Below are positions 1 to 64,000 of a stretch of 64,000 nt of DNA, in pieces. Position 1 is the stretch's first letter. Each line of letters opens with the position of its first letter. Location: positions 124,001 through 188,000 of the forward strand of contig CAJIYJ010000003.1 of the NCBI GenBank assembly GCA_905181625.1, written 5' to 3'. The notes beneath the pieces are model-generated. The model had not been told where the DNA came from. It made no database searches and saw nothing but the letters and a program-made list of their open reading frames with translations. A program made the position numbers and the translations under genes. Origin of the DNA: an uncultured Flavobacteriaceae bacterium (GTDB taxonomy: Bacteria; Bacteroidota; Bacteroidia; Flavobacteriales; Flavobacteriaceae).

Positions 1-1
1 T

Positions 2-632
2 CAGTTCATAAAAACCGGTATGTATAAAAATATTTTAGTGATTGGTGCTGAAAACCATTCAGGTGCATTAGATAAATCTACAAGAGGAAGAGGAGTGTCT
101 GTTATTTTTGGCGATGGCGCAGGAGCAGCTATTTTATCTAGAAGTGAAGTTAAAGGAAAAGGAATTTTATCTTCTCATCTTCATTCAGAGGGAAAATACG
201 CTAGAGAATTGATGATGGATGGACCTAGCACAGGAAGATGGGTTCCTGAAATATTAGCAGAAAATAATTCAGATGATCAATCTTATTATCCGTATATGAA
301 TGGACAATTAGTTTTTAAAAACGCAATTACACGTTTTTCAGAAGTAATAGTGGAAGGTTTAGAGGCAAACAATTTGCAAAAGGAAGATATTGATATGTTA
401 ATTCGCACATCAAGCGAATTTACGCATTTCACAATTTATTCAAAAGAAATTTAATTTATCTGACGATAAAGTACATAATAATATTATGAAGTATGGTAAT
501 ACTACTGCTGCCTCTGTAATAATAGCCCTTACAGAAGCGTGGGAGCAAGGTAAAATAAAAGAAAATGATTTAGTTGTTCTTGCTGCTTTTGGCAGTGGAT
601 TTACTTGGGGGTCTGTTATTATAAGATGGTAA
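2..632 (+). CDS. fabH: 3-oxoacyl-ACP synthase III (FabH), 5'-truncated and frameshifted
   Basis: Beta-ketoacyl-ACP synthase III starts type II fatty acid synthesis by condensing an acyl-CoA with malonyl-ACP. The window opens inside the gene: the frame is open from base 2, and the FGDGAGAAIL motif of the thiolase fold is visible. The frame then breaks at about base 404. Up to ATT (401-403) it reads normally. Skipping the C at 404 gives AHQANLRISQF, the conserved HQAN segment carrying the catalytic His, then the catalytic Asn region (MKYGNTTAAS) and the usual C-terminus (GSGFTWGSVIIRW). Without the shift the protein ends prematurely at 454. The active-site Cys lies upstream, outside the window. 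The family assignment is clear. I infer that the frameshift is a sequence error, because the gene is normally essential. Confidence 0.85.
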
Positions 633-988
633 AAAAAACTTTAGTATTAGGTGCCTCTTTAAATTCTGATCGTTATTCAAATATGGCCGTAAGAAGACTA
701 GCTTCAAAAAAGGTTGAAGTAATAGCAATTGGATTAAAGCAAGGTAAAATTAATGGAATAAATATTCAAAATAAGTTAACTCTATATAAAGATGTTCATA
801 CTGTTACTTTATATTTAAATCAAAAAAGACAGAAAGAGTATTATGAATATATAATTTCTTTAAAACCAAAAAGAGTGATTTTTAATCCAGGAACTGAAAA
901 CAGTGAATTTTACAAATTATTAGACAAAGAATCGATAGTTTATATGGAGGCCTGTACTTTGGTGTTACTTTCTACGAATCAGTATTAA
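626..988 (+). CDS. CoA-binding domain protein (YccU-like)
   Basis: A 120-residue single-domain protein of the CoA_binding_2 / YccU family with a Rossmann-like fold. The N-terminal strand and turn read VLGASLNSDRYSN and the end reads EACTLVLLSTNQY, both typical of the flavobacterial members. I chose the ATG at 626 (MVKKTLVLGAS) over an in-frame upstream start because it overlaps the restored fabH stop by a few bases, as expected for translational coupling. Its 3' end overlaps the convergent symporter gene by 24 bases. The biochemical role of the family is not established; CoA binding is known from structures of relatives. Confidence 0.8.
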   Translation: MVKKTLVLGASLNSDRYSNMAVRRLASKKVEVIAIGLKQGKINGINIQNKLTLYKDVHTVTLYLNQKRQKEYYEYIISLKPKRVIFNPGTENSEFYKLLDKESIVYMEACTLVLLSTNQY

Positions 989-2422
989 ACCAAAAAATGT
1001 AATTAATCCGTTAATCGGAAGAAGCTCGTAGCCAATTTTGTAACCTCCTAAAAAATCAGAATCTATATTTCCAATACCCAAAACAATTAAGACCGAAAAT
1101 AAAGCTACCGCCCAAACATATTGATCTTTAACTTTATAATTAGTAAATATTCCAAACGCAAATAAACCTAATAATGGTCCGTAAGTATATCCTGCTACCG
1201 TTAATAAACCATCTATTACATTAGTATTTAAATATTTTTTAAATATTATTACAACTATAATAAGAACAAAACTCATTACTATGTGTGTTTTTTTTCTAAT
1301 GCTATTTTGAATTTTTTTACTTTTATTTTCTAGATTTAAAAAATCCACACAAAAAGATGTTGTTAATGATGTTAATGCGCTGTCTGCGCTACTGTAAGCC
1401 GCAGCAATTAAACCTAATAAGAAAGTAATTCCTATGCCAATTCCTAAATCACTATTTAAAGCAATTTGAGGAAAAAGCAAATCACTATTAGGAACTCCAT
1501 TAAGTAAAGGGATTTCTATATTATTTTCTTTAGCATAAATGAACAAAAGAGCTCCTAGAAGCATGAATAGAAATGTTACCACAACTAAAACAAAGCTAAA
1601 TACTATCATATTTTTTTGAGCGTCTTTTAATGATCTACAAGTGAGGTTTTTTTGCATCATGTCCTGATCCAAACCAGTCATACAGATTGTTATAAACATT
1701 CCTCCTATAAAAGATTTTATAAAATGATTTCTATCTAGAAAACTTTCATTTACTAATATTTTATTGTAGTCTTGAATTTCCACTGATTTTATAAATTCAA
1801 TAAAAGTCCATTCAAGGTTTGAGTTAATTAAATAAATAGATAACAAAACAGAAATAAGCATAAAAGCTGTTTGCAGAGTATCAGTCCAAACGATAGTATT
1901 AATACCTCCTCTAAAAGTGTATACCCAAATTAATAGTATTGAAATAATTACAGTTATTTCAAATGGTATGCCTAAAGAATCAAAAACAAACTGCTGTAAC
2001 ACTATAGCTACTAGATATAATCTAAATGAGGCTCCTAATATTCTAGAAATAAAAAAGAAAAAGGCTCCAGTTTTGTGACTTATTTTACCAAATCTTTCAT
2101 TTAGATACTCGTAGATTGATGTAAGGTTGAGCTTGTAATATATTGGCAATAAAACAATAGCAACAATAAAATAACCCACCAAGTAGCCTAGCACAACTTG
2201 AAAATAAGTGAATTGCATCTCTCCTATATCTCCAGGAACTGAAATAAATGTTATCCCTGAAAGCGAAGCGCCAACCATCCCAAATGCCACTAAATACCAA
2301 GGAGATTCTTTATTTGCAGAAAAAAATGTTGAATTATCTCCGTTACCTTTTGTTAAATATGAAATTATAAATAAACCTATGAAATATGAGGCTATAACAA
2401 AGAGTATAAGTGATGATTCCAT
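965..2422 (-). CDS. Sodium:solute symporter (SSS family)
   Basis: A 485-residue polytopic inner-membrane protein with about 12-13 hydrophobic segments. It belongs to the sodium/solute symporter (SSS) family, which uses the sodium gradient to take up sugars, amino acids, sialic acid or similar solutes. Family signs are the GASLSGITFISVPG stretch in the first helices, the YEYLNERFG segment, and GLIAAAYSSADSALTS, which matches the SSS signature around the sodium site. It is divergent from recR and convergent with the CoA-binding gene. Nothing nearby indicates the substrate. Confidence 0.82.
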   Translation of the reverse strand: MESSLILFVIASYFIGLFIISYLTKGNGDNSTFFSANKESPWYLVAFGMVGASLSGITFISVPGDIGEMQFTYFQVVLGYLVGYFIVAIVLLPIYYKLNLTSIYEYLNERFGKISHKTGAFFFFISRILGASFRLYLVAIVLQQFVFDSLGIPFEITVIISILLIWVYTFRGGINTIVWTDTLQTAFMLISVLLSIYLINSNLEWTFIEFIKSVEIQDYNKILVNESFLDRNHFIKSFIGGMFITICMTGLDQDMMQKNLTCRSLKDAQKNMIVFSFVLVVVTFLFMLLGALLFIYAKENNIEIPLLNGVPNSDLLFPQIALNSDLGIGIGITFLLGLIAAAYSSADSALTSLTTSFCVDFLNLENKSKKIQNSIRKKTHIVMSFVLIIVVIIFKKYLNTNVIDGLLTVAGYTYGPLLGLFAFGIFTNYKVKDQYVWAVALFSVLIVLGIGNIDSDFLGGYKIGYELLPINGLITFFGLILIRRK

Positions 2423-2440
2423 TATGAATTAGTCTTTTTT

Positions 2441-2448
2441 CAAATATA
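2441..2448 (-). promoter_or_regulatory. Putative -7 element of the symporter gene
   Basis: On the minus strand the sequence reads TATATTTG, an exact match to the Bacteroidetes sigma-A -7 consensus TAnnTTTG, about 19 bases before the ATG. I did not find a clear -33 TTG, so confidence is moderate. Confidence 0.45.
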
Positions 2449-2490
2449 CTAATTTATGGTTCTTACAAAATCTAGTAGTATATTTAAAAA

Positions 2491-3114
2491 ATGAATTTTT
2501 CCTCTAAATTACTTGAAAATGCAGTGAATGAAATGTCACAATTGCCTGGTATTGGTAAAAGAACTGCCTTGAGGCTTGTTTTGTTTTTATTAAACCAACC
2601 AAAAGCTCAAACAAAAGAATTATCAGATTCATTATCGGATTTAGTACAAAGAGTCATTTTATGTAAAAATTGTCACAATATTTCGGACTCTGATACTTGC
2701 GAAATATGTTCGAATCCTAAAAGAGAAAAATCATTAATTTGTGTGGTTGAAGACATTAGAGATGTGATGGCTATTGAAAGTACAGGTCAATTTAATGGAG
2801 TTTATCATGTCTTAGGAGGTAAAATATCTCCAATTGAAGGGATTGGTCCCAATCAATTAAATATTGATTCTCTAATTGAAAAAGTAAAAAAATCTGAAAT
2901 TTCTGAATTAATTTTTGCCTTAAGTGCGACTATGGAAGGAGATACTACCAATTTCTATATTTACAAACTATTAGACGATCATAAAATCATTATAACTACA
3001 ATTGCAAGAGGGGTTTCTGTTGGTAACGAACTAGAATATACTGATGAAGTTACTCTTGGGAGAAGCATAATTAAGAGAATTCCTTTTGAAAACTCAATAA
3101 AAAACCTCAATTGA
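2491..3114 (+). CDS. recR: Recombination protein RecR
   Basis: RecR (207 aa, about the usual length of 200) works with RecO and RecF to load RecA on gapped DNA. Visible in order are the N-terminal helix-hairpin-helix ([14 protein letters not shown]), a C4 zinc finger ([16 protein letters not shown]), a Toprim domain ([15 protein letters not shown]) and the C-terminal [16 protein letters not shown] segment. It stands alone between the divergent symporter and the E2 gene. Confidence 0.95.
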
Positions 3115-3159
3115 GAACTTCTTTATTAGTTAATTAAAATTAAACCAATAATATTTTAA

Positions 3160-3167
3160 TATTTTTG
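3160..3167 (+). promoter_or_regulatory. Putative -7 element of the E2 gene
   Basis: TATTTTTG matches TAnnTTTG and ends 22 bases before the ATG at 3190. No convincing -33 TTG is present at the expected distance. Confidence 0.35.
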
Positions 3168-3189
3168 TATTAAAATTAAAATTAAATCA

Positions 3190-4467
3190 ATGGCTAAATT
3201 CGAACTTCTAATGCCGAAAATGGGAGAAAGTGTGGATGAAGCTACTATTATTAATTGGTTAAAAAATGTTGGTGATAAAATTAACGAAGATGATTTAATT
3301 GTAGAAATCGCAACTGATAAAGTGGATTCCGAAGTTCCTAGTGAAGTTTCTGGAATTCTTTTAGAAAAATTATGTGAAATTAATGATGTTATAAAGGTTG
3401 GAGAACCAATAGCTATAATTGAGATTAAAGGAAATGATATTAAAGCACATTCTAAGAAGCCAAAAGAATCAAAAACTGTTCAAGAACCTATTGCAATCTT
3501 CCAGACTGATGATCTAATTGAAAAAGCAAATAAAAACATTGATTTTGATAACAGTTCAAATGATAAAAAAATCTATTCTCCTTTAGTTAGGAGTATTTCT
3601 GAAAAAGAAGGAATTTGCGAATCAGAATTGGAAAAAATCATAGGATCAGGAAAAGAAGGTAGATTAACTAAAAACGATTTGTTAGGATATATTTCAAAAA
3701 ACAAATCCAATATAAGTATTTCTAAAGAAAATTTATCAAACAAGACTTTTTCAGTTGAGAATGATGAAATAAAAGAAATGAGTAGAATGGAAAAGCTTAT
3801 TTCTGATCATATGGTTAATAGTAAAGAAAAATCAGTTCATGTACAATCATTTATTGAAGCAGATATTACTAATTTATGGGAATGGAGAGAGAGTAATAAA
3901 TTAAAATTTCAAGAAAAAGAAGGTGAAAAAATAACTTTTACTCCAATTTTTGTAATGTTGGTTGCAAAAGCGCTGAGAGAGTTTCCTTTATTAAATGTTA
4001 GTCTTGATAATTATAATATTATAAAGAAAAAAAACATTAACATAGGAATGGCTACAGCTTTAAATGATGGAAATTTAATTGTTCCAGTTATTAAAAATGC
4101 TGATCAACTTAGCTTGCTTGGACTTGCAAAAAAAGTTAATGATTTAGCAAATAGAGCTAGAGTTGGGCAACTTGAACCTGACGAAGTGAAAGATGGAACT
4201 TATACTATAAGTAATATTGGTGTATTTGAAACTTTGATGGGAACGCCAATCATTAATCAGCCTCAGGTAGGTATTTTAGCATTTGGTGCTATTATAAAAA
4301 AACCTTCAGTAATAGAAACTGATAAAGGTGATTTTATAGGAATAAGACACAAAATTATTCTTTCCCATAGTTTTGACCATAAAATAGTCAATGGAGCAAG
4401 AGGGGGCCTTTTTATAAAAAGAATTAAAGATTTAATTGAAAATTGGGAAACCGATTTGAAAATCTAA
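3190..4467 (+). CDS. 2-oxo acid dehydrogenase E2 (dihydrolipoamide acyltransferase)
   Basis: The E2 core of a 2-oxoacid dehydrogenase complex, which transfers an acyl group from lipoamide to CoA. Three parts are visible: an N-terminal lipoyl domain with the lipoylated Lys at about residue 44 (EIATDKVDSEVPSEVSG), a peripheral subunit-binding domain near residues 130-165, and the acyltransferase domain from about 190 to the end. The active-site signature reads SHSFDHKIVNGARGG: the His (about 397) is kept, but the usual Asp of HRxVDG is Asn (about 401). No E1 or E3 gene is adjacent, so I cannot tell a branched-chain, pyruvate or 2-oxoglutarate complex from context; the single lipoyl domain fits a branched-chain or 2-oxoglutarate type. 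Confidence 0.87.
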   Translation: MAKFELLMPKMGESVDEATIINWLKNVGDKINEDDLIVEIATDKVDSEVPSEVSGILLEKLCEINDVIKVGEPIAIIEIKGNDIKAHSKKPKESKTVQEPIAIFQTDDLIEKANKNIDFDNSSNDKKIYSPLVRSISEKEGICESELEKIIGSGKEGRLTKNDLLGYISKNKSNISISKENLSNKTFSVENDEIKEMSRMEKLISDHMVNSKEKSVHVQSFIEADITNLWEWRESNKLKFQEKEGEKITFTPIFVMLVAKALREFPLLNVSLDNYNIIKKKNINIGMATALNDGNLIVPVIKNADQLSLLGLAKKVNDLANRARVGQLEPDEVKDGTYTISNIGVFETLMGTPIINQPQVGILAFGAIIKKPSVIETDKGDFIGIRHKIILSHSFDHKIVNGARGGLFIKRIKDLIENWETDLKI

Positions 4468-4504
4468 TTTTTAAAACTCTAATTAATTTAAATTTTAACT
4501 AAAA

Positions 4505-5278
4505 ATGAATCTTAAAATTACTAAACCTATATGTTTTTTTGATTTAGAAACCACAGGAGTTAATGTGTCAAAAGATAAGATAGTTGAAATTTCTATTTTA
4601 AAAGTTTTTCCAAACGGAAATAAAGAATCAAAAACTTGGCTTGTAAATCCTGAAATTAGAATTCCTTTAGAAGCTTCAAATATCCATGGAATAACTAACG
4701 ATATAGTTAAAAATGAACCTAATTTTAAATTTATTTCTTTAGACGTTGTTTCTATGATTAAAAATTGTGATTTAGCTGGCTTTAATTCAAATAGGTTTGA
4801 TATTCCATTATTAGCCGAAGAGCTTTTGAGATCTGAAATTGATTTTAGTTTAGATGATGTTCTAACTATTGATGCGCAAGTTATTTTCCATAAAATGGAA
4901 GAAAGAACATTAGGAGCTGCATACAAATTCTATTGTGGAAAGACTTTAGAAAATGCTCACTCTTCAAAAGCTGACACACTTGCAACTTTTGAGGTATTGG
5001 AATCTCAAATTGAAAAATATGATGAATTGCAAAACGATATTAAATTTTTGTCAGATTTTTCAAAAAGAGGAAAAAATGTAGATCCAGCAGGCTTTATTGT
5101 TTTTAATGAAAATGATATTCCTTGTTTTTCTTTTGGAAAACATAAAGGGAAATCAGTGGATTATATTATAGAAAATGAACCTGGGTATTTAGGGTGGATA
5201 CTTAACGCTGATTTTCCGATGTACACTAAAAAGGTGCTTACCAAACTAAGATTAAGTAAATTGAATAATAAATTATAG
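4505..5278 (+). CDS. DnaQ-like 3'-5' exonuclease with C-terminal DUF3820-like domain
   Basis: A 257-residue DEDDh exonuclease of the DnaQ/epsilon superfamily. Exo I is FDLETTG (acidic residues at 13 and 15), Exo II lies around AGFNSNRFDIPLL, and Exo III has HSSKADTLAT with the His and Asp of the DEDDh type. After residue about 200 a small second domain (FSFGKHKGKSVDYI, then GYLGWILN) resembles DUF3820. I therefore read it as a two-domain nuclease rather than the replicative epsilon subunit; the DNA or RNA substrate is unknown. It sits directly upstream of the FAH-family gene, 2 bases apart, probably in one operon. Confidence 0.85.
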   Translation: MNLKITKPICFFDLETTGVNVSKDKIVEISILKVFPNGNKESKTWLVNPEIRIPLEASNIHGITNDIVKNEPNFKFISLDVVSMIKNCDLAGFNSNRFDIPLLAEELLRSEIDFSLDDVLTIDAQVIFHKMEERTLGAAYKFYCGKTLENAHSSKADTLATFEVLESQIEKYDELQNDIKFLSDFSKRGKNVDPAGFIVFNENDIPCFSFGKHKGKSVDYIIENEPGYLGWILNADFPMYTKKVLTKLRLSKLNNKL

Positions 5279-5280
5279 AT

Positions 5281-5892
5281 ATGAAAATAATTTGTATCGG
5301 AAGAAATTACATAGATCATGTTGATGAATTAAAAAATAAAAAACCAAGTTCTCCGGTAATTTTTTTAAAACCAGAAACAGCAGTGATTTTAAAAAATCAA
5401 CCTTTTTTTATTCCCGATTATTCAAACGATGTACATTACGAAGTTGAAATTTTAGTTAAAATTAAAAAACTCGGAAAATCAATTGAAACTAAATTTTCAC
5501 ACAAATATTATGATCAAGTTGGTTTAGGAATCGATTTTACCGCAAGAGATTTGCAATCTGAATTAAAAAAAAATGGTCTTCCATGGGAAAAATCAAAAGC
5601 ATTTGATGGTTCAGCTTTAATTGGTGAATGGGTTAATAAAAACGAATTTAATGATTTGAATAATTTAAATTTTTCATTAAATAAAAATGGAAAAAGTGTA
5701 CAATCAGGTAACACCTTTAATATGTTATGGAGCATTGATGAACTGATTTCTGAAGTCTCTAAATTTTTTACTTTAAAAATTGGTGATGTGATTTTTACTG
5801 GCACTCCATCAGGTGTGGGAAAGGTCAGTGAAAATGATTTATTGGAAGGGTTTATTAATGAAAAAAAATTTTTTTCAATTAAATCTAAATAA
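5281..5892 (+). CDS. Fumarylacetoacetate hydrolase family protein
   Basis: A short (203 aa) single-domain FAH-family protein similar in size to the acylpyruvase YcgM group. The start is typical (IICIGRNYIDHVDEL). Metal ligands are visible in VHYEVEILVKI (Glu-x-Glu) and GLGIDFTARDLQ (Asp), and the GTPSGVGKV motif is present near the end. The family hydrolyses C-C bonds of acylpyruvates or decarboxylates oxaloacetate; I cannot narrow the substrate. The stop overlaps the start of cinA (TAATG), showing translational coupling. Confidence 0.85.
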   Translation: MKIICIGRNYIDHVDELKNKKPSSPVIFLKPETAVILKNQPFFIPDYSNDVHYEVEILVKIKKLGKSIETKFSHKYYDQVGLGIDFTARDLQSELKKNGLPWEKSKAFDGSALIGEWVNKNEFNDLNNLNFSLNKNGKSVQSGNTFNMLWSIDELISEVSKFFTLKIGDVIFTGTPSGVGKVSENDLLEGFINEKKFFSIKSK

Positions 5893-7139
5893 TGAAAGTA
5901 AAGATTATAACAATTGGTGATGAAATTTTGATTGGTCAAATTATTGATACTAATTCAGCTTTCATCTCAAAAGAACTTATCAATATTGGAGTTGAAGTAA
6001 CGGAAATCTTAACAATTGGAGATTCAAAAATTGATATTACTAATTCGTTAAAAAATTCTCAAAATAAGTTTGATATAGTAATACTTACTGGAGGATTAGG
6101 GCCAACTAACGATGATATCACTAAAGATTCTTTTTGTGATTATTTCAAAGATAAATTAGTTTTAAATAAAGAAGTTTTAAATCATATTGAAAATCTCTTT
6201 AAGAACTTTAAAGATAATCCTATTACTGATTTAAACAGAGCGCAAGCTTATTTACCATCTAGAGCAAAACTAATTCCAAATGATTTTGGAACTGCAGCCG
6301 GAATGATGGTTCAAAATCTGAATACTTTATACGTTTCTCTTCCTGGGGTTCCTTTTGAAATGAAGTCAATGATTTCCTCTTATTTGATACCTGAAATTAA
6401 AAAAGAATTTAAATGTCCAGTTATTTTAAACAAAACTTTACTTACTTATGGTCTTGGTGAAAGTACTATCGCTAATAAATTAATAGAATTTGAATCAAGT
6501 TTGCCTTCTAATTTTAAATTGGCATACCTTCCTAATTTAGGTCGTGTTAGGTTGAGACTTTCTTCAAAAGGAGATGACAAAAAATCTTTGGAAAAAATAA
6601 TGGACGATCTTATAGTTGAATTATATAGGGTTTTAGGTAAAACTATTATTGGTTTTGAATTTTCAAACTCAATAGAAAAAGAAATTGGAAAAAAATTAAT
6701 TCAGTTCAACAAGACTATTTCAACTGCTGAAAGTTTGACAGGAGGCTTGATTTCATCTAGATTAACATCAATTCCAGGTTCGTCAAATTACTTTAAGGGA
6801 TCAGTAGTGGCTTATGATACCCTGATAAAAGAAAATGTTTTGAAAGTTAATAACGACACAATTTCAAAACATTCAGTTGTTAGCTCTGAAGTTGCTAAAG
6901 AAATGGTATTAGGGGTTAAAAAAATATTCAATACAGATTATGCTATTGCAACAACAGGAAATGCTGGTCCTTCTAAAGGAGATTCAAAGCAGCCTATTGG
7001 AAAGGTTTTTATTGCCATATCTACACCAACTGATTTAAAGTGTTTTGAGTTTAATTTTGGAGAGCACCGTGAAAAAAATATAAATAAATCTGTAAATAAA
7101 TCACTTGAGCTATTTTTTTCAGAATTATTAACTAGCTAA
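5892..7139 (+). CDS. cinA: CinA family: MoCF-type domain plus nicotinamide-nucleotide amidase
   Basis: A 415-residue two-domain CinA. Residues 1 to about 170 form the MoaB/MogA-like COG1058 domain (GDEILIGQIIDTNS, ILTGGLGPTNDDIT). The C-terminal part from about 260 is the PncC deamidase domain (STAESLTGGLISSRLTSIPG, ATTGNAGPS), which recycles NMN to nicotinate mononucleotide. Length is as usual. It is translationally coupled to the preceding FAH gene and is followed by the L28 promoter. Confidence 0.93.
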   Translation: MKVKIITIGDEILIGQIIDTNSAFISKELINIGVEVTEILTIGDSKIDITNSLKNSQNKFDIVILTGGLGPTNDDITKDSFCDYFKDKLVLNKEVLNHIENLFKNFKDNPITDLNRAQAYLPSRAKLIPNDFGTAAGMMVQNLNTLYVSLPGVPFEMKSMISSYLIPEIKKEFKCPVILNKTLLTYGLGESTIANKLIEFESSLPSNFKLAYLPNLGRVRLRLSSKGDDKKSLEKIMDDLIVELYRVLGKTIIGFEFSNSIEKEIGKKLIQFNKTISTAESLTGGLISSRLTSIPGSSNYFKGSVVAYDTLIKENVLKVNNDTISKHSVVSSEVAKEMVLGVKKIFNTDYAIATTGNAGPSKGDSKQPIGKVFIAISTPTDLKCFEFNFGEHREKNINKSVNKSLELFFSELLTS

Positions 7140-7146
7140 TAAAAAA

Positions 7147-7178
7147 TTTGGCAATATTCTAAATAAGTTGTTAATTTG
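7147..7178 (+). promoter_or_regulatory. Promoter of the rpmB operon
   Basis: TTTG at 7147-7150 is followed after exactly 20 bases by TTAATTTG (7171-7178), which matches the Bacteroidetes -33/-7 pattern except for one base in TAnnTTTG. It lies 24 bases before the L28 start, as expected for a ribosomal protein promoter. Confidence 0.55.
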
Positions 7179-7202
7179 CACCCTGTTTAAAAAGACTGAA
7201 TT

Positions 7203-7433
7203 ATGTCAAAAGTTTGCGAAATATCTGGAAAAAAAGTTTTAGTTGGAAACAATGTTTCTAAAGCTATGAACAAAACAAAAAGAAGATTTGAACCAAATCT
7301 AATTAAAAAGAGATTTTTTATTCCTGAGGAAGGTAAGTGGATCACCCTTAAAGTTTCTACATCTGTTTTAAAAACCATTAATAAAAAAGGTATTTCAGCA
7401 GTTTTAAAAGAATCTAAAATTAATAAACTTTAA
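7203..7433 (+). CDS. rpmB: 50S ribosomal protein L28
   Basis: A 76-residue basic protein of the large ribosomal subunit. The N-terminus MSKVCEISGKKVLVGNNVS followed by KTKRRFEPNL is diagnostic for L28. It is first in the conserved flavobacterial run L28-L33-DUF4295-FtsY. Confidence 0.95.
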   Translation: MSKVCEISGKKVLVGNNVSKAMNKTKRRFEPNLIKKRFFIPEEGKWITLKVSTSVLKTINKKGISAVLKESKINKL

Positions 7434-7444
7434 TTTAAAATAAT

Positions 7445-7627
7445 ATGGCTAAGAAAGGCAATAGAGTTCAAGTTATTTTAGAATGTACAGAGCATAAAAA
7501 CTCTGGATTATCTGGGACTTCTAGATATGTTACAACAAAAAATAAAAAAAATACACCTGATAGATTAGAAATTAAAAAATTTAATCCTATCATGAAAAAA
7601 AATACTATTCATAAAGAAATTAAATAA
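7445..7627 (+). CDS. rpmG: 50S ribosomal protein L33
   Basis: A 60-residue large-subunit protein ([18 protein letters not shown], then [16 protein letters not shown]). The zinc-binding CxxC pairs of some L33 forms are absent: only a single Cys is present, so this is the non-zinc type. It sits 11 bases after L28. Confidence 0.95.
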
Positions 7628-7636
7628 TTTTAGGTC

Positions 7637-7789
7637 ATGGCAAAAAAGACAGTAGCTTCACTTCAAACATCATCAAAAAGATTATCTAAGGCTATAAAAA
7701 TGGTTAAAAGCCCTAAATCTGGTGCTTACATTTATGTAGAATCAATTATGGCTCCCGAATTAGTCAATGACTGGTTATCAAAAAAATAA
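7637..7789 (+). CDS. DUF4295 small basic protein
   Basis: A 50-residue Lys-rich protein starting MAKKTVASLQTSSKRLSK and ending PELVNDWLSKK. It belongs to DUF4295, a Bacteroidetes family that is almost always found directly after L33. Its position and charge suggest a ribosome-associated protein, but no function is established to my knowledge. It is the last gene before a clear terminator. Confidence 0.88.
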   Translation: MAKKTVASLQTSSKRLSKAIKMVKSPKSGAYIYVESIMAPELVNDWLSKK

Positions 7790-7812
7790 TTAACTAATTT
7801 TAATATATTTTA

Positions 7813-7837
7813 AAAGTCACCTTTGAGTGGCTTTTTT
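7813..7837 (+). terminator. Intrinsic terminator after L28-L33-DUF4295
   Basis: AAAGTCAC (7813-7820), a six-base loop and GTGGCTTT (7827-7834) form an 8-bp stem with one G-U pair, followed by a T run. It ends the ribosomal operon. Confidence 0.75.
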
Positions 7838-7853
7838 TGTTTTCATATATTTG
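7822..7853 (+). promoter_or_regulatory. Promoter of ftsY
   Basis: TTTG (7822-7825), a 20-base spacer and TATATTTG (7846-7853) fit the Bacteroidetes consensus exactly. The -33 part lies in the loop of the preceding terminator hairpin, so the two signals overlap. Confidence 0.6.
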
Positions 7854-7868
7854 AAGTAACATTTTAAT

Positions 7869-8939
7869 ATGAGTTTTTTTAATAAACTTTTTTCTACAAA
7901 GAAAAAAATAAGCGATAAAGCAACAGCCGATAAAAAATCAGTTGTTGACGAACAGATAGAAAAGTCAATTTCTAAAGAAGTTATTAGTCAAAAAATTAAT
8001 GTTTCAGTTCAAAAAAAAAAAGATTCTTTAAATAAAGGTTTAAAATTAAGTAGTGAATCATTTTTTAGTAAAATATCTAAAGCAATTGTTGGTAAAAGTA
8101 AAGTTGACGTTGAAGTTTTAGATGAGTTAGAGGAAATATTAATTTCTTCAGATGTTGGAGTTAAAACTACATTAAAGATTATAGATAGAATTGAAAATAG
8201 AGTTGCTAAGGATAAATACATTAATGCTGATGAATTAGATTTAATTCTAAAAGAAGAGATTATAGCTATTATTAATGACTCAGATAAAATTATTAATAAT
8301 TTTAAAATCAATGAAAATAAAAAGCCACACGTAATTCTTGTGGTTGGAGTTAATGGTGCTGGAAAAACTACGACTGTTGGAAAAATGGCTAATTATTATA
8401 AATCATTAGGTCTTAAGGTTGTGATTGGTGCTGCAGACACTTTTAGAGCAGCTGCGATTGATCAATTACAAGTTTGGGCTGATAGAGTCAAAGTTGATTT
8501 AATTAAGCAAGAAATGGGTAGTGACCCTGCATCTGTTGCTTTTGATACTATAGAATCAGCAATTAAAAAAAATGCTGATATTGTTTTAATTGATACAGCG
8601 GGAAGATTACATAATAAAACTAACTTAATGAACGAGTTAGGTAAAATAAAAAGAGTTTTACAAAAGAAAACTTTTGAAGCTCCTCAGGAGGTAGTTTTAG
8701 TTATAGATGGTTCAACGGGTCAAAACGCATTTGAACAAGCTAAACAATTTACTAATGTCACAGAAATCACTTCTTTAGTAGTTACAAAACTAGACGGCAC
8801 TGCTAAGGGTGGTGTTGTTTTAGGTATTTCAGATCAGTTTCAAATTCCAATTAAATTTATTGGTATTGGAGAAAAAATAGAAGATTTACAAATATTTGAT
8901 AAAAAGGAATTCGTAGATTCTTTTTTTAAAAAATCATAA
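7869..8939 (+). CDS. ftsY: Signal recognition particle receptor FtsY
   Basis: The SRP-receptor GTPase (356 aa) docks ribosome-SRP complexes at the membrane. A charged N-terminal A domain of about 50 residues precedes the helical N domain and the G domain, which has G1 GVNGAGKTTTVGK, the DTFRAAAIDQL insertion-box region, G3 DTAGR and G4 TKLDGTAKGG. It is 11 bases upstream of rimO and has its own promoter. Confidence 0.97.
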   Translation: MSFFNKLFSTKKKISDKATADKKSVVDEQIEKSISKEVISQKINVSVQKKKDSLNKGLKLSSESFFSKISKAIVGKSKVDVEVLDELEEILISSDVGVKTTLKIIDRIENRVAKDKYINADELDLILKEEIIAIINDSDKIINNFKINENKKPHVILVVGVNGAGKTTTVGKMANYYKSLGLKVVIGAADTFRAAAIDQLQVWADRVKVDLIKQEMGSDPASVAFDTIESAIKKNADIVLIDTAGRLHNKTNLMNELGKIKRVLQKKTFEAPQEVVLVIDGSTGQNAFEQAKQFTNVTEITSLVVTKLDGTAKGGVVLGISDQFQIPIKFIGIGEKIEDLQIFDKKEFVDSFFKKS

Positions 8940-8949
8940 AACCATATTA

Positions 8950-10251
8950 ATGAGAGCTAAGTATTCAAGTAAAAATAAAATTAATGTAGTAACTCTTGGT
9001 TGTTCGAAAAACATCTATGATTCAGAAGTTTTAATGGGGCAATTGAAAGCTAATAATAAAGAGGTGGTTCATGAAGAAGAAGGAAATATAGTTGTTATAA
9101 ATACTTGTGGTTTTATTGATAATGCTAAACAAGAATCTATAGATACTATTTTGGAGTACTCTCAAAAAAAAGAAAAAGGGCAAATAGATAAATTATTTGT
9201 TACTGGCTGCTTAAGTGAAAGGTATAAGCCAGATTTAGAGAAGGAAATACCTAATGTAGATCAATTTTTTGGCACTACAGACTTACCTAAGTTATTGAAA
9301 GCTTTAAAAGCAGATTACAAGCATGAACTTGTAGGAGAAAGGCTAACAACCACTCCGAAAAATTATGCTTATTTGAAAATCTCAGAAGGATGTGATAGAC
9401 CATGTTCTTTTTGTGCTATTCCTTTAATGAGAGGAAAACATAAATCAAAATCTATTGAAGATATTGTAGTTGAAGCTACAAAGTTAGCTATTAAAGGAGT
9501 TAAAGAAATTATCCTTATTGCTCAAGATTTAACTTATTATGGGCTTGATTTATATAAAAAAAGAGAATTAGGTTTATTGTTAAAGTCATTAGTTAAGGTT
9601 GAGGGAATTGAATGGATTAGACTTCATTATGCTTTTCCAGCTGGATTCCCATTAGATGTTCTTAAAGTAATAAAAGAGGAGCCAAAAATTTGTAATTATA
9701 TCGACATTCCGCTTCAGCATATTTCCGATGAAATATTAAAATCTATGAGGCGCGGTTCTAGCAAATTAAAGATAAATGAATTAATAAATAAAATGAGATT
9801 TGAAGTTCCTGGTATCGCAATTAGAACTACTTTAATCGTGGGTTACCCTGGTGAAACAGATGAGAGTTTCGATGAATTAAAAAAATGGGTTTCTGAAGTT
9901 AAATTTGAAAGGCTAGGTTGTTTTACTTATAGTCATGAAGAAAATACTCATGCTTATAATTTAGTTGATAATGTTCCTAAAGAAATAAAAGATGCAAGAC
10001 TAGCTGAAATTATGGATATTCAATCGAATATATCTTTTGATTTAAATCAAGAAAAAATTGGAAAAACTTTTAAATGTTCGATAGATAGAAAAGAAGGCAC
10101 TTATTTTATTGGAAGAAGTGAGTTTGATTCTCCAGATGTTGACAATGAAGTTTTGATTGATGCATCTGAGCATTATTTAAAAATAGGTGAGTTCGCAGAA
10201 ATAAAAATAATTAGTGCTAGCGAATTTGATCTTTACGGAATTCCTTGTTAA
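8950..10251 (+). CDS. rimO: Ribosomal protein S12 methylthiotransferase RimO
   Basis: A radical-SAM methylthiotransferase (433 aa) that modifies an Asp of ribosomal protein S12. The N-terminal UPF0004 domain holds Cys residues binding the second cluster (TLGCSKN, NTCGFID, TGCLSERY). The radical-SAM CxxxCxxC is GCDRPCSFCAIP, and a C-terminal TRAM domain ends in DLYG plus three residues. The RimO-like SERY and PLMRGKHKS segments distinguish it from MiaB. Confidence 0.95.
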   Translation: MRAKYSSKNKINVVTLGCSKNIYDSEVLMGQLKANNKEVVHEEEGNIVVINTCGFIDNAKQESIDTILEYSQKKEKGQIDKLFVTGCLSERYKPDLEKEIPNVDQFFGTTDLPKLLKALKADYKHELVGERLTTTPKNYAYLKISEGCDRPCSFCAIPLMRGKHKSKSIEDIVVEATKLAIKGVKEIILIAQDLTYYGLDLYKKRELGLLLKSLVKVEGIEWIRLHYAFPAGFPLDVLKVIKEEPKICNYIDIPLQHISDEILKSMRRGSSKLKINELINKMRFEVPGIAIRTTLIVGYPGETDESFDELKKWVSEVKFERLGCFTYSHEENTHAYNLVDNVPKEIKDARLAEIMDIQSNISFDLNQEKIGKTFKCSIDRKEGTYFIGRSEFDSPDVDNEVLIDASEHYLKIGEFAEIKIISASEFDLYGIPC

Positions 10252-10305
10252 TTGGTAATAAACAATAGATTAAAGGGATTGTGTATATTAATAAAAATAA
10301 TTTAG

Positions 10306-11907
10306 TTGAAATTAATTGATCCAAATATAACCAAGCATTTACCTTTTCTAGCTCTTAGTTATTTTAATAATGAAAAGGGGCTTAGCTTATTTTATAAAAG
10401 GTCAAATAAATTAAAAAATTATAAAGATCAAATTCAAGAAAAACAAAAAAATTTTAATTATAAATTCAGAGATATATTATCTAAAGAACTAAATGAACAA
10501 TATCAACCAATTCCAGATAATGATATTCAACTTAGTTCAATAGATGACTTAACTAAGCCAAATACATTTACCGTAACAACTGGTCACCAGCTTAATCTGT
10601 TCACTGGACCATTGTATTTCTTTTATAAAATAATAGATACTATAAAAATTTGTAAAGATTTAAAATTGAAATTCCCTGAAATGAATTTCATTCCAATTTA
10701 CTGGATGGCATCTGAAGATCATGATTTTGAAGAAATTAATTTTTTTAAAACGGTTAACAAACAATTTAATTGGGATGTTAAAACTAGTGGAATTGTTGGG
10801 GATTTAAATACAGAAAAACTTTCTGAGGTTTTTCACGAGATGTCTAGTTTCTTTGACAAAGAAAATTTAAATGTCAAGAAAATGATTTCATTTTTTGAAT
10901 CATCTTATTTAAAAAATAAAAGTTTATCTAAAGCTACGTTGAACTTAGTTCATATGATTTTTGGTAAATATGGGCTTGTAATTCTAAACCCTGACAATAA
11001 AAATCTAAAAAAAATAATGACTGATGTTTTTATTGACGAGGTAAAAGAAAGTACTTGCTATAATTTCGTGTCTAAAACAAATAAAAAATTAATAAATTTT
11101 TCTAAAGGAAAAATTAAACCACAGGTCAATCCAAGATTAATAAATTTATTTTATATCAAAAATAATCTTCGTTCAAGAATTGAAAAAAATGATTTAGTTT
11201 ATAAAGTTTTGGAATCTGAAATCTCATTTACTCAAGATGAAATAATTAGTGAAATTAAAAATCATCCAGAAAGATTTTCTCCTAATGTATTAATTAGACC
11301 TCTTTATCAAGAAACTATCCTTCCAAACTTAGCATATGTTGGGGGTGGAAGTGAAATATCCTACTGGCTACAGTTAAAAGATTATTTTGACGAAAAAAAC
11401 ATAACCTTTCCTGTACTATCAATCAGAAATTCTGTCCTCTTAGTTCATAAAAAAAAATTAAAAAAATTAAAAAAATTAAATTTGAATGTTGAACATCTTT
11501 TTGAAAACAATGAGAATTTATTGAAATTTTGCACTAATAAATTTTCTAAAAATAGAATTGATTTTACAAATATAAAAACTATTATTAGTGATAATTTTAA
11601 CCAATTATTAGAAGTTGCGAAACTTACTGACTTTTCTTTTACTGGAGCTGTTAAGGCCCAGGAAAAAAAACAAAAAAATGGAATAGATAATTTAGAAAAA
11701 AGATTGCTAAAAGCAGAAAAGAAGAAAAACAAAGAAATATTAAATAAAATAATTTCCATTAAATCAGGATTGTTTCCCTATGATTCACTTCAGGAAAGGG
11801 AAATTAATTTTTCAGAATTTTTTCAATATTATGGAGATGAATTTATAGATTTGGTTATGGAAAATTTAGATCCTTTTGATCCAAGTTTTATAATTATTGA
11901 AATATAG
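10306..11907 (+). CDS. bshC: Putative cysteine ligase BshC (bacillithiol synthesis)
   Basis: A 533-residue member of the BshC family, which adds Cys to glucosaminyl-malate in the last step of bacillithiol synthesis. Family segments are [36 protein letters not shown] and ILIRPLYQE-like text ([14 protein letters not shown]), followed by [16 protein letters not shown]. The start is a TTG with an in-frame TAG immediately before it, and no ATG follows for a long stretch. Length is normal, so the TTG is probably correct. bshA and bshB are not in the window. Confidence 0.9.
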
Positions 11908-11946
11908 AAATTAATTTTCTTGTAGTATTTTTATTTGTAATAATAG

Positions 11947-11954
11947 TATTTTTG
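11947..11954 (+). promoter_or_regulatory. Putative -7 element of guaA
   Basis: TATTTTTG (TAnnTTTG) ends 3 bases before the ATG at 11958. A TTG lies 24 bases upstream (11920-11922). If used, transcription would start at or next to the start codon, giving a leaderless mRNA. It also argues that the in-frame TTG at 11952 is promoter sequence, not a start. Confidence 0.45.
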
Positions 11955-11957
11955 AAC

Positions 11958-13486
11958 ATGGAAGAAAAAGTGTTAATAATTGATTTTGGGTCTCAATACA
12001 CCCAATTAATAGCTAGAAGAGTAAGAGAACTGTTTATATATTGTGAAATCCACCCATATAACAACCTTAAAGTTGATTTAAATTCATTTAAAGCTGTTAT
12101 TCTTTCTGGATCTCCTTTTTCAGTAAGATCTGAAGATGCACTACATTTTGATTTAACTAATATAAAAGGAGTCAAACCACTTTTAGGGGTTTGTTATGGC
12201 GCACAATATATTGCACACTTTAATGGAGGGGAAGTGATTCCTTCAAACAAAAGAGAATATGGAAGGGCTAAATTGTCTAAAATTGATAATTCAGATCCTC
12301 TATTTAGTGGAGTTCAGTCCGGCTCACAAGTTTGGATGAGCCATAGTGATACAATTGAAGTTCTTCCGTTAAATGCTAAATGTATTGCTAGCACTGACGA
12401 TGTTAAAAACGCTTCTTATTCAATTTGTGACGAGCTAGTTTATGGAATTCAATTTCATCCAGAAGTATATCATACAACTGATGGGAAAAAAATATTAGAA
12501 AACTTTTTAATTAATATTTCGAATATTAAACCAAATTGGACTCCTGATTCTTTTTCAACTAAAACTATTTTAGAAATAAAGAATACAGTTGGAGACGATA
12601 AAGTTATTTTAGGCTTATCAGGTGGTGTTGATTCAACTGTCGCTGCTGTTCTTTTACATAAATCAATCGGAAGCAACTTGCATTGTATTTTTGTGAATAA
12701 CGGTCTATTAAGAAAAAATGAATTTCAAAATGTTTTAATCCAATATGAAGGAATGGGATTAAATGTTAAAGGAGTTGATGCATCAAAATATTTTATTGAT
12801 TTACTTTTAAATGTTACTGATCCAGAAGAAAAAAGAAAAGTAATAGGAAAGGCTTTTATTGATGTTTTTGATAAGGAGGCAAAACTGATAAACGGAGCTA
12901 AATGGTTAGCTCAAGGAACAATTTATCCAGATGTGATAGAATCAATTTCTGTTAAAGGTCCCTCTGCTACTATAAAATCTCATCATAACGTTGGAGGATT
13001 ACCTGATTTCATGAAGTTATCAGTTGTAGAGCCTCTTCGAATGTTGTTTAAAGATGAGGTTAGAAGAGTTGGTGCTAGTCTAAAAATAGATCCCAATCTT
13101 CTTAAAAGACACCCATTTCCAGGTCCTGGTTTAGCGATCAGAATACTAGGAGGTATTACAAATGAAAAAATCAAAATTTTACAAGAAGTAGATGCTATTT
13201 TTATTGATGGTTTAAAAATTCATGGTTTATATGATAAAGTTTGGCAAGCAGGAGCTATACTTCTCTCTGTTAAAAGCGTGGGAGTTATGGGTGATGAAAG
13301 AACTTATGAAGAATGTGTAGCATTAAGGGCTGTAGAATCAACTGACGGAATGACAGCTGACTGGGTTAACCTTCCTTATGAATTTCTACAAGAAATATCT
13401 AATAAAATAATTAATAATGTTAAGGGTGTAATAGGGTTGTTTACGATATAAGCTCAAAACCTCCAGCAACAATTGAATGGGAATAA
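11958..13486 (+). CDS. guaA: GMP synthase (glutamine-hydrolysing), with a 3' frameshift
   Basis: GuaA converts XMP to GMP with glutamine. The class I amidotransferase domain (ILSGSPFSV, catalytic Cys in [11 protein letters not shown], His-x-Glu in QFHPEVYH) is followed by the ATP pyrophosphatase P-loop ([13 protein letters not shown]) and the dimerisation domain. As given, the frame ends early at 13451 with a wrong tail after NNVKGV. Adding one A at 13430-13431 restores [18 protein letters not shown], the conserved GuaA C-terminus, with a stop at 13484-13486. The restored length of 509 residues is canonical, and the restored stop overlaps the next ATG. I chose the ATG at 11958 ([13 protein letters not shown]). 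Confidence 0.93.
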
Positions 13487-14919
13487 TGAATTTTTTTAAA
13501 AGTTTAGTTTTATTTTTTTTATTTTCTTTTTTGAGTTTTTCTCAAGAAAATTCTATTGAAATCAACGAAGAGTACACTGTTGAATTCGTAAAGCATAAAG
13601 TGAAAAGAAAACAAACTCTATATACGATTTCTAAATTATACAATGTTTCTATTGATGATATAATTAAATATAATAGCCAAATTGAAGGTTTTAATTTATC
13701 TAGAAGAATGGAACTTAACATTCCTGTAAAAAAAACACTTATAGTAAAAAATGAATTTCTGAAAATTATAAAAGATTCAATACTAATTGATTCTAAAACA
13801 ATAAGGGATATTAATCTAAATGATAGTACATTAAACTATAAGACTATAAAACTTGCTTTCTTAGCTCCTTTTAATTTAAATAATATTGAAATTGATTCTG
13901 TTGAGAACACTAAGAATTATTTAAAAAATTTAAATTTATCCACTATTTCATTGGACTTTTATAGTGGGTCTTTATCAGCTTTAAATAAAGTTAAAGAATT
14001 GGGATTAGATATAAGTTTAAAAGTTATTGATACCCAAAATAATTTCAAATCAATAGATCTAATTATTTCATCTAATTCATTTGATGATTACGATTTTATT
14101 CTTGGTCCATTAGTACCTAGGAATATCAATCAAATATCAAAATCTATGGTCAAATCAAAAACACCTATTATTTCCCCTTTAAGCTCTAAAATAGTTGAAA
14201 TAAATAAAAATGTTTTTCAATCAATGCCCTCCGAAGATAGTCAAAGGTTGAAGATGTTTGATCATATAAAATATTTAATTGAATTAGATCCTGATCCTTG
14301 TGTTATGATTATATATGATAACAAAAGCAATCAGATTAAAGAAAGGCTATTAGAAAACTATCCTTACGCTGAATTAATTAATACAGATTTGACTAACGGT
14401 TTAGTTGATCCAGAATTAACAGATTCTTTGTTAGTTTTTTCTAAAAACAATATGGTGTTTTTAGAATCACAAAATTTAAACATAATAACTAGTGTAACCT
14501 CTTTGTTAAACTCTCAAATATCTAAAGAAAGAAATATTTCTTTATTAACTACATACAGGGCTGATGTGTATGAAAATGAAAATATTTCTTATGAAAATTT
14601 AGGAAACCTAAAATTTACTTATCCCTCATATTATAGGCCTATTTATGACGAAAAGTTAGACGTTTTTAATGAGCTGTATTTAGCTGATTACGGAAAACTC
14701 CCAAATAAAATTGCCATAAGAGGGCATGACATTACACTTGATTTAGTATTAAGAGTTGCATTTAAAAAGAAGTTAATTAAATCTGTAGATATTGGTGAAA
14801 CAGAATATTTACAGAACAGATTTAATTATTTATCTAAAGATGATGGTTATATTAATAATTCTATTTTTTTAATTCAACATGACAAATTAAATATTTCTGA
14901 AATTTATAATGACAAGTAA
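13486..14919 (+). CDS. Secreted LysM protein with periplasmic-binding-like domain
   Basis: About 477 residues. A signal peptide ([20 protein letters not shown]) is followed by one LysM domain at about 30-75 (HKVKRKQTLYTISKLYNVS), which binds peptidoglycan. The rest resembles the leucine-binding / periplasmic-binding type I fold (LAFLAPF near 125, then FILGPLVPRNI, PIISPLSSK). The ATG at 13486 is preferred over the one at 13477, because it overlaps the restored guaA stop and starts directly at the signal peptide. The position between guaA and an OsmC gene is conserved in flavobacteria. The ligand is unknown; a cell-wall role is inferred from LysM. Confidence 0.82.
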   Translation: MNFFKSLVLFFLFSFLSFSQENSIEINEEYTVEFVKHKVKRKQTLYTISKLYNVSIDDIIKYNSQIEGFNLSRRMELNIPVKKTLIVKNEFLKIIKDSILIDSKTIRDINLNDSTLNYKTIKLAFLAPFNLNNIEIDSVENTKNYLKNLNLSTISLDFYSGSLSALNKVKELGLDISLKVIDTQNNFKSIDLIISSNSFDDYDFILGPLVPRNINQISKSMVKSKTPIISPLSSKIVEINKNVFQSMPSEDSQRLKMFDHIKYLIELDPDPCVMIIYDNKSNQIKERLLENYPYAELINTDLTNGLVDPELTDSLLVFSKNNMVFLESQNLNIITSVTSLLNSQISKERNISLLTTYRADVYENENISYENLGNLKFTYPSYYRPIYDEKLDVFNELYLADYGKLPNKIAIRGHDITLDLVLRVAFKKKLIKSVDIGETEYLQNRFNYLSKDDGYINNSIFLIQHDKLNISEIYNDK

Positions 14920-15310
14920 AGTTTATTACGAAGGAAACTTAAGGACTAAATGCGTTCATTTAAAGTCAGGAAATGAAATTATAACTGATGCTCCTGTAGA
15001 TAATTCAGGAAAAGGAGAGGCATTTTCCCCAACTGACACTGTAGCTACAGCTTTGGCTTCATGTATGGTAACAGTAATGGCTATAAAAGCTGAGCAGTTA
15101 GGTGTTTCGTTTATAAATGTTTCAGCTGATGTCAAGAAAATTATGTCAGTAAATCCCCGAAGAATTTCTAAAATTTCAATATTAATCAGTCTTCCTATTA
15201 ACCTGTCTAAAGAAAATAAAGAGATCCTAGAAAATATTGGTGATAGTTGTCCTGTTCATAATTCTTTAGATCCAAAGCTAGTTATAGATATTAAGTATGA
15301 TTGGATATAG
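14909..15310 (+). CDS. OsmC family protein
   Basis: A 133-residue OsmC/Ohr-fold protein. These reduce organic hydroperoxides with a Cys pair; here the first Cys is in ALASCMVTVMAIKAE and the second in DSCPVHNSLDP. The pattern fits the YhfA-like OsmC branch rather than Ohr. The start overlaps the end of the LysM gene by 11 bases. Confidence 0.9.
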   Translation: MTSKVYYEGNLRTKCVHLKSGNEIITDAPVDNSGKGEAFSPTDTVATALASCMVTVMAIKAEQLGVSFINVSADVKKIMSVNPRRISKISILISLPINLSKENKEILENIGDSCPVHNSLDPKLVIDIKYDWI

Positions 15311-15353
15311 CTTTTACTCTTTATAAAAACAAAAGAGAGTCGCTTTCTTTTTG

Positions 15354-15361
15354 TATTTTTG
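15354..15361 (+). promoter_or_regulatory. Putative -7 element of pyrG
   Basis: TATTTTTG matches TAnnTTTG and ends 30 bases before the pyrG ATG. An imperfect hairpin (15314-15340) lies upstream and may end the OsmC transcript. There is no good -33 TTG. Confidence 0.35.
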
Positions 15362-15391
15362 AGATTTTTAAATCAATTTAGAAATTAATTA

Positions 15392-17011
15392 ATGTCTAAA
15401 ACAAAATATATATTTGTTACAGGTGGTGTAAGTTCTTCTTTAGGAAAGGGTATTATTTCAGCCTCCCTAGCTAAGCTTCTTCAATCTAGAGGTCTTAGAG
15501 TTACTATACAAAAGTTTGATCCCTATATTAATGTTGACCCAGGAACTTTAAATCCATACGAGCATGGAGAATGCTACGTGACTGTAGATGGTGCTGAAAC
15601 AGATTTAGACTTAGGTCATTATGAACGTTTTTTAAATGTAGAAACTACTCAAGCAAATAATGTTACAACAGGCAGAATTTATCAGACTGTTATCGAGGAA
15701 GAAAGAAAAGGTAAGTTTTTAGGAAAAACTGTTCAAGTGATTCCTCATATTACAAATGAGATTAAAAAAAGAATGCAGCTTTTAGGGAAAGATGATCTAT
15801 ATGACGTTATAATTACTGAAATTGGTGGAACTGTCGGGGATATAGAGTCTCTACCTTATATCGAATCAGTAAGGCAATTAGTATGGGAGCTAGGCAAAGC
15901 TAATAGCCTTGTTATTCATTTAACTTTAGTACCATATTTATCTGCAGCAAAAGAATTAAAAACAAAACCTACTCAACACTCCGTTAAGACTTTAATGGAA
16001 AGTGGAATTAATGCCGATATTTTAGTTTGTAGAACTGAACATGAAATTTCAAATGAAATAAAAAATAAACTTGCTTTGTTTTGTAATGTAGATGTTGATT
16101 CAGTAATTCAGTCTATAGATGCTTCAACTATCTACGATGTTCCTTTACTAATGAAGGATGAGAAATTAGATTTGGTTGTTTTAAGAAAGTTAGAAATAAC
16201 AAATTTTAAAGATACTGACCTTAATAAGTGGGAAGATTTTGTAAAAAAATTAAAGTTCCCTAAAGGCACTATAAAAATAGGACTAGTTGGTAAATATGTT
16301 GAGCTGCAAGATTCTTATAAATCTATTTTAGAATCATTAATTCATGCTGGTTCTGTTAATGAAACTAAAGTTGAGGTTTGTTCTGTTCATTCTGAATTTA
16401 TAAATGACGAGCAAATCAAAAATGAAATATCTAAACTTGATGGAATTATTGTTGCTCCTGGTTTTGGAGAAAGAGGAATAGAAGGTAAGATAAAAGCAAT
16501 TAAATGTGCTAGGGAAAATAATATTCCTTTTTTTGGAATTTGCTTAGGAATGCAAATGGCAGTTATTGAATTTACTAGAAATGTAATTGGACTAAAAGAT
16601 GCTAATTCTACTGAAATGGATAAAAACACATCTAATCCTGTTATTTCATTAATGAAAGATCAAAAATTTATAGTTGATAAAGGAGGAACGATGCGTTTAG
16701 GTTCATGGGAGTGTATTGTTAAAGAAAAGTCTAAGGCATTTGAAATATATAATTCCCAAACAATCAACGAGAGGCATAGGCACAGATGGGAATTAAATAA
16801 TGATTATTTAAGTCAATTAGAAAAATTTGGATTAAGAGCTAGTGGAACTAATCCTAAAACTGGACTAGTTGAAATAATAGAATTTCCAGAAAATGACTGG
16901 TTTATTGGGGTTCAATTTCATCCAGAATATAAAAGTACAGTTGAATTGCCGCACCCTCTTTTTGTGTCATTTGTTAGCGCGTGTTTGAACTATAATAAAT
17001 CAAAAAAATAA
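15392..17011 (+). CDS. pyrG: CTP synthase
   Basis: A 539-residue enzyme that aminates UTP to CTP. The N-terminal synthetase domain begins KYIFVTGGVSSSLGKGI with the P-loop-like GKG, and QKFDPYINVDPGTLNPYEHG follows. The C-terminal glutaminase has the catalytic Cys in FGICLGMQMA and the His-Glu pair in GVQFHPEYKS. Full length and intact. It lies 2 bases upstream of yidC; this order is conserved in the phylum. Confidence 0.97.
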   Translation: MSKTKYIFVTGGVSSSLGKGIISASLAKLLQSRGLRVTIQKFDPYINVDPGTLNPYEHGECYVTVDGAETDLDLGHYERFLNVETTQANNVTTGRIYQTVIEEERKGKFLGKTVQVIPHITNEIKKRMQLLGKDDLYDVIITEIGGTVGDIESLPYIESVRQLVWELGKANSLVIHLTLVPYLSAAKELKTKPTQHSVKTLMESGINADILVCRTEHEISNEIKNKLALFCNVDVDSVIQSIDASTIYDVPLLMKDEKLDLVVLRKLEITNFKDTDLNKWEDFVKKLKFPKGTIKIGLVGKYVELQDSYKSILESLIHAGSVNETKVEVCSVHSEFINDEQIKNEISKLDGIIVAPGFGERGIEGKIKAIKCARENNIPFFGICLGMQMAVIEFTRNVIGLKDANSTEMDKNTSNPVISLMKDQKFIVDKGGTMRLGSWECIVKEKSKAFEIYNSQTINERHRHRWELNNDYLSQLEKFGLRASGTNPKTGLVEIIEFPENDWFIGVQFHPEYKSTVELPHPLFVSFVSACLNYNKSKK

Positions 17012-17013
17012 GA

Positions 17014-18841
17014 ATGGAAGAGAATAAGATTGACCCCTATCAAATTATAGGTTTTGTGCTTTTAATTGCTGCTTTTTTTTGGTGGTTTAATTATACTATT
17101 CCAGAGCTTGAAAAGAATTCATTAGAATCTGATAAAATTGAAGAAGCGGATGGGGTTTCAACTGAGATAATAAAACTCAAGACTCAAAATGATGATTTAT
17201 CTATTGATTCTAGTAATTCCGTGATTAATAATCAAAATTTAATCGTAGATACTAAAATTATTGTTGTTGAAAATGATGACTTACTTTTGAAGTTTAGCTC
17301 TAAAGGAGGGCTATTGATTGAGGCTTTGTTGAAAAATTTCACTGATTATAAAGGAGATCCCCTTTACATGGTTAAGGATGGAAATCAAAATTTTAGTATA
17401 AATTTTAATACTATAAATGGCCAAAATATTAACACTTCTAAGTTAAATTTTAGTCCTGAATTAAATAACATTGGAGGATTAGACGTTTTGAAAATGCGTT
17501 ATAATGTTTCAGATAATCAATCTCTTGTTTTTGAGTATAAACTTCCTAAAAAAGGTTTCATGCTTGATTTTTCAATAAAATCTTTTGGAATGTCAAACGT
17601 TATAGATTCTAAAGAAAATATTGATTTAAATTGGGATTTAAAAGCGGTTAGACAAGCTAAAAGCATTGATTACGAAAATAGATATAGTCAATTGTATTAT
17701 CAATATGATGGAGATGAAACTAATTATTTAAGTTCTTATAGTGATAGTGATGAAAAAGAAAATTCAGTTTCTTGGGTTTCATATGGTCAGCATTTCTTTA
17801 ATTCCATACTTGTATTAGATGAGCCTGTCGATGATGCTTTGTTTGAATCATCCAAGCTTTTTGAAAGCGAATCGAAAGATGAGCTTTATACTAAAAAATA
17901 TAGTTCAATATTACCTATAAAATTAGTGAGATCTGAATTTAATTCATCTATGAATTGGTATATAGGTCCAAATGATTATGATATTCTTAAGAATTATGAA
18001 AATAATATTTCTGATTCTATTTATTTTGGGTGGGGTCTTTTTGGTTGGATTAATAGATTTTTATATTTTCCATTATTTCGGGTTTTTAAGTAAATATTTT
18101 TCTGCAGGTTTGGCGGTTATTTTAATGACTGTAATAACTAGATTAGTTATGTCTCCAGTTACTTATAAAACATATGTCTCTCAAGCTAGAATGAAAGTTA
18201 TTAAACCAGAAATTACAGAGCTTAATGAAAAATATAAAAATGACGCTGTAAAAAAGCAACAAGAAACTATGAAGTTGTATAGTAAGGCAGGTGCTAATCC
18301 ACTATTAGGATGTATTCCGGCCCTTCTTCAATTACCTGTTTTTTATGCTTTATTTTGTTTTTTTCCAATAGCTTTTCAGTTAAGAGGAAAACCTTTTTTA
18401 TGGGCAGACGATCTTTCTTCTTATGATGTTATAGCTGAATTACCATTTAGTATTCCTTGGTATGGTGATCACGTAAGTCTATTGCCTATTCTAGCGTCTA
18501 TTGCTATTTTTTTCTATACAATGATGTCGTCTGGCGCTCAAATGCAACAATCTCAACCTGGAATGCCTAATATGAAATTTATAATGTATCTAATGCCAGT
18601 TATGATGCTATTTTTCTTTAATAATTATGCTAGTGCTTTTAGTTTATATTATTTTATCTCTAATGTTCTTACCATTTTAATTATGCTTTCCATTAAGTAT
18701 TTCATTATTGATGAAAAGAAGATTCATTTACAAATTCAAGAAAACAAGAAGAAACCTACTAAGCAAAATAGGTTTCAAAGAAAAATGCAGGAAATGATGG
18801 ATCAGGCAGAGCAACAGAAAAAATTGCAAAATAAAAAATAG
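17014..18841 (+). CDS. yidC: Membrane protein insertase YidC, with an internal frameshift
   Basis: YidC inserts membrane proteins with or without SecYEG. The N-terminal TM ([19 protein letters not shown]) and the large periplasmic beta domain are in one frame, which stops at 18093 after FPLFRVFK. The conserved insertase domain ([51 protein letters not shown]) continues in the +1 frame to 18841 with a Lys-rich tail. The frames join at 18076-18087 (TTT CGG GTT TTT). Removing one G gives PLFRFLSKYF, and the joined protein is about 608 residues, the usual size for Bacteroidetes. Loss of this gene would be lethal, so either the sequence has an indel or the ribosome shifts frame. Confidence 0.9.
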
Positions 18842-18858
18842 TTTTATTACATTTATTT

Positions 18859-20049
18859 ATGCCTAACATCAAAAAACGTGTAGTCGTAGCATTATCGGGT
18901 GGGGTAGACTCAAGCGTTGCAGCCCATTTACTTGTCAAGCAAGGATATGAAGTAATTGGAATTTTTATGAAAAACTGGCATGATGAGTCAGTTACAATTT
19001 CCAACGAATGTCCTTGGGTAGAAGATAGTTATGACGCCATGATTGTATCAGAAAAATTATCTATTCCATTTCAAACTATTGATTTAAGTAAAGACTATCA
19101 AAAAAAGATAGTTGATTACATGTTTAATGAATATAAGAATGGTAGTACACCAAACCCTGATGTGCTTTGTAATAGAGAAATTAAATTTGATGTTTTTTTA
19201 AAAATAGCAATGAATTTAGGGGCAGATTACATAGCGACTGGTCATTATTGTAGAGTTGTAAAAAATGAGAATGGAGTATACCGATTATTAACTGGAAAGG
19301 ATTTAAACAAGGATCAATCTTATTTTTTATGTCAATTATCTCAAGAGCAATTAAGTAAAACTTTATTTCCTATTGGAGAAATGAATAAAAATGATGTTAG
19401 ATTAATTGCAAAAAAAGAAGGTCTTATAACTGCTGAGAAAAAAGATTCTCAAGGTCTGTGTTTTATAGGCAAAGTAAAGTTGCCTGATTTTCTTCAACAA
19501 CAATTGAAAAAGAAAAAAGGAAAAGTGATTGAAATACCATCTGATAGTCTTATTTATAAAAAAAACAACAATTATTCTGGGTTTTCTTATAAAAATTTAA
19601 AATCTTTATCTAAATCATATGATTATAAACCTGAAGATGGTAAGCTTGTAGGAGAGCATAATGGCGCTCATTTTTTTACTAACGGACAGAGAAAAGGACT
19701 TTCTATTGGAGGGAATATTGCTCCTTTGTATGTTATTAAAACGGATGTAATAAATAACGTTATTTATGTTGGAGAGGGAAAAAATCACCCAGGGTTACTT
19801 AGAAAAGTGTTATTCATTGAAAAGAATGAAATCCATTTGATTGAATCAGGTAATTTTTTTAAAAGTGACACAGTAAAAAAACTTCAAGCTAGAATTCGGT
19901 ACCGACAACCGCTTCAAGATGTAGCTTTATACTTTAAGACTGAAGGGGTTTTCCTATTATTTAAAAACGAACAATTAGCAATTACTAGGGGACAATTTGC
20001 AGTGTGGTATAAAAATGATGAATTGATAGGGTCTGGTGTTATTGATTAG
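18859..20049 (+). CDS. mnmA: tRNA-specific 2-thiouridylase MnmA
   Basis: MnmA thiolates U34 of tRNA-Lys, -Glu and -Gln. Visible are the PP-loop ([17 protein letters not shown]), the first catalytic Cys in [12 protein letters not shown], the second in DSQGLCFIG, and the GATGHY-type segment ([10 protein letters not shown]). The C-terminal beta-barrel ([20 protein letters not shown]) is complete at 396 residues. It needs sulfur from a cysteine desulfurase, one of which is encoded at 47.6 kb. Confidence 0.96.
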
Positions 20050-20054
20050 ATATA

Positions 20055-21260
20055 TTAAAATTTTAATTCAATTTGATTTTTTAACAAGTCATCAATATTT
20101 TCTCTTTTTCTTATTTCCACTGCTTTATTTTTATAAAAAAGAATTTCAGAAGGCTTGAATCTTGAGTTGTAGTTACTTGCCATAGAAAAACAGTAAGCTC
20201 CAGCATTTTTAAAGTTTAAAATATTCCCTTCATATATTTTAGAAATTCTTTTATTTGTAGCAAATGTGTCAGTTTCACAAATATATCCAACTACTGAGTA
20301 GAATCTCTCAGAATCACTTGGGTTAGATATATTTTCAATGTGATGGTTTGAGCCATACATCATAGGTCTTATAAAATGATTAAAACCTGTATCTACTTGA
20401 GCAAAAACTGTAGATGTGGTTTGTTTTATTGAGTTTACCGAGCATAAGAAATTACCCGCTTCACTAACTAAAAATTTTCCGGGTTCAAAAGCAAGGGTAA
20501 GATCTCTTCCGTAGTTCTTGCAGAATTCATTAAATCTTTTAGATAATTTATCTCCTAGTTCTTCAATATTTGTTTCATTATCACCAGGGTAGTAGGGTAC
20601 TTTAAAACCACTTCCAAAATCTATAAATTCTAAACCTTTAAATTTAGAAGCAGTTTGAAATAATATTTCAGCTGCGTGAATAAACACTTCTATATCTAAT
20701 ATGTCACTTCCTGTATGCATGTGTATCCCATTAACTTTTATATTGGTATTTTTCACAATCCTTAGAAGAAGTGGGATTTGATGAATGCTTATTCCAAACT
20801 TTGAATCAATATGACCAACCGATATTTTACTATTTCCGCCAGCCATAACATGAGGGTTAATTCTTATGCAAACAGGAATTTCTGGATTAGAACTTCCGAA
20901 TTGTTCCAATATATTTAAATTATCAATATTTATATTAACCCCCATTTTAGCTACTCTTTGAATTTCATCTATGGATACTCCATTTGGAGTATAGATAATT
21001 TTATCAACTGGAATACCTGATTTAATCCCAATCATTACTTCTTGAATAGAAACCGTATCTATTCCTGCTCCTAGTTTGTTAATGTATTTTAGTATTGAAA
21101 TATTAGAAAGAGCTTTGACCGCATAATTAATTTTTAAATTTTTTACAGATTTAAACGAATTTATTAGCCTGTCATATTGCTTTTTTATTTTCTCTGCATC
21201 ATAAATATAAGTTGGGGTACCAAATTCTTTAGCGATGCTTATTAAATCTTTATTTTTCAT
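20055..21260 (-). CDS. lysA: Diaminopimelate decarboxylase
   Basis: A PLP enzyme (401 aa) converting meso-diaminopimelate to lysine. PLP-binding Lys is in INYAVKALSN, the HMHTGSD and DFGSGFKVPYYPG motifs mark the barrel, and the C-terminal domain has VVGYICETDTFATNKR with the catalytic Cys. It partners with dapD (29.3 kb) in the succinylase route. It converges with mnmA, with stops 5 bases apart. Confidence 0.95.
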   Translation of the reverse strand: MKNKDLISIAKEFGTPTYIYDAEKIKKQYDRLINSFKSVKNLKINYAVKALSNISILKYINKLGAGIDTVSIQEVMIGIKSGIPVDKIIYTPNGVSIDEIQRVAKMGVNINIDNLNILEQFGSSNPEIPVCIRINPHVMAGGNSKISVGHIDSKFGISIHQIPLLLRIVKNTNIKVNGIHMHTGSDILDIEVFIHAAEILFQTASKFKGLEFIDFGSGFKVPYYPGDNETNIEELGDKLSKRFNEFCKNYGRDLTLAFEPGKFLVSEAGNFLCSVNSIKQTTSTVFAQVDTGFNHFIRPMMYGSNHHIENISNPSDSERFYSVVGYICETDTFATNKRISKIYEGNILNFKNAGAYCFSMASNYNSRFKPSEILFYKNKAVEIRKRENIDDLLKNQIELKF

Positions 21261-21265
21261 GAATG

Positions 21266-21273
21266 CAAAATTA
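21266..21273 (-). promoter_or_regulatory. Putative -7 element of lysA
   Basis: The minus strand reads TAATTTTG, an exact TAnnTTTG, ending 5 bases before the lysA ATG. This implies a leaderless or nearly leaderless transcript. No clear -33 TTG was found. Confidence 0.4.
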
Positions 21274-21308
21274 TATTATCATGCTTTTATAATATAATAA
21301 TTGAAGAT

Positions 21309-21346
21309 ATGTTTTAAAAATAAAACATTTTGTTATATATGTAACA
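21309..21346. promoter_or_regulatory. Two adjacent dyads in the lysA-sucC intergenic region
   Basis: ATGTTTTA (21309-21316), AAAA, TAAAACAT (21321-21328) is a perfect 8-bp inverted repeat. Two bases later TGTTA (21331-21335), six bases, TAACA (21342-21346) is a second dyad. They lie between the two divergent promoters. They could be operators or simply AT-rich hairpins; no T run follows, so a terminator is less likely. Confidence 0.4.
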
Positions 21347-21387
21347 TTATAAAAAACATTACTATCTATATCTTTAGGTAATTATTT

Positions 21388-21395
21388 TATCTTTG
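21388..21395 (+). promoter_or_regulatory. Putative -7 element of sucC
   Basis: TATCTTTG matches TAnnTTTG and ends 19 bases before the sucC ATG, a normal leader length. Confidence 0.45.
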
Positions 21396-21414
21396 TTTTT
21401 TTAATATATAAAAT

Positions 21415-22608
21415 ATGAATTTACACGAATATCAGGGAAAAAAAATACTAGCAGAACATGGTGTCAATATTCAAAGAGGACTTGTGCTTTCTGATGTAAA
21501 AAATGTTTTGGATGTGGCTAAAAATTTAGTAGATGAGACAGGAACTAAGTGGTTTGTTGTTAAAGCTCAAATTCATGCTGGTGGAAGAGGTAAAGGTGGA
21601 GGGGTTAAGTTAGCTAAGAGTTTAGAAGAGTTAAAAATAGTGGTTACTGATATTATAGGCATGAGTTTAATAACGCCTCAAACTTCAAAAGAAGGAAAAG
21701 TTGTAAATAAAGTTTTGATTACTGAGGACGTTTATTATCCTGGTGAATCAGAGCCAGAGGAATTTTATGTTTCTATATTATTAAATAGAAAAACGGGAAA
21801 GAATATGTTGATGTATTCCACAGAAGGTGGAATGGATATAGAAACTGTTGCTGAAAAAACTCCAGAATTAATTTTCTATGAAGATATAGATCCTTTATTG
21901 GGTATTCTTCCTTTTCAGGCAAGAAAAATTGCTTTTAATTTAGGATTGTCAGGCAAGGCTTTTAAAGAAATGACTAAATTTATAACCTTACTTTATAAGT
22001 CTTACGTTTCTTCTGATTCCTCTCTTTTTGAAATTAATCCGGTCTTAAAAACTTCTGACGATATAATAATGGCTGTTGATGCAAAGGTTTCTTTAGATGA
22101 TAATGCTTTATTTCGTCATAAAAATTATGAATCTTGGAGAGATTTAAAAGAAGAAAACCCTGTTGAAATTGAGGCAAGAGAAGTGGGTTTGAATTATGTT
22201 GATTTAGATGGAAATGTTGGATGCATGGTTAATGGAGCTGGTTTGGCCATGGCTACAATGGATTTGATTAAACAGTCTGGAGGAGAACCTGCTAATTTTT
22301 TAGATGTAGGAGGAACTGCAGATGCTAAAAGGGTTGAAGCTGCTTTTAGGCTAATTTTAAAAGACCCTAATGTAAAGGCGATTCTTGTAAATATATTTGG
22401 CGGAATAGTAAGGTGTGATAGAGTAGCTCAAGGAATTGTAGACGCTTATAATAATATGGGAGATTCGATAAACATCCCTATAATTGTTAGACTTCAGGGT
22501 ACTAACGCTGAAATTGCTAAAGAGATTATTGATAAGTGCGAGTTTGAGGTTCATAGCGCTATTGAATTTCAAGAAGCAGCAGATAAAATACAAGAAGTAT
22601 TAGCGTAA
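21415..22608 (+). CDS. sucC: Succinate-CoA ligase (ADP-forming) subunit beta
   Basis: The TCA-cycle enzyme subunit (397 aa) with an N-terminal ATP-grasp domain (MNLHEYQGKKILAEHG, KAQIHAGGRGKGGGVKLA) and a C-terminal CoA-ligase domain (NGAGLAMATMD, NFLDVGGTADAKRV, NIFGGIVRCDRVAQG). sucD is not adjacent, which is common in Flavobacteriia. A terminator hairpin follows. Confidence 0.97.
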   Translation: MNLHEYQGKKILAEHGVNIQRGLVLSDVKNVLDVAKNLVDETGTKWFVVKAQIHAGGRGKGGGVKLAKSLEELKIVVTDIIGMSLITPQTSKEGKVVNKVLITEDVYYPGESEPEEFYVSILLNRKTGKNMLMYSTEGGMDIETVAEKTPELIFYEDIDPLLGILPFQARKIAFNLGLSGKAFKEMTKFITLLYKSYVSSDSSLFEINPVLKTSDDIIMAVDAKVSLDDNALFRHKNYESWRDLKEENPVEIEAREVGLNYVDLDGNVGCMVNGAGLAMATMDLIKQSGGEPANFLDVGGTADAKRVEAAFRLILKDPNVKAILVNIFGGIVRCDRVAQGIVDAYNNMGDSINIPIIVRLQGTNAEIAKEIIDKCEFEVHSAIEFQEAADKIQEVLA

Positions 22609-22673
22609 CTGACATTAAAGAGAAGAGTGTCAGAGTATTTCTGAAAAAACTATTTCTGTAAAAAAATAAATTT

Positions 22674-22706
22674 AAAATGAGGGATCTTTTGTTTCACTCA
22701 TTTTTT
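22674..22706 (+). terminator. Intrinsic terminator between sucC and uvrB
   Basis: AAAATGAG (22674-22681) pairs with CTCATTTT (22697-22704) over a 15-base loop, with flanking A and T runs, so it may serve both convergent genes. A second, GC-richer stem CTGACA/TGTCAG (22609-22633) directly after the sucC stop has no T run. Confidence 0.6.
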
Positions 22707-24684
22707 ATTGTTTTAGAGACTTAATGATATCTCTTAACCTTGCAGCTTCTATAAAGTCTAGAGATTTAGCTGCACTTTCCATTTCTGTTCTGTACTTTCT
22801 TATTTCTTTCTCTTTTTGATTTTTAGATAAATTCTTAATATTACTTAAAATATCTTTTTCTTTTTGAATTTTTTTTAGATTTACATTGTCTGATTGATTT
22901 AAGAAAACATCTTTAATCGATTTATTTAAAGGGGTAGGGGTTAGATTATTTTTCTTGTTATATTTTTTTTGCTTTTCTCTTCTGTATTCTGTTTCGTCTA
23001 TAGTTTTTTTCATGCTTTTTGTAATTTTATCAGCATAAAATATAGCTTTTCCATTTACGTTTCTTGCAGCTCTTCCTATTGTTTGAGTTAATGATCTGTG
23101 ACTTCTTAAAAACCCTTCTTTATCAGCATCGAGAATTATTACAAGAGACACTTCAGGTAAATCTAATCCCTCTCTTAATAAATTCACCCCAACCAAAACA
23201 TCAAATAACCCTTTTCTTAGCCCTTGCATAATTTCTACTCTTTCCATAGTGTCAATGTCACTATGTATATATCTAGATCTTATATCAACTTTTGCAAGAA
23301 ATTTTGTTAACTCTTCAGCCATTCTTTTAGTAAGAGTTGTTATTAATACTCTTTCATTACTGCTTACTCTTAAGTGAATCTCATTAATTATATCATCAAT
23401 TTGATTATTGCTAGGCCTAACTTCTAAAACTGGGTCTAAAAGTCCTGTTGGTCTAATTATTTGTTCTACAAAAACCCCTTCTGTTTTTTCAAGCTCATAA
23501 TCTGAAGGAGTTGCACTAACATAAATGACTTGATTTTGAACATACTCGAATTCTTCATATTTTAATGGTCTATTGTCCATTGCAGCAGGAAGTCTAAATC
23601 CATATTCTACTAAATTTTCTTTTCTGCTTCTATCTCCCCCATACATTGCATGAACTTGAGACAAAGTCACATGACTTTCGTCTACAATCATTAAATAATC
23701 ATCTGGAAAGTAATCTAATAGGCAGAAAGGTCTTGTTCCAGGTTCTCTTCCATCTATATACCTCGAATAGTTTTCAATTCCAGAACAATAGCCTAATTCT
23801 TGAATCATTTCTAAATCAAAATTTGTTCTTTCTTCTAACCTTTTAGCCTCTAGAAATTTTCCAATTTCTTTAAAATAATTTATTTGATGTAATAAATCCT
23901 CCCTTATTTTATTCATTGCATTTTGTAGTACATCTGGAGAAGTTGCAAACATGTTTGCTGGATAAATTGATAGTTTTTCATGAGACTCAATAGTTTTATT
24001 ATTTATTGGGTCAAATGTTTCTATTAACTCTATTTCATCACCAAAAAAATGAATTTTAAAAGCGTGATCAGCGTAACTTGGAAAGATGTCAACTGTGTCT
24101 CCAGACACCCTGAAAGACCCGCTAGTTGTATCTATATTTGACCTAGAATAGAGGCTTTGAACTAAACTATGAAGAAATTTAGTTCTAGAAATTATTTGGT
24201 TTTTTTCAATATTTATAATATTTTTTTTAAACTCTACAGGGTTCCCAATTCCATAGAGGCATGAAACCGATGCTATAACTATTATATCTCTTCTACCTGA
24301 GAGTAAAGATGAAGTTGTGCTTAACCTTAGTTTCTCGATATCTTCATTTATTGACAAGTCTTTTTCAATGTATGTTCCTGAAACTGGAAGATATGCTTCA
24401 GGTTGATAATAGTCATAATATGAAACAAAGTACTCCACAGCATTATTAGGAAAAAATTGTTTAAATTCTGAATATAATTGTGCAGCTAATGTTTTGTTGT
24501 GAGCTAAAACTAACGTTGGCTTATTAACTTCTTTAATTACATTGGCAACAGTAAAAGTTTTTCCAGAACCTGTTACCCCTTTAAGAGTTTGGAACTTTTG
24601 ATTATCATTAATTCCAGAAATCAGTTGACTTATCGCTTCTGGTTGATCTCCTGTAGGACTGTAATCAGATTTTAAACTAAACAA
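22705..24684 (-). CDS. uvrB: Excinuclease ABC subunit B
   Basis: The damage-verifying helicase of nucleotide excision repair (659 aa). Seen are PTGDQPEAI, Walker A GVTGSGKTFTVAN, the beta-hairpin region VSYYDYYQPEAYLP, DEXX-type MIVDESHVTLSQ, helicase motif VI TIGRAARN, and the C-terminal UVR domain (KSLDFIEAARLRD) that binds UvrC. The only start in place is TTG (MFSLKSDY); no ATG lies upstream in frame before a stop is plausible, so the start is somewhat uncertain. Confidence 0.96.
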   Translation of the reverse strand: MFSLKSDYSPTGDQPEAISQLISGINDNQKFQTLKGVTGSGKTFTVANVIKEVNKPTLVLAHNKTLAAQLYSEFKQFFPNNAVEYFVSYYDYYQPEAYLPVSGTYIEKDLSINEDIEKLRLSTTSSLLSGRRDIIVIASVSCLYGIGNPVEFKKNIINIEKNQIISRTKFLHSLVQSLYSRSNIDTTSGSFRVSGDTVDIFPSYADHAFKIHFFGDEIELIETFDPINNKTIESHEKLSIYPANMFATSPDVLQNAMNKIREDLLHQINYFKEIGKFLEAKRLEERTNFDLEMIQELGYCSGIENYSRYIDGREPGTRPFCLLDYFPDDYLMIVDESHVTLSQVHAMYGGDRSRKENLVEYGFRLPAAMDNRPLKYEEFEYVQNQVIYVSATPSDYELEKTEGVFVEQIIRPTGLLDPVLEVRPSNNQIDDIINEIHLRVSSNERVLITTLTKRMAEELTKFLAKVDIRSRYIHSDIDTMERVEIMQGLRKGLFDVLVGVNLLREGLDLPEVSLVIILDADKEGFLRSHRSLTQTIGRAARNVNGKAIFYADKITKSMKKTIDETEYRREKQKKYNKKNNLTPTPLNKSIKDVFLNQSDNVNLKKIQKEKDILSNIKNLSKNQKEKEIRKYRTEMESAAKSLDFIEAARLRDIIKSLKQ

Positions 24685-24698
24685 AAATAAATTTTTCC

Positions 24699-24706
24699 CA
24701 AATTTA
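24699..24706 (-). promoter_or_regulatory. Putative -7 element of uvrB
   Basis: The minus strand reads TAAATTTG (TAnnTTTG), 14 bases before the TTG start. Confidence 0.4.
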
Positions 24707-24746
24707 CGATAATAACTTCCTAATTTCCTTGAAATAATAAATGAGT

Positions 24747-24754
24747 TAACTTTG
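24747..24754 (+). promoter_or_regulatory. Putative -7 element of the 24.8-kb conserved gene
   Basis: TAACTTTG matches TAnnTTTG, 12 bases before the ATG. The nearest upstream TTG is only 15 bases away, shorter than ideal. Confidence 0.4.
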
Positions 24755-24766
24755 TGAAAAAATTAT

Positions 24767-25828
24767 ATGTACGAAAAATTAATGTCAGATAAAAAACCTT
24801 CATTTCCTATATCTAAAAACTTAGATTCTTATCTGTCATTTTATAATAGAAAATTAATAATCCCTATTTTTTATGAGGATTTAAAAAGATTTTCTGGATC
24901 AGTTTCAGTATATAACGAAAAGGACATTGACACATTATGGGTTAGAGCTTTTTATTCTGATTTTGAACGAAAAGAAATTGATGAAAGTTTAAAACGAGTC
25001 TATAACTTATTGCACTCAGATGGAAATGAGGCTAATATGGAATTTTTAAATGTTGACGCAATTGATTACTGTACTTTTGGAAACTCTAAACCATTTAGAA
25101 TAAAAATTAGAAATATTTTAAATGATAATTTTACATATTTTTATGTTAAAAAAGCAGATGCCTCACGGATCTATGGACTAGAGCTTGAACATATTTTATC
25201 TCCTGACAATTTAAATTTTTTAGTTTATCAGAACACTTTAATTGAGGAACATATTGCTGGAATTCCTGGTGATGAATTTTTAAGTGATTTTTTAAATAAA
25301 TGTAATCCTTCAGAAAAATCTCAGATTGCAAAAGAGTTTGTAAAGTTTAATGAAAGATGTATGATTAGACTTCTTGGAGATATGAGATCATATAATTATG
25401 TGATTATTCCTACTCATGATTTTGATCAAGTTATATATAAAATTAGAGCGATAGATTTTGACCAACAATCTTTTGAAGGTAAGTTAAAGGTTTATAGGCC
25501 TCAGTTTTTTAAAGAAAATAAGATAATAATGGAATTAATTAAAGAAAAATTGAATAAACATTCTGTGGATCAATATAAAACTGAGGAAAGATCTATAATT
25601 GCAAAAAGAATTTTAAGTTCTGAAAGTAGAGTGAAAAAAATTATTAAGTGTATGATGCATGATAATATTTCTACCCCAAAAAATATAGATTTATTATCTA
25701 AACAAATTTATTCCCTTACAAGAGATGAAAGTTTTAAAAAAACTAGTAATATGGGTGGAATATTAAAAGCAACATTTGATTACGTTCTTAAGAATTATGA
25801 AAATCATGGTATGTTAAATGTTGATTAA
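24767..25828 (+). CDS. Conserved Bacteroidetes protein of unknown function
   Basis: 353 residues, no signal peptide or membrane segment, charged and probably cytoplasmic. I recognise it as a well-conserved flavobacterial family without a named function. Conserved-looking blocks are SFPISKNLDSYL, DAIDYCTFGNSKPFRIKIRN, FYVKKADASRIYGLELEHIL, EEHIAGIPGDEF, RLLGDMRSYNYVIIPTHDFD and IRAIDFDQQSFEGK. The KKADASR, LLGDMRSYN and RAIDFDQQ blocks, with Lys, Asp-x-x-x-x-Asn and IDFD, look superficially like a kinase/phosphotransferase active site; that is a guess from pattern only. Its stop overlaps the convergent next gene's stop in the sequence TTAA. Confidence 0.7.
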   Translation: MYEKLMSDKKPSFPISKNLDSYLSFYNRKLIIPIFYEDLKRFSGSVSVYNEKDIDTLWVRAFYSDFERKEIDESLKRVYNLLHSDGNEANMEFLNVDAIDYCTFGNSKPFRIKIRNILNDNFTYFYVKKADASRIYGLELEHILSPDNLNFLVYQNTLIEEHIAGIPGDEFLSDFLNKCNPSEKSQIAKEFVKFNERCMIRLLGDMRSYNYVIIPTHDFDQVIYKIRAIDFDQQSFEGKLKVYRPQFFKENKIIMELIKEKLNKHSVDQYKTEERSIIAKRILSSESRVKKIIKCMMHDNISTPKNIDLLSKQIYSLTRDESFKKTSNMGGILKATFDYVLKNYENHGMLNVD

Positions 25829-26298
25829 TTATAATCATTGTGATCATCTTCAAAGTTATCTTCAAACTCATTATCTTTTATTTTTTCAAAATTTTTATCT
25901 GGTGCTTTTTCAGGTAGTTTTCCTAATGAAAAAATTAATTTAGGATATTTAGCTCCTACTATAATCGGGTTAATTTCAAATATTTCAACAAAAAAAGTCC
26001 ATAAATTTAAAAAATCATATATGTAAATAAATTTTTTTTGATTTTCATTTATAATCAAATCTAGGGGGCAGTTTTCCATGATTAATTCATCTTCTTCTTG
26101 GAAACTTGACAAGCTAATTTCTTTACCTTGATCCCAATTATCATTGCTTAAGTAAAACGATGCCATTTCATTTCCATCAAATTGAAATGATTTTAATATT
26201 TCTGTATGTAAATCTTTAAATGTGGAATTATTTTCAATCTCTATGTCTCTTATAATATCCTCTTTTGTATCTAGGATTATTCTTATTCGGAAAATCAT
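25825..26298 (-). CDS. pRiA4b ORF-3-like (IS1096 passenger TnpR-like) protein
   Basis: 157 residues. The N-terminal half carries the plasmid pRiA4b ORF-3-like fold (FRIRIILDTKEDIIRDIEIE, then STFKDLHTEILKSFQFDG and MASFYLSNDNWDQGKEI) and the tail is very acidic (EFEDNFEDDHNDYN). Database names mention transposon passengers, but there is no transposase or terminal repeat here, and the gene is a stable chromosomal neighbour of ctaA in flavobacteria. Function unknown. It starts one base from the ctaA stop. Confidence 0.78.
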   Translation of the reverse strand: MIFRIRIILDTKEDIIRDIEIENNSTFKDLHTEILKSFQFDGNEMASFYLSNDNWDQGKEISLSSFQEEDELIMENCPLDLIINENQKKFIYIYDFLNLWTFFVEIFEINPIIVGAKYPKLIFSLGKLPEKAPDKNFEKIKDNEFEDNFEDDHNDYN

Positions 26299-27318
26299 TT
26301 ATTTTCTAATTTTAGTAAAGTGTAAAAACCAATAAAATTGATACCCAAATAATATAGTAGCTAAAAACAAATGTATAGGTTGGCTCATTAACGGAAAACT
26401 GCCATAATACATAACTATTCCAACAATAATTTCTAACATTATAACAATACATATTTTTTTAATTAAACCTGTACTGTATTTTCTCTTAACTGTTATGTAG
26501 TATAGGTAGGCGTTGATGGCTAAAATTAGTATTGAAAAACTTCTGTGAAAATAGAAGTAAAAGTCAGGGAGAGCTAGCCATTTATTTTTGTTTTCTGGAC
26601 CAGATAATTCATTTTGTAAATCGATAAATTCTCTAACTTGAGTTCCGATTACTACTTGAATTACACTTAATAATAGAGATCCTAAGATTAAGTTTTTTAC
26701 AACTACATCGTTTAAACTATTTTTAGTTTTATTATTTGAAATATAAATGGAATAAATTAGTAACGCTATTATAATAAATGCCATTAACATATGTGTAGTG
26801 ATTTTAAATGGAGCTAAATTTGAATCAACTACTATTTTACCAAGCCAGGCTTGAAACCCCATTCCTAATACTATTAGTAAAGAGCTTAAAACAATAATTT
26901 TATTCTCTCTCCAAAATTTAATTGAAAAAATCAACATCAATACAGTAGCAAGACCAGCAATTGCTCCAATTAATCTATTTAAAAACTCAATCCATGTTTT
27001 AGATGGGTTGAAATCAGAATAATCATGTTTTGTGTATTTATTCCAATTAGAAAAATTAAATTTTTCTTTAGAACTAAAATCTTTCTTAGCTATAATTAAT
27101 TCATTGTTCTTTTTTAGTACAATTCCCTTTGTAAAACTTTTATTCGGAGACCATTCAATTTGACCAATTTCTGTAGGAGGAATTAAAAGTCCAAAGCATT
27201 TTGGCCAGTCTGGGCAACCCATACCACTTCCAGTCATTCTAACTAATGATCCCGCTAGTATAACTAAATAAACTAATACTAAACTAATTTTTGAAATTTT
27301 AATAAAATTATTTTTCAT
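26299..27318 (-). CDS. ctaA: Heme A synthase (COX15/CtaA family)
   Basis: An inner-membrane enzyme (339 aa, about 8 TM helices) that oxidises heme O to heme A for cytochrome oxidase. Seen are AGSLVRMTGSGMGCPDWPKC in the first loop, with two Cys, EFLNRLIGAIAGL, the His of KITTHMLMAF, the His of FYFHRSFSILI and the His of SQPIHLFLATILFG. The first NRLIGA has Asn where many bacteria have His; I recall this as usual for Bacteroidetes. Its start overlaps the CCA gene stop by 11 bases. Confidence 0.9.
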   Translation of the reverse strand: MKNNFIKISKISLVLVYLVILAGSLVRMTGSGMGCPDWPKCFGLLIPPTEIGQIEWSPNKSFTKGIVLKKNNELIIAKKDFSSKEKFNFSNWNKYTKHDYSDFNPSKTWIEFLNRLIGAIAGLATVLMLIFSIKFWRENKIIVLSSLLIVLGMGFQAWLGKIVVDSNLAPFKITTHMLMAFIIIALLIYSIYISNNKTKNSLNDVVVKNLILGSLLLSVIQVVIGTQVREFIDLQNELSGPENKNKWLALPDFYFYFHRSFSILILAINAYLYYITVKRKYSTGLIKKICIVIMLEIIVGIVMYYGSFPLMSQPIHLFLATILFGYQFYWFLHFTKIRK

Positions 27319-28738
27319 TCTTTATAAGACCCAATGCTTTACCTTTTTTAATCATAATTAATTTAGCAGATTCATAATCATTTTTTATCTCTCCATCTAA
27401 AATAGATTCCTTTATTAACTCTTTTATGACTCCTATTTCTTTACCAGGATTTATATTAAAATAACTCATAATTTCTTCTCCACTTATTGGAGGTTGAAAA
27501 TTCCTTATATGATCTCTTTTTTCGACTTCAACAATTTTAGTTCTTACCATTTTAAAATTATTTAAGTATTTCCTAAATCTTTGAAGGTTTTTAGTTGTTA
27601 TATCTGCCTCACAAAGTGTTAGTAGGTCATCCACATCTTGCTGAGCATCATAAATTAGCCTTCTTATAGCAGAATCTGAAATGTTATTGTTAGAAAGAAC
27701 TATTGGCCTAGAACTCATAAATATAATTTTCTGAACATATTTCATTTTGTTGTTTAATGGCATATTTAACCTTTTAAAGATATTATATACCATTTTAGAG
27801 CCCTTGAGTTCATGACCATGAAAAGTCCACCCAATATTTTTTGCAAATCTTTTAGTAGGTGCTTTTCCGACATCATGAAGAAGAGCAGCCCATCTTAACC
27901 AAATGTTGTTTGTATTTGGACAAATATTATCTAATACTTCTAAGGTGTGATAAAAGTTGTCTTTATGTTTCTGACCATCAATTTCATCAATTCCTTTTAA
28001 TGCGGTTAATTCTGGAAGAATAAGTTTTAAAATTCCTGTACTTTCTAGAATTTTAAATCCAGTTGAAGGCTTTTGAGTCATTATGATTTTATTTAACTCA
28101 TCCGCAATTCTTTCTCCTGAAATAATTTTAATTCTATCTTTTTCAGATATAATTCCGTTTAAAGAATCTGTATGAATTTTAAAATTTAGTTGACATGAAA
28201 ACCTAATAGCTCTTAGCATTCTTAAAGGGTCATCAGAAAAGGTTTTTAACGGATCTAATGGAGTTTTTATTAATCCATTCTTAAGATCTTCAATTCCATT
28301 GAAATTATCAATTAGTTTTCCCCAGTTTTTAGAATTCAATCCAACCCCTATGGCATTAATAGTAAAATCTCTTCTATTTAAGTCATCCTCTAAAGTTCCT
28401 AATTTAACTATGGGGTTTCTACTGGACTGATTATAGCTTTCTTTTCTAGAGCCAACGAATTCAACTTCAATATTATTGAATTTAAACATTGCCGTTCCGA
28501 AATTTTTAAAAACTTTAACTTTTTCTTTTGGATTTAGCTCATTTGAAACTTTTTTAGCCATCTCAATGCCATTTCCAATCACTAACACATCAATATCTTT
28601 TGGAGCACTTTTGTTAAGAAGAAGGTCTCTGACATACCCTCCTATAACATAACATTCAATATTTAATTCGTCACTATGTTTTTTAATAGTTTCAAATATG
28701 TTATTGTTAATCGCTTTAAGAATTTTGTTGTTAATCAT
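27308..28738 (-). CDS. CCA tRNA nucleotidyltransferase with HD domain
   Basis: 476 residues, class II nucleotidyltransferase: VIGGYVRDLLLNKSAPKDID with the catalytic Asp pair in DIDVLVIG, then RRDFTINAIGVGL and DDPLRMLRAIRFSCQL. An HD domain (AALLHDVGKAPTKRF) follows from about 290. It adds or repairs the 3' CCA of tRNAs; the HD part may give phosphatase activity, as in other HD-fused members. Adjacent to tsaC, another tRNA-maturation gene, with zero spacing. Confidence 0.92.
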   Translation of the reverse strand: MINNKILKAINNNIFETIKKHSDELNIECYVIGGYVRDLLLNKSAPKDIDVLVIGNGIEMAKKVSNELNPKEKVKVFKNFGTAMFKFNNIEVEFVGSRKESYNQSSRNPIVKLGTLEDDLNRRDFTINAIGVGLNSKNWGKLIDNFNGIEDLKNGLIKTPLDPLKTFSDDPLRMLRAIRFSCQLNFKIHTDSLNGIISEKDRIKIISGERIADELNKIIMTQKPSTGFKILESTGILKLILPELTALKGIDEIDGQKHKDNFYHTLEVLDNICPNTNNIWLRWAALLHDVGKAPTKRFAKNIGWTFHGHELKGSKMVYNIFKRLNMPLNNKMKYVQKIIFMSSRPIVLSNNNISDSAIRRLIYDAQQDVDDLLTLCEADITTKNLQRFRKYLNNFKMVRTKIVEVEKRDHIRNFQPPISGEEIMSYFNINPGKEIGVIKELIKESILDGEIKNDYESAKLIMIKKGKALGLIKNEK

Positions 28739-29281
28739 TTATGATCTTAGAGTTATGATTTTATCATTCTCAACCTTAATAATTGTTGATGGTTTTTCAA
28801 GTTTATGATTTAAACGTAAATTTACTATATAATCTACTTGATCTAAAATTTCCTTTTTAATATCATTAAAGAACAGAGGAATTTGTTCTCCTGAAATATT
28901 AACTGAAGTAGAAATTATAGGTTTGTTAAATTTTCTTATTAGTTCGCTACAAAATTCATCTTTAGGTATTCGTATTGCAACTGATTCAGGAAAAGTATCT
29001 AAATTTTTTACTTGGTCGTAAATTACAGTGGTAGGTGAAGTTTTATTTTTAAGATAATTTTTTATTGTATTTGTATTTTTAACATACTTATCGCTCATTT
29101 TAAGATCATTCATTAAACATATGAACGGCTTGGAACGATTTCTTTTCTTAATCTTATATATTTTATTAATTGCTTTTAAATTAGTGGCATCACATCCAAT
29201 TGCCCATATGGTATCTGAAGGATAAATAAGGATTCCTTCATTATTTAAACAGTTAAGAGCTTTTGCGATCTCTAAAATCAT
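28739..29281 (-). CDS. tsaC: L-threonylcarbamoyladenylate synthase (YrdC/Sua5 type)
   Basis: 180 residues, a YrdC domain alone, without the C-terminal Sua5 domain. It makes threonylcarbamoyl-AMP for t6A37 of ANN-reading tRNAs. Motifs: LIYPSDTIWAIGCDA, the KxR and SKPF pair in KKRNRSKPF, TSPTTVIYD, VAIRIP and STSVNISG. Part of a tight leftward operon with the CCA transferase. Confidence 0.92.
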   Translation of the reverse strand: MILEIAKALNCLNNEGILIYPSDTIWAIGCDATNLKAINKIYKIKKRNRSKPFICLMNDLKMSDKYVKNTNTIKNYLKNKTSPTTVIYDQVKNLDTFPESVAIRIPKDEFCSELIRKFNKPIISTSVNISGEQIPLFFNDIKKEILDQVDYIVNLRLNHKLEKPSTIIKVENDKIITLRS

Positions 29282-29294
29282 AAACTATTTAAGT

Positions 29295-30101
29295 TTAGGC
29301 TGACACATTGTATTCTCTTAAAGCATTGTTAAGAGAAGTTTTCTTATCAGTACTTTCTTTTCTTTCTCCGATTATTAGCGCACATGGTACTTGATAATCT
29401 CCTGCAGAGAAACTCTTTGTATAAGAACCAGGTATAACTACTGATCTACTAGGAATTTCTCCTTTAAATTCAATCGGGTTTTTTCCACTTACATCAATTA
29501 TTTTTGTAGATGCTGTTAAAACTACATTTGCCCCTAATACGGCTTCTTTCCCTACTTTAACCCCTTCAACTACAATACACCTAGATCCGATAAAAGCATT
29601 ATCTTCTATAATAACCGGAGCAGCTTGTAAAGGTTCTAATACACCTCCAATTCCTACACCTCCACTTAAGTGAACGTTTTTGCCGATTTGAGCACAACTT
29701 CCAACAGTTGCCCATGTGTCAACCATAGTGCCTTCATCAACATAAGCACCAATATTAATATAACTTGGCATTAAAATAACTCCTTTGCTAATGTACGCAC
29801 CTTTTCTAGCTACGGCATGAGGAACTACTCGAATTCCTTTTTCTGCATAATTTTTTTTTAATGGAATTTTATCATGAAACTCTAGTGGTCCCATTTCAAT
29901 AGTTTTCATTTTTTGTATTGGAAAATATAATACAACTGCTTTCTTCACCCATTCATTCACTAACCAACCATTACTTGTAGGTTCAGCAACTCTTAAGGTC
30001 CCATTGTCTAAATCCTCAATAACAGCGTGAATAGCTTTTTTAGTATCTTCTTTTTCTAAAAGAGTTCGATCATTCCAAGCTGCTTCAATAATTTTTCTCA
30101 T
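29295..30101 (-). CDS. dapD: Tetrahydrodipicolinate N-succinyltransferase
   Basis: DapD (268 aa) makes N-succinyl-2-amino-6-oxopimelate in lysine/diaminopimelate synthesis. A left-handed beta-helix of hexapeptide repeats is evident (VILMPSYINIGAYVDEGTMV, then WATVGSCAQIGKNVHLSGGV, GGVLEPLQAAPVIIED). Length and the N-terminal helical part (IEDLDNGTLRVAEP) are typical. First gene of the leftward block dapD-tsaC-cca-ctaA. Confidence 0.96.
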   Translation of the reverse strand: MRKIIEAAWNDRTLLEKEDTKKAIHAVIEDLDNGTLRVAEPTSNGWLVNEWVKKAVVLYFPIQKMKTIEMGPLEFHDKIPLKKNYAEKGIRVVPHAVARKGAYISKGVILMPSYINIGAYVDEGTMVDTWATVGSCAQIGKNVHLSGGVGIGGVLEPLQAAPVIIEDNAFIGSRCIVVEGVKVGKEAVLGANVVLTASTKIIDVSGKNPIEFKGEIPSRSVVIPGSYTKSFSAGDYQVPCALIIGERKESTDKKTSLNNALREYNVSA

Positions 30102-30115
30102 ACCATATTTTTATT

Positions 30116-30123
30116 CAAATATA
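30116..30123 (-). promoter_or_regulatory. Putative -7 element of dapD
   Basis: The minus strand reads TATATTTG, an exact TAnnTTTG, 14 bases before the dapD ATG. It is likely the promoter of the dapD-tsaC-cca-ctaA run. Confidence 0.45.
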
Positions 30124-30175
30124 CACTCTAATTAATAAATAGTTTTAGATATTTTAACCTTAATTATTAATGATT

Positions 30176-30183
30176 TAACTTTG
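30176..30183 (+). promoter_or_regulatory. Putative -7 element of ruvX
   Basis: TAACTTTG matches TAnnTTTG and ends 4 bases before the ruvX ATG, so the transcript would be leaderless. Confidence 0.4.
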
Positions 30184-30187
30184 ATGC

Positions 30188-30598
30188 ATGGGTAAGATAA
30201 TTGCAATCGATTATGGATTAAAAAGAATAGGATTAGCTATTACGGATGAGCTTAATATTATTGCATCTTCATTAGATACAGTCCTTAATAGTGAAATAAT
30301 ACTTTTTTTAAAAAATTTTTTAAAAGACGAATATGTTGATACTTTTGTAATTGGCAAACCCGTTCAAAAAAACAATAATCCATCTCAAATTGAAGATGAT
30401 ATTTTAATTTTTATTAAAAAAATAGAAAAAGAGTTTCCTTTAATTAACGTCAGAAGACAAGATGAAAGATTTACTTCGTTAATTGCTAAAAGAGCTATTA
30501 TAAGTAGCGGAATAAGTAAAAGTAAAAGACGAAATAAAATGTTGGTTGATAAAGTTAGTGCCACTATAATTCTTCAATCATTTTTAGAAAACAAATAA
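30188..30598 (+). CDS. ruvX: RuvX/YqgF family nuclease
   Basis: 136 residues with an RNase H-like fold: IIAIDYGLKRIGLAITDE with the first catalytic Asp, VIGKPVQKNN, the Glu of RRQDERFTS, and the last Asp of MLVDKVSATIILQSFL. YqgF acts in 16S rRNA 5'-end processing in E. coli and on Holliday junctions in other species. Start of the tight ruvX-def-mazG operon. Confidence 0.92.
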   Translation: MGKIIAIDYGLKRIGLAITDELNIIASSLDTVLNSEIILFLKNFLKDEYVDTFVIGKPVQKNNNPSQIEDDILIFIKKIEKEFPLINVRRQDERFTSLIAKRAIISSGISKSKRRNKMLVDKVSATIILQSFLENK

Positions 30599-30599
30599 T

Positions 30600-31181
30600 A
30601 TGATTTTACCAATTGTTGCGTACGGAGATCCAGTTTTGCGAAATAAATGTACTTCTATTTCGAAAAACTATAAAGACATTAAATCTTTAATTCAAAACAT
30701 GTGGGATACAATGTATGCTGCTAATGGAGTAGGTTTGGCAGCTCCTCAGATTGGTGAATCATTAAAATTGTTTATTGTTGACGCTTCCCCTTTTTCTAAA
30801 GATGATGAATTAAGCTTAGAGGAAAGGAAAAAAGTCTCAATGTTTAAAAAAGTTTTTATTAACCCTAAAATAGTTTGGTCTTCAAAAGACTTTAATAGTT
30901 TTAATGAAGGTTGTTTAAGTATTCCCGATGTGAGAGAAGATATTGTAAGAGAAAATGAAATTGAAATTCATTTTAAAAATGAACATTTTAAAAATGAAAT
31001 TTTGAAATTAGATGGTCTGTGTGCAAGAGTAGTTCAGCACGAGTATGATCATGTTAAAGGAATTCTGTTCACTGACAAATTAAGTTCATTCAAAAAGAAA
31101 TTGATTAAAGGAAAATTAAATAACATCTCCAATGGTAATATTAATTCAGATTATTTAATGATTTTTCCTGATAGAAAATGA
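30600..31181 (+). CDS. def: Peptide deformylase
   Basis: 193 residues. Removes the N-formyl group from nascent proteins. The three motifs are complete: GVGLAAPQIG, EGCLSIPDV with the metal-binding Cys, and QHEYDHVKGILF (HExxH). An insertion of charged residues around 65-80 (DDELSLEERKK) is typical for Bacteroidetes members. Confidence 0.96.
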   Translation: MILPIVAYGDPVLRNKCTSISKNYKDIKSLIQNMWDTMYAANGVGLAAPQIGESLKLFIVDASPFSKDDELSLEERKKVSMFKKVFINPKIVWSSKDFNSFNEGCLSIPDVREDIVRENEIEIHFKNEHFKNEILKLDGLCARVVQHEYDHVKGILFTDKLSSFKKKLIKGKLNNISNGNINSDYLMIFPDRK

Positions 31182-31945
31182 ATAAAAAAACAAAACTAGA
31201 TTCAATTAGCCGTTTATTAGACGTCATGGATGAATTAAGAGAAAAATGTCCATGGGATCAAAAGCAAACTTTTGAAAGTTTGAAGTCACTAACAATAGAA
31301 GAAACTTTTGAATTAGCTGATGCTATTTCAGATAATAACATCAATGAAGTTAAAAATGAATTAGGAGATTTATTATTGCATATTATTTTTTATTCAAAAA
31401 TCGCTAGTGAAACAAATCTTTTTGATATTTCTGATGTTGCAAAAAGCATTACTAGTAAGTTGATATTTAGACATCCTCATGTCTATGGAGATTTATCAGG
31501 AATTGATGAAAATCAGGTGAAAAGTAATTGGGAGAAATTAAAGTTAAAGGAAGGTAAAAAAAGTGTTCTTGAAGGGGTGCCAAAAGCTTTACCATCGTTT
31601 ATAAAATCAATGAGGATCCAAGAAAAAGTTTCTAACGTTGGTTTTGATTGGGCTAATCGAAAAGATGTTAAAAATAAAATTTTTGAAGAATTAAATGAAT
31701 TAGAATTAGAATTAGGGTCAGGTAATTCAGAAAATGTAGAATCCGAATTAGGAGATTTACTTTTTTCAGTTATAAATTATGCAAGATTTATTGGAGTTAA
31801 TGCTGATAATGCATTAGAAAAAACTAATAAAAAATTCATAAAAAGATTCATGAATGTAGAAAGTCAATTAAAAAAAGACAAAAAAAAATTTAGTGATATT
31901 ACAGAGAAAGAAATGATTGGTTATTGGGAAAAGTCGAAAAATTAA
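31178..31945 (+). CDS. mazG: Nucleoside triphosphate pyrophosphohydrolase MazG
   Basis: 255 residues with two MazG domains: the first has CPWDQKQTFESL, EETFELADAI and ELGDLLLHIIFYSKIA; the second has ELNELELELG and ELGDLLFSVINYARFIG. It hydrolyses NTPs, a house-cleaning role, and in E. coli it also affects ppGpp levels. The start overlaps the def stop by 4 bases. Confidence 0.94.
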   Translation: MNKKTKLDSISRLLDVMDELREKCPWDQKQTFESLKSLTIEETFELADAISDNNINEVKNELGDLLLHIIFYSKIASETNLFDISDVAKSITSKLIFRHPHVYGDLSGIDENQVKSNWEKLKLKEGKKSVLEGVPKALPSFIKSMRIQEKVSNVGFDWANRKDVKNKIFEELNELELELGSGNSENVESELGDLLFSVINYARFIGVNADNALEKTNKKFIKRFMNVESQLKKDKKKFSDITEKEMIGYWEKSKN

Positions 31946-33345
31946 TTATTTAACATTACTTTTTGTTGAATTATAGACTCAATCTCTATTTTCTTTTTTT
32001 CAATTTCTTTTCTAGATTTATCCAGTATTTTATTTTCATTAGATTTATCGTTAAAAAAAGAAATATTATTTTCTAATAATGATAATTCTTTTTTTAAAAT
32101 TTCTAACTTTTTGTTCAATGAATAAATTTCAGAGCTTTTTTCATTCTCACTCATTGAAACAAGCTTAGTCTCAAGTAATTTATTTGTTGAATCTTGGTCA
32201 TTTAGTCCACTGTCCTTAAATATTTTTTTAATTTTTTTATCAAATTCAATTTCATGATTTAAACTTGCTTTTCCTGTTTCTTTCCATTTATTTATAAGTT
32301 GATTAACATCAACTTGTGAAGTTTCATTATATTTTTCAATTTCTTTTAAAATATCAATTTGTTTGTTTTCATTGATTTTAAATTCATTAGCTAGATTTTC
32401 TTTTTGCTTATTAATTTTGTTAAAAAACTTATCGCAGACAGTCTTGAAATTAGTCCAATTTTTTTGATTAATCTTATATGGAACTGGTTTTATGTTTTTC
32501 CATTCTGACTGGAAAGAAACTATTTCTTTTCTGTATTTTTCAAAATCATCCTTTAAAACTAACTCTCCAACTTTTATGATAATGGACTCTTGAATTAGAA
32601 TGTTTTTTTGATATATTTTTTTTAAACCTTTAAAATAATCGTTCTTTTTTTTATAAAACTCTCGAGTTGTATTTTTGTAATTTGTCCAGAACTTTTTTTT
32701 ATTTTTATATTGAATCGGTCCAGTTTTCTCTATTTGATTTTTAATTTTCTCAAATGATGTTATGTTTTTTTGCCATTCTTTTGTCGTAGTTAATTCAGCT
32801 TTAACTATTTCTCTTATTTCATTTATTAGATTTTCTTTTTTTAAATAGTTTTCCTCTAAAATTGAATCTTTATTTTTATCAAATTCAATTTTATTTTTTG
32901 TAATAAGATTTCCTACTCTTTTAAACTCTTTATCAAGTATTATTTCATTTTCTTTTTTTGTCGGTCCTATCTCAAATCTCCATTTTTTATTTAATCTATC
33001 GAAATATTTAGAAGCTCTTACTTTATCTTCAATTACTATTAATTTCTTAGCTTGTTCAATAGTTTCTTTCTTTTTATCTAAGTTGTATTTAATGTCTATT
33101 TCCTTGAACTTTCTGTTAAGATGTAGGTAATCATAAAAATTTTTTATGTGATGTTGGAATGTATTCCAAATAATTACACTTTGACTTCTAGGAACAGGAC
33201 CTATTTTGAACCACTTATTTTGAATCTCTTTAAAACCTAAATACTTTTCATTCATTTTCGTATCTAAATTAATGAGCTCTTTAAGCTCATTAATTAAATC
33301 CTGTTTTAATTTTAGGTTTTTTGATAAATCAATATTGCTATCCAA
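31942..33345 (-). CDS. DUF349 repeat protein, short at the N-terminus
   Basis: 467 residues, highly charged, mostly helical. Repeats contain a Trp-centred unit (NKWFKIGPVPRSQ, KKWRFEIGPTKKEN, WQKNITSFEKIKNQIEKTGP, SEWKNIKPVPYKINQ, NKWKETGK), that is about five DUF349 repeats, followed by a coiled-coil tail. The flavobacterial homologs I know have a further N-terminal segment of 100 or more residues; here the protein begins right at the first repeat, with a TTG start. Function unknown. It converges with mazG with overlapping ends and lies downstream of aroE. Confidence 0.8.
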   Translation of the reverse strand: MDSNIDLSKNLKLKQDLINELKELINLDTKMNEKYLGFKEIQNKWFKIGPVPRSQSVIIWNTFQHHIKNFYDYLHLNRKFKEIDIKYNLDKKKETIEQAKKLIVIEDKVRASKYFDRLNKKWRFEIGPTKKENEIILDKEFKRVGNLITKNKIEFDKNKDSILEENYLKKENLINEIREIVKAELTTTKEWQKNITSFEKIKNQIEKTGPIQYKNKKKFWTNYKNTTREFYKKKNDYFKGLKKIYQKNILIQESIIIKVGELVLKDDFEKYRKEIVSFQSEWKNIKPVPYKINQKNWTNFKTVCDKFFNKINKQKENLANEFKINENKQIDILKEIEKYNETSQVDVNQLINKWKETGKASLNHEIEFDKKIKKIFKDSGLNDQDSTNKLLETKLVSMSENEKSSEIYSLNKKLEILKKELSLLENNISFFNDKSNENKILDKSRKEIEKKKIEIESIIQQKVMLNN

Positions 33346-33374
33346 AATTCTTTTTATTAAGTTATTTTTTTAAA

Positions 33375-34118
33375 TTAATTATTCCAAATTTTCCAACTTT
33401 CTTCTGCTTGAATTTTTAGCATATTCAATCCATTTATTATAAAAGCCTTGTTTTGTTTTGATTTTTTTAAAAATACCGTTTCATTTGGATTGTATATTAA
33501 ATCATAACAAATGTGTTTTTTTGTTATATACTCGTAGGGTATATCTGGATAATTTTCTATATCTGGAAAAGTGCCCAGTGGTGTTGTGTTAATGATTATT
33601 TGACAATCATTTATTTTTTCTTCATCTAATTCTAGATAAGTTATCTCTTCATTAACTTTTTTTCTTGATACTTTTTTTGCTTCTATATTTAACTTTTCTA
33701 AGGCATAAGCAATTGCTTTTGACGCTCCTCCTGTCCCTAGAATCAGTGCTTTTTTATGGCTAGAGTTTATGTGTGGTTTTATTGACTTTATAAAGCCTAT
33801 GTAGTCGGTATTATATCCAATTAAAGTATTGTCAATATTGACTTTAATTGTGTTAATCGCTCCAATTTGTTTAGCATCATAGTCAATTTCATTTAAGTAT
33901 TTGATTGCTTTTTCTTTGTAAGGTATAGTTATGTTTAGTCCTTTCAAGCTAGGAGTTTTTAAAACTTCTCCTAAATTATTAATACTTTCTAAATCAAAAT
34001 TTTTATAGCAACAGTTTTCCATATTCTTTTTCAAAAACTTATCTAAAAAATAATTTTTTGAGAAAGAGTATCCTATGTTTTTACCAATTAGTCCATATGT
34101 TTTTTGCTCTTGAGACAT
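33375..34118 (-). CDS. aroE: Shikimate dehydrogenase
   Basis: AroE (247 aa) reduces 3-dehydroshikimate with NADPH. Visible: YGLIGKNIGYSFSKNYF, the catalytic Lys in NITIPYKEKAIKYL, Asn and Asp in GAINTI and YNTDYIGF, the Rossmann loop LGTGGASKAIAYAL, and DLIYNPNETVFLK. It overlaps the preceding DUF368 gene by 38 bases. Confidence 0.95.
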   Translation of the reverse strand: MSQEQKTYGLIGKNIGYSFSKNYFLDKFLKKNMENCCYKNFDLESINNLGEVLKTPSLKGLNITIPYKEKAIKYLNEIDYDAKQIGAINTIKVNIDNTLIGYNTDYIGFIKSIKPHINSSHKKALILGTGGASKAIAYALEKLNIEAKKVSRKKVNEEITYLELDEEKINDCQIIINTTPLGTFPDIENYPDIPYEYITKKHICYDLIYNPNETVFLKKSKQNKAFIINGLNMLKIQAEESWKIWNN

Positions 34119-35094
34119 TTTTTTCTAAATATAATACTATAAATAAACCAATTAATATCCAAAGAAAAGCAATATAAGTTGACGATTCTGTAAATTGTGG
34201 TGAATATTTTAAGTAAACATTTGAAGAGATTGGATCAATTAATGATTCAGTTTTGACCATAGTATTACTAAACATCATCTTCCAAGGCCATACTATAAAT
34301 AATGAACCTGTTACAAAACCTGTAATCATCTGGTTGATTTTCTCTTTATGTTTTTTAATTAAAACACTCAACATATTTGAAAGAACTATTAGTCCAATTA
34401 ATGAGCCCAACGTAAAAACGAATAATATTTGTAATAAACTAAAATCATGTTGAAAAGTGCTATTTAAATTTATTAAGTTATAAAAGGAATCAAAAAGAGC
34501 ATTTACAGAGTCTATAAGTAATAGTTTATAGTTACCTAATAATATTAAAAGAAATGAGCCTGATATGCCAGGAACTATCATGCCGCATACGCTGACAAAG
34601 CCACAGAAAAATACAAAAATTAAATTTTGGTTTTCATTGACTGGATTTGTAATACTTAATAAGAAACCTATGCTAAAACCTAAAATCAAAAATACTATTG
34701 ATTTTAAATTCCATTTTTTATTGTTTTTTAATAAAATAATTATTGAAGCTATGATCATTCCGTAAAATATAGACCAAACATATAATTCAGATTGTTTAAA
34801 AAAATAATCTAATACTTTAGATGTGGTAAAGTAACTTACAATTATACCAGAAAGAATAGTTAATATAAAATATCCATTGTGTTTTGAGCTAAACTCGTTA
34901 AAATCACCCTTAATTATCATTATAAATGACTTGAAATTTAGCGTCTTTAATGACTCTATCATCTCGTGATAAAAACCGGTTAAAAGTGCTACTAACCCAC
35001 CTGAAATCCCAGGTAATTTGTTGGCAGTCCCCATAAAAACGGCTTTTAGAAAAAGAAATATATAATCTTTTTTATTTCTGTTGTTGTTAAACAT
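34081..35094 (-). CDS. DUF368 membrane protein (PopT-type C55-P translocase), copy 1
   Basis: 337 residues, about 8 TM helices. The DUF368 signature occurs twice as an internal repeat: GTANKLPGISGGLVALLTGF near the start and GMIVPGISGSFLLILLGNY in the middle. DUF368 proteins have been reported as undecaprenyl-phosphate translocases (PopT) that return the lipid carrier across the membrane. I infer the same role. It overlaps the second copy by 8 bases. Confidence 0.85.
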   Translation of the reverse strand: MFNNNRNKKDYIFLFLKAVFMGTANKLPGISGGLVALLTGFYHEMIESLKTLNFKSFIMIIKGDFNEFSSKHNGYFILTILSGIIVSYFTTSKVLDYFFKQSELYVWSIFYGMIIASIIILLKNNKKWNLKSIVFLILGFSIGFLLSITNPVNENQNLIFVFFCGFVSVCGMIVPGISGSFLLILLGNYKLLLIDSVNALFDSFYNLINLNSTFQHDFSLLQILFVFTLGSLIGLIVLSNMLSVLIKKHKEKINQMITGFVTGSLFIVWPWKMMFSNTMVKTESLIDPISSNVYLKYSPQFTESSTYIAFLWILIGLFIVLYLEKNVSRAKNIWTNW

Positions 35095-36010
35095 TTTTGT
35101 ATTTTTTTCCTAAAAAATCTATAATTAAAACTAATACAAACCCAAACATGAAAAATAGTAGTCCACTTATAAATTCTGAGTTCATAAAAGAGTTGTCAGG
35201 AATATATAATTTGTAAAACAATAACTCATCAGTATTAGACTCTGATTTCCAGGGCCAAAGAGCAGGTAGAGATCCTATCATAAAACCAACTAAACAAGAA
35301 AGAGTATAGTTTTTATGTTTATTGTAAGACCATGTTAAGAGCTTTGAAAATAATTTAACACTCAATAAAGCACCCATTACAAATGATAAAAAATTTAAAA
35401 AATATTCAGAATTTAGACTGACAATTTCCTTAATTGTTTTTAACATTGTCTCATATGCACCAAGTAATATTAGTATGTATGCACCTGAAACACCAGGAAG
35501 AAGCATTGCTGTAATGCTAATCATTCCACAAATAAAAAGATAAGCAGGGTTTGTTTCTTGACTACTAGGGTTTAAGGTTAATACTAACAGTGATATCCCT
35601 ATTCCTAATAGATTAAATAGTAAAACTTTTTTAGTCCATTTATTTATTTCTTTAAATAAATAAAAGATACTTGAAGTTATTAAACCTAGGAAAAAAGACC
35701 ATAATAAAATTGGATAATTTTCAATTAGATAAACAATTGAATGACTTAATAGAAATATACTCGATAATATTCCTGAAGCTAAACTTAGAAGAAAAATTAA
35801 ATTATATTTATTCAATACTTCTTTAAACTTTCCTTTTTTAAATAATTTCAAAACATTTAAGTCAAGATTATTTAATGTGAATAAAAACTCTTCATATACA
35901 CCTGTAATGATAGCAATTGTCCCCCCAGAAACTCCAGGAATAATATCTGCAATTCCCATCATCATTCCTTTAATGAACAGCGCTATATAGGGTTTAGAAC
36001 CTTTTTTCAT
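35087..36010 (-). CDS. DUF368 membrane protein (PopT-type C55-P translocase), copy 2
   Basis: About 307 residues, about 8 TM helices, paralogous to the neighbouring DUF368 gene. Signature repeats are GIADIIPGVSGGTIAIITGV and AMLLPGVSGAYILILLGAY. I chose the ATG at 36010 (MKKGSKPYIALF) over an upstream in-frame TTG because family members begin this way. Together with the TPR gene upstream and aroE downstream it forms a leftward operon. Confidence 0.85.
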   Translation of the reverse strand: MKKGSKPYIALFIKGMMMGIADIIPGVSGGTIAIITGVYEEFLFTLNNLDLNVLKLFKKGKFKEVLNKYNLIFLLSLASGILSSIFLLSHSIVYLIENYPILLWSFFLGLITSSIFYLFKEINKWTKKVLLFNLLGIGISLLVLTLNPSSQETNPAYLFICGMISITAMLLPGVSGAYILILLGAYETMLKTIKEIVSLNSEYFLNFLSFVMGALLSVKLFSKLLTWSYNKHKNYTLSCLVGFMIGSLPALWPWKSESNTDELLFYKLYIPDNSFMNSEFISGLLFFMFGFVLVLIIDFLGKKYKNV

Positions 36011-36045
36011 GACTTTAAAATTAAGACAATTTAACAACTAATAAA

Positions 36046-37425
36046 TTAGTGGGTTTTAAAGACTTGTAGATTCGGAAAAAAATTAAAAATTTTTTTAAAG
36101 AAAGCGTATTTAGAAGGGTTGTAGAAATATGCCTTTTTTAAAAAAATAAAAGCTTTGTCATTCTCTGATTTAGTATAATATATAGCAGAAATAAGATAAT
36201 TTATTTCATTTTCAACAGATTTTGGAAACAAATCAATTGATTTTAAAAGCTTATTAGTTAAGATATTGTTTTCAGGAATTTTTATAATTAGTTCTGTTAG
36301 AACCGTAAAGTTACTAATGTTTAAATCTCCAATAGATAAAATTTCATTGAATGCAATTTCAACTTCTTCATATAGTTTTAAACTAAAATTAATTTTAGCA
36401 TATAATTCCCAATAATTAATTTTTTCAGAATTAATTTCTAATGCTTTAATTAAGTTTGTTTTAGCTTCTTTTAACTCTCCCTTTTGGAATAAATTATAGG
36501 CTATTGACATCCAAGCTTTATCATCTACAGGGTCTTCAGTTACTGTTTTATTGTAGTATAGTAAAGCCAGATCTTGATTTCCAAGTTTATCGTGACAACA
36601 AGCAATTCTGTAAAGTGCAAAAGGGTTTGGATCTTCGATTTCTGAAGCAATTTCGTATTTTTCTATCGCTTCATTAATTTTATTTAACTTTTCTAGAATT
36701 TTACCCATTTCAATATAAGCCCCTATAAAACAGTCATCAGATATTATTGCAAAATCAAAGGCTGTTAAAGCTTCTTTGTACAGTTCTTCTTTTGCATATT
36801 GTTTTCCTAATTGGTGCCATGCAATCTCACAGTAGGGATTTGTTTCTAAAAATGAATTAAGATAATTTATTGTACTGTCTGTATCTCCAATCGAATCAAA
36901 ACAATAAAGTACATTATTTAAAACTCCATAATCAAATTGATTATGTTTCAAGTAAAGAATAAAATATTTTTTTGCACTTACAAAGTCATCTAAAAACAGA
37001 TACTCTTTTCCAATTATACTTAATGCTTCAAAATATAAATCTGAACTGTGATCAACTTTAATTAATAATTCAATTGCTTGTTGATGATTTTTTCTTTTAG
37101 ATAAGATTTTAGCTTGCTGAATTAATATATCTGTATTTAACGGGTCTATCAATGAAATTTTTTCAATTAATTTTTCAGATTCATCTAGTTCGTTATTAAA
37201 TAATAAAAGTTCTATCTGTAGAAGAACTAAAGTTACTGAATTCGGATATTGTTCAGTAGCCATTGAAATCGCCTTTTTTGCTAGTGATACATTTCCTATT
37301 TCTAAATAATAAACTATTATTTCTTCAAATTCGTCTGAGTCGAAAAACAAAAAATCATTTGTTTTAAGCATTGATTCAAACTTGAAAATTGAATCACTAT
37401 AATAGTCTTCAAATTCTTCTTTCAT
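36046..37425 (-). CDS. TPR-repeat protein
   Basis: 459 residues, soluble, without signal peptide. Tetratricopeptide repeats run along the whole length (for example YYLEIGNVSLAKKAISMATE, ALTAFDFAIISDDCFIGAY and LALLYYNKTVTEDPVDDKAW). The opening EEFEDYYSDSIFKFESMLK is shared with flavobacterial homologs found upstream of DUF368-aroE, so the neighbourhood is conserved. It likely acts as a protein-protein scaffold; no specific partner can be named. Confidence 0.85.
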   Translation of the reverse strand: MKEEFEDYYSDSIFKFESMLKTNDFLFFDSDEFEEIIVYYLEIGNVSLAKKAISMATEQYPNSVTLVLLQIELLLFNNELDESEKLIEKISLIDPLNTDILIQQAKILSKRKNHQQAIELLIKVDHSSDLYFEALSIIGKEYLFLDDFVSAKKYFILYLKHNQFDYGVLNNVLYCFDSIGDTDSTINYLNSFLETNPYCEIAWHQLGKQYAKEELYKEALTAFDFAIISDDCFIGAYIEMGKILEKLNKINEAIEKYEIASEIEDPNPFALYRIACCHDKLGNQDLALLYYNKTVTEDPVDDKAWMSIAYNLFQKGELKEAKTNLIKALEINSEKINYWELYAKINFSLKLYEEVEIAFNEILSIGDLNISNFTVLTELIIKIPENNILTNKLLKSIDLFPKSVENEINYLISAIYYTKSENDKAFIFLKKAYFYNPSKYAFFKKIFNFFPNLQVFKTH

Positions 37426-37488
37426 TTACTGTAAAGATAGAGTCAGAAGGTATTTTTATTTCAAATAGATTTTTTTCTTTTCAACAAA

Positions 37489-38691
37489 TTAATGAACAGA
37501 ATTATTAATTTGATTTAAAGTTTCAATTATTATGTCACAACCTTTTTTTATTTCACTTTTTTTAATAGTCAAAGGAGGCGTGATTCTGACCGCTTTTGAT
37601 TCGAAGAGTAAATAAAATAAAATAAGACCTTTTTCTAAGCACTTTTTTATCAGCTGATTAACAGTGTTTTTATCTTTTAAAATCAATGCAAGCATTAGGC
37701 CTTTCCCTCTTATTTCAGTTATTAAGGAATGTTTTAATTTGTCTTTGAATAACTTTTCTTTTTCGCAAACTTTACTCATTATTTTTGAGTCTAGAGTTTC
37801 TTTTAAATTTGCATAAGCTGCTGCAGCAATTACAGGGTGACCTCCAAAAGTAGTTATATGTCCAAGAATTGGATTTTCTTTAAATGAACTCATTATTTTT
37901 TTACTTGAGCTCAATGCTCCTATTGGAAACCCTCCTCCTAATCCTTTCCCATACACCAAAATATCAGGAATTATATTGTAATGTTCAAACGCAAATAACT
38001 TTCCTGTTCTTCCCATACCAGGTTGTATTTCATCTAGAATCAAGAGTACACTAAATTTTTCACATTTATTTTTAACTTTTCTCAAATAATTTCCTGAAGG
38101 AGTAATAAAACCTGCGCCACCTTGAATTGTTTCTAAAATTACAGCTGCAGTATTTTTATTTATCTTATTAATATCATCTTCATTGTTAAATTCTATAAAT
38201 TTTATGCCTGGTAAAAGAGGTCTATACCTTCTTTTTCTTTCTTCAAACCCCATAATACTCATAGAACCTTGTGTACTTCCGTGATAACCATTTTTTGCTG
38301 CAATTATTTCTGTTCTGCCTGTCACTCTCTTGGCTAATTTCATAGCAGCTTCCATAGCTTCCGTTCCTGAATTAGTTAAATAAGTATTAGATAAAGATTT
38401 TGGTAAATTTTCAGATAAAATTTTACATAAATTAACTGTAGGTTTTTGAACAAATTCTCCATAAACCATCACATGCCAGTATTTATTTATCTGTTTTATA
38501 ACAGCTTTTTTAATAGCTTTATTTCTATGTCCTAGGTTAGATGCGGATACTCCTGCAACAAAATCTAAATATTTATTATCTTCATTATCATAAATATAAC
38601 TTCCTTTTGCATAAGAAATTTCTAATCCTATAGGATGATCCGAAGTTTGACTTTGATATTTTAAAAAATCTTCTTTCAAATTAAAATTCAA
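37489..38691 (-). CDS. Class III (acetylornithine/GABA-type) aminotransferase
   Basis: 400 residues, fold-type I PLP enzyme of the class III aminotransferases. Visible: FVAGVSASNLGHRN, LTNSGTEAMEAAMKLAKR, VILETIQGGAGFITP, LILDEIQPGMGRTG and the PLP Lys in YGKGLGGGFPIGAL. Flavobacterial relatives are annotated only as aspartate aminotransferase family, so the substrate is open. The start is TTG; no ATG is near. It overlaps the OstA-like gene by 11 bases. Confidence 0.87.
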   Translation of the reverse strand: MNFNLKEDFLKYQSQTSDHPIGLEISYAKGSYIYDNEDNKYLDFVAGVSASNLGHRNKAIKKAVIKQINKYWHVMVYGEFVQKPTVNLCKILSENLPKSLSNTYLTNSGTEAMEAAMKLAKRVTGRTEIIAAKNGYHGSTQGSMSIMGFEERKRRYRPLLPGIKFIEFNNEDDINKINKNTAAVILETIQGGAGFITPSGNYLRKVKNKCEKFSVLLILDEIQPGMGRTGKLFAFEHYNIIPDILVYGKGLGGGFPIGALSSSKKIMSSFKENPILGHITTFGGHPVIAAAAYANLKETLDSKIMSKVCEKEKLFKDKLKHSLITEIRGKGLMLALILKDKNTVNQLIKKCLEKGLILFYLLFESKAVRITPPLTIKKSEIKKGCDIIIETLNQINNSVH

Positions 38692-40255
38692 ATAAATCTT
38701 CTTTTTTATAAATTCGTTCTTCTATTCTCCAGATAAATCCATTTAAAATTTTCTGATTTAACTCTATCTCGTTTTCAGGATAGACTTTACCCTCTGGGTT
38801 TGTAAAAAAAGTTATGTCTTCTATATTATTGTTTTTGATATTCATTAAAATTGAGCTACAAATTGCTTTATCTACTCCAATTAATTCGTTAGTTTTTTCA
38901 TCATACAAATGATATATCATTTCTGTATTTTGAATAAGGTTAATGTATTTCAGTTCGTTACTTAAGAATTTTCCATATAAATTAATACCCTTCATTTGAT
39001 TAAAATTATTAATACCTAATGTGTCTTTTTCTACTACAAATGCATTATTTAGAATTTTTAATGAGTCAAGTTCATTTGTTTTTATGTCTCGTAAAATATG
39101 TATTTCATCTCCAGTCATTTGACTTTCTCCATTCCAAATAATTGGATTTCTTTTTGACACTTCTTTTGAAGTTAGCACTTGCTTTTCTCTTTGACTTAAA
39201 TCTTTTTTAAGTAGTTTAGTTAATCCGCTTTTTTGATTAATAATTATTTTATCAGCTCTTCCGCTTAAATTTTTTTTAAAAAATCTAACATTATATCTAC
39301 CTTTAATAATTCTGTTTTCAGAAGGGCCAATAGCAAATAATGTATCTGCTTTTATATACAATGAATCCTTGTCCACCATTTTAATGACATATGATTTTTT
39401 GGTAATCATTGCCGAATCTAGAGCCTTGAATACTTCAGCATAATTTCCTTTAATTATAGTTTTGTTTATTGTGTCTAAAAGTTTAACATTTCTTGAGGCT
39501 GAAGCAAATTTCGTTATATCATTAAAAGTTAAGCTATCTCCGTTAATTTGTCGATTATCGTAATTTAGTTTAGAATTTTTAATAAAAAATCCATTTTTAT
39601 TCTTTGTGTCATAGAAACCTTTTTCACAATATATATCGTAATCTTTTCCAACAATTGTAGTAGGGCCATAGAAATATGCTTGTTCGGTTTTAGTTAAATA
39701 ATCTAACTTATTGGAGTTAATTTGATAATCTGGATTTTGAATTTCAACATCTTTAGCAAAAGAGTATTTAGATTTTTCTAAAAAATATTTTCCTTCAATA
39801 CTTTTAATAATCGTTAAGCTATCTTTAATTATCCCGCCATTCTGAAAAAATATTTCTTTTAAATTCCTGTCATGAAATAAAATTTTAGTTTTTAGGTTAG
39901 TGTTATTGTTATAAAAGTCAACATTACCTTTTGCTATAATTTTCCTTAGATTACCGTTGTAATCTAATCTATCACTATATAGTTTTATACTGTCTCCTTG
40001 TTTTATAACTACACTTCCATTGGCTTGAAATGAATTCTTTTCTTTATAAAAAAGAGCATAGTCTGACCAAATATTCATTCCATCGTGGAATAAATGAACT
40101 CTAATTTTATCATTTTTTTTTAAAATGTTAGCACCAGGATTTTGATTTTCATTTCTATCAAACGATCCTGCTTCTATTATCTTAATGATTTTTTTTTCTT
40201 GAGAAGAAATTAAATTTAAAAAGAATATTAATAGTATTGACAGGTAAATTTTCAA
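38681..40255 (-). CDS. OstA-like (LptA/LptD N-domain) exported protein
   Basis: 524 residues. A signal peptide (MKIYLSILLIFFLNLISSQ) precedes OstA/LptA-type beta-jellyroll repeats (SDRLDYNGNLRKIIAKGNVD, SNKLDYLTKTEQAYFYGPT, then DSLTFNDITKFASASRNV). The family bridges the periplasm for lipopolysaccharide transport; this long form is the Bacteroidetes version. The start codon is TTG. It sits between purA and the aminotransferase with 8 bases to purA. Confidence 0.85.
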   Translation of the reverse strand: MKIYLSILLIFFLNLISSQEKKIIKIIEAGSFDRNENQNPGANILKKNDKIRVHLFHDGMNIWSDYALFYKEKNSFQANGSVVIKQGDSIKLYSDRLDYNGNLRKIIAKGNVDFYNNNTNLKTKILFHDRNLKEIFFQNGGIIKDSLTIIKSIEGKYFLEKSKYSFAKDVEIQNPDYQINSNKLDYLTKTEQAYFYGPTTIVGKDYDIYCEKGFYDTKNKNGFFIKNSKLNYDNRQINGDSLTFNDITKFASASRNVKLLDTINKTIIKGNYAEVFKALDSAMITKKSYVIKMVDKDSLYIKADTLFAIGPSENRIIKGRYNVRFFKKNLSGRADKIIINQKSGLTKLLKKDLSQREKQVLTSKEVSKRNPIIWNGESQMTGDEIHILRDIKTNELDSLKILNNAFVVEKDTLGINNFNQMKGINLYGKFLSNELKYINLIQNTEMIYHLYDEKTNELIGVDKAICSSILMNIKNNNIEDITFFTNPEGKVYPENEIELNQKILNGFIWRIEERIYKKEDLFEF

Positions 40256-40263
40256 TTTTTTTA

Positions 40264-41535
40264 TTATCGAATTATAGTTTGTGTTCTATTTGGTCCAACA
40301 GAAATAATAGATATTGGCACGTTTAATTCATTTTCCAAAAAAGAAACATAGTCCATGAATGTTTTAGGTAGAAGGTTTTCTTTTTGAATTTCACTTATAT
40401 CCTCTTTCCATCCTTCAAATTCAGTATAAATTGGTTTTAGATCCTCTGTGTCAACTGTAAATGGGAAATGACTTATTATAGATCCATTATAGTTGTATTC
40501 TGTGCAGACTTTTATAGTTTTAAATCCCGATAGTACATCTCCTTTCATCATCATTAATTTAGTTACTCCATTAATTTTGACTGCATATTTTAAAGCTACT
40601 AGATCTAGCCATCCGCATCTTCTTGCTCTTCCTGTAGTTGCCCCAACCTCATTACCTACCTTACTCATTCTTTCAGCATTTTTGTCAAATAATTCAGTAG
40701 GAAATGGTCCACTTCCAACTCTTGTTGTATAAGCCTTAAAAATACCAAAAACATCTTTTATTTTGTTTGGTGGAACTCCTAAGCCTGTACATGCTCCAGC
40801 AGCAGTGGTGTTTGAAGATGTCACAAATGGATATGTTCCAAAGTCAATATCTAAAAGAGATCCTTGGGCTCCTTCAGCAAGAATATTCTTCCCCTCATCC
40901 AATTGATTGAAAATATAATTTTCACTATCAATAAATGGAATTTTTTTTAAATTTTCAATAGCATTAAAAAAATCTGTTTCTAATTCTTTTAAATTGTATT
41001 GAAGATTTACGTTGTAGTTTTTAATCATGTGCTCATGCTTATTGGCTAACTTTCTGTACTTGGATATCCAGTTTTCAAGTTCAATGTCACCAATTCTAAT
41101 TCCGTTTCTTCCAGTCTTATCCATGTAAGTTGGACCTATTCCCTTTAAAGTAGAGCCTATTTTTGATTTACCTTTTGATAATTCAGAGGCCGCATCTAGT
41201 AGTCTGTGTGTTGGAAGTATTAGGTGTGCTTTTCTAGAAATACATAAAGATGATTTGAAATCAATTTTAAAAGGTTCTAGTTTTTCAATTTCTTTTTGAA
41301 AAATAACAGGATCAATTACAACACCATTTCCTATAAGATTCATAGAATTTTTATGAAATATACCAGATGGAATAGTATGAAGTACATGTTTTATTCCATC
41401 AAATTCTAATGTGTGACCTGCATTTGGACCACCTTGAAACCTAGCAATTATATCATAATTGTTTGTTAAAAAATCAACTATTTTCCCCTTCCCTTCATCT
41501 CCCCATTGTAATCCTAGTAGTAAATCAACCTTCAT
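40264..41535 (-). CDS. purA: Adenylosuccinate synthetase
   Basis: PurA (423 aa) makes adenylosuccinate from IMP, Asp and GTP. Motifs: LLGLQWGDEGKGKIVDFL, RFQGGPNAGHTLEFDG with the catalytic His, GIGPTYMDKTGRNGIR, LAEGAQGSLLDIDFGTYPFV and TTGRARRCGWLD. Complete. Co-directional with fur and the OstA-like gene. Confidence 0.97.
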   Translation of the reverse strand: MKVDLLLGLQWGDEGKGKIVDFLTNNYDIIARFQGGPNAGHTLEFDGIKHVLHTIPSGIFHKNSMNLIGNGVVIDPVIFQKEIEKLEPFKIDFKSSLCISRKAHLILPTHRLLDAASELSKGKSKIGSTLKGIGPTYMDKTGRNGIRIGDIELENWISKYRKLANKHEHMIKNYNVNLQYNLKELETDFFNAIENLKKIPFIDSENYIFNQLDEGKNILAEGAQGSLLDIDFGTYPFVTSSNTTAAGACTGLGVPPNKIKDVFGIFKAYTTRVGSGPFPTELFDKNAERMSKVGNEVGATTGRARRCGWLDLVALKYAVKINGVTKLMMMKGDVLSGFKTIKVCTEYNYNGSIISHFPFTVDTEDLKPIYTEFEGWKEDISEIQKENLLPKTFMDYVSFLENELNVPISIISVGPNRTQTIIR

Positions 41536-41549
41536 ATTATTTTAATTTA

Positions 41550-41996
41550 TTATTTCTTATTCTTATTTGAAGTTCCATAAAAATAAAGAGAATGATTATG
41601 AATCTCTATATCAAATATTTCTTCAATATTTTTTTTAATTGATTGTATTCTGGGGTCACAGAACTCTTTAACTTCTCCAGTATCAGTTAGGATTACGTGA
41701 TCATGTTGATGGTCAAAATAAGATTTCTCATACTGGGATTGGTTAGATCCAAACTGATGTTTTCTTACTAGCTTACATTCTAAAAGTAGTTCTATTGTAT
41801 TGTACAAAGTAGCTCTACTGACTCTATAATTCTTGTCCTTCATTTTAACGTAAAGCGACTCTATATCAAAATGTTCAGAAGAATTATAAATTTCATGAAG
41901 AATAGCAAATCTTTCAGGCGTTTTACGGTGTGTTTTTAAATCTAAAAATTTTGTAAAAACATCTTTTACAATTTCTTGATTTTTTTCTTTTTCCAT
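41550..41996 (-). CDS. Fur family transcriptional regulator
   Basis: 148 residues: winged helix at about 15-85 ([20 protein letters not shown] is the recognition region) and a C-terminal dimerisation domain with metal-binding His residues ([15 protein letters not shown], then EFCDPRI and HNHSLYFYG). The structural CxxC zinc motif of E. coli Fur is missing, as I recall for Bacteroidetes Fur proteins. It may be iron- or peroxide-responsive; I cannot decide which. Confidence 0.9.
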
Positions 41997-42029
41997 ATTA
42001 CTAAATTAAACTAAAATAACTATGAATTA

Positions 42030-44231
42030 CTATTCTCTAATGACCTTTTCAATTCCATTAATTTTTCTTAATCTTTGAATAAGTTTATTAAGAATATTTT
42101 TTGTTTTAACCTTCAAAGTGATTTTTCCAGAAAAGGTATTTCCTTCTGTGTCAAAACTCATTTTTTGCATATTAATATTTAAACTATTAGAAATCAATTT
42201 AGTGATTTCATTAACAATTCCTAAATTATCAATACCAGAAATAGTTATCGCAGAACTGAACTCTTCTTGACTAGAATCAATCCATTTTGATTTAATAATT
42301 CTGTATGCGAATTTTGATTGTAAACTTATTGAGTTTAAACAATCTTGTTTATGAATTTTAATACCTTCATTAATAGTAATAAATCCAAAAACATCATCAC
42401 CTGGAATTGGGTTACAGCATTTAGCGATTGAAAAATCTAGTTTTTCTTCTTCATTTCCAAAAACAATCTGATCAAAATTGGACCTGACTTCATCTTCTAA
42501 ATGGTTGATTTCTTTTTTAGTAGTTAGTCTTTTTTTGAAAAAATTTATGAATCTATTATTATTGGAGGCAGCAAACTGTTTTAATGCAACATTGTCTATT
42601 TTCCCTATACCCACTCTGTAAAATAAATCAAGACTAGTTTTTAATTTAAAGTAATTTCCTAAATCATTTACACTTTTTTCGTTAAATTTAATTTTTAACT
42701 GTTTTAATTTCCTTCTTAGAATTTCCTTTCCATCTTCAGCTAATATTTTTTTTTCTTCTTTTAAAGCAGATCGTATTTTTGATTTAGCTCTCGATGTTTT
42801 CACATAGTCCAACCAGTTTGATGATGGTTTTGTTTTATCGGATTTAATTATTTCTATTTGATCTCCACTTTTCAGTTCAAGGCTTAACGGGACTATTTTC
42901 CCATTCACTTTAATTCCTCTTGTTTTTAATCCCAATTCTGTATGAATACTAAAGGCAAAGTCTAGTGCGCTAGATCCTTTTGGTAATGATTTTAAATCTC
43001 CTTCGGGAGTAAAGACGAATATTTCAGTTGAATATAGGTTTAACTTAAAATCTTCAACAAAGTCTAAAGCACTTGTATCTGAATTTTCCAGCACTTCTTG
43101 AAGCCTGTTTAGCCACCCTTCTAGCCCGTTATCAGTTTGTTTTCCCTGCTTATACATGTAATGAGCTGCATATCCTTTTTCAGCTATTTCATGCATCCTT
43201 TCAGATCTTATCTGAACTTCTACCCATTTTGAACCAGGGCCAACAACAGTAATATGTAAAGCCTCATAGCCATTAGATCTAGGTGAGGTTATCCAATCTC
43301 TTAGCCTTAGCGGATTTGGAGTATAATAATCTGTGATTATTGAATATATCTTCCAAGCTATAAACTTTTCATTTTCATTTTCAGATTTATAAACTATCCT
43401 AATAGCGAACTTATCATAGATTTCTTCAAATGATATATTCTTTTTAAGAATTTTGTCTTTTATAGAATAAATAGACTTAGGTCTCCCACTAATTTTAAAT
43501 TTTAAATCTTGTTTTTTTAATTTTTCGTTAATTCTTCTTGAAAAACTTCTAATGTATTTATCTTGCTGATCTTTAGTCTGTTCAATTTTATTTTTTATTT
43601 CGTTAAAAACATCTGGTTCTGTATACTTTAACCCTAGATCTTCTAATTCTGATTTAACATCATAAAGACCAATTCTATGAGCTATTGGAGCATAAATATA
43701 TAAAGTTTCAGAAGCAATTTTAATTTGTTTTTCAACAGGCATTGCATCTAAAGTTTGCATATTGTGAAGTCTGTCGGCTATTTTGATCAAAATAACTCTA
43801 ACATCATCATTAAGAGTTAGCAGCATTTTTCTAAAATTCTCAGCTTGTAAAGAAACATCTTTCTCTTTCTTTAGTTTAGAGATCTTTGTTAACCCAACGA
43901 CTATTTTACATATAGTTTTACCAAATAATTTTTCAATTTTTTTAGCATCATATTCGGTGTCTTCAATTACATCATGCAAAAGAGCTGACGCTATACATGT
44001 TGCATCTAAACCAATTTTAGAAGCGACTATCTTAGCGACTGCAATTGGATGAAACACATAAGGTTCCCCTGATTTTCTTCTTTGATTTTTATGTGCATCA
44101 ACAGAGATATTAAATGCCAATCTAATTAACTTCCTGTCATCTTTAGACAACGACTGGTAGCTAATTTTAAGTAATTCTTTATACTCCTTAGCAATTAAAT
44201 TATTTTCCTCAAATGAATCTGTTACTATCAC
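42030..44231 (-). CDS. Bifunctional (p)ppGpp synthetase/hydrolase (Rel/SpoT)
   Basis: 733 residues with the full Rel order: HD hydrolase (HPIAVAKIVASKIG, ASALLHDVIEDTEYD, IKIADRLHNMQTL), synthetase (DKFAIRIVY, RLRDWITSPRSNGYEALHI), TGS domain from about 395 (VFTPEGDLKSLPKGSSALDF), a zinc-finger/CC region (AKCCNPIPGDDVFGFIT) and a C-terminal ACT domain. Both catalytic halves look intact, so it is probably bifunctional. The start codon is GTG. Confidence 0.95.
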   Translation of the reverse strand: MIVTDSFEENNLIAKEYKELLKISYQSLSKDDRKLIRLAFNISVDAHKNQRRKSGEPYVFHPIAVAKIVASKIGLDATCIASALLHDVIEDTEYDAKKIEKLFGKTICKIVVGLTKISKLKKEKDVSLQAENFRKMLLTLNDDVRVILIKIADRLHNMQTLDAMPVEKQIKIASETLYIYAPIAHRIGLYDVKSELEDLGLKYTEPDVFNEIKNKIEQTKDQQDKYIRSFSRRINEKLKKQDLKFKISGRPKSIYSIKDKILKKNISFEEIYDKFAIRIVYKSENENEKFIAWKIYSIITDYYTPNPLRLRDWITSPRSNGYEALHITVVGPGSKWVEVQIRSERMHEIAEKGYAAHYMYKQGKQTDNGLEGWLNRLQEVLENSDTSALDFVEDFKLNLYSTEIFVFTPEGDLKSLPKGSSALDFAFSIHTELGLKTRGIKVNGKIVPLSLELKSGDQIEIIKSDKTKPSSNWLDYVKTSRAKSKIRSALKEEKKILAEDGKEILRRKLKQLKIKFNEKSVNDLGNYFKLKTSLDLFYRVGIGKIDNVALKQFAASNNNRFINFFKKRLTTKKEINHLEDEVRSNFDQIVFGNEEEKLDFSIAKCCNPIPGDDVFGFITINEGIKIHKQDCLNSISLQSKFAYRIIKSKWIDSSQEEFSSAITISGIDNLGIVNEITKLISNSLNINMQKMSFDTEGNTFSGKITLKVKTKNILNKLIQRLRKINGIEKVIRE

Positions 44232-44261
44232 TATTTAAAATTACTCAAAAAAATCAAGTAA

Positions 44262-45494
44262 TTATAATCTAGTTATTCTTTCAAATAGGGTAGGGTGTGA
44301 GTAGTGCCACCAAACATATTTTGGATGTGGAGTTAAGTTACTTAAGCTGTCTTTAGATAGTATTTTTAGTGCCTTTAATAAATGTATTCCATCAAAAGTT
44401 TTTTTAGCATATTCATCTGCTTGAAATTCAAATTTCCTTGAAAACACATTAAAAATTAATGAAAATAATTCAGAAATTGGAGTATATAATATAGAGAAAG
44501 TGATTAAACCTATGTGAAAACTGTGATTTGTTACGCCTAGTGCTTCAGAAAAAATAGGTTGAAATATAAATAATGAAAGAATGTAAAGCATAATTCCTGT
44601 TTGGAATACAGAGAAAATTAGATTGAAAATTATGTGATTTTTCTTGTAATGACCAATTTCATGTGCTATAACAGAAATGATTTGATTGTTACTTAGCTTA
44701 GTAATTAATGTATCGTATAATGTCACTCTTTTTTGTTTTCCAAATCCAGAAAAATAAGCGTTAGCCTTTGTTGATCTTTTGGAGCCGTCTATCACAAAAA
44801 TATTACTTAAATCAAATCCAGTTTTTTTCGCATATTTTTCAATTTCAGTTCTTAATTCGCCATTTTCAAGTTTACTTTGTTTATTGAAAAGAGGAACAAT
44901 AATCTGAGCGTATAATCCATTAATTAGTACAGAAAGTCCTGTCATGAAAACCCAAGCCACAATCCAGAATTTTTCTCCAATTAATTCAAACTGAAATATT
45001 ATAAAACTTAAAATACCTCCGCCAAATAGTATAGTTAGTATCCAGGATTTTATTTTGTCAAAAATAAAAGTCTTGGCGTTAGTTTTATTAAAACCGTACT
45101 TTTCTTCTATTATAAAAGTAAAATAAATTGAAAATGGTAGATTTATTATTTCATTCGCAAAAAATATTATTCCGAAAAAAAATAAACTTATTAATATAGA
45201 TGAATCAAAATAATTTCTGCTAAAATTATCTAATATCAAAAATCCGTCAAGATAGAAAAATAATAAAATTGTAGTTAGACTAAATATCCTTGAGTATTTA
45301 GTGAATTCATATTGAGTTTTTTTATAATCTTGTGATTTTAAATATTTTTCTTCATCATAAACATCAGAAAGAATTTCTGGAACTTTATTTTCAAAATGTG
45401 TTGAGTTTAAAAAATCTAAAAACGAGTCTTTTAAAAAATTGAAAATTATAATTGAAATAAGAATAACAAAAAGAGAACCTGGACTAACTGACAT
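44262..45494 (-). CDS. M48 family membrane metalloprotease (Ste24-like)
   Basis: 410 residues, about 7 TM helices. The zinc site is VIAHEIGHYKKNHI (HExxH), with the third ligand Glu in SRKFEFQADEYAKK, and the end has WHYSHPTLFERITRL. This is the pattern of Ste24/CAAX-type proteases, which in bacteria degrade or process membrane proteins. Overlaps the SpoU gene by 11 bases. Confidence 0.9.
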   Translation of the reverse strand: MSVSPGSLFVILISIIIFNFLKDSFLDFLNSTHFENKVPEILSDVYDEEKYLKSQDYKKTQYEFTKYSRIFSLTTILLFFYLDGFLILDNFSRNYFDSSILISLFFFGIIFFANEIINLPFSIYFTFIIEEKYGFNKTNAKTFIFDKIKSWILTILFGGGILSFIIFQFELIGEKFWIVAWVFMTGLSVLINGLYAQIIVPLFNKQSKLENGELRTEIEKYAKKTGFDLSNIFVIDGSKRSTKANAYFSGFGKQKRVTLYDTLITKLSNNQIISVIAHEIGHYKKNHIIFNLIFSVFQTGIMLYILSLFIFQPIFSEALGVTNHSFHIGLITFSILYTPISELFSLIFNVFSRKFEFQADEYAKKTFDGIHLLKALKILSKDSLSNLTPHPKYVWWHYSHPTLFERITRL

Positions 45495-46281
45495 TTCTTT
45501 GTTTTAAGGCTTCAAATATAACAATTGCAGCACTAACTGATAAGTTTAATGAATCCATTTTACCCTTCATAGGAATTTTAATAAGTTTAGTTGATTTTAA
45601 GGCCCATTCGTTTGTTAATGAAGATGATTCAGTGCCTACTACAATTGCACAAGATCCTTTATAGTCTACTGAAGTGAAATCAATACTTTTTTTAATAAAA
45701 GTAGAGTATATTTTTATTTTGTTTTTTAACAAATAACCTATTACCTCACTAGAGCTTCCAGTAGCTATATTGGATGTAAAGACACTTCCTAGACTCGATC
45801 TAATGATATTAGGGTTAAATAATTCAGTTCTTGGGTTTGCAATTATAACAGCATTAATTCCAGCTGCATCTGCAGTTCTTAAAATTGCACCAATATTTCC
45901 AGGTTTTTCAGGAGATTCAGCAACTAGTATAAATGGATTTTTAGGCAAAATCAAATCTTTTAAATCAAAACTTTTAGATTTAACTAATGCAAGTAATCCT
46001 TCTCCCTTTTCTTTATATGACAGTTGCTTGTAGAGACTTAAAGAGAAGTCTGTAGTGTTAGTATTTAAAGAGATTTTATTTGTAAAAAGTAAATTTTCCT
46101 CAGATAATATTTCTGAGCAAATAAATAATTCTATAAAATGAAATTTTTCTTCAAAACAAATTTTTATTTCTTTAACTCCCTCAACTACGAATGATTGTGA
46201 GTCTTTTCTACTTTTTGCTTTCGACAACAGTTTTTTAATATTTTTAAATAAAATGTTGCTTTTACTTTCTATATATTTCAA
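45484..46281 (-). CDS. SpoU/TrmH family RNA 2'-O-methyltransferase
   Basis: 265 residues with a substrate-binding N-terminal domain (SFVVEGVKEIKI) and the SPOUT knot: motif 1 PEKPGNIGAILRTADAAG, then RSSLGSVFT, VVGTESSSLTNEW and IPMKGKMDSLNLSVSAAIV. It methylates rRNA or tRNA ribose; the exact target cannot be told. The start is TTG. First gene of the leftward M48-rel block. Confidence 0.9.
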   Translation of the reverse strand: MKYIESKSNILFKNIKKLLSKAKSRKDSQSFVVEGVKEIKICFEEKFHFIELFICSEILSEENLLFTNKISLNTNTTDFSLSLYKQLSYKEKGEGLLALVKSKSFDLKDLILPKNPFILVAESPEKPGNIGAILRTADAAGINAVIIANPRTELFNPNIIRSSLGSVFTSNIATGSSSEVIGYLLKNKIKIYSTFIKKSIDFTSVDYKGSCAIVVGTESSSLTNEWALKSTKLIKIPMKGKMDSLNLSVSAAIVIFEALKQRNVS

Positions 46282-46391
46282 AATAATTTCAAGAATTAAG
46301 ATCTAAAATATAATAATATTTTAATATCTTTTTTAAAATTGTCTAATTTGCGCAATAATCATATTTTTATCAACTTAAATACTTTAAAAAA

Positions 46392-47621
46392 ATGAATGAT
46401 TCATTATCAAATAATTTTATTGAATTAGAAGAAAAATATGGAGCTCATAATTATCATCCTCTTCCTGTTGTTTTGAAAAAAGGAGAAGGTGTTTATGTTT
46501 GGGATGTAGAGGGTGAGAAATATTTTGATTTTTTATCTGCTTATTCGGCCGTTAATCAAGGCCATTGTCATCCCAAGATAATAAAGGCATTAATTGACCA
46601 AGCCTCTACTCTTACTCTCACATCAAGAGCTTTTCATAATGATATTTTAGGTGAATATGAGAAGTTTATAACTGAATTTTTCGGATATGATAAAGTCTTG
46701 CCAATGAATACCGGCGTTGAAGGTGGAGAGACTGCTGTTAAATTAGCTAGAAAGTGGGGCTATTTAAGTAAAGGTATTCCTAAAAACAAGGGAAAAATAA
46801 TTTTTGTTCAAGGTAATTTTTGGGGAAGAACATTAGCTGCTATTTCTTCTTCGGATGATCCTTTAAGTACTAATGATTTTGGCCCATTTATGCCTGGATA
46901 TGAAATCATCCCTTATAATGATTTGAGTTCATTAGAAGAATCTCTCAAAGACCCTAATGTAGCTGCATTTATGGTTGAACCTATCCAGGGTGAGGCAGGG
47001 GTAGTGGTTCCTGATGATGATTATTTATTTAAAGCCTATGAGTTATGTAAAAAAAATAATGTTTTATTTATTGCTGATGAAGTTCAAACCGGAATCGCCA
47101 GAACTGGAAAATTGATTTGTTGTGATCATCATGGATTTAAACCTGACATATTAATTTTAGGAAAAGCACTTTCTGGAGGAGTGTTTCCTGTTTCTGCAGT
47201 TTTATCTTCTAATGAGGTTATGTTAATGATAAAGCCAGGTGAACATGGTTCTACTTTTGGAGGAAACCCTTTGGGTTGTAAAGTCGCAATGGCAGCTTTA
47301 AGTGTAATTAAAGATGAAAATTTATCTAAAAATTCCGAATTAATGGGGAACTATTTTAGAGAAAAATTAAATAAATATATTATAAAAAGTAAAATCATTA
47401 ATTTAGTAAGAGGAAAAGGTTTGTTAAATGCTATTGTAATTAATGATCACGAAGAAAGCAATACAGCCTGGGATATTTGTCTAAGATTAAAAGAGAATGG
47501 TTTGCTAGCTAAGCCAACTCATGGAAATATTATAAGGTTTGCACCTCCTTTAATCATTAACAAAAATCAAATAGATCAAGCTGTTGGCATTATAATTAAA
47601 TCAGTTAAAGGTTATGAATAA
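46392..47621 (+). CDS. rocD: Ornithine aminotransferase
   Basis: 409 residues, class III PLP transaminase. Features: the opening [18 protein letters not shown], which is characteristic of ornithine aminotransferases, [50 protein letters not shown] and the PLP Lys in [10 protein letters not shown]. It converts ornithine to glutamate semialdehyde. Overlaps the next start by 8 bases. Confidence 0.94.
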
Positions 47622-48765
47622 AATATACTTTGATAATGCTGCAACCACTAAAATGGATTCATCTGTCATTGAAGTTATGAGTTCAGTAATGATTGAGAAT
47701 TACGGAAACCCTTCGTCAACTCATAGTTTTGGAAGAGCTTCAAGAACTATTGTTGAAAAAGCTAGAAAATCTATTGCAAATGAACTGAATGTAACTCCAA
47801 ATGAAATTTTTTTTACGTCTGGCGGTACAGAAGGAGATAATACAATTTTAGTTTCTGCAGTAAGAGATTTAGGAGTAAAGACAATTATAACTTCGAAAAT
47901 TGAACATAAAGCCGTTTTAAATGTAGTTGAGCTTCTAGCAAAAACAAGCTTAGTTAATGTCGTTTATGTTAAATTATCTGAAAATGGAATTATTGATTAT
48001 GATGATTTAGAGAAGATTATTAATGATGATAATTCTAAAAAATTAATTTCTTTAATGCATGTTAATAATGAAATTGGAACTCTACTTGATTTAAAAAAAA
48101 TTTCTGATTTATGTGAAAAATATGATGTTTTTTTTCATTCTGATACTGTACAGACAATTGGAAAATATAAAATAGATTTATCAGAAATTAACATTGATTT
48201 TATTGTAGGTTCTGCTCATAAGTTTCACGGTCCAAAAGGAATAGGGTTTACCTACGTGAATAAAAAAAACAAACTAATGCCTCTAGTTGTTGGTGGAAGT
48301 CAAGAAAGGGGAATGAGAGCAGGTACAGAAGCTGTGCATAATATTTCTGGAATGGAAAAAGCATTTTTACTTTCTTATTTAAATCTAGAGAATAATAAAA
48401 AACATATTTTTGAAATAAAAACATATTTTATAAATCAGATTAAAGAAAAATTACCAAACATCAAGTTTAATGGTAATTGTGATTCTAATGATTCTAGCAC
48501 CTATACTATTTTAAACTTATGTTTACCAGTCCCAAAAGAAAAATCTGTTCTACTTGAATTTAATTTAGATTTAAAAGGTATTGCTTGTTCTAGAGGAAGT
48601 GCTTGTCAGTCAGGAAGTTCACAAGGTTCACATGTTTTAAATAATATTTTATCTAAAGATGATTTAAATAAGCCTTCTATAAGATTTTCTTTTTCTCAAT
48701 TCAATAACAAAAAGCAGGTTGATATTGTTATTGATGTATTAAAGACTTTTATAAGTTGTAATTAA
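47614..48765 (+). CDS. Cysteine desulfurase (NifS/IscS family)
   Basis: 383 residues. PLP enzyme releasing sulfur from Cys. The opening [15 protein letters not shown], the TSGGTEGDN motif, [12 protein letters not shown], the PLP Lys in [11 protein letters not shown] and the active Cys in the loop [17 protein letters not shown] are present, which fits IscS/NifS rather than SufS. It could supply MnmA and Fe-S clusters. Translationally coupled to rocD. Confidence 0.93.
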
Positions 48766-50438
48766 TTATCTCTGTAAAAGGTGTAAGTTTTAATAAAAGA
48801 GTTGCCTGCCATATCTTCTATTTCAATCTCGACTTCGTTTTTTGATTTACTTAAATAGTTTGAGTCAAATTCATATGAAATTTGATTTTTTTTATACTCA
48901 TATTCAAATAACATCCATTTCCCATTTATTTTTCCTTTATACTTTTTAATTCCGCTTTCTTTGTCTGTGATTTTAAATTTTAAATATTTTTCATCTGAAA
49001 CCCAGTCACCATTTTTAAACTTTATGGGTTTAATCATCGGAGAAATTGAATCATTAATAATGTAATACAGTCCAGTTTTTTTAGTTTTTAATTCAAAATA
49101 ATTCAATGGATTTAGTTTTGATGATGCAAAAGATTCATTTCCTTCATGGTCTTTGACTGCTAAATAGTTTCCTTTATTGCTATTTGGATTTTTAAATTTT
49201 ATTTTAATGTTTTTATAAACAGCTATGTAGGGGTTGATGATTTTCAGTGTATCATTAAAATGTTCAATTTTTATTTTTCTGTTTTTTAAAAATGTATTTT
49301 TTGGAATATTAATGCTAGAATTTTTAAAATTAAAATCATATTTTAAGTTATTGTCTATTAGTTTTGAATATGAAATGTTTTGAGAATTAGTTGTTATTTT
49401 TTTAATTGTTTTATCATAAACTAACGGTATGTCAATTGTAATATAATTCCCTTTAATATCACTTGCCTTTATTTTGTATATAGATGTTCTCTGCGTGACG
49501 TCAACAAATCCATTATTTTTCTTAGAATAAATACTTAGATCATTTTCTTCCTCAATAAAAAGTTTTAATATTCTCTCTTTATTTTTTATATAATAAGAAT
49601 AATCTATTAGTGTGTTTATTTTAATTGATTCTTCAAAAAAGAAAGAGTCAAAAGACATCAGATTAATTAGATTGCCGTCTAGAAAAGTAGAAATTTCATA
49701 AATTCCATTTTTATTATTTGCCAAATCTTGTCTGTCAAATCCACTTAATCCAAAACTAACAAGACTATTTAATTTAATTTTTTCTGTTGTAAAGGTACTG
49801 TCATTTATTTTACTTAAAACTACTTTAGATGGTTCGCTTATATAACCTGACTTGTCTTTTTTGTACAAATACAAAGAATTTACAGTTGGTCTTCTAGTGT
49901 CCTTTATTTCAATTCCAAACAGCAAAGGGTTTATTGCTTTTTGACTTGAAGTTTTTCTTGTTTCAAAATGAAGGTGAGGGCCTGATGAACTCCCCGTATT
50001 TCCAGAAAATCCTATTATTTCGTTATTTAAAATTTTTAAATCATCTGACTTTAGGTAAAGGTCGACTTCATAAGATTGTTTTTTGTACTGAAATCTTTTA
50101 ACAAATTTTTCAATAGAATTATTGAATTTCTTTAAATGAGCATAAACTGTAGTGTAACCATTTGGATGATTAATATAAATTGCTTTTCCAAATCCTCCAT
50201 GGGAAACTTTAATTCTACTAACATACCCTTCAGCAGCGCTAATAACTTTAAAACCTTCTTTAAACTTGGTTTTTATGTCAATACCTGAATGAAAATGATT
50301 GGATCTAGATTCTCCAAAATTACCATTTAGAATTAATGGAATTTGAAGAGGATTAGAAAAATAATTTGTTGGATATTTTGTTTGTGAATTAATTAAGAAA
50401 GGAGTAATTGATAAAATAATTATAAAGAGTGATTTCAT
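48762..50438 (-). CDS. M23 family peptidase
   Basis: 558 residues, exported (signal MKSLFIIILSITPFLINSQ). The M23/LytM domain is at about 45-170: RSNHFHSGIDIKTKFKEG with the His-x-x-x-Asp zinc ligands, GYTTVYAHLKK and GPHLHFETR. A long C-terminal beta-rich part of unknown fold follows. Typical role: cell-wall cross-link hydrolysis or its regulation. It converges with the desulfurase, with overlapping ends. Confidence 0.9.
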   Translation of the reverse strand: MKSLFIIILSITPFLINSQTKYPTNYFSNPLQIPLILNGNFGESRSNHFHSGIDIKTKFKEGFKVISAAEGYVSRIKVSHGGFGKAIYINHPNGYTTVYAHLKKFNNSIEKFVKRFQYKKQSYEVDLYLKSDDLKILNNEIIGFSGNTGSSSGPHLHFETRKTSSQKAINPLLFGIEIKDTRRPTVNSLYLYKKDKSGYISEPSKVVLSKINDSTFTTEKIKLNSLVSFGLSGFDRQDLANNKNGIYEISTFLDGNLINLMSFDSFFFEESIKINTLIDYSYYIKNKERILKLFIEEENDLSIYSKKNNGFVDVTQRTSIYKIKASDIKGNYITIDIPLVYDKTIKKITTNSQNISYSKLIDNNLKYDFNFKNSSINIPKNTFLKNRKIKIEHFNDTLKIINPYIAVYKNIKIKFKNPNSNKGNYLAVKDHEGNESFASSKLNPLNYFELKTKKTGLYYIINDSISPMIKPIKFKNGDWVSDEKYLKFKITDKESGIKKYKGKINGKWMLFEYEYKKNQISYEFDSNYLSKSKNEVEIEIEDMAGNSFIKTYTFYRDN

Positions 50439-50492
50439 TTAAAATAATAATTTGAAATGTAAATTTAATATTTTTTAAAATTTGAACTCATA

Positions 50493-50524
50493 TTTGTTTA
50501 TGAATTTAAGTAACACTAAATTTG
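50493..50524 (+). promoter_or_regulatory. Promoter of the coiled-coil protein/zapA operon
   Basis: TTTG (50493-50496), a 20-base spacer and TAAATTTG (50517-50524) match the Bacteroidetes -33/-7 consensus fully. Predicted transcription starts about 14 bases before the ATG at 50544. Confidence 0.6.
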
Positions 50525-50543
50525 AATCAGATAGTATTTAATA

Positions 50544-50831
50544 ATGTCAAGATCTATTGATAATATTGTTCTTTTAGAATCAAACGTTAATAAATTAAAA
50601 TCATTAATAGTTAAGTTGAAAACTGAGAATTCGAAAATTATTAATGAGTTAAATTTAAAAGACGAATCATTAGTAAAAAAGTCTGATGAATTAAAAGATT
50701 GGAAAGAGAAATATAGATCATTAAAAATGGCAAATACTTTCTTGGGTAGTAATGATAAGTCATTAACAAAGCTTAAGATTAATAATCTTATAAAAGAGTT
50801 AGATAAGTGTATATTGAATTTAAGTTCTTAG
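50544..50831 (+). CDS. Small coiled-coil protein upstream of zapA
   Basis: 95 residues, almost entirely heptad-like coiled coil (VLLESNVNKLKSLIVKLKTE and LKDESLVKKSDELKDWKEKY) with no signal peptide. Its place directly before zapA is conserved in flavobacteria. By position and form it might be a ZapB-like division partner, but the sequence does not prove this. Confidence 0.75.
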   Translation: MSRSIDNIVLLESNVNKLKSLIVKLKTENSKIINELNLKDESLVKKSDELKDWKEKYRSLKMANTFLGSNDKSLTKLKINNLIKELDKCILNLSS

Positions 50832-50840
50832 TAAATTAGA

Positions 50841-51125
50841 GTGCAAAAAATTAAATTAACTATAGCTAATAGAGTTTATCCTCTAAATGTTCCTTTAGAA
50901 CAAGAAGAAGGATTGAGGACTGCATCTAAAAAGATAGAACTTATGTTAAAGCATTTTGAGGATAATTATGCTGTAAAAGACAAACAAGATGTTTTAGCAA
51001 TGTGTGCTTTACAGTTGGCAACTCAAACAGAAGAAGAGAATTTATCTGAAGCTAAAATTAATGAAGAAGTTAATAGTCGTCTTGAAAAAATTAATCAATC
51101 AATAAAAGATGCTATTAGCTCATAA
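50841..51125 (+). CDS. zapA: Cell division protein ZapA
   Basis: 94 residues. ZapA cross-links FtsZ filaments. The N-terminal domain (KLTIANRVYPLNVPLEQEEG), the LRTASKKIELML helix and the C-terminal coiled coil are as in the family. The start is GTG, 9 bases after the previous stop. Followed by the 6S RNA gene and rny. Confidence 0.88.
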   Translation: MQKIKLTIANRVYPLNVPLEQEEGLRTASKKIELMLKHFEDNYAVKDKQDVLAMCALQLATQTEEENLSEAKINEEVNSRLEKINQSIKDAISS

Positions 51126-51154
51126 CACGTTCATTTAAATAAAATTAAGTTACT

Positions 51155-51317
51155 GCCTACATCAATTTTTTTGATAAACTCAACGCGAATTTTTTTATAA
51201 AGGGTGAGTCAATTCTGCTAAAGCGTGCCTTTAATAAAGGATACTTGATCAGTTTGTTAGCCTTAATCTTGTTTTATAAGAGTTTATACAAAACATTCAT
51301 GATGTAGGCTTTTTTTT
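51155..51317 (+). ncRNA. ssrS: 6S RNA (6S-Flavo type)
   Basis: The 211-base zapA-rny gap holds a structured RNA. GCCTACATC (51155-51163) pairs perfectly with GATGTAGGC (51301-51309), closing a long rod, and is followed by eight T residues acting as a terminator. Imperfect pairing can be drawn inside the rod. Position between zapA and rny is where I expect the flavobacterial 6S RNA. 6S RNA binds the sigma-A holoenzyme and inhibits it in stationary phase. I saw no TAnnTTTG just upstream, so it may be processed from the zapA transcript. Confidence 0.75.
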
Positions 51318-51336
51318 AACTAAAATTAAAATAAGT

Positions 51337-52902
51337 ATGGAATTTACATTTACAAATATTATTATAACTCTTGTTGGAGTTGCAGCTGGGTTTATAATTT
51401 CAAAATTATTAGAAAAAACATCTATCACTAAAGGTCTTGAAAATGCTAATAATGAAGCTGCAAGAATTTTAAAGTCTGCAGAATCAGAAGGTGAAAATCT
51501 TAAAAAAGATAAAATATTTCAAGCTAAAGAGAGGTTTTTAGAATTGAAATCTGAACATGAAAAACATATTTTAAACAAAGAAAAAGATTTAAGCGAAGTT
51601 CAAAAAAGAATTAAGGATAAAGAATCTCAAATTTCCAACGAACTTTCCATAAATAAAAAAAACAATCAGAGTCTTATAGATAAGAATAATGCTCTAGATA
51701 AAAAATTAGAGTTGTTTGAAAAGAAAAGTGATCAAGTTGATAAAATGCACAAGGAGCAAGTTGAAAAACTTGAAAAACTATCTGGTTTATCAGCTATAGA
51801 TGCTAAAAATGAATTGGTTGAATCTTTAAAAGAAGAAGCTAAATCGAAGGCTTTAGAGTTGTCCCAGAGTATTGTTGAAGAAGCTAAACTTTCTGCTACT
51901 CAAGAGGCTAAAAAAATCATTATAAATACAATTCAAAGAGTAGGAACTGAAGAAGCTATTGATAATTGTGTTTCCGTTTTTAACATAGAATCTGATGATG
52001 TTAAGGGTAGAATAATAGGAAGAGAAGGAAGAAATATTCGTGCAATTGAAGCTGCAACTGGAGTTGAGATTATTGTTGATGACACGCCTGAAGCTATTAT
52101 TTTATCTTGTTTTGATTCTGTAAGAAGAGAGGTTGCTAGATTGTCTCTTCATAAATTAGTTACAGATGGTAGAATTCACCCTGCAAGAATAGAAGAGGTG
52201 GTAAAGAAAACAAGCAAAGAAATTGAAAATGAAATTATTGAAGTAGGTAAAAGAACTGTAATTGATCTAGGGATTCATGGTTTGAACCCTGCTTTAATAA
52301 AAGCGGTTGGTAGAATGAAGTATAGATCCTCTTACGGTCAAAATTTATTACAACATTCAAGAGAAGTTGCAAAGCTTTGTGGAATAATGTCCTCTGAGCT
52401 TGGATTAAATCCAAAAATTGCTAAAAGAGCTGGTTTGCTTCATGATATAGGTAAAGTTCCAGAAGAGGAAACAGAAACTCCTCATGCATTACTTGGAATG
52501 CAATGGGCTGAAAAATATGGTGAAAAACCAGATGTTTGTAATGCTATTGGAGCCCATCACGATGAGATTGAAATGAATAATTTAATTTCTCCAATAGTTC
52601 AGGTTTGTGATGCTATTTCAGGAGCAAGACCTGGGGCTAGAAGGCAAGTTTTGGATAGTTATATCCAACGACTTAAGGAGTTGGAGGAAATAGCGTATGG
52701 GTTTAAAGGTGTTAATAAGGCTTTTGCAATTCAGGCAGGTAGAGAGCTTAGGGTTATGGTTGAAAGCGAAAAAATATCTGATGATCACGCAGCGAAATTA
52801 TCTTTTGAGATATCTCAAAAGATTCAAACTGACATGACTTATCCAGGACAGGTTAAAGTCACAGTAATAAGAGAGACAAGAGCAGTTAACATAGCTACTT
52901 AG
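51337..52902 (+). CDS. rny: Ribonuclease Y
   Basis: 521 residues: N-terminal TM helix ([18 protein letters not shown]), a long coiled coil to about 190, a KH domain ([20 protein letters not shown]) and an HD domain ([25 protein letters not shown]). It starts mRNA decay at the membrane. Ends in the typical [11 protein letters not shown]. Converges with galE, overlapping by 8 bases. Confidence 0.96.
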
Positions 52903-53929
52903 ATATTTTTTTTTGCCATTTCCATGCAGATGCCATAGCTTGATCTAAGCTGAATTCGGCTGTCCAGTTAAGTTGTTTATTTGCTTTAGAAGTATCTGCG
53001 AAGGCGGAAATTATATCTCCAACTCTTCTTGATCCAATTTTGTACTTTAATTTAGTTTTAGAAACTTTTTCAAAACTTGTTATTGCTTCAAGAACAGAAG
53101 TTCCTTTTCCAGTACCAATATTATAATACTCGTAATTCTTAGAATGAGTACTATTAATCATGCTAATTAACGCGGCTGTATGAGCTTTAGCTAAATCAAC
53201 AACGTGAATGTAGTCTCTGATGCACGTTCCGTCTATTGTTGGATAGTCGTCGCCAAAGACAATTAATTCACTTCTTATTCCAGCTCCAGTCTGAGTAATA
53301 AAAGGAACTAGGTTTTGCGGAATTCCTAATGGTAACTCTCCAATTTCAGAAGATTCATGAGCTCCAATAGGGTTAAAGTATCTTAACGATATAGCTTTTA
53401 GATTTTTACTAGAACTAACTGTGTCAGTTATTATTTCTTCACAAATTTGTTTTGTATTTCCGTAAGGTGACTCAGCTTTTTTAATAGATTCTTTTTCTGT
53501 TATTGGAAGTATTTTTGCTTGTCCATAAACTGTGCATGATGAACTGAAAATAAAATTTATTGATTTATTTAATTTTTTTAATGCTTTTAAGACATTTACT
53601 AGAGAATAAATATTGTTCTCATAATAATCTAAAGGATTAGTGACGCTTTCCCCAACAGCTTTTGATGCAGCGAAATGAACGACTCCAGTTAAATCACTAT
53701 GTCTTTTAAATAAATCAATAACTAAATCAGGTTTTTTTAAATCAATATTTTCAAAAGCAATGTTTTTGCCTATAATATTTTTTAAACCATCCAAAACTTC
53801 AATTGATGAGTTAGATAGGTCGTCTACGATTACTATTTCAAAACCTTTTGATTGCAACTCAACTACTGTATGACTTCCTATATATCCTAGGCCACCAGTT
53901 ATAATTATTTTTGATGAATGATTAATCAT
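52895..53929 (-). CDS. galE: UDP-glucose 4-epimerase
   Basis: 344 residues, extended short-chain dehydrogenase. NAD-binding [15 protein letters not shown], catalytic Ser/Thr in FSSSCTVYG, YxxxK in [13 protein letters not shown] and the [16 protein letters not shown] segment are present. Interconverts UDP-glucose and UDP-galactose for surface sugars. Confidence 0.94.
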
Positions 53930-54015
53930 TATATTTAATATATCTAGTAAAGATAAAAGTTTTTAAAACTAACTCTTTTACAAATTATGATTTATTTATA
54001 TTAGGGCAAACATTA

Positions 54016-55641
54016 ATGAATTACTTCATGAAATATTTTTACTCATTATTATTAATTTTAATTATTTCTTTTTTTGGTTGTTCTATAGAAAAATCATCCG
54101 ATACTAGGCCCAACATTTTATTTATTATGTCAGATGATCATGCGTATCAAGCTATAAGTGCTTATGACAATAGGTTAATTCAAACTCCTAATATTGATCG
54201 AATCGCAAAAGAGGGTATTTTATTTAGTAACGCTTCAGTAACTAATTCAATATGCGCTCCTTCAAGAGCAGTGATTTTGACAGGAAAGCATAGCCATATT
54301 AATGGAAAAATAGATAATGGCAAGCCCTTTGATACAACTCAAGTTACTTTTCCACAACTCTTTCAAAAGGCGGGTTATCAAACTGCAATGTTCGGTAAAC
54401 TTCATTTTGGAAACAACCCTAAAGGAGTAGATGATTTTTTAATTCTACCAGGTCAGGGAAGTTATATTAATCCAAAATTTATTAGTAAAGAAGGAGATAC
54501 AATCATTACTGGTTATGTAACAGACATTATTACAGATATCACTCTTAACTGGTTAGATAAGAAAAGGGATAAAGAAAAGCCATTTATGATGATGTATCTT
54601 CATAAAGCTCCACATAGACCTTGGTGGCCAAGTCCTGAAAAATTTGCTGAATTTTATGAAAAAACATTTCCTGAACCTGAAACTCTTTTTGATGATTATA
54701 AAGGTAGAGGAACCGCTTCAAAAACTGCCGAAATGAATATTTTAACTCATATGCAGTATATGCACGATAGTAAAATTAGACCAGAAACTTTAAAAGAGAT
54801 GGGTAGTGTTGAACCGGAAATTAAGTATATAAGAGGAGAGGAAGTGGTCAGGCCTGGTCCTAATGGATTTTTGGGCCCATATAACAGGGCTAATAAGGAA
54901 CAAAGATCTAAATATAATGTCACTCTTGATAAAATAAACTTAGATTTTAAAAATAATTGGCCTAATATGAACGATACCCAAAAGATGAAATGGAAATTTC
55001 AAAGGTATATGCAGGATTATTTAGGAACTATTTCTTCTGTTGATGATAATGTAGGAAGAGTTTTAGATTATTTAGATCGAAATGATTTAACAAAAAATAC
55101 AATAGTTGTTTATACTTCAGATCAAGGGTTTTATCTTGGAGAACACGGTTGGTTTGATAAAAGGTTTATTTATGATGAATCTTTTAAAACTCCACTATTA
55201 GTTAGATGGCCAAATGAAATAAAGCCAGGGACAACAAGTGATGAAATGGTTCAGAATTTAGATTTCGCTCAAACTTTTTTAGAAGCTGCAATGTTAGAAG
55301 TACCTGATGATATGCAAGGCGAGAGTTTAATGCCTTTACTAAAAGGAAATACTAAAGATTGGACTAGAGAAGCAGTGTATTACCATTATTATGAATATCC
55401 ATCTGTGCACATGGTTAAAAGACATTACGGAATAATTAATAAAGAATTTAAGTTAGTTCATTTTTATTACGATGTTAATGAGTGGGAGTTATATGATAGA
55501 AAAAATGATCCCAATGAAATGAACAATGTTTACAGTAATCCGGATTATAAGGAAGTGGTAGAAAAATTAACTCAAGAATTAAAGGAAATGAGAATTAAAT
55601 ATAAAGATTCAAAAGAGTTAGATGAAAGCTTTATTTATTAA
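54016..55641 (+). CDS. Cys-type sulfatase lipoprotein
   Basis: 541 residues. A lipoprotein signal ends in FFGC with the lipidated Cys at about 22. The alkaline-phosphatase-like domain has metal-binding IMSDDHAYQ, the active-site CAPSR at 80-84, in which the Cys is oxidised to formylglycine, TGKHSHING, and YTSDQGFYLGEHGWFDKRF. Such sulfatases desulfate algal or host glycans. It stands alone: no polysaccharide-utilisation genes (SusC/D, glycoside hydrolases) or formylglycine-generating enzyme are in the window, so the substrate is unknown. Confidence 0.9.
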   Translation: MNYFMKYFYSLLLILIISFFGCSIEKSSDTRPNILFIMSDDHAYQAISAYDNRLIQTPNIDRIAKEGILFSNASVTNSICAPSRAVILTGKHSHINGKIDNGKPFDTTQVTFPQLFQKAGYQTAMFGKLHFGNNPKGVDDFLILPGQGSYINPKFISKEGDTIITGYVTDIITDITLNWLDKKRDKEKPFMMMYLHKAPHRPWWPSPEKFAEFYEKTFPEPETLFDDYKGRGTASKTAEMNILTHMQYMHDSKIRPETLKEMGSVEPEIKYIRGEEVVRPGPNGFLGPYNRANKEQRSKYNVTLDKINLDFKNNWPNMNDTQKMKWKFQRYMQDYLGTISSVDDNVGRVLDYLDRNDLTKNTIVVYTSDQGFYLGEHGWFDKRFIYDESFKTPLLVRWPNEIKPGTTSDEMVQNLDFAQTFLEAAMLEVPDDMQGESLMPLLKGNTKDWTREAVYYHYYEYPSVHMVKRHYGIINKEFKLVHFYYDVNEWELYDRKNDPNEMNNVYSNPDYKEVVEKLTQELKEMRIKYKDSKELDESFIY

Positions 55642-55650
55642 ATAGAGTTG

Positions 55651-56259
55651 CTAGATACTTATATTATTAATATAAGTTTTAATACCAATCATATAATTAT
55701 CGAAAACTATATCATCATCATAAATTTTTCTAATTCCTCTTATCCCTTCAAAAGAGCCAATTAAACAGATGGCTAGGGCTCTGGGATTAACTTCTGAATG
55801 AATTTCTTTTTTTCTGATACCTTCTTGTATTGTATTGGCTAAAGTATCAACCCAGCTATCTATTAAATCCCTTAGAAGAATTCTAAAGTCACTTTCGTTA
55901 CAACCTATTTCATTAATTAAATTATTTGCAGGGCATCCTAATTGTTTTTCCTTTTCAGTATAGTTTTTAATTCTTTGGGTGAATACATATAATATTAGAT
56001 CAGGAATATTTTTGTTTTTATAATCTTTTAAGGGATTAATAAAGCCATTGTAAATTCTATTTTTGATAATTCCGTCAATAACTTTTTTTCCAATATCATT
56101 TTTGTTTTTAAAATGATGGTAAAAAGCTCCTTTTGAAAGAGAAGTCTGTTTCATTATGTCTGGAATACTAGTCTTGTTATAGCCTTGGCTATAGAACAAT
56201 TCAAAAGATTTATTTATTATTAAATCTTGGGTCTCTTTTGATTTAAGATCCTGTTGCAT
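55651..56259 (-). CDS. TetR/AcrR family regulator
   Basis: 202 residues. N-terminal helix-turn-helix (SFELFYSQGYNKTSIPDIMK, QTSLSKGAFYHHFKNKNDIG) and a C-terminal ligand domain with LGCPANNLINEIG, resembling the AcrR_C/TetR_C_6-like group. Divergent from the two secreted paralogs, with a palindrome in between, so it most likely controls them and itself. The ligand is unknown. Confidence 0.88.
   Translation of the reverse strand: MQQDLKSKETQDLIINKSFELFYSQGYNKTSIPDIMKQTSLSKGAFYHHFKNKNDIGKKVIDGIIKNRIYNGFINPLKDYKNKNIPDLILYVFTQRIKNYTEKEKQLGCPANNLINEIGCNESDFRILLRDLIDSWVDTLANTIQEGIRKKEIHSEVNPRALAICLIGSFEGIRGIRKIYDDDIVFDNYMIGIKTYINNISI
55657..55680. terminator. Possible shared terminator between sulfatase and tetR
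   Basis: ACTTATAT (55657-55664), a five-base loop and ATATAAGT (55670-55677) form a perfect 8-bp AT-only stem followed by TTTT. It lies within the last codons of the convergent tetR gene. The stem is weak, so confidence is low. Confidence 0.4.
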
Positions 56260-56329
56260 AACGAATTAAATAGTATTTTTCTAACTTTTAGATGTTAAAT
56301 ATAGTCAAATAGATGGAATAAACAGTATT

Positions 56330-56353
56330 AAAACATACATATATGCATGTTTT
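56330..56353. promoter_or_regulatory. Palindromic operator candidate for the TetR regulator
   Basis: A 24-base palindrome with halves AAAACATACATA and TATGCATGTTTT; only one base pair breaks the symmetry. It is centred in the 139-base gap between the divergent tetR and the first secreted paralog, where TetR-type dimers usually bind. Confidence 0.6.
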
Positions 56354-56398
56354 TAGCTTAATTAATTATATTAGCGAAATAACCATAAAATTTTACAA

Positions 56399-57172
56399 AT
56401 GAAAAAAATTAATTTAATCATGCTTTTATTGTTTTCAATAGCAATTTCTGCTCAAAACGTAATGAATAATTCTTACTTAGATGTTCCTTTAAACAAAGTG
56501 AATGATTTTTTAGAGTTGCACAAAAAAGTTGTTGACATGTCTAATGGTGAAGGTAGAACAATTGGAAACCATTGGGTTTATAGACATTGGTATGGAAATG
56601 ATCACAGTATAATGCTTGGCGATATATATCCTTCAGCTGAAGCTGCTGTTAAAGATGATTTTTGGGGAGTTTTAAACAAGAATATTGATGCACTTCCTGA
56701 TGATAAGAAAAAAGAAATGCAAGATGTTGTTGGTAAGTGGTGGGCGTATCACAACAATCATACAGATGAGATGAGATCTGTAGATTGGGAAAAAAATTGG
56801 CTTGGAAAAGAAAATCTTGATTTAGATATTCCTTATGTTTTTGTTGTAGGTAGCTACAATTCAAATGCGGGGAATCAAGAAATGATAGATGCATATATGG
56901 AATGGAGTGTTAAGCCTGGAGTAGAAAAAGGTGTTATGCTTTACGGAGGAGGTACATCTCATTTTATAGGCTCAGGTTCTGATGTTCAATTGTGGTCAGC
57001 TTATACAAATATTGCTGATTTTGCTGAAGCAAACGGTCCAAACTCTCAACGTAATTCAGAAGCTGCACCAAAATTCTGGAGTCTTGTAGAGGGCGCACAT
57101 TCGGATCAAATTTATATTCATGTTGGTCACACGATTGAAAAGAAATTTAATTTAGCTGGAAAAGACAAGTAA
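56399..57172 (+). CDS. Secreted protein of unknown function, paralog 1
   Basis: 257 residues. Signal peptide MKKINLIMLLLFSIAISAQ, so exported. Not recognised. It consists of two similar halves: each has a beta-strand-like start, a helix with charged residues, and an end with a conserved acidic motif (NHTDEMRS at about 120, AHSDQIYIH near 240). This looks like two ferredoxin-like or dimeric alpha/beta-barrel domains, but that is an inference from pattern. Rich in Trp and His (HWVYRHWYGNDHS). Homologous to the next gene, 19 bases apart; divergent from the TetR gene. Not an obvious enzyme. Confidence 0.75.
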   Translation: MKKINLIMLLLFSIAISAQNVMNNSYLDVPLNKVNDFLELHKKVVDMSNGEGRTIGNHWVYRHWYGNDHSIMLGDIYPSAEAAVKDDFWGVLNKNIDALPDDKKKEMQDVVGKWWAYHNNHTDEMRSVDWEKNWLGKENLDLDIPYVFVVGSYNSNAGNQEMIDAYMEWSVKPGVEKGVMLYGGGTSHFIGSGSDVQLWSAYTNIADFAEANGPNSQRNSEAAPKFWSLVEGAHSDQIYIHVGHTIEKKFNLAGKDK

Positions 57173-57190
57173 TTAAAAAAAATTATAAAA

Positions 57191-57997
57191 ATGAAAAAAA
57201 TAATATTTTTACTAACTTTTCTTGTGTCGATTAATACAGTAGCACAAGAAATACATTCTGTTTACACTTTAGATGTGCCCCGTTCAAAGGCAAGTGATTT
57301 TGTTAAAATGCACAAACAGTTTATGGATATTTACTACATGGGCTCTGAAGATAATAAAATGGAATCAACTTGGTTGTTTTCTCATACATATGGTAGTGAT
57401 TTCACTTTTAAGGTGATTGAAGTTTATCCAGATATTTTAGCTCAAGCTAGTGCTGTAAATTATGGAACTGAAGTGTCTAAAAATATTGATGCTATGGGTA
57501 TTTCATACGATGAGAAGAAGATGTTAAAAGATGAGTGGTCTACTTATTTTCAATTATTTCTAGAAGGTCATGATGATGAAGTTAGAGTCACTTTTGAGAA
57601 ACAATTTTTCATTTCTGAAAAGGACATTGATTTTTCAAAAAAACACATCGTAGTGTTTAATAGTAATAATCCTAAATGGAAAGATAGAGAAGAATATATT
57701 TCTTTATGGAATAAATTCACAAGACAACCAGCTATTGATTTAGGTGAAGCTTTGGCAATAGTTCCGTCAGGTCATTATAGTGGAAGCTCTTATACTTTTC
57801 AGGCTGCTCTATGGTACAGTTCTTGGGATTCTTTTTTGGTGAATCAGAATAGTTTAGAGAATTCTGGTCCAATGTCAGATCAGAGGAAAAGAATGTGGGA
57901 TATTGGAGGAAATCATTCAGATGAAATAACAACTTTTTTAGGATGTAACTGGTCTAGTAAAGGAACTCCTTCTAAAACTTTTACGATCGCTAAATAA
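57191..57997 (+). CDS. Secreted protein of unknown function, paralog 2
   Basis: 268 residues with signal peptide MKKIIFLLTFLVSINTVAQ. Clearly paralogous to the gene before it: both share LDVPxxKxxDFxxxHK, IYP/VYP with a following KNIDA-type segment, a half-domain end GHDDEVR, and a final NHSDEITTFLG. Tandem duplication followed by strong divergence is the likely origin. It ends in front of a strong terminator, so the two genes form one transcription unit. Function unknown. Confidence 0.75.
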   Translation: MKKIIFLLTFLVSINTVAQEIHSVYTLDVPRSKASDFVKMHKQFMDIYYMGSEDNKMESTWLFSHTYGSDFTFKVIEVYPDILAQASAVNYGTEVSKNIDAMGISYDEKKMLKDEWSTYFQLFLEGHDDEVRVTFEKQFFISEKDIDFSKKHIVVFNSNNPKWKDREEYISLWNKFTRQPAIDLGEALAIVPSGHYSGSSYTFQAALWYSSWDSFLVNQNSLENSGPMSDQRKRMWDIGGNHSDEITTFLGCNWSSKGTPSKTFTIAK

Positions 57998-58022
57998 TTT
58001 ATATATTTAAATATAAACTTTA

Positions 58023-58051
58023 AAAACCCAAGTTTATTCTTGGGTTTTTTT
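58023..58051 (+). terminator. Intrinsic terminator after the paralog pair
   Basis: AAAACCCAAG (58023-58032) pairs with CTTGGGTTTT (58039-58048) over a 6-base loop, followed by more T residues. A strong 10-bp stem. Confidence 0.85.
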
Positions 58052-58074
58052 ATTTAATTTTTAAGTTTATTATT

Positions 58075-58295
58075 ATGGATGCAGAAAAAACATTATTACA
58101 GTTAGAGTTTACGTTGTAATAGTAGGGCTTTTAAATATGGGCTCGATCTTACTTACAATTCAATTTGGATTTAGCTGGATTTATGCTGAATTAGCAGTTA
58201 TACAAATAGCTAGTCCGATTACAAAGTTTTGTCCAGTTTATACTATCTTAAACAAGTTAATGCCTGATACAGACCCTATGCAAAATGGTAAATAA
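58075..58295 (+). CDS. DUF2892 (YgaP-like) small membrane protein, frameshifted in an A tract
   Basis: A small inner-membrane protein with two TM helices (VYVVIVGLLNMGSILLTIQF, WIYAELAVIQIASPI) and the FCPVYTILNKL motif typical of DUF2892. The ATG at 58075 gives MDAEK, then the frame breaks in a run of six A (58085-58090). With seven A it would read MDAEKNIITVRVYVV, a natural start of about 73 residues. Without correction only an internal ATG at 58137 would give 52 residues. Its role is unknown; relatives occur with rhodanese or sulfur proteins. Confidence 0.7.
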
Positions 58296-58304
58296 AATTA
58301 ACTA

Positions 58305-58754
58305 ATGATCAAATCAACTCTATTTAGTGTAATTGCTTTTTTTATAACTTTTCAATCTTATTCTCAAGACCCTATTTCTTTAAAAGATTCTTTAGATATA
58401 ATGAAAGTTATGAAGATCCAAGAAATCGCTTGGAATAATGGCGATATTGATGCTTTTATGGAAGGTTACTTAAAATCCGAGGAGTTAGTTTTTTCTGGTA
58501 AATCAGGCCCAGTTTATGGATGGGGTAATACAAAAAAAAGATATTATATATCTTATCCTAATACCCAAGTAATGGGTAAATTAAAATTTACTGTTAAAAA
58601 AATACGATCTATTTCCTTAAATTCCGCTTTTCTAATTGGTGAGTATTACCTAAAAAGAACCACTCAAGATAGTTATGGTCATTTTACTTTATTATGGAAA
58701 AAAGTAAATAACAATTGGCTTATAATTAGCGATCACACTTCAGCTGTAAAATAA
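58305..58754 (+). CDS. Secreted SnoaL-like/DUF4440 protein
   Basis: 149 residues. A signal peptide (MIKSTLFSVIAFFITFQSYS) precedes an NTF2-like cone-fold domain (QEIAWNNGDIDAFMEGYLKS, GKLKFTVKKIRSISLNSAFL, LLWKKVNNNWLIISDHTS). The family holds binding proteins and small enzymes, and no ligand can be named. It follows the DUF2892 gene by 9 bases, so they are probably cotranscribed. Confidence 0.8.
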   Translation: MIKSTLFSVIAFFITFQSYSQDPISLKDSLDIMKVMKIQEIAWNNGDIDAFMEGYLKSEELVFSGKSGPVYGWGNTKKRYYISYPNTQVMGKLKFTVKKIRSISLNSAFLIGEYYLKRTTQDSYGHFTLLWKKVNNNWLIISDHTSAVK

Positions 58755-58804
58755 ACATTGATTTAGCTTGTCTAAAGTTTTAAAGTAGCATAATTTTATT
58801 GTCA

Positions 58805-59926
58805 ATGAATCCACTAAGACAGACAGGTTTTTTATTCACTAATTTTAAAGCTAAATTTCAAACTCCTTTCGAAAAACTTTTTGAAATTTTTAAAGAATTA
58901 ATCACTTATACATCTGGAGATTTTGACGAGGCAATCGATTGGTTAAAAGAACTTGATAAGGAGTATGTTCTAACAGACGAGAACTACACAATGGATGATT
59001 TTATTGAGGATCTTTTAAATAAGGGTTATATAAAAAAAGAAATTGATCCCAATGGTAATGGAGAAGGAGTAGGCTTAACTGCCAAAACAGAAATGCTTTT
59101 ACGTCAGCACGCATTAAAACAAATTTTCGGTAAAATGAAAAAAGCTGGTAATGGAAATCATACTACCAAACAACCTGGATTAGGGGAACAAGATTCTGGA
59201 GATTTTAAGGCTTATGAATTTGGAGATTCTATTGAGAAAATTGCCATAACTGAAAGCATTAAAAATGCTCACATTAATGGAGGTTTAGATGATTTTAGAT
59301 TAACCCAAGAGGATTTGGTTGTTAATGATCAGTTTCATCAATCACAAATGAGTACAGTGCTTATGATAGATATAAGTCACAGTATGATTTTATACGGAGA
59401 AGATCGAATCACCCCAGCTAAAAAAGTAGCTATGGCTTTGTCCGAGTTTATAACCACAAGGTATCCCAAAGACAAACTCGATATTATAGTTTTTGGAAAT
59501 GATGCAAGGCCAATTTCTATTGACGAACTTCCTTACTTAAAGGTGGGTCCTTACCACACAAATACAGTTGCTGGTTTAGAGCTTGCTATGGATATTTTAA
59601 GAAGAAACAAAAAATCTAATAAACAAATCTTTATGATTACAGATGGCAAGCCCAGCTGTTTAAAATTAAAAGATGGTAGTTATTATAAAAACAGTAATGG
59701 TTTAGACCCTCATATTGTAGATAAATGTTATAATATGGCTCAGTTGGCAAGAAGGCTTAATATTCCAATCACAACCTTTATGATCGCTCAAGACCCTTAT
59801 TTAAAAAAGTTTGTTCAAGAATTTACAATGGCAAATAAAGGAAAGGCTTTTTACACAGGATTAAAAGGGCTTGGAGAAATGATATTTGAAGATTATGAAA
59901 CTAATAGAAAAAAAAGAATTAATTAG
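58805..59926 (+). CDS. VWA domain protein of a chelatase-like pair
   Basis: 373 residues, soluble. A helical N-terminal part is followed by a von Willebrand A domain from about 178, with the MIDAS motif DISHS (in VLMIDISHSMILYGED), DIIVFGNDARPI and ITDGKPSC. The domain order resembles the D subunit of magnesium chelatases and the VWA partners of MoxR ATPases. Starts at ATG 58805; an in-frame TTG 6 bases upstream is less likely. Two bases precede the AAA+ gene, so the two form a pair. Confidence 0.85.
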   Translation: MNPLRQTGFLFTNFKAKFQTPFEKLFEIFKELITYTSGDFDEAIDWLKELDKEYVLTDENYTMDDFIEDLLNKGYIKKEIDPNGNGEGVGLTAKTEMLLRQHALKQIFGKMKKAGNGNHTTKQPGLGEQDSGDFKAYEFGDSIEKIAITESIKNAHINGGLDDFRLTQEDLVVNDQFHQSQMSTVLMIDISHSMILYGEDRITPAKKVAMALSEFITTRYPKDKLDIIVFGNDARPISIDELPYLKVGPYHTNTVAGLELAMDILRRNKKSNKQIFMITDGKPSCLKLKDGSYYKNSNGLDPHIVDKCYNMAQLARRLNIPITTFMIAQDPYLKKFVQEFTMANKGKAFYTGLKGLGEMIFEDYETNRKKRIN

Positions 59927-59928
59927 AA

Positions 59929-61389
59929 ATGATAAATAAAATTAAAACACTTAAAGAGCTTAAAAAATCAGGATATATTTCTTTAGATATAAAAAAAGAA
60001 ATGATAAAAAATTTAAGTCATAACCTGAAAAATGGTATTAGTACTTTTGAAGGAATTCATGGTTATGAAGATTCAGTAATTCCAGATTTAGAAAGAGCTA
60101 TTCTTTCAGGTCATAATGTAAACTTACTAGGGCTAAGGGGACAAGCTAAAACAAAATTAGCCAGGCAACTGACTAACTTATTAGATGAGTGGATTCCAGT
60201 TGTTAAAGGCTCTGAAATTAATGACGATCCTTTAAATCCTATTTCGTTTTTTGCAAAACAATTAATTCAGGAAAAAGGTGATGAAACTCCAGTTGATTGG
60301 GTACATAGAGAAAATAGGTTTTTTGAAAAACTAGCAACGCCTGATGTTACAGTAGCTGATCTTATAGGGGACATTGATCCCATTAAAGCCGCTAGTTTAA
60401 AATTGTCTTATTCTGATCCTAGAGTTATACATTTTGGTATGATCCCTAGAGCTCACCGATGTATTTTTGTTTTGAATGAATTACCAGATCTTCAAGCGAG
60501 AATTCAAGTTTCTTTATTTTCGATTCTTCAAGAAAAAGAAATTCAAATTCGTGGATTTAAGTTAAGACTTCCAATTGATGTTCAGTTTTTGTTTACTGCT
60601 AATCCTGAAGATTACACAAATAGGGGGAGTATAGTTACTCCTCTAAAAGATAGAATAGGCTCACAAATAATGACTCATTATCCTAAAAATATAGAAATAG
60701 CAAAAACTATAACTCATCAGGAATCTTCCATTTCTAAAAACTTTGATTCTTCAAAAATTTACATTCCTGAATTAGCTAAAGATATTATAGAGCAAATTGG
60801 TTTTGAAGCTAGAGAGAGTGTGTATGTTGATTCTAAAAGTGGGGTGAGTGCTAGGTTAAGTATTTCTGCTTTTGAGAATTTAATTAGTTCAGCTCAAAGA
60901 AGAATGTTAATCAATGGAGAGTCAACCACTAGTATTAGAATGACAGATTTTAATGCTGTTATTTCTGCTATTAACGGAAAAATTGAATTAGTTTATGAAG
61001 GTGAACAAGAAGGAGCTAATGAAATCTCTCGACTTTTAATTGTAGAGTCAGTCAAATCATTTTACAATGATTTTTTTCCAAAAATTAAAAAATTAAAAAA
61101 AGAGACTGAAAAGGATCCTTACCAAAAACTAATGGATTGGTTTGTAGATAAAGAGTTGTTTTTAGATGAAAATTTAGATAATAAATCTTATGAAGACACC
61201 TTTAAAACAATTAAAGAATTAAAAATCTTTGTAAGAAAACATGCTCCAGATATCGATTCTAAAGACGAAAATTTTATGTGTGAATTTTTACTTTGGGGAC
61301 TGTCTGCTTTTAAGAAAGTGTCAGTAACTAGAACATCTAAAGGAATTTCTTTTAGCGATTCTTTTTCAGACTATATTAATGGTTTATAA
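59929..61389 (+). CDS. AAA+ ATPase, magnesium chelatase ChlI/MoxR type
   Basis: 486 residues. The Walker A is NLLGLRGQAKTKLARQL, with Ala where most have Gly before Lys. The Walker B is FVLNELPDLQARIQ, with Asn in place of the usual Asp before Glu. Sensor 1 is FLFTANPEDYTNRGSI, and the arginine region LKDRIGSQI is present. I recognise this as a family annotated as magnesium chelatase in Bacteroidetes, although no bacteriochlorophyll is made here. With the VWA partner it probably remodels or metallates a protein; the client is unknown. Confidence 0.85.
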   Translation: MINKIKTLKELKKSGYISLDIKKEMIKNLSHNLKNGISTFEGIHGYEDSVIPDLERAILSGHNVNLLGLRGQAKTKLARQLTNLLDEWIPVVKGSEINDDPLNPISFFAKQLIQEKGDETPVDWVHRENRFFEKLATPDVTVADLIGDIDPIKAASLKLSYSDPRVIHFGMIPRAHRCIFVLNELPDLQARIQVSLFSILQEKEIQIRGFKLRLPIDVQFLFTANPEDYTNRGSIVTPLKDRIGSQIMTHYPKNIEIAKTITHQESSISKNFDSSKIYIPELAKDIIEQIGFEARESVYVDSKSGVSARLSISAFENLISSAQRRMLINGESTTSIRMTDFNAVISAINGKIELVYEGEQEGANEISRLLIVESVKSFYNDFFPKIKKLKKETEKDPYQKLMDWFVDKELFLDENLDNKSYEDTFKTIKELKIFVRKHAPDIDSKDENFMCEFLLWGLSAFKKVSVTRTSKGISFSDSFSDYINGL

Positions 61390-61427
61390 TTTTTTTATAA
61401 TATTTGTTTAACTAAAATTTATATATA

Positions 61428-61772
61428 ATGAATTCATCAAAAGTCAATATTTTAAATTCTATTTGTTTAATAGTAATAGGATTATGGGGATATCTTGAAG
61501 TAAGTTCACCAACAGCTTTAATTCCAGTAGGATTTGGAGCTGCTTTAGCTTTTTGTATACCTGGATTAAAGAAAGATAATAAAGTCATTGCGCATATAGC
61601 AGTTCTTTTAACTTTTGTCATATTAATTGCTCTATTAGGAATGAGGCTTCCAAAATCAATAGATCAAGGAGGTTTAGGACTTGTTAGAGTTTTACTTATG
61701 GCAGGAACATCTGCATTGTCAATGGTTTATTTTGTAAAAAGTTTTATTGCAAATAGAAAGGCTAAAAGCTAA
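61428..61772 (+). CDS. Small four-helix membrane protein of unknown function
   Basis: 114 residues with four hydrophobic segments (ILNSICLIVIGLWGYLEV, ALIPVGFGAALAFCIPGL, VIAHIAVLLTFVILIALLGM, LVRVLLMAGTSALSMVYFV) and a Lys/Arg-rich end. The GxxGxxxAFxxPG pattern and size are only loosely like TMEM14-type proteins. Downstream of the VWA/AAA+ pair and convergent with blh. Confidence 0.7.
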   Translation: MNSSKVNILNSICLIVIGLWGYLEVSSPTALIPVGFGAALAFCIPGLKKDNKVIAHIAVLLTFVILIALLGMRLPKSIDQGGLGLVRVLLMAGTSALSMVYFVKSFIANRKAKS

Positions 61773-61796
61773 GTTGTTAGATTCATAAAAAACAAT

Positions 61797-62684
61797 TCAC
61801 TTATTTTTTTTTATTTTAAAAATAACCAGAGTGTGTGGAAAGGTGATGGCCGCTAAAAAAGAAAAGAATATACTGATTAGTAAATTCTGTTGATCTTTTA
61901 AAACGTAATACGCTATTAACAAACCTATTATTGATATTACCCAGTAAATTGAAGCATCTTTTAGATATTTAATAAATGTATTTTTAGTGCTTGCTCCGTA
62001 AATAAATTTTGATTGTTCTATTATAGATGGTATACTATGCCATATGACAAAGTATACGGCAAAAGACCATATTAGTGATGAACTAAAAAAAAGTGCAGCA
62101 AGAATAATTACAAAAAAAACTTGATGAGTCAGTTGAATTTTTAACTCATGAAAATTCATTATCAAGCTAATTGTTGTGCCTATAGCAGAGAAAGATACAA
62201 GAAATATCAGTAGCTCTTTATTAATTAAAAACCCAGTAATATCAAAGATTATCTCACTTACATAATTATGATTCAATGTAAATAGAGTTGTGAATAAGAG
62301 TAATCCATAAAAGAAATAGAAAAATTTAATTTTTTTTGAATTGGACTTATATACCATAGTCCATTGTTGTTCTCCAAAATGATATGAGCTAAATAGAATA
62401 AAAAAAATAATTGCAAAAGTCGGAATTAAATAAAAAAAACATCCACATAGAATAACCATAGTTAAATAAGTAACGAATAATGATTTAAAAGAAAGATTAT
62501 TTTTACTTTTTTTTAATAATATCAAATCGTTAGCTCCGTGAACAATTCCAAATGATAAAATCCCTAAAAACCCAAGAAGATTGAGGTAATACTGATCTAC
62601 AACATAAAACAATATAATGCAAATAATAGTTGAAAATATTATGAATCTATAAATCATTCTGTCTAGAATGTATGAATTTTGCAT
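61797..62684 (-). CDS. blh: Brp/Blh-type beta-carotene 15,15'-dioxygenase
   Basis: 295 residues, about 8 TM helices. Blh cleaves beta-carotene to two retinals. The four iron-binding His regions are visible: FGIVHGANDLI, SSYHFGEQQW, FVIWHSIPSI and FPHTLVIFKI. Divergent from proteorhodopsin with 81 bases between the starts, so chromophore supply and opsin are linked. Confidence 0.93.
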   Translation of the reverse strand: MQNSYILDRMIYRFIIFSTIICIILFYVVDQYYLNLLGFLGILSFGIVHGANDLILLKKSKNNLSFKSLFVTYLTMVILCGCFFYLIPTFAIIFFILFSSYHFGEQQWTMVYKSNSKKIKFFYFFYGLLLFTTLFTLNHNYVSEIIFDITGFLINKELLIFLVSFSAIGTTISLIMNFHELKIQLTHQVFFVIILAALFFSSSLIWSFAVYFVIWHSIPSIIEQSKFIYGASTKNTFIKYLKDASIYWVISIIGLLIAYYVLKDQQNLLISIFFSFLAAITFPHTLVIFKIKKNK

Positions 62685-62700
62685 TTTTTTTTAACTATTG

Positions 62701-62734
62701 TTGCTGCAAACTTAAAAATATTCGTTTATATTTG
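62701..62734 (+). promoter_or_regulatory. Promoter of proteorhodopsin
   Basis: TTG (62701-62703) and TATATTTG (62727-62734) are separated by 23 bases. The latter matches TAnnTTTG exactly, and the start codon follows after 31 bases. Confidence 0.6.
62707..62714 (-). promoter_or_regulatory. Putative -7 element of blh
   Basis: The minus strand reads TAAGTTTG (TAnnTTTG), 22 bases before the blh ATG. It lies in the spacer of the proteorhodopsin promoter, so the two promoters overlap back to back. The -33 element is not clear. Confidence 0.45.
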
Positions 62735-62765
62735 GAAACTAACAAACAATATAATTTTAAACAAT

Positions 62766-63476
62766 ATGGAAATTTTTAACACATTTAATTTAATTGGTGA
62801 TGTGCCAACCGACTTAGTAAGTTTCACGTTTTTTATTGGAACTATGGCTTTGATGGCAGCATCTGTATTCTTTTTTCTTTCTTTAAACGCAGTCGACGCA
62901 AAATGGAGATCTTCAATTTTGATTTCTGGTCTTATTACATTTATTGCTGCTGTTCATTACTATTACATGAGAGACGCTAACATTGAAGGTGGAGACACTA
63001 CATTTTTTAGATATGTAGATTGGATTCTTACTGTTCCATTAATGTGCGTTGAGTTTTATTTAATATTAAGAGTTGCTGGTGCAACTAAAAACCTGATGTG
63101 GAAATTAATTGGTTTATCAACTATTATGCTTGTAACAGGGTATGTCGGAGAAGCTGGCATGGGTGATGCTGCCTTGTGGGGTTTATTTTCTGGACTTGCA
63201 TACTTTGCTATAGCTTACATGATTTGGTTTGGAGAAGCTAAGCAATTAGCTGTTAAAGCTGGAGGTGCTGTTGAAAGTGCTCACAGAACACTTGCATGGT
63301 TCGTGCTTGTAGGTTGGGCTATTTATCCACTTGGATACATGCTTGGTACTGAAGGTTGGTATGATGGAATTCAAGATATCATTTCTTTAGACATGGATGT
63401 TGTTTACAATATCGGTGATGCAGTTAACAAAATTGGTTTTGGACTTGTAGTTTATAACCTAGCTGTTTCAAAATAA
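62766..63476 (+). CDS. Proteorhodopsin, proton-pumping, green-tuned
   Basis: 236 residues, seven TM helices. Retinal Lys is in NIGDAVNKIGFGL (K222). Proton acceptor D85, T89 and donor E96 in RYVDWILTVPLMCVEFYL give the DTE motif of a proton pump. His64 in AAVHYYYMRD corresponds to the His75 partner. The spectral tuning site (GPR 105) is Met93, so green-absorbing. The start at 62766 (MEIFNTFNLIGDVPTDL) is preferred over an in-frame ATG at 62679, because the latter precedes the promoter and adds an unusual leader. A terminator follows. Confidence 0.97.
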   Translation: MEIFNTFNLIGDVPTDLVSFTFFIGTMALMAASVFFFLSLNAVDAKWRSSILISGLITFIAAVHYYYMRDANIEGGDTTFFRYVDWILTVPLMCVEFYLILRVAGATKNLMWKLIGLSTIMLVTGYVGEAGMGDAALWGLFSGLAYFAIAYMIWFGEAKQLAVKAGGAVESAHRTLAWFVLVGWAIYPLGYMLGTEGWYDGIQDIISLDMDVVYNIGDAVNKIGFGLVVYNLAVSK

Positions 63477-63492
63477 TTTATTATTTAGTTTA

Positions 63493-63520
63493 AAAAAGCC
63501 GCTTTTAAGCGGCTTTTTTT
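63493..63520 (+). terminator. Intrinsic terminator after proteorhodopsin
   Basis: GCCGCT (63498-63503) pairs with AGCGGC over a TTTA loop, flanked by A and T runs, giving a strong GC-rich stem and a T tract. Confidence 0.88.
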
Positions 63521-63611
63521 ATTTAGTAAAAATGATTTATTAAGGGAATCTAAATATAAATCAACAGCAATTCAAGAAACTTATTATGTATATTTATAGT
63601 CAATTGTCACT

Positions 63612-64000
63612 ATGCATTTAGATTATGATTATATAATTTGTGGAGCAGGAGCATCAGGACTTTCTCTAGCTACTGCGTTATCATTAGACCCATTATTTTC
63701 GAAAACAAAAATACTGATTATAGACCCGGAATTTCCTAAAGTAGTTGACGATAGAACTTGGTGTTTTTGGGAGGAAGAGCAAAGTAGTTGGGATGAAATG
63801 ATTTTTCATTCTTGGAATAACGTTTTATTTAAAAGTGATAATTTTAGTAAGAAACTTTCTTTAAATCCTTTAAGTTATAAAATGCTTAAAAGTAAGTCGC
63901 GTTATAAATATTCAAATCAAATAATTTCTAAAAACCTTAATATTAACAGCTCTAATGCTAAAGTTTTAGATGTCTTAGATAATGGAGAGTATTGCCAGGT
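63612..64000 (+). CDS. crtY: Lycopene beta-cyclase (CrtY/CrtL type), 3' end outside window
   Basis: The first 129 residues are present and the frame runs off the edge. The FAD-binding dinucleotide motif (YDYIICGAGASGLSLATAL) and the following DDRTWCFWEEEQS segment are typical of lycopene cyclases. It makes beta-carotene from lycopene, the substrate for Blh. Starts at ATG 63612. More carotenoid genes are expected beyond the window. Confidence 0.88.
   Translation, partial: MHLDYDYIICGAGASGLSLATALSLDPLFSKTKILIIDPEFPKVVDDRTWCFWEEEQSSWDEMIFHSWNNVLFKSDNFSKKLSLNPLSYKMLKSKSRYKYSNQIISKNLNINSSNAKVLDVLDNGEYCQ

Follow-up and report, generated by a model that had tools for sequence, protein, structure and literature searches.

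Two adjacent genes of a flavobacterial genome encode proteins, P0001 and P0002, which, judged from their sequences, represent an undescribed family of exported proteins. They are built of two homologous halves, each of which carries an invariant His together with an invariant His-x-Asp motif. We give about even chances to the whole reading of P0001 and P0002 as two-domain secreted small-molecule proteins under the control of a palindrome that recurs throughout their genus. The two anonymous exported proteins would then be part of a system open to experiment, in which the protein family has an invariant candidate active site present twice per protein, and the DNA element marks a set of genes in ocean bacteria, many of them for exported-looking proteins with no assigned role. 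The DNA analysed (the window, 64,000 nucleotides) comprises positions 124001–188000 of contig C3 of the 1.86-Mb genome G000. The genus of the window may be the same as the GTDB genus MAG-121220-bin8 of the Flavobacteriaceae, which one account describes as having genomes of <2 Mb and as highly abundant in the North Sea pre-bloom (PMC6794258).

P0001 (257 aa, 56399..57172, + strand) and P0002 (268 aa, 57191..57997, + strand) lie side by side, as described in the initial annotation, and are homologous at 27% identity (E 3e-25); P0002 is the member usually found at the TetR locus in the genus. The N-terminus of each is a signal-peptide-like stretch ending in ...AQ. In P0001 the signal peptide is predicted to span residues 1–18 (56399..56452, + strand), with Gln19 as the expected new N-terminus. 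Gln19 was found in 35/35 family members in the alignment of 35 proteins, as expected from the Q-rule of Bacteroidetes, described as Gln placed directly after the signal peptide (PMC5837995). The predicted export signal of both proteins is in agreement with the export claimed earlier. Searches of P0001 and P0002 against Pfam, NCBIfam and PHROGs gave no convincing match and none above cut-off, and the family is still as unrecognised as it was at first reading. Among 22 relatives compared with Pfam, the best E was no lower than 0.0025, and the bit scores obtained for 18 of these were all under the Pfam cut-off. The family was likewise not recognised among the matches listed for the literature on SnoaL-like, dimeric alpha-beta barrel and tandem NIPSNAP proteins. 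Relatives of P0001 were present in 17/299 and those of P0002 in 12/199 genomes of the same taxonomic family, each search recovering the clade of the other. The family profile detected relatives in 14/22 genomes of the genus and in at least 3/296 genomes of the order and at least 3/395 of the phylum, one being in each case the genome itself and the rest weak partial matches; the last two counts are lower bounds, as 6–8 candidates were scored per genome.

The internal duplication was evaluated by profile comparison. Alignment of the N-half with the C-half using hhalign gave a probability of 94.5 and a score of 47.1 (E 7.9e-8, single comparison), against scores that did not exceed 18.7 when the C-half columns were shuffled 60 times and a score of 17.9 for the reversed C-half. 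The top noise in such comparisons reached 26.8 (N-half vs the reversed profile of another family), and an earlier half-against-half run with 22 rows had the same outcome (probability 94.7). The halves are thus homologous, as had been proposed, and their motifs lie in register, with H63 aligned on H188, H121 on H234 and D123 on D236. All four motifs initially listed (HTDEM, HSDQI, HDDEV and HSDEI) were found, and all lie on the + strand. In P0001 these are His121-Thr-Asp123-Glu-Met-Arg126 of the N-half (56759..56776) and His234-Ser-Asp236-Gln-Ile of the C-half (57098..57112), and in P0002 His127-Asp-Asp129-Glu-Val-Arg132 (57569..57586) and His242-Ser-Asp244-Glu-Ile (57914..57928). Two further features had been overlooked, namely one more invariant His per half and an invariant Arg (R126) following the N-half motif. 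The second His corresponds to His63 (56585..56587) and its C-half counterpart His188 (56960..56962) in P0001, and to His65 (57383..57385) and His195 (57773..57775) in P0002.

Residues identical in 35/35 proteins were Gln19, F37, H63, H121, D123, R126, H188 and G191, and those identical in 34/34 were W227, H234, D236, G243 and F250; the count for the C-half is 34 as one alignment row comes from a truncated contig. The motif conservation claimed at the outset therefore holds for the His and the Asp (35/35 in the N-half, 34/34 in the C-half) but not for the fourth letter, which varies between Glu (29) and Gln (6) in the N-half and among Gln (17), Glu (15) and Asp (2) in the C-half. As the two halves align in register with their invariant residues, each half can be described as His ... 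His-x-Asp, of which the motif first noticed is only a part. The conservation of this predicted site is the strongest evidence of function in the family. It is proposed that each half holds one site formed by a strand His (H63 or H188) and the His-x-Asp motif (H121-D123 or H234-D236), with the additional Arg in the N-half, and that each site would either hold a metal ion or act on some small organic compound through its His-Asp pair.

The site may also be metal-free, serving in acid-base chemistry or ligand binding like the alpha/beta barrel proteins that resemble small monooxygenases or handle lipids or quinones, a fair possibility, though short of probable. The set contains no invariant Cys and no further invariant carboxylate, and the invariant W227, R126, F37 and F250 would suit an organic ligand. 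NTF2/SnoaL-like proteins, a class which presumably often handles hydrophobic small molecules, share the palindrome described below. On the other hand, two His and one Asp retained without exception in both halves also resemble a metal site.

Upstream of the pair and divergent from it lies a gene for a TetR-family regulator (55651..56259, − strand) with TetR_N and TetR_C_13 domains and a Cys in the motif GCPANN. The helix-turn-helix domain TetR_N scored 47.8 bits against a cut-off of 24. Matching both TetR_N and TetR_C_13 above cut-off, the regulator resembles the AcuR- and ScbR-like proteins with TetR_C_13, but its scores against the models of AcuR (68.7 bits, cut-off 247) and of ScbR-type regulators (68.1 bits, cut-off 150) fall short, and the functions of these named regulators hence do not carry over to it. 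The TetR gene occurs once in each of 19/22 genomes of the genus, and the Cys was present in 17/17 TetR frames recovered from the 19 (GCPANN, with GCPAIN in one). The divergent promoter contains an operator-like palindrome, AAACATACATATATGCATGTTT (56331..56352), whose 18-bp core ends 48 bp before P0001 and has one mismatch to the consensus ACATWC-N6-GWATGT. This consensus was found in the divergent promoter of 9/9 loci with both flanks visible, of which eight are exact, the window being the one with a mismatch. Its retention across species at this position is as expected of a TetR operator. The tie between the pair and the TetR locus, suspected from the divergent order, was supported, both the order and the palindrome being seen at 9/9 loci.

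The palindrome extends well beyond this locus. The exact core was found 96 times in 22 genomes of the genus, compared with 8 occurrences of the reversed pattern (column sums). The surroundings were examined for 75 listed sites (L141–L207, L107 and L114–L119), the other 21 belonging to G925, G923, G937 and G938. A start codon was located 28–60 bp downstream of 45 of the 75 sites and was absent at that distance from 30, as compared with 607/21,900 (2.8%) random positions in the same loci, and only 4/75 sites fell inside an ORF of at least 90 aa. By a crude rule, 33/50 genes so placed had an exported look, against 68/196 other ORFs (Fisher p 9e-5). The sequence TATATT followed the palindrome in 29/50 cases vs 22% in shuffles. 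The −7 box, with the consensus TAnnTTTG, was rejected as a companion element, being present after merely 6/50 palindromes vs 3% in shuffles.

Cluster inspection of the 50 genes so placed revealed tandem NTF2-like proteins (L144, L153, L163, L175, L177, L186 and L197), NTF2-like lipoproteins (L165, L178, L196 and L176) and proteins with a C-terminal DUF4440 (L114, L141 and L148). Two-half orphan proteins were represented by family F2 (L155, L161, L180 and L193), by F3/F5 (L150, L154, L160, L164, L182 and L191) and by F4 (L156 and L195), and the P0001/P0002 family itself by L107, L118 and L119. Among target representatives compared with Pfam, matches above cut-off were obtained for L177 (SnoaL_2, 4.7e-8), L148 (DUF4440, 6e-7) and L176 (DUF4440, 3.4e-6), while L178 remained below cut-off and F3, F4 and F5 had no match. 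Other targets were a 172-aa membrane protein (five genes), a flavoprotein (four) and what we take to be an ABC ATPase (three), and five further sites lie 105–120 bp before genes presumed to be ExbB-like (L157, L179, L190, L203 and L204). A palindrome was also observed near an ABC transporter ATPase gene in L168, L171, L192, L200 and L202; in the last four, the divergent gene codes for a flavoprotein which, we presume, is of a carotenoid/retinol oxidoreductase kind. Away from the locus, the genome of the window carries two exact sites, one near a flavoprotein/ABC pair and one before an ExbB-like gene, and its F2 gene has a copy with two mismatches 38 bp upstream. Solitary genes of the P0001 type in L004 and L112 are preceded by one-mismatch copies at 46 and 45 bp, respectively, and those in L109 and L113, also in the genus, have no palindrome. 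Outside the genus, none of 17 family genes examined had a palindrome within two mismatches, which makes the link between family and palindrome specific to this genus.

We read the palindrome sites as a putative regulon, its ligand and its regulator being presumed. Transcription would be controlled at ACATWC-N6-GWATGT, most likely through binding of the neighbouring TetR, probably as a repressor rather than an activator. The TetR would also control other exported NTF2-like proteins and duplicated orphan proteins, the outcome being a secreted response to some small compound, which may be electrophilic or aromatic. It is conceivable, if rather unlikely, that the one palindrome, the cysteine-bearing TetR and a dedicated set of exported orphans, comprising NTF2-like proteins and two-half families including the present one with its putative doubled His/His-Asp metal site, together form an as yet undescribed system that handles, outside the cytoplasm, a small compound of organic or electrophilic nature. 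The two-half families of this putative set are several and show no clear kinship to each other, and the genus consists of small-genome marine flavobacteria. Points that weigh against the main reading are the non-significant NIPSNAP/ABM profiles, the mixed presence of TetR and palindrome, the palindrome targets that are not exported orphans, and the lack of the palindrome before L109, L113 and the family genes examined outside the genus.

The mixed presence, seen in genomes most of which are partial, bears on another explanation, by which some other regulator of global reach recognises the palindrome and the adjacent TetR gene is just one of its targets. This is a fair contender, if short of probable. 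G239 contains 10 palindromes and no TetR match, and the targets include the ABC transporter, flavoprotein and ExbB-like genes. Against it, G239 is only 88% complete and its TetR may have been missed, the palindrome is present in the TetR's own divergent promoter in 9/9 loci, and it stays beside TetR in L149, L158 and L173, where P0002 is not adjacent. Among the remaining genomes, G927 has one palindrome and no TetR match, G934 has TetR and no exact palindrome, and G925 has no TetR match, its P0002 being cut at a contig end.

The locus has a recurrent organization in the genus. The usual order is TetR (divergent), P0002, an NTF2/SnoaL-like gene and more genes towards the rhodopsin, and was seen in the window and in L107 (= L003), L108 and L114–L118; L119 has only a fragment of the SnoaL-like gene, and the L111 locus is truncated on its TetR side. 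The SnoaL-like gene of the window (58305..58754, + strand) encodes an exported protein matching DUF4440 by Pfam; in the window alone does this assignment rest on Pfam, the similar genes after P0002 at other loci having been matched by eye. A partial reading frame (58137..58295, + strand) resembles, by eye, a frame of 74–76 aa near the same TetR in L119, L149, L158 and L173, where the counterpart is open, small and membrane-like. Further on, at 61.8–63.5 kb, lies what we take to be a proteorhodopsin gene with its usual neighbour. On the far side of TetR, sulfatase-like frames are present in eight of nine genus loci (window 54016–55641, L107 and L114–L119), named by Pfam for the gene of the window only and by eye for the others.

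Such neighbours could suggest a role in polysaccharide utilization, in which algal glycans would be bound or modified in concert with nearby sulfatases and glycoside hydrolases, an explanation of low probability. It is favored by the sulfatase-like frames, seen by eye on the TetR side of 8/9 loci for which both sides are visible, L108 being the exception. A sulfatase (Pfam) also adjoins a family gene in L065 as it does TetR in the window, GH81 is next to L063 (Pfam) and to L062 of the same cluster, an alpha-L-fucosidase-like gene adjoins L004, and a frame in L114–L117 has, by eye, a sialate esterase look. Against this, across 20 loci no neighbor family other than the family itself recurred in more than four, the sulfatase cluster being present in three, and none of the 10 palindrome-target proteins scanned belonged to a carbohydrate family.

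A tandem ferredoxin-like fold of the NIPSNAP/ABM type (dimeric alpha/beta barrel) is offered as a lead for the proposed small-molecule proteins, the family not being filed there. Crude alignment-averaged propensities gave the order β-α-β-β-α-β for the N-half and a compatible though less clear pattern for the C-half, with an unclear first helix; 19 two-domain NIPSNAP proteins treated as a control showed a broadly similar picture. The half-domain is most likely such a ferredoxin-like unit, and with this order the His-x-Asp would fall in the turn that links the second helix to the final strand. It is improbable that the conserved residues are purely structural, providing buried hydrogen bonds that tie this helix-strand turn to the sheet of a scaffold without a polar site: a structural role would equally explain their retention in both halves and agrees with the variable fourth letter, but the residues are the same throughout the 35 proteins, some of which share only about 27% identity with P0001, and few other residues are invariant, which argues for function rather than packing.

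Membership in the known families of this fold was not established. In the NIPSNAP model (PF07978), the C-half of L021 matched positions 13–94 of 102 at E 0.0029 and 18.2 bits, below the 22.3-bit cut-off, and was the only match of any kind among 22 members scanned, P0001 and P0002 giving none. The family profile scored 20.9 against that of two-domain NIPSNAP proteins, hardly above the shuffled maximum of 20.2, and the C-half aligned with the NIPSNAP domain colinearly over 89 columns at a probability of 6.7. A search of 26 relatives for NIPSNAP gave no match. ABM (PF03992) was not matched in Pfam and gave profile probabilities of 2.7–4.5 (full profile and N-half), and solved structures gave no credible match, none being better than E 0.06. 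NIPSNAP proteins occur in 41/247 genomes of the phylum, and 19/29 NIPSNAP frames collected were two-domain proteins of the same size as the present family. These two-domain proteins of Bacteroidota resemble the family in length (about 245–280 aa), in having two alpha/beta domains, in a signal-peptide-like start in many of them (by eye) and, in part, in the predicted order of strands and helices. Their own halves align at a probability of 99.2, whereas the present family has no significant alignment to them. ABM proteins are likewise expected to share a small alpha/beta half-domain, but have no significant profile match to the family.

Other exported proteins of the genus were compared as well. 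The NTF2/SnoaL-like proteins (DUF4440, SnoaL_2) adjoin P0002 and are frequent targets of the same palindrome, but constitute a separate family (profile probability 0.1 vs P0001/P0002). F2 is a second exported orphan family of about 229 aa (L047–L057 and L078–L090; C3:239453–240124 in the genome of the window). The same loci include lipoproteins with NTF2-like and ABM-like parts, which have an exported look, lie beside NTF2-like genes and come from the same genus as the family. Kinship with F2 and F4 was rejected, as a probability of 93.8 was obtained only with the signal peptide in the profile and fell to 0.4 and 19.2 without it. A strong match to F3/F5 (99.7) was also discarded, being due to two rows of the present family in that profile. 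The cleaned F3/F5 profile gave a probability of 45.5 (N-half 56.0) and a score of 35.3 vs 20.6 for 40 shuffles, and a remote relation is therefore possible.

The pair had been described as tandem paralogs, which as a local duplication did not stand. A tree of 34 proteins separated P0001-type from P0002-type members by a branch with 100/99 support, and members from other genera were placed on both sides (four in the P0001 type and one, L021, in the P0002 type). By this phylogeny the two clades are older than the genus, and a recent tandem duplication is ruled out. P0001 adjoins P0002 in only three of the genomes seen, those of the window, L003 (= G928) and G937, in which a P0001-type gene separates P0002 from TetR; elsewhere in the genus the two types are not neighbours or one of them was not detected, and four other P0001-type genes lie alone (L109, L110 (= L004), L112 and L113). 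No match to the family was found in plasmids. A P0001 relative was found joined to Synechococcus-phage-like genes on a contig of a viral collection (L040 4500–5396; L035/L040) and, as a phage-borne member, was rejected as a probable assembly chimera. Its phage portion is similar to tail and 2OG-oxygenase genes of Synechococcus phages, the start of a bacterial-looking minus-strand frame (38 aa) directly precedes the homologue, the contig end is presumably a Nextera adapter, and a comparison of the homologue with 50,697 phage records gave no match.

The P0001 gene of the window groups with those of L004 and L113 (100/100), and the P0001-type genes that occupy this position in L003 and G937 group together (100/100), apart from that of the window. 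The DNA at 56374–57200 is a mosaic, with the start codon and signal peptide near to L003 and the body nearer to L004. The region of the start codon matches L003 at 53/59 bases and L004 at 35/58, and from 56493 on the gene body matches L004 at 42–50 of 60 and L003 at 33–45 of 60. From this switch in DNA similarity, it looks as if the body of the P0001 gene has been replaced in place.
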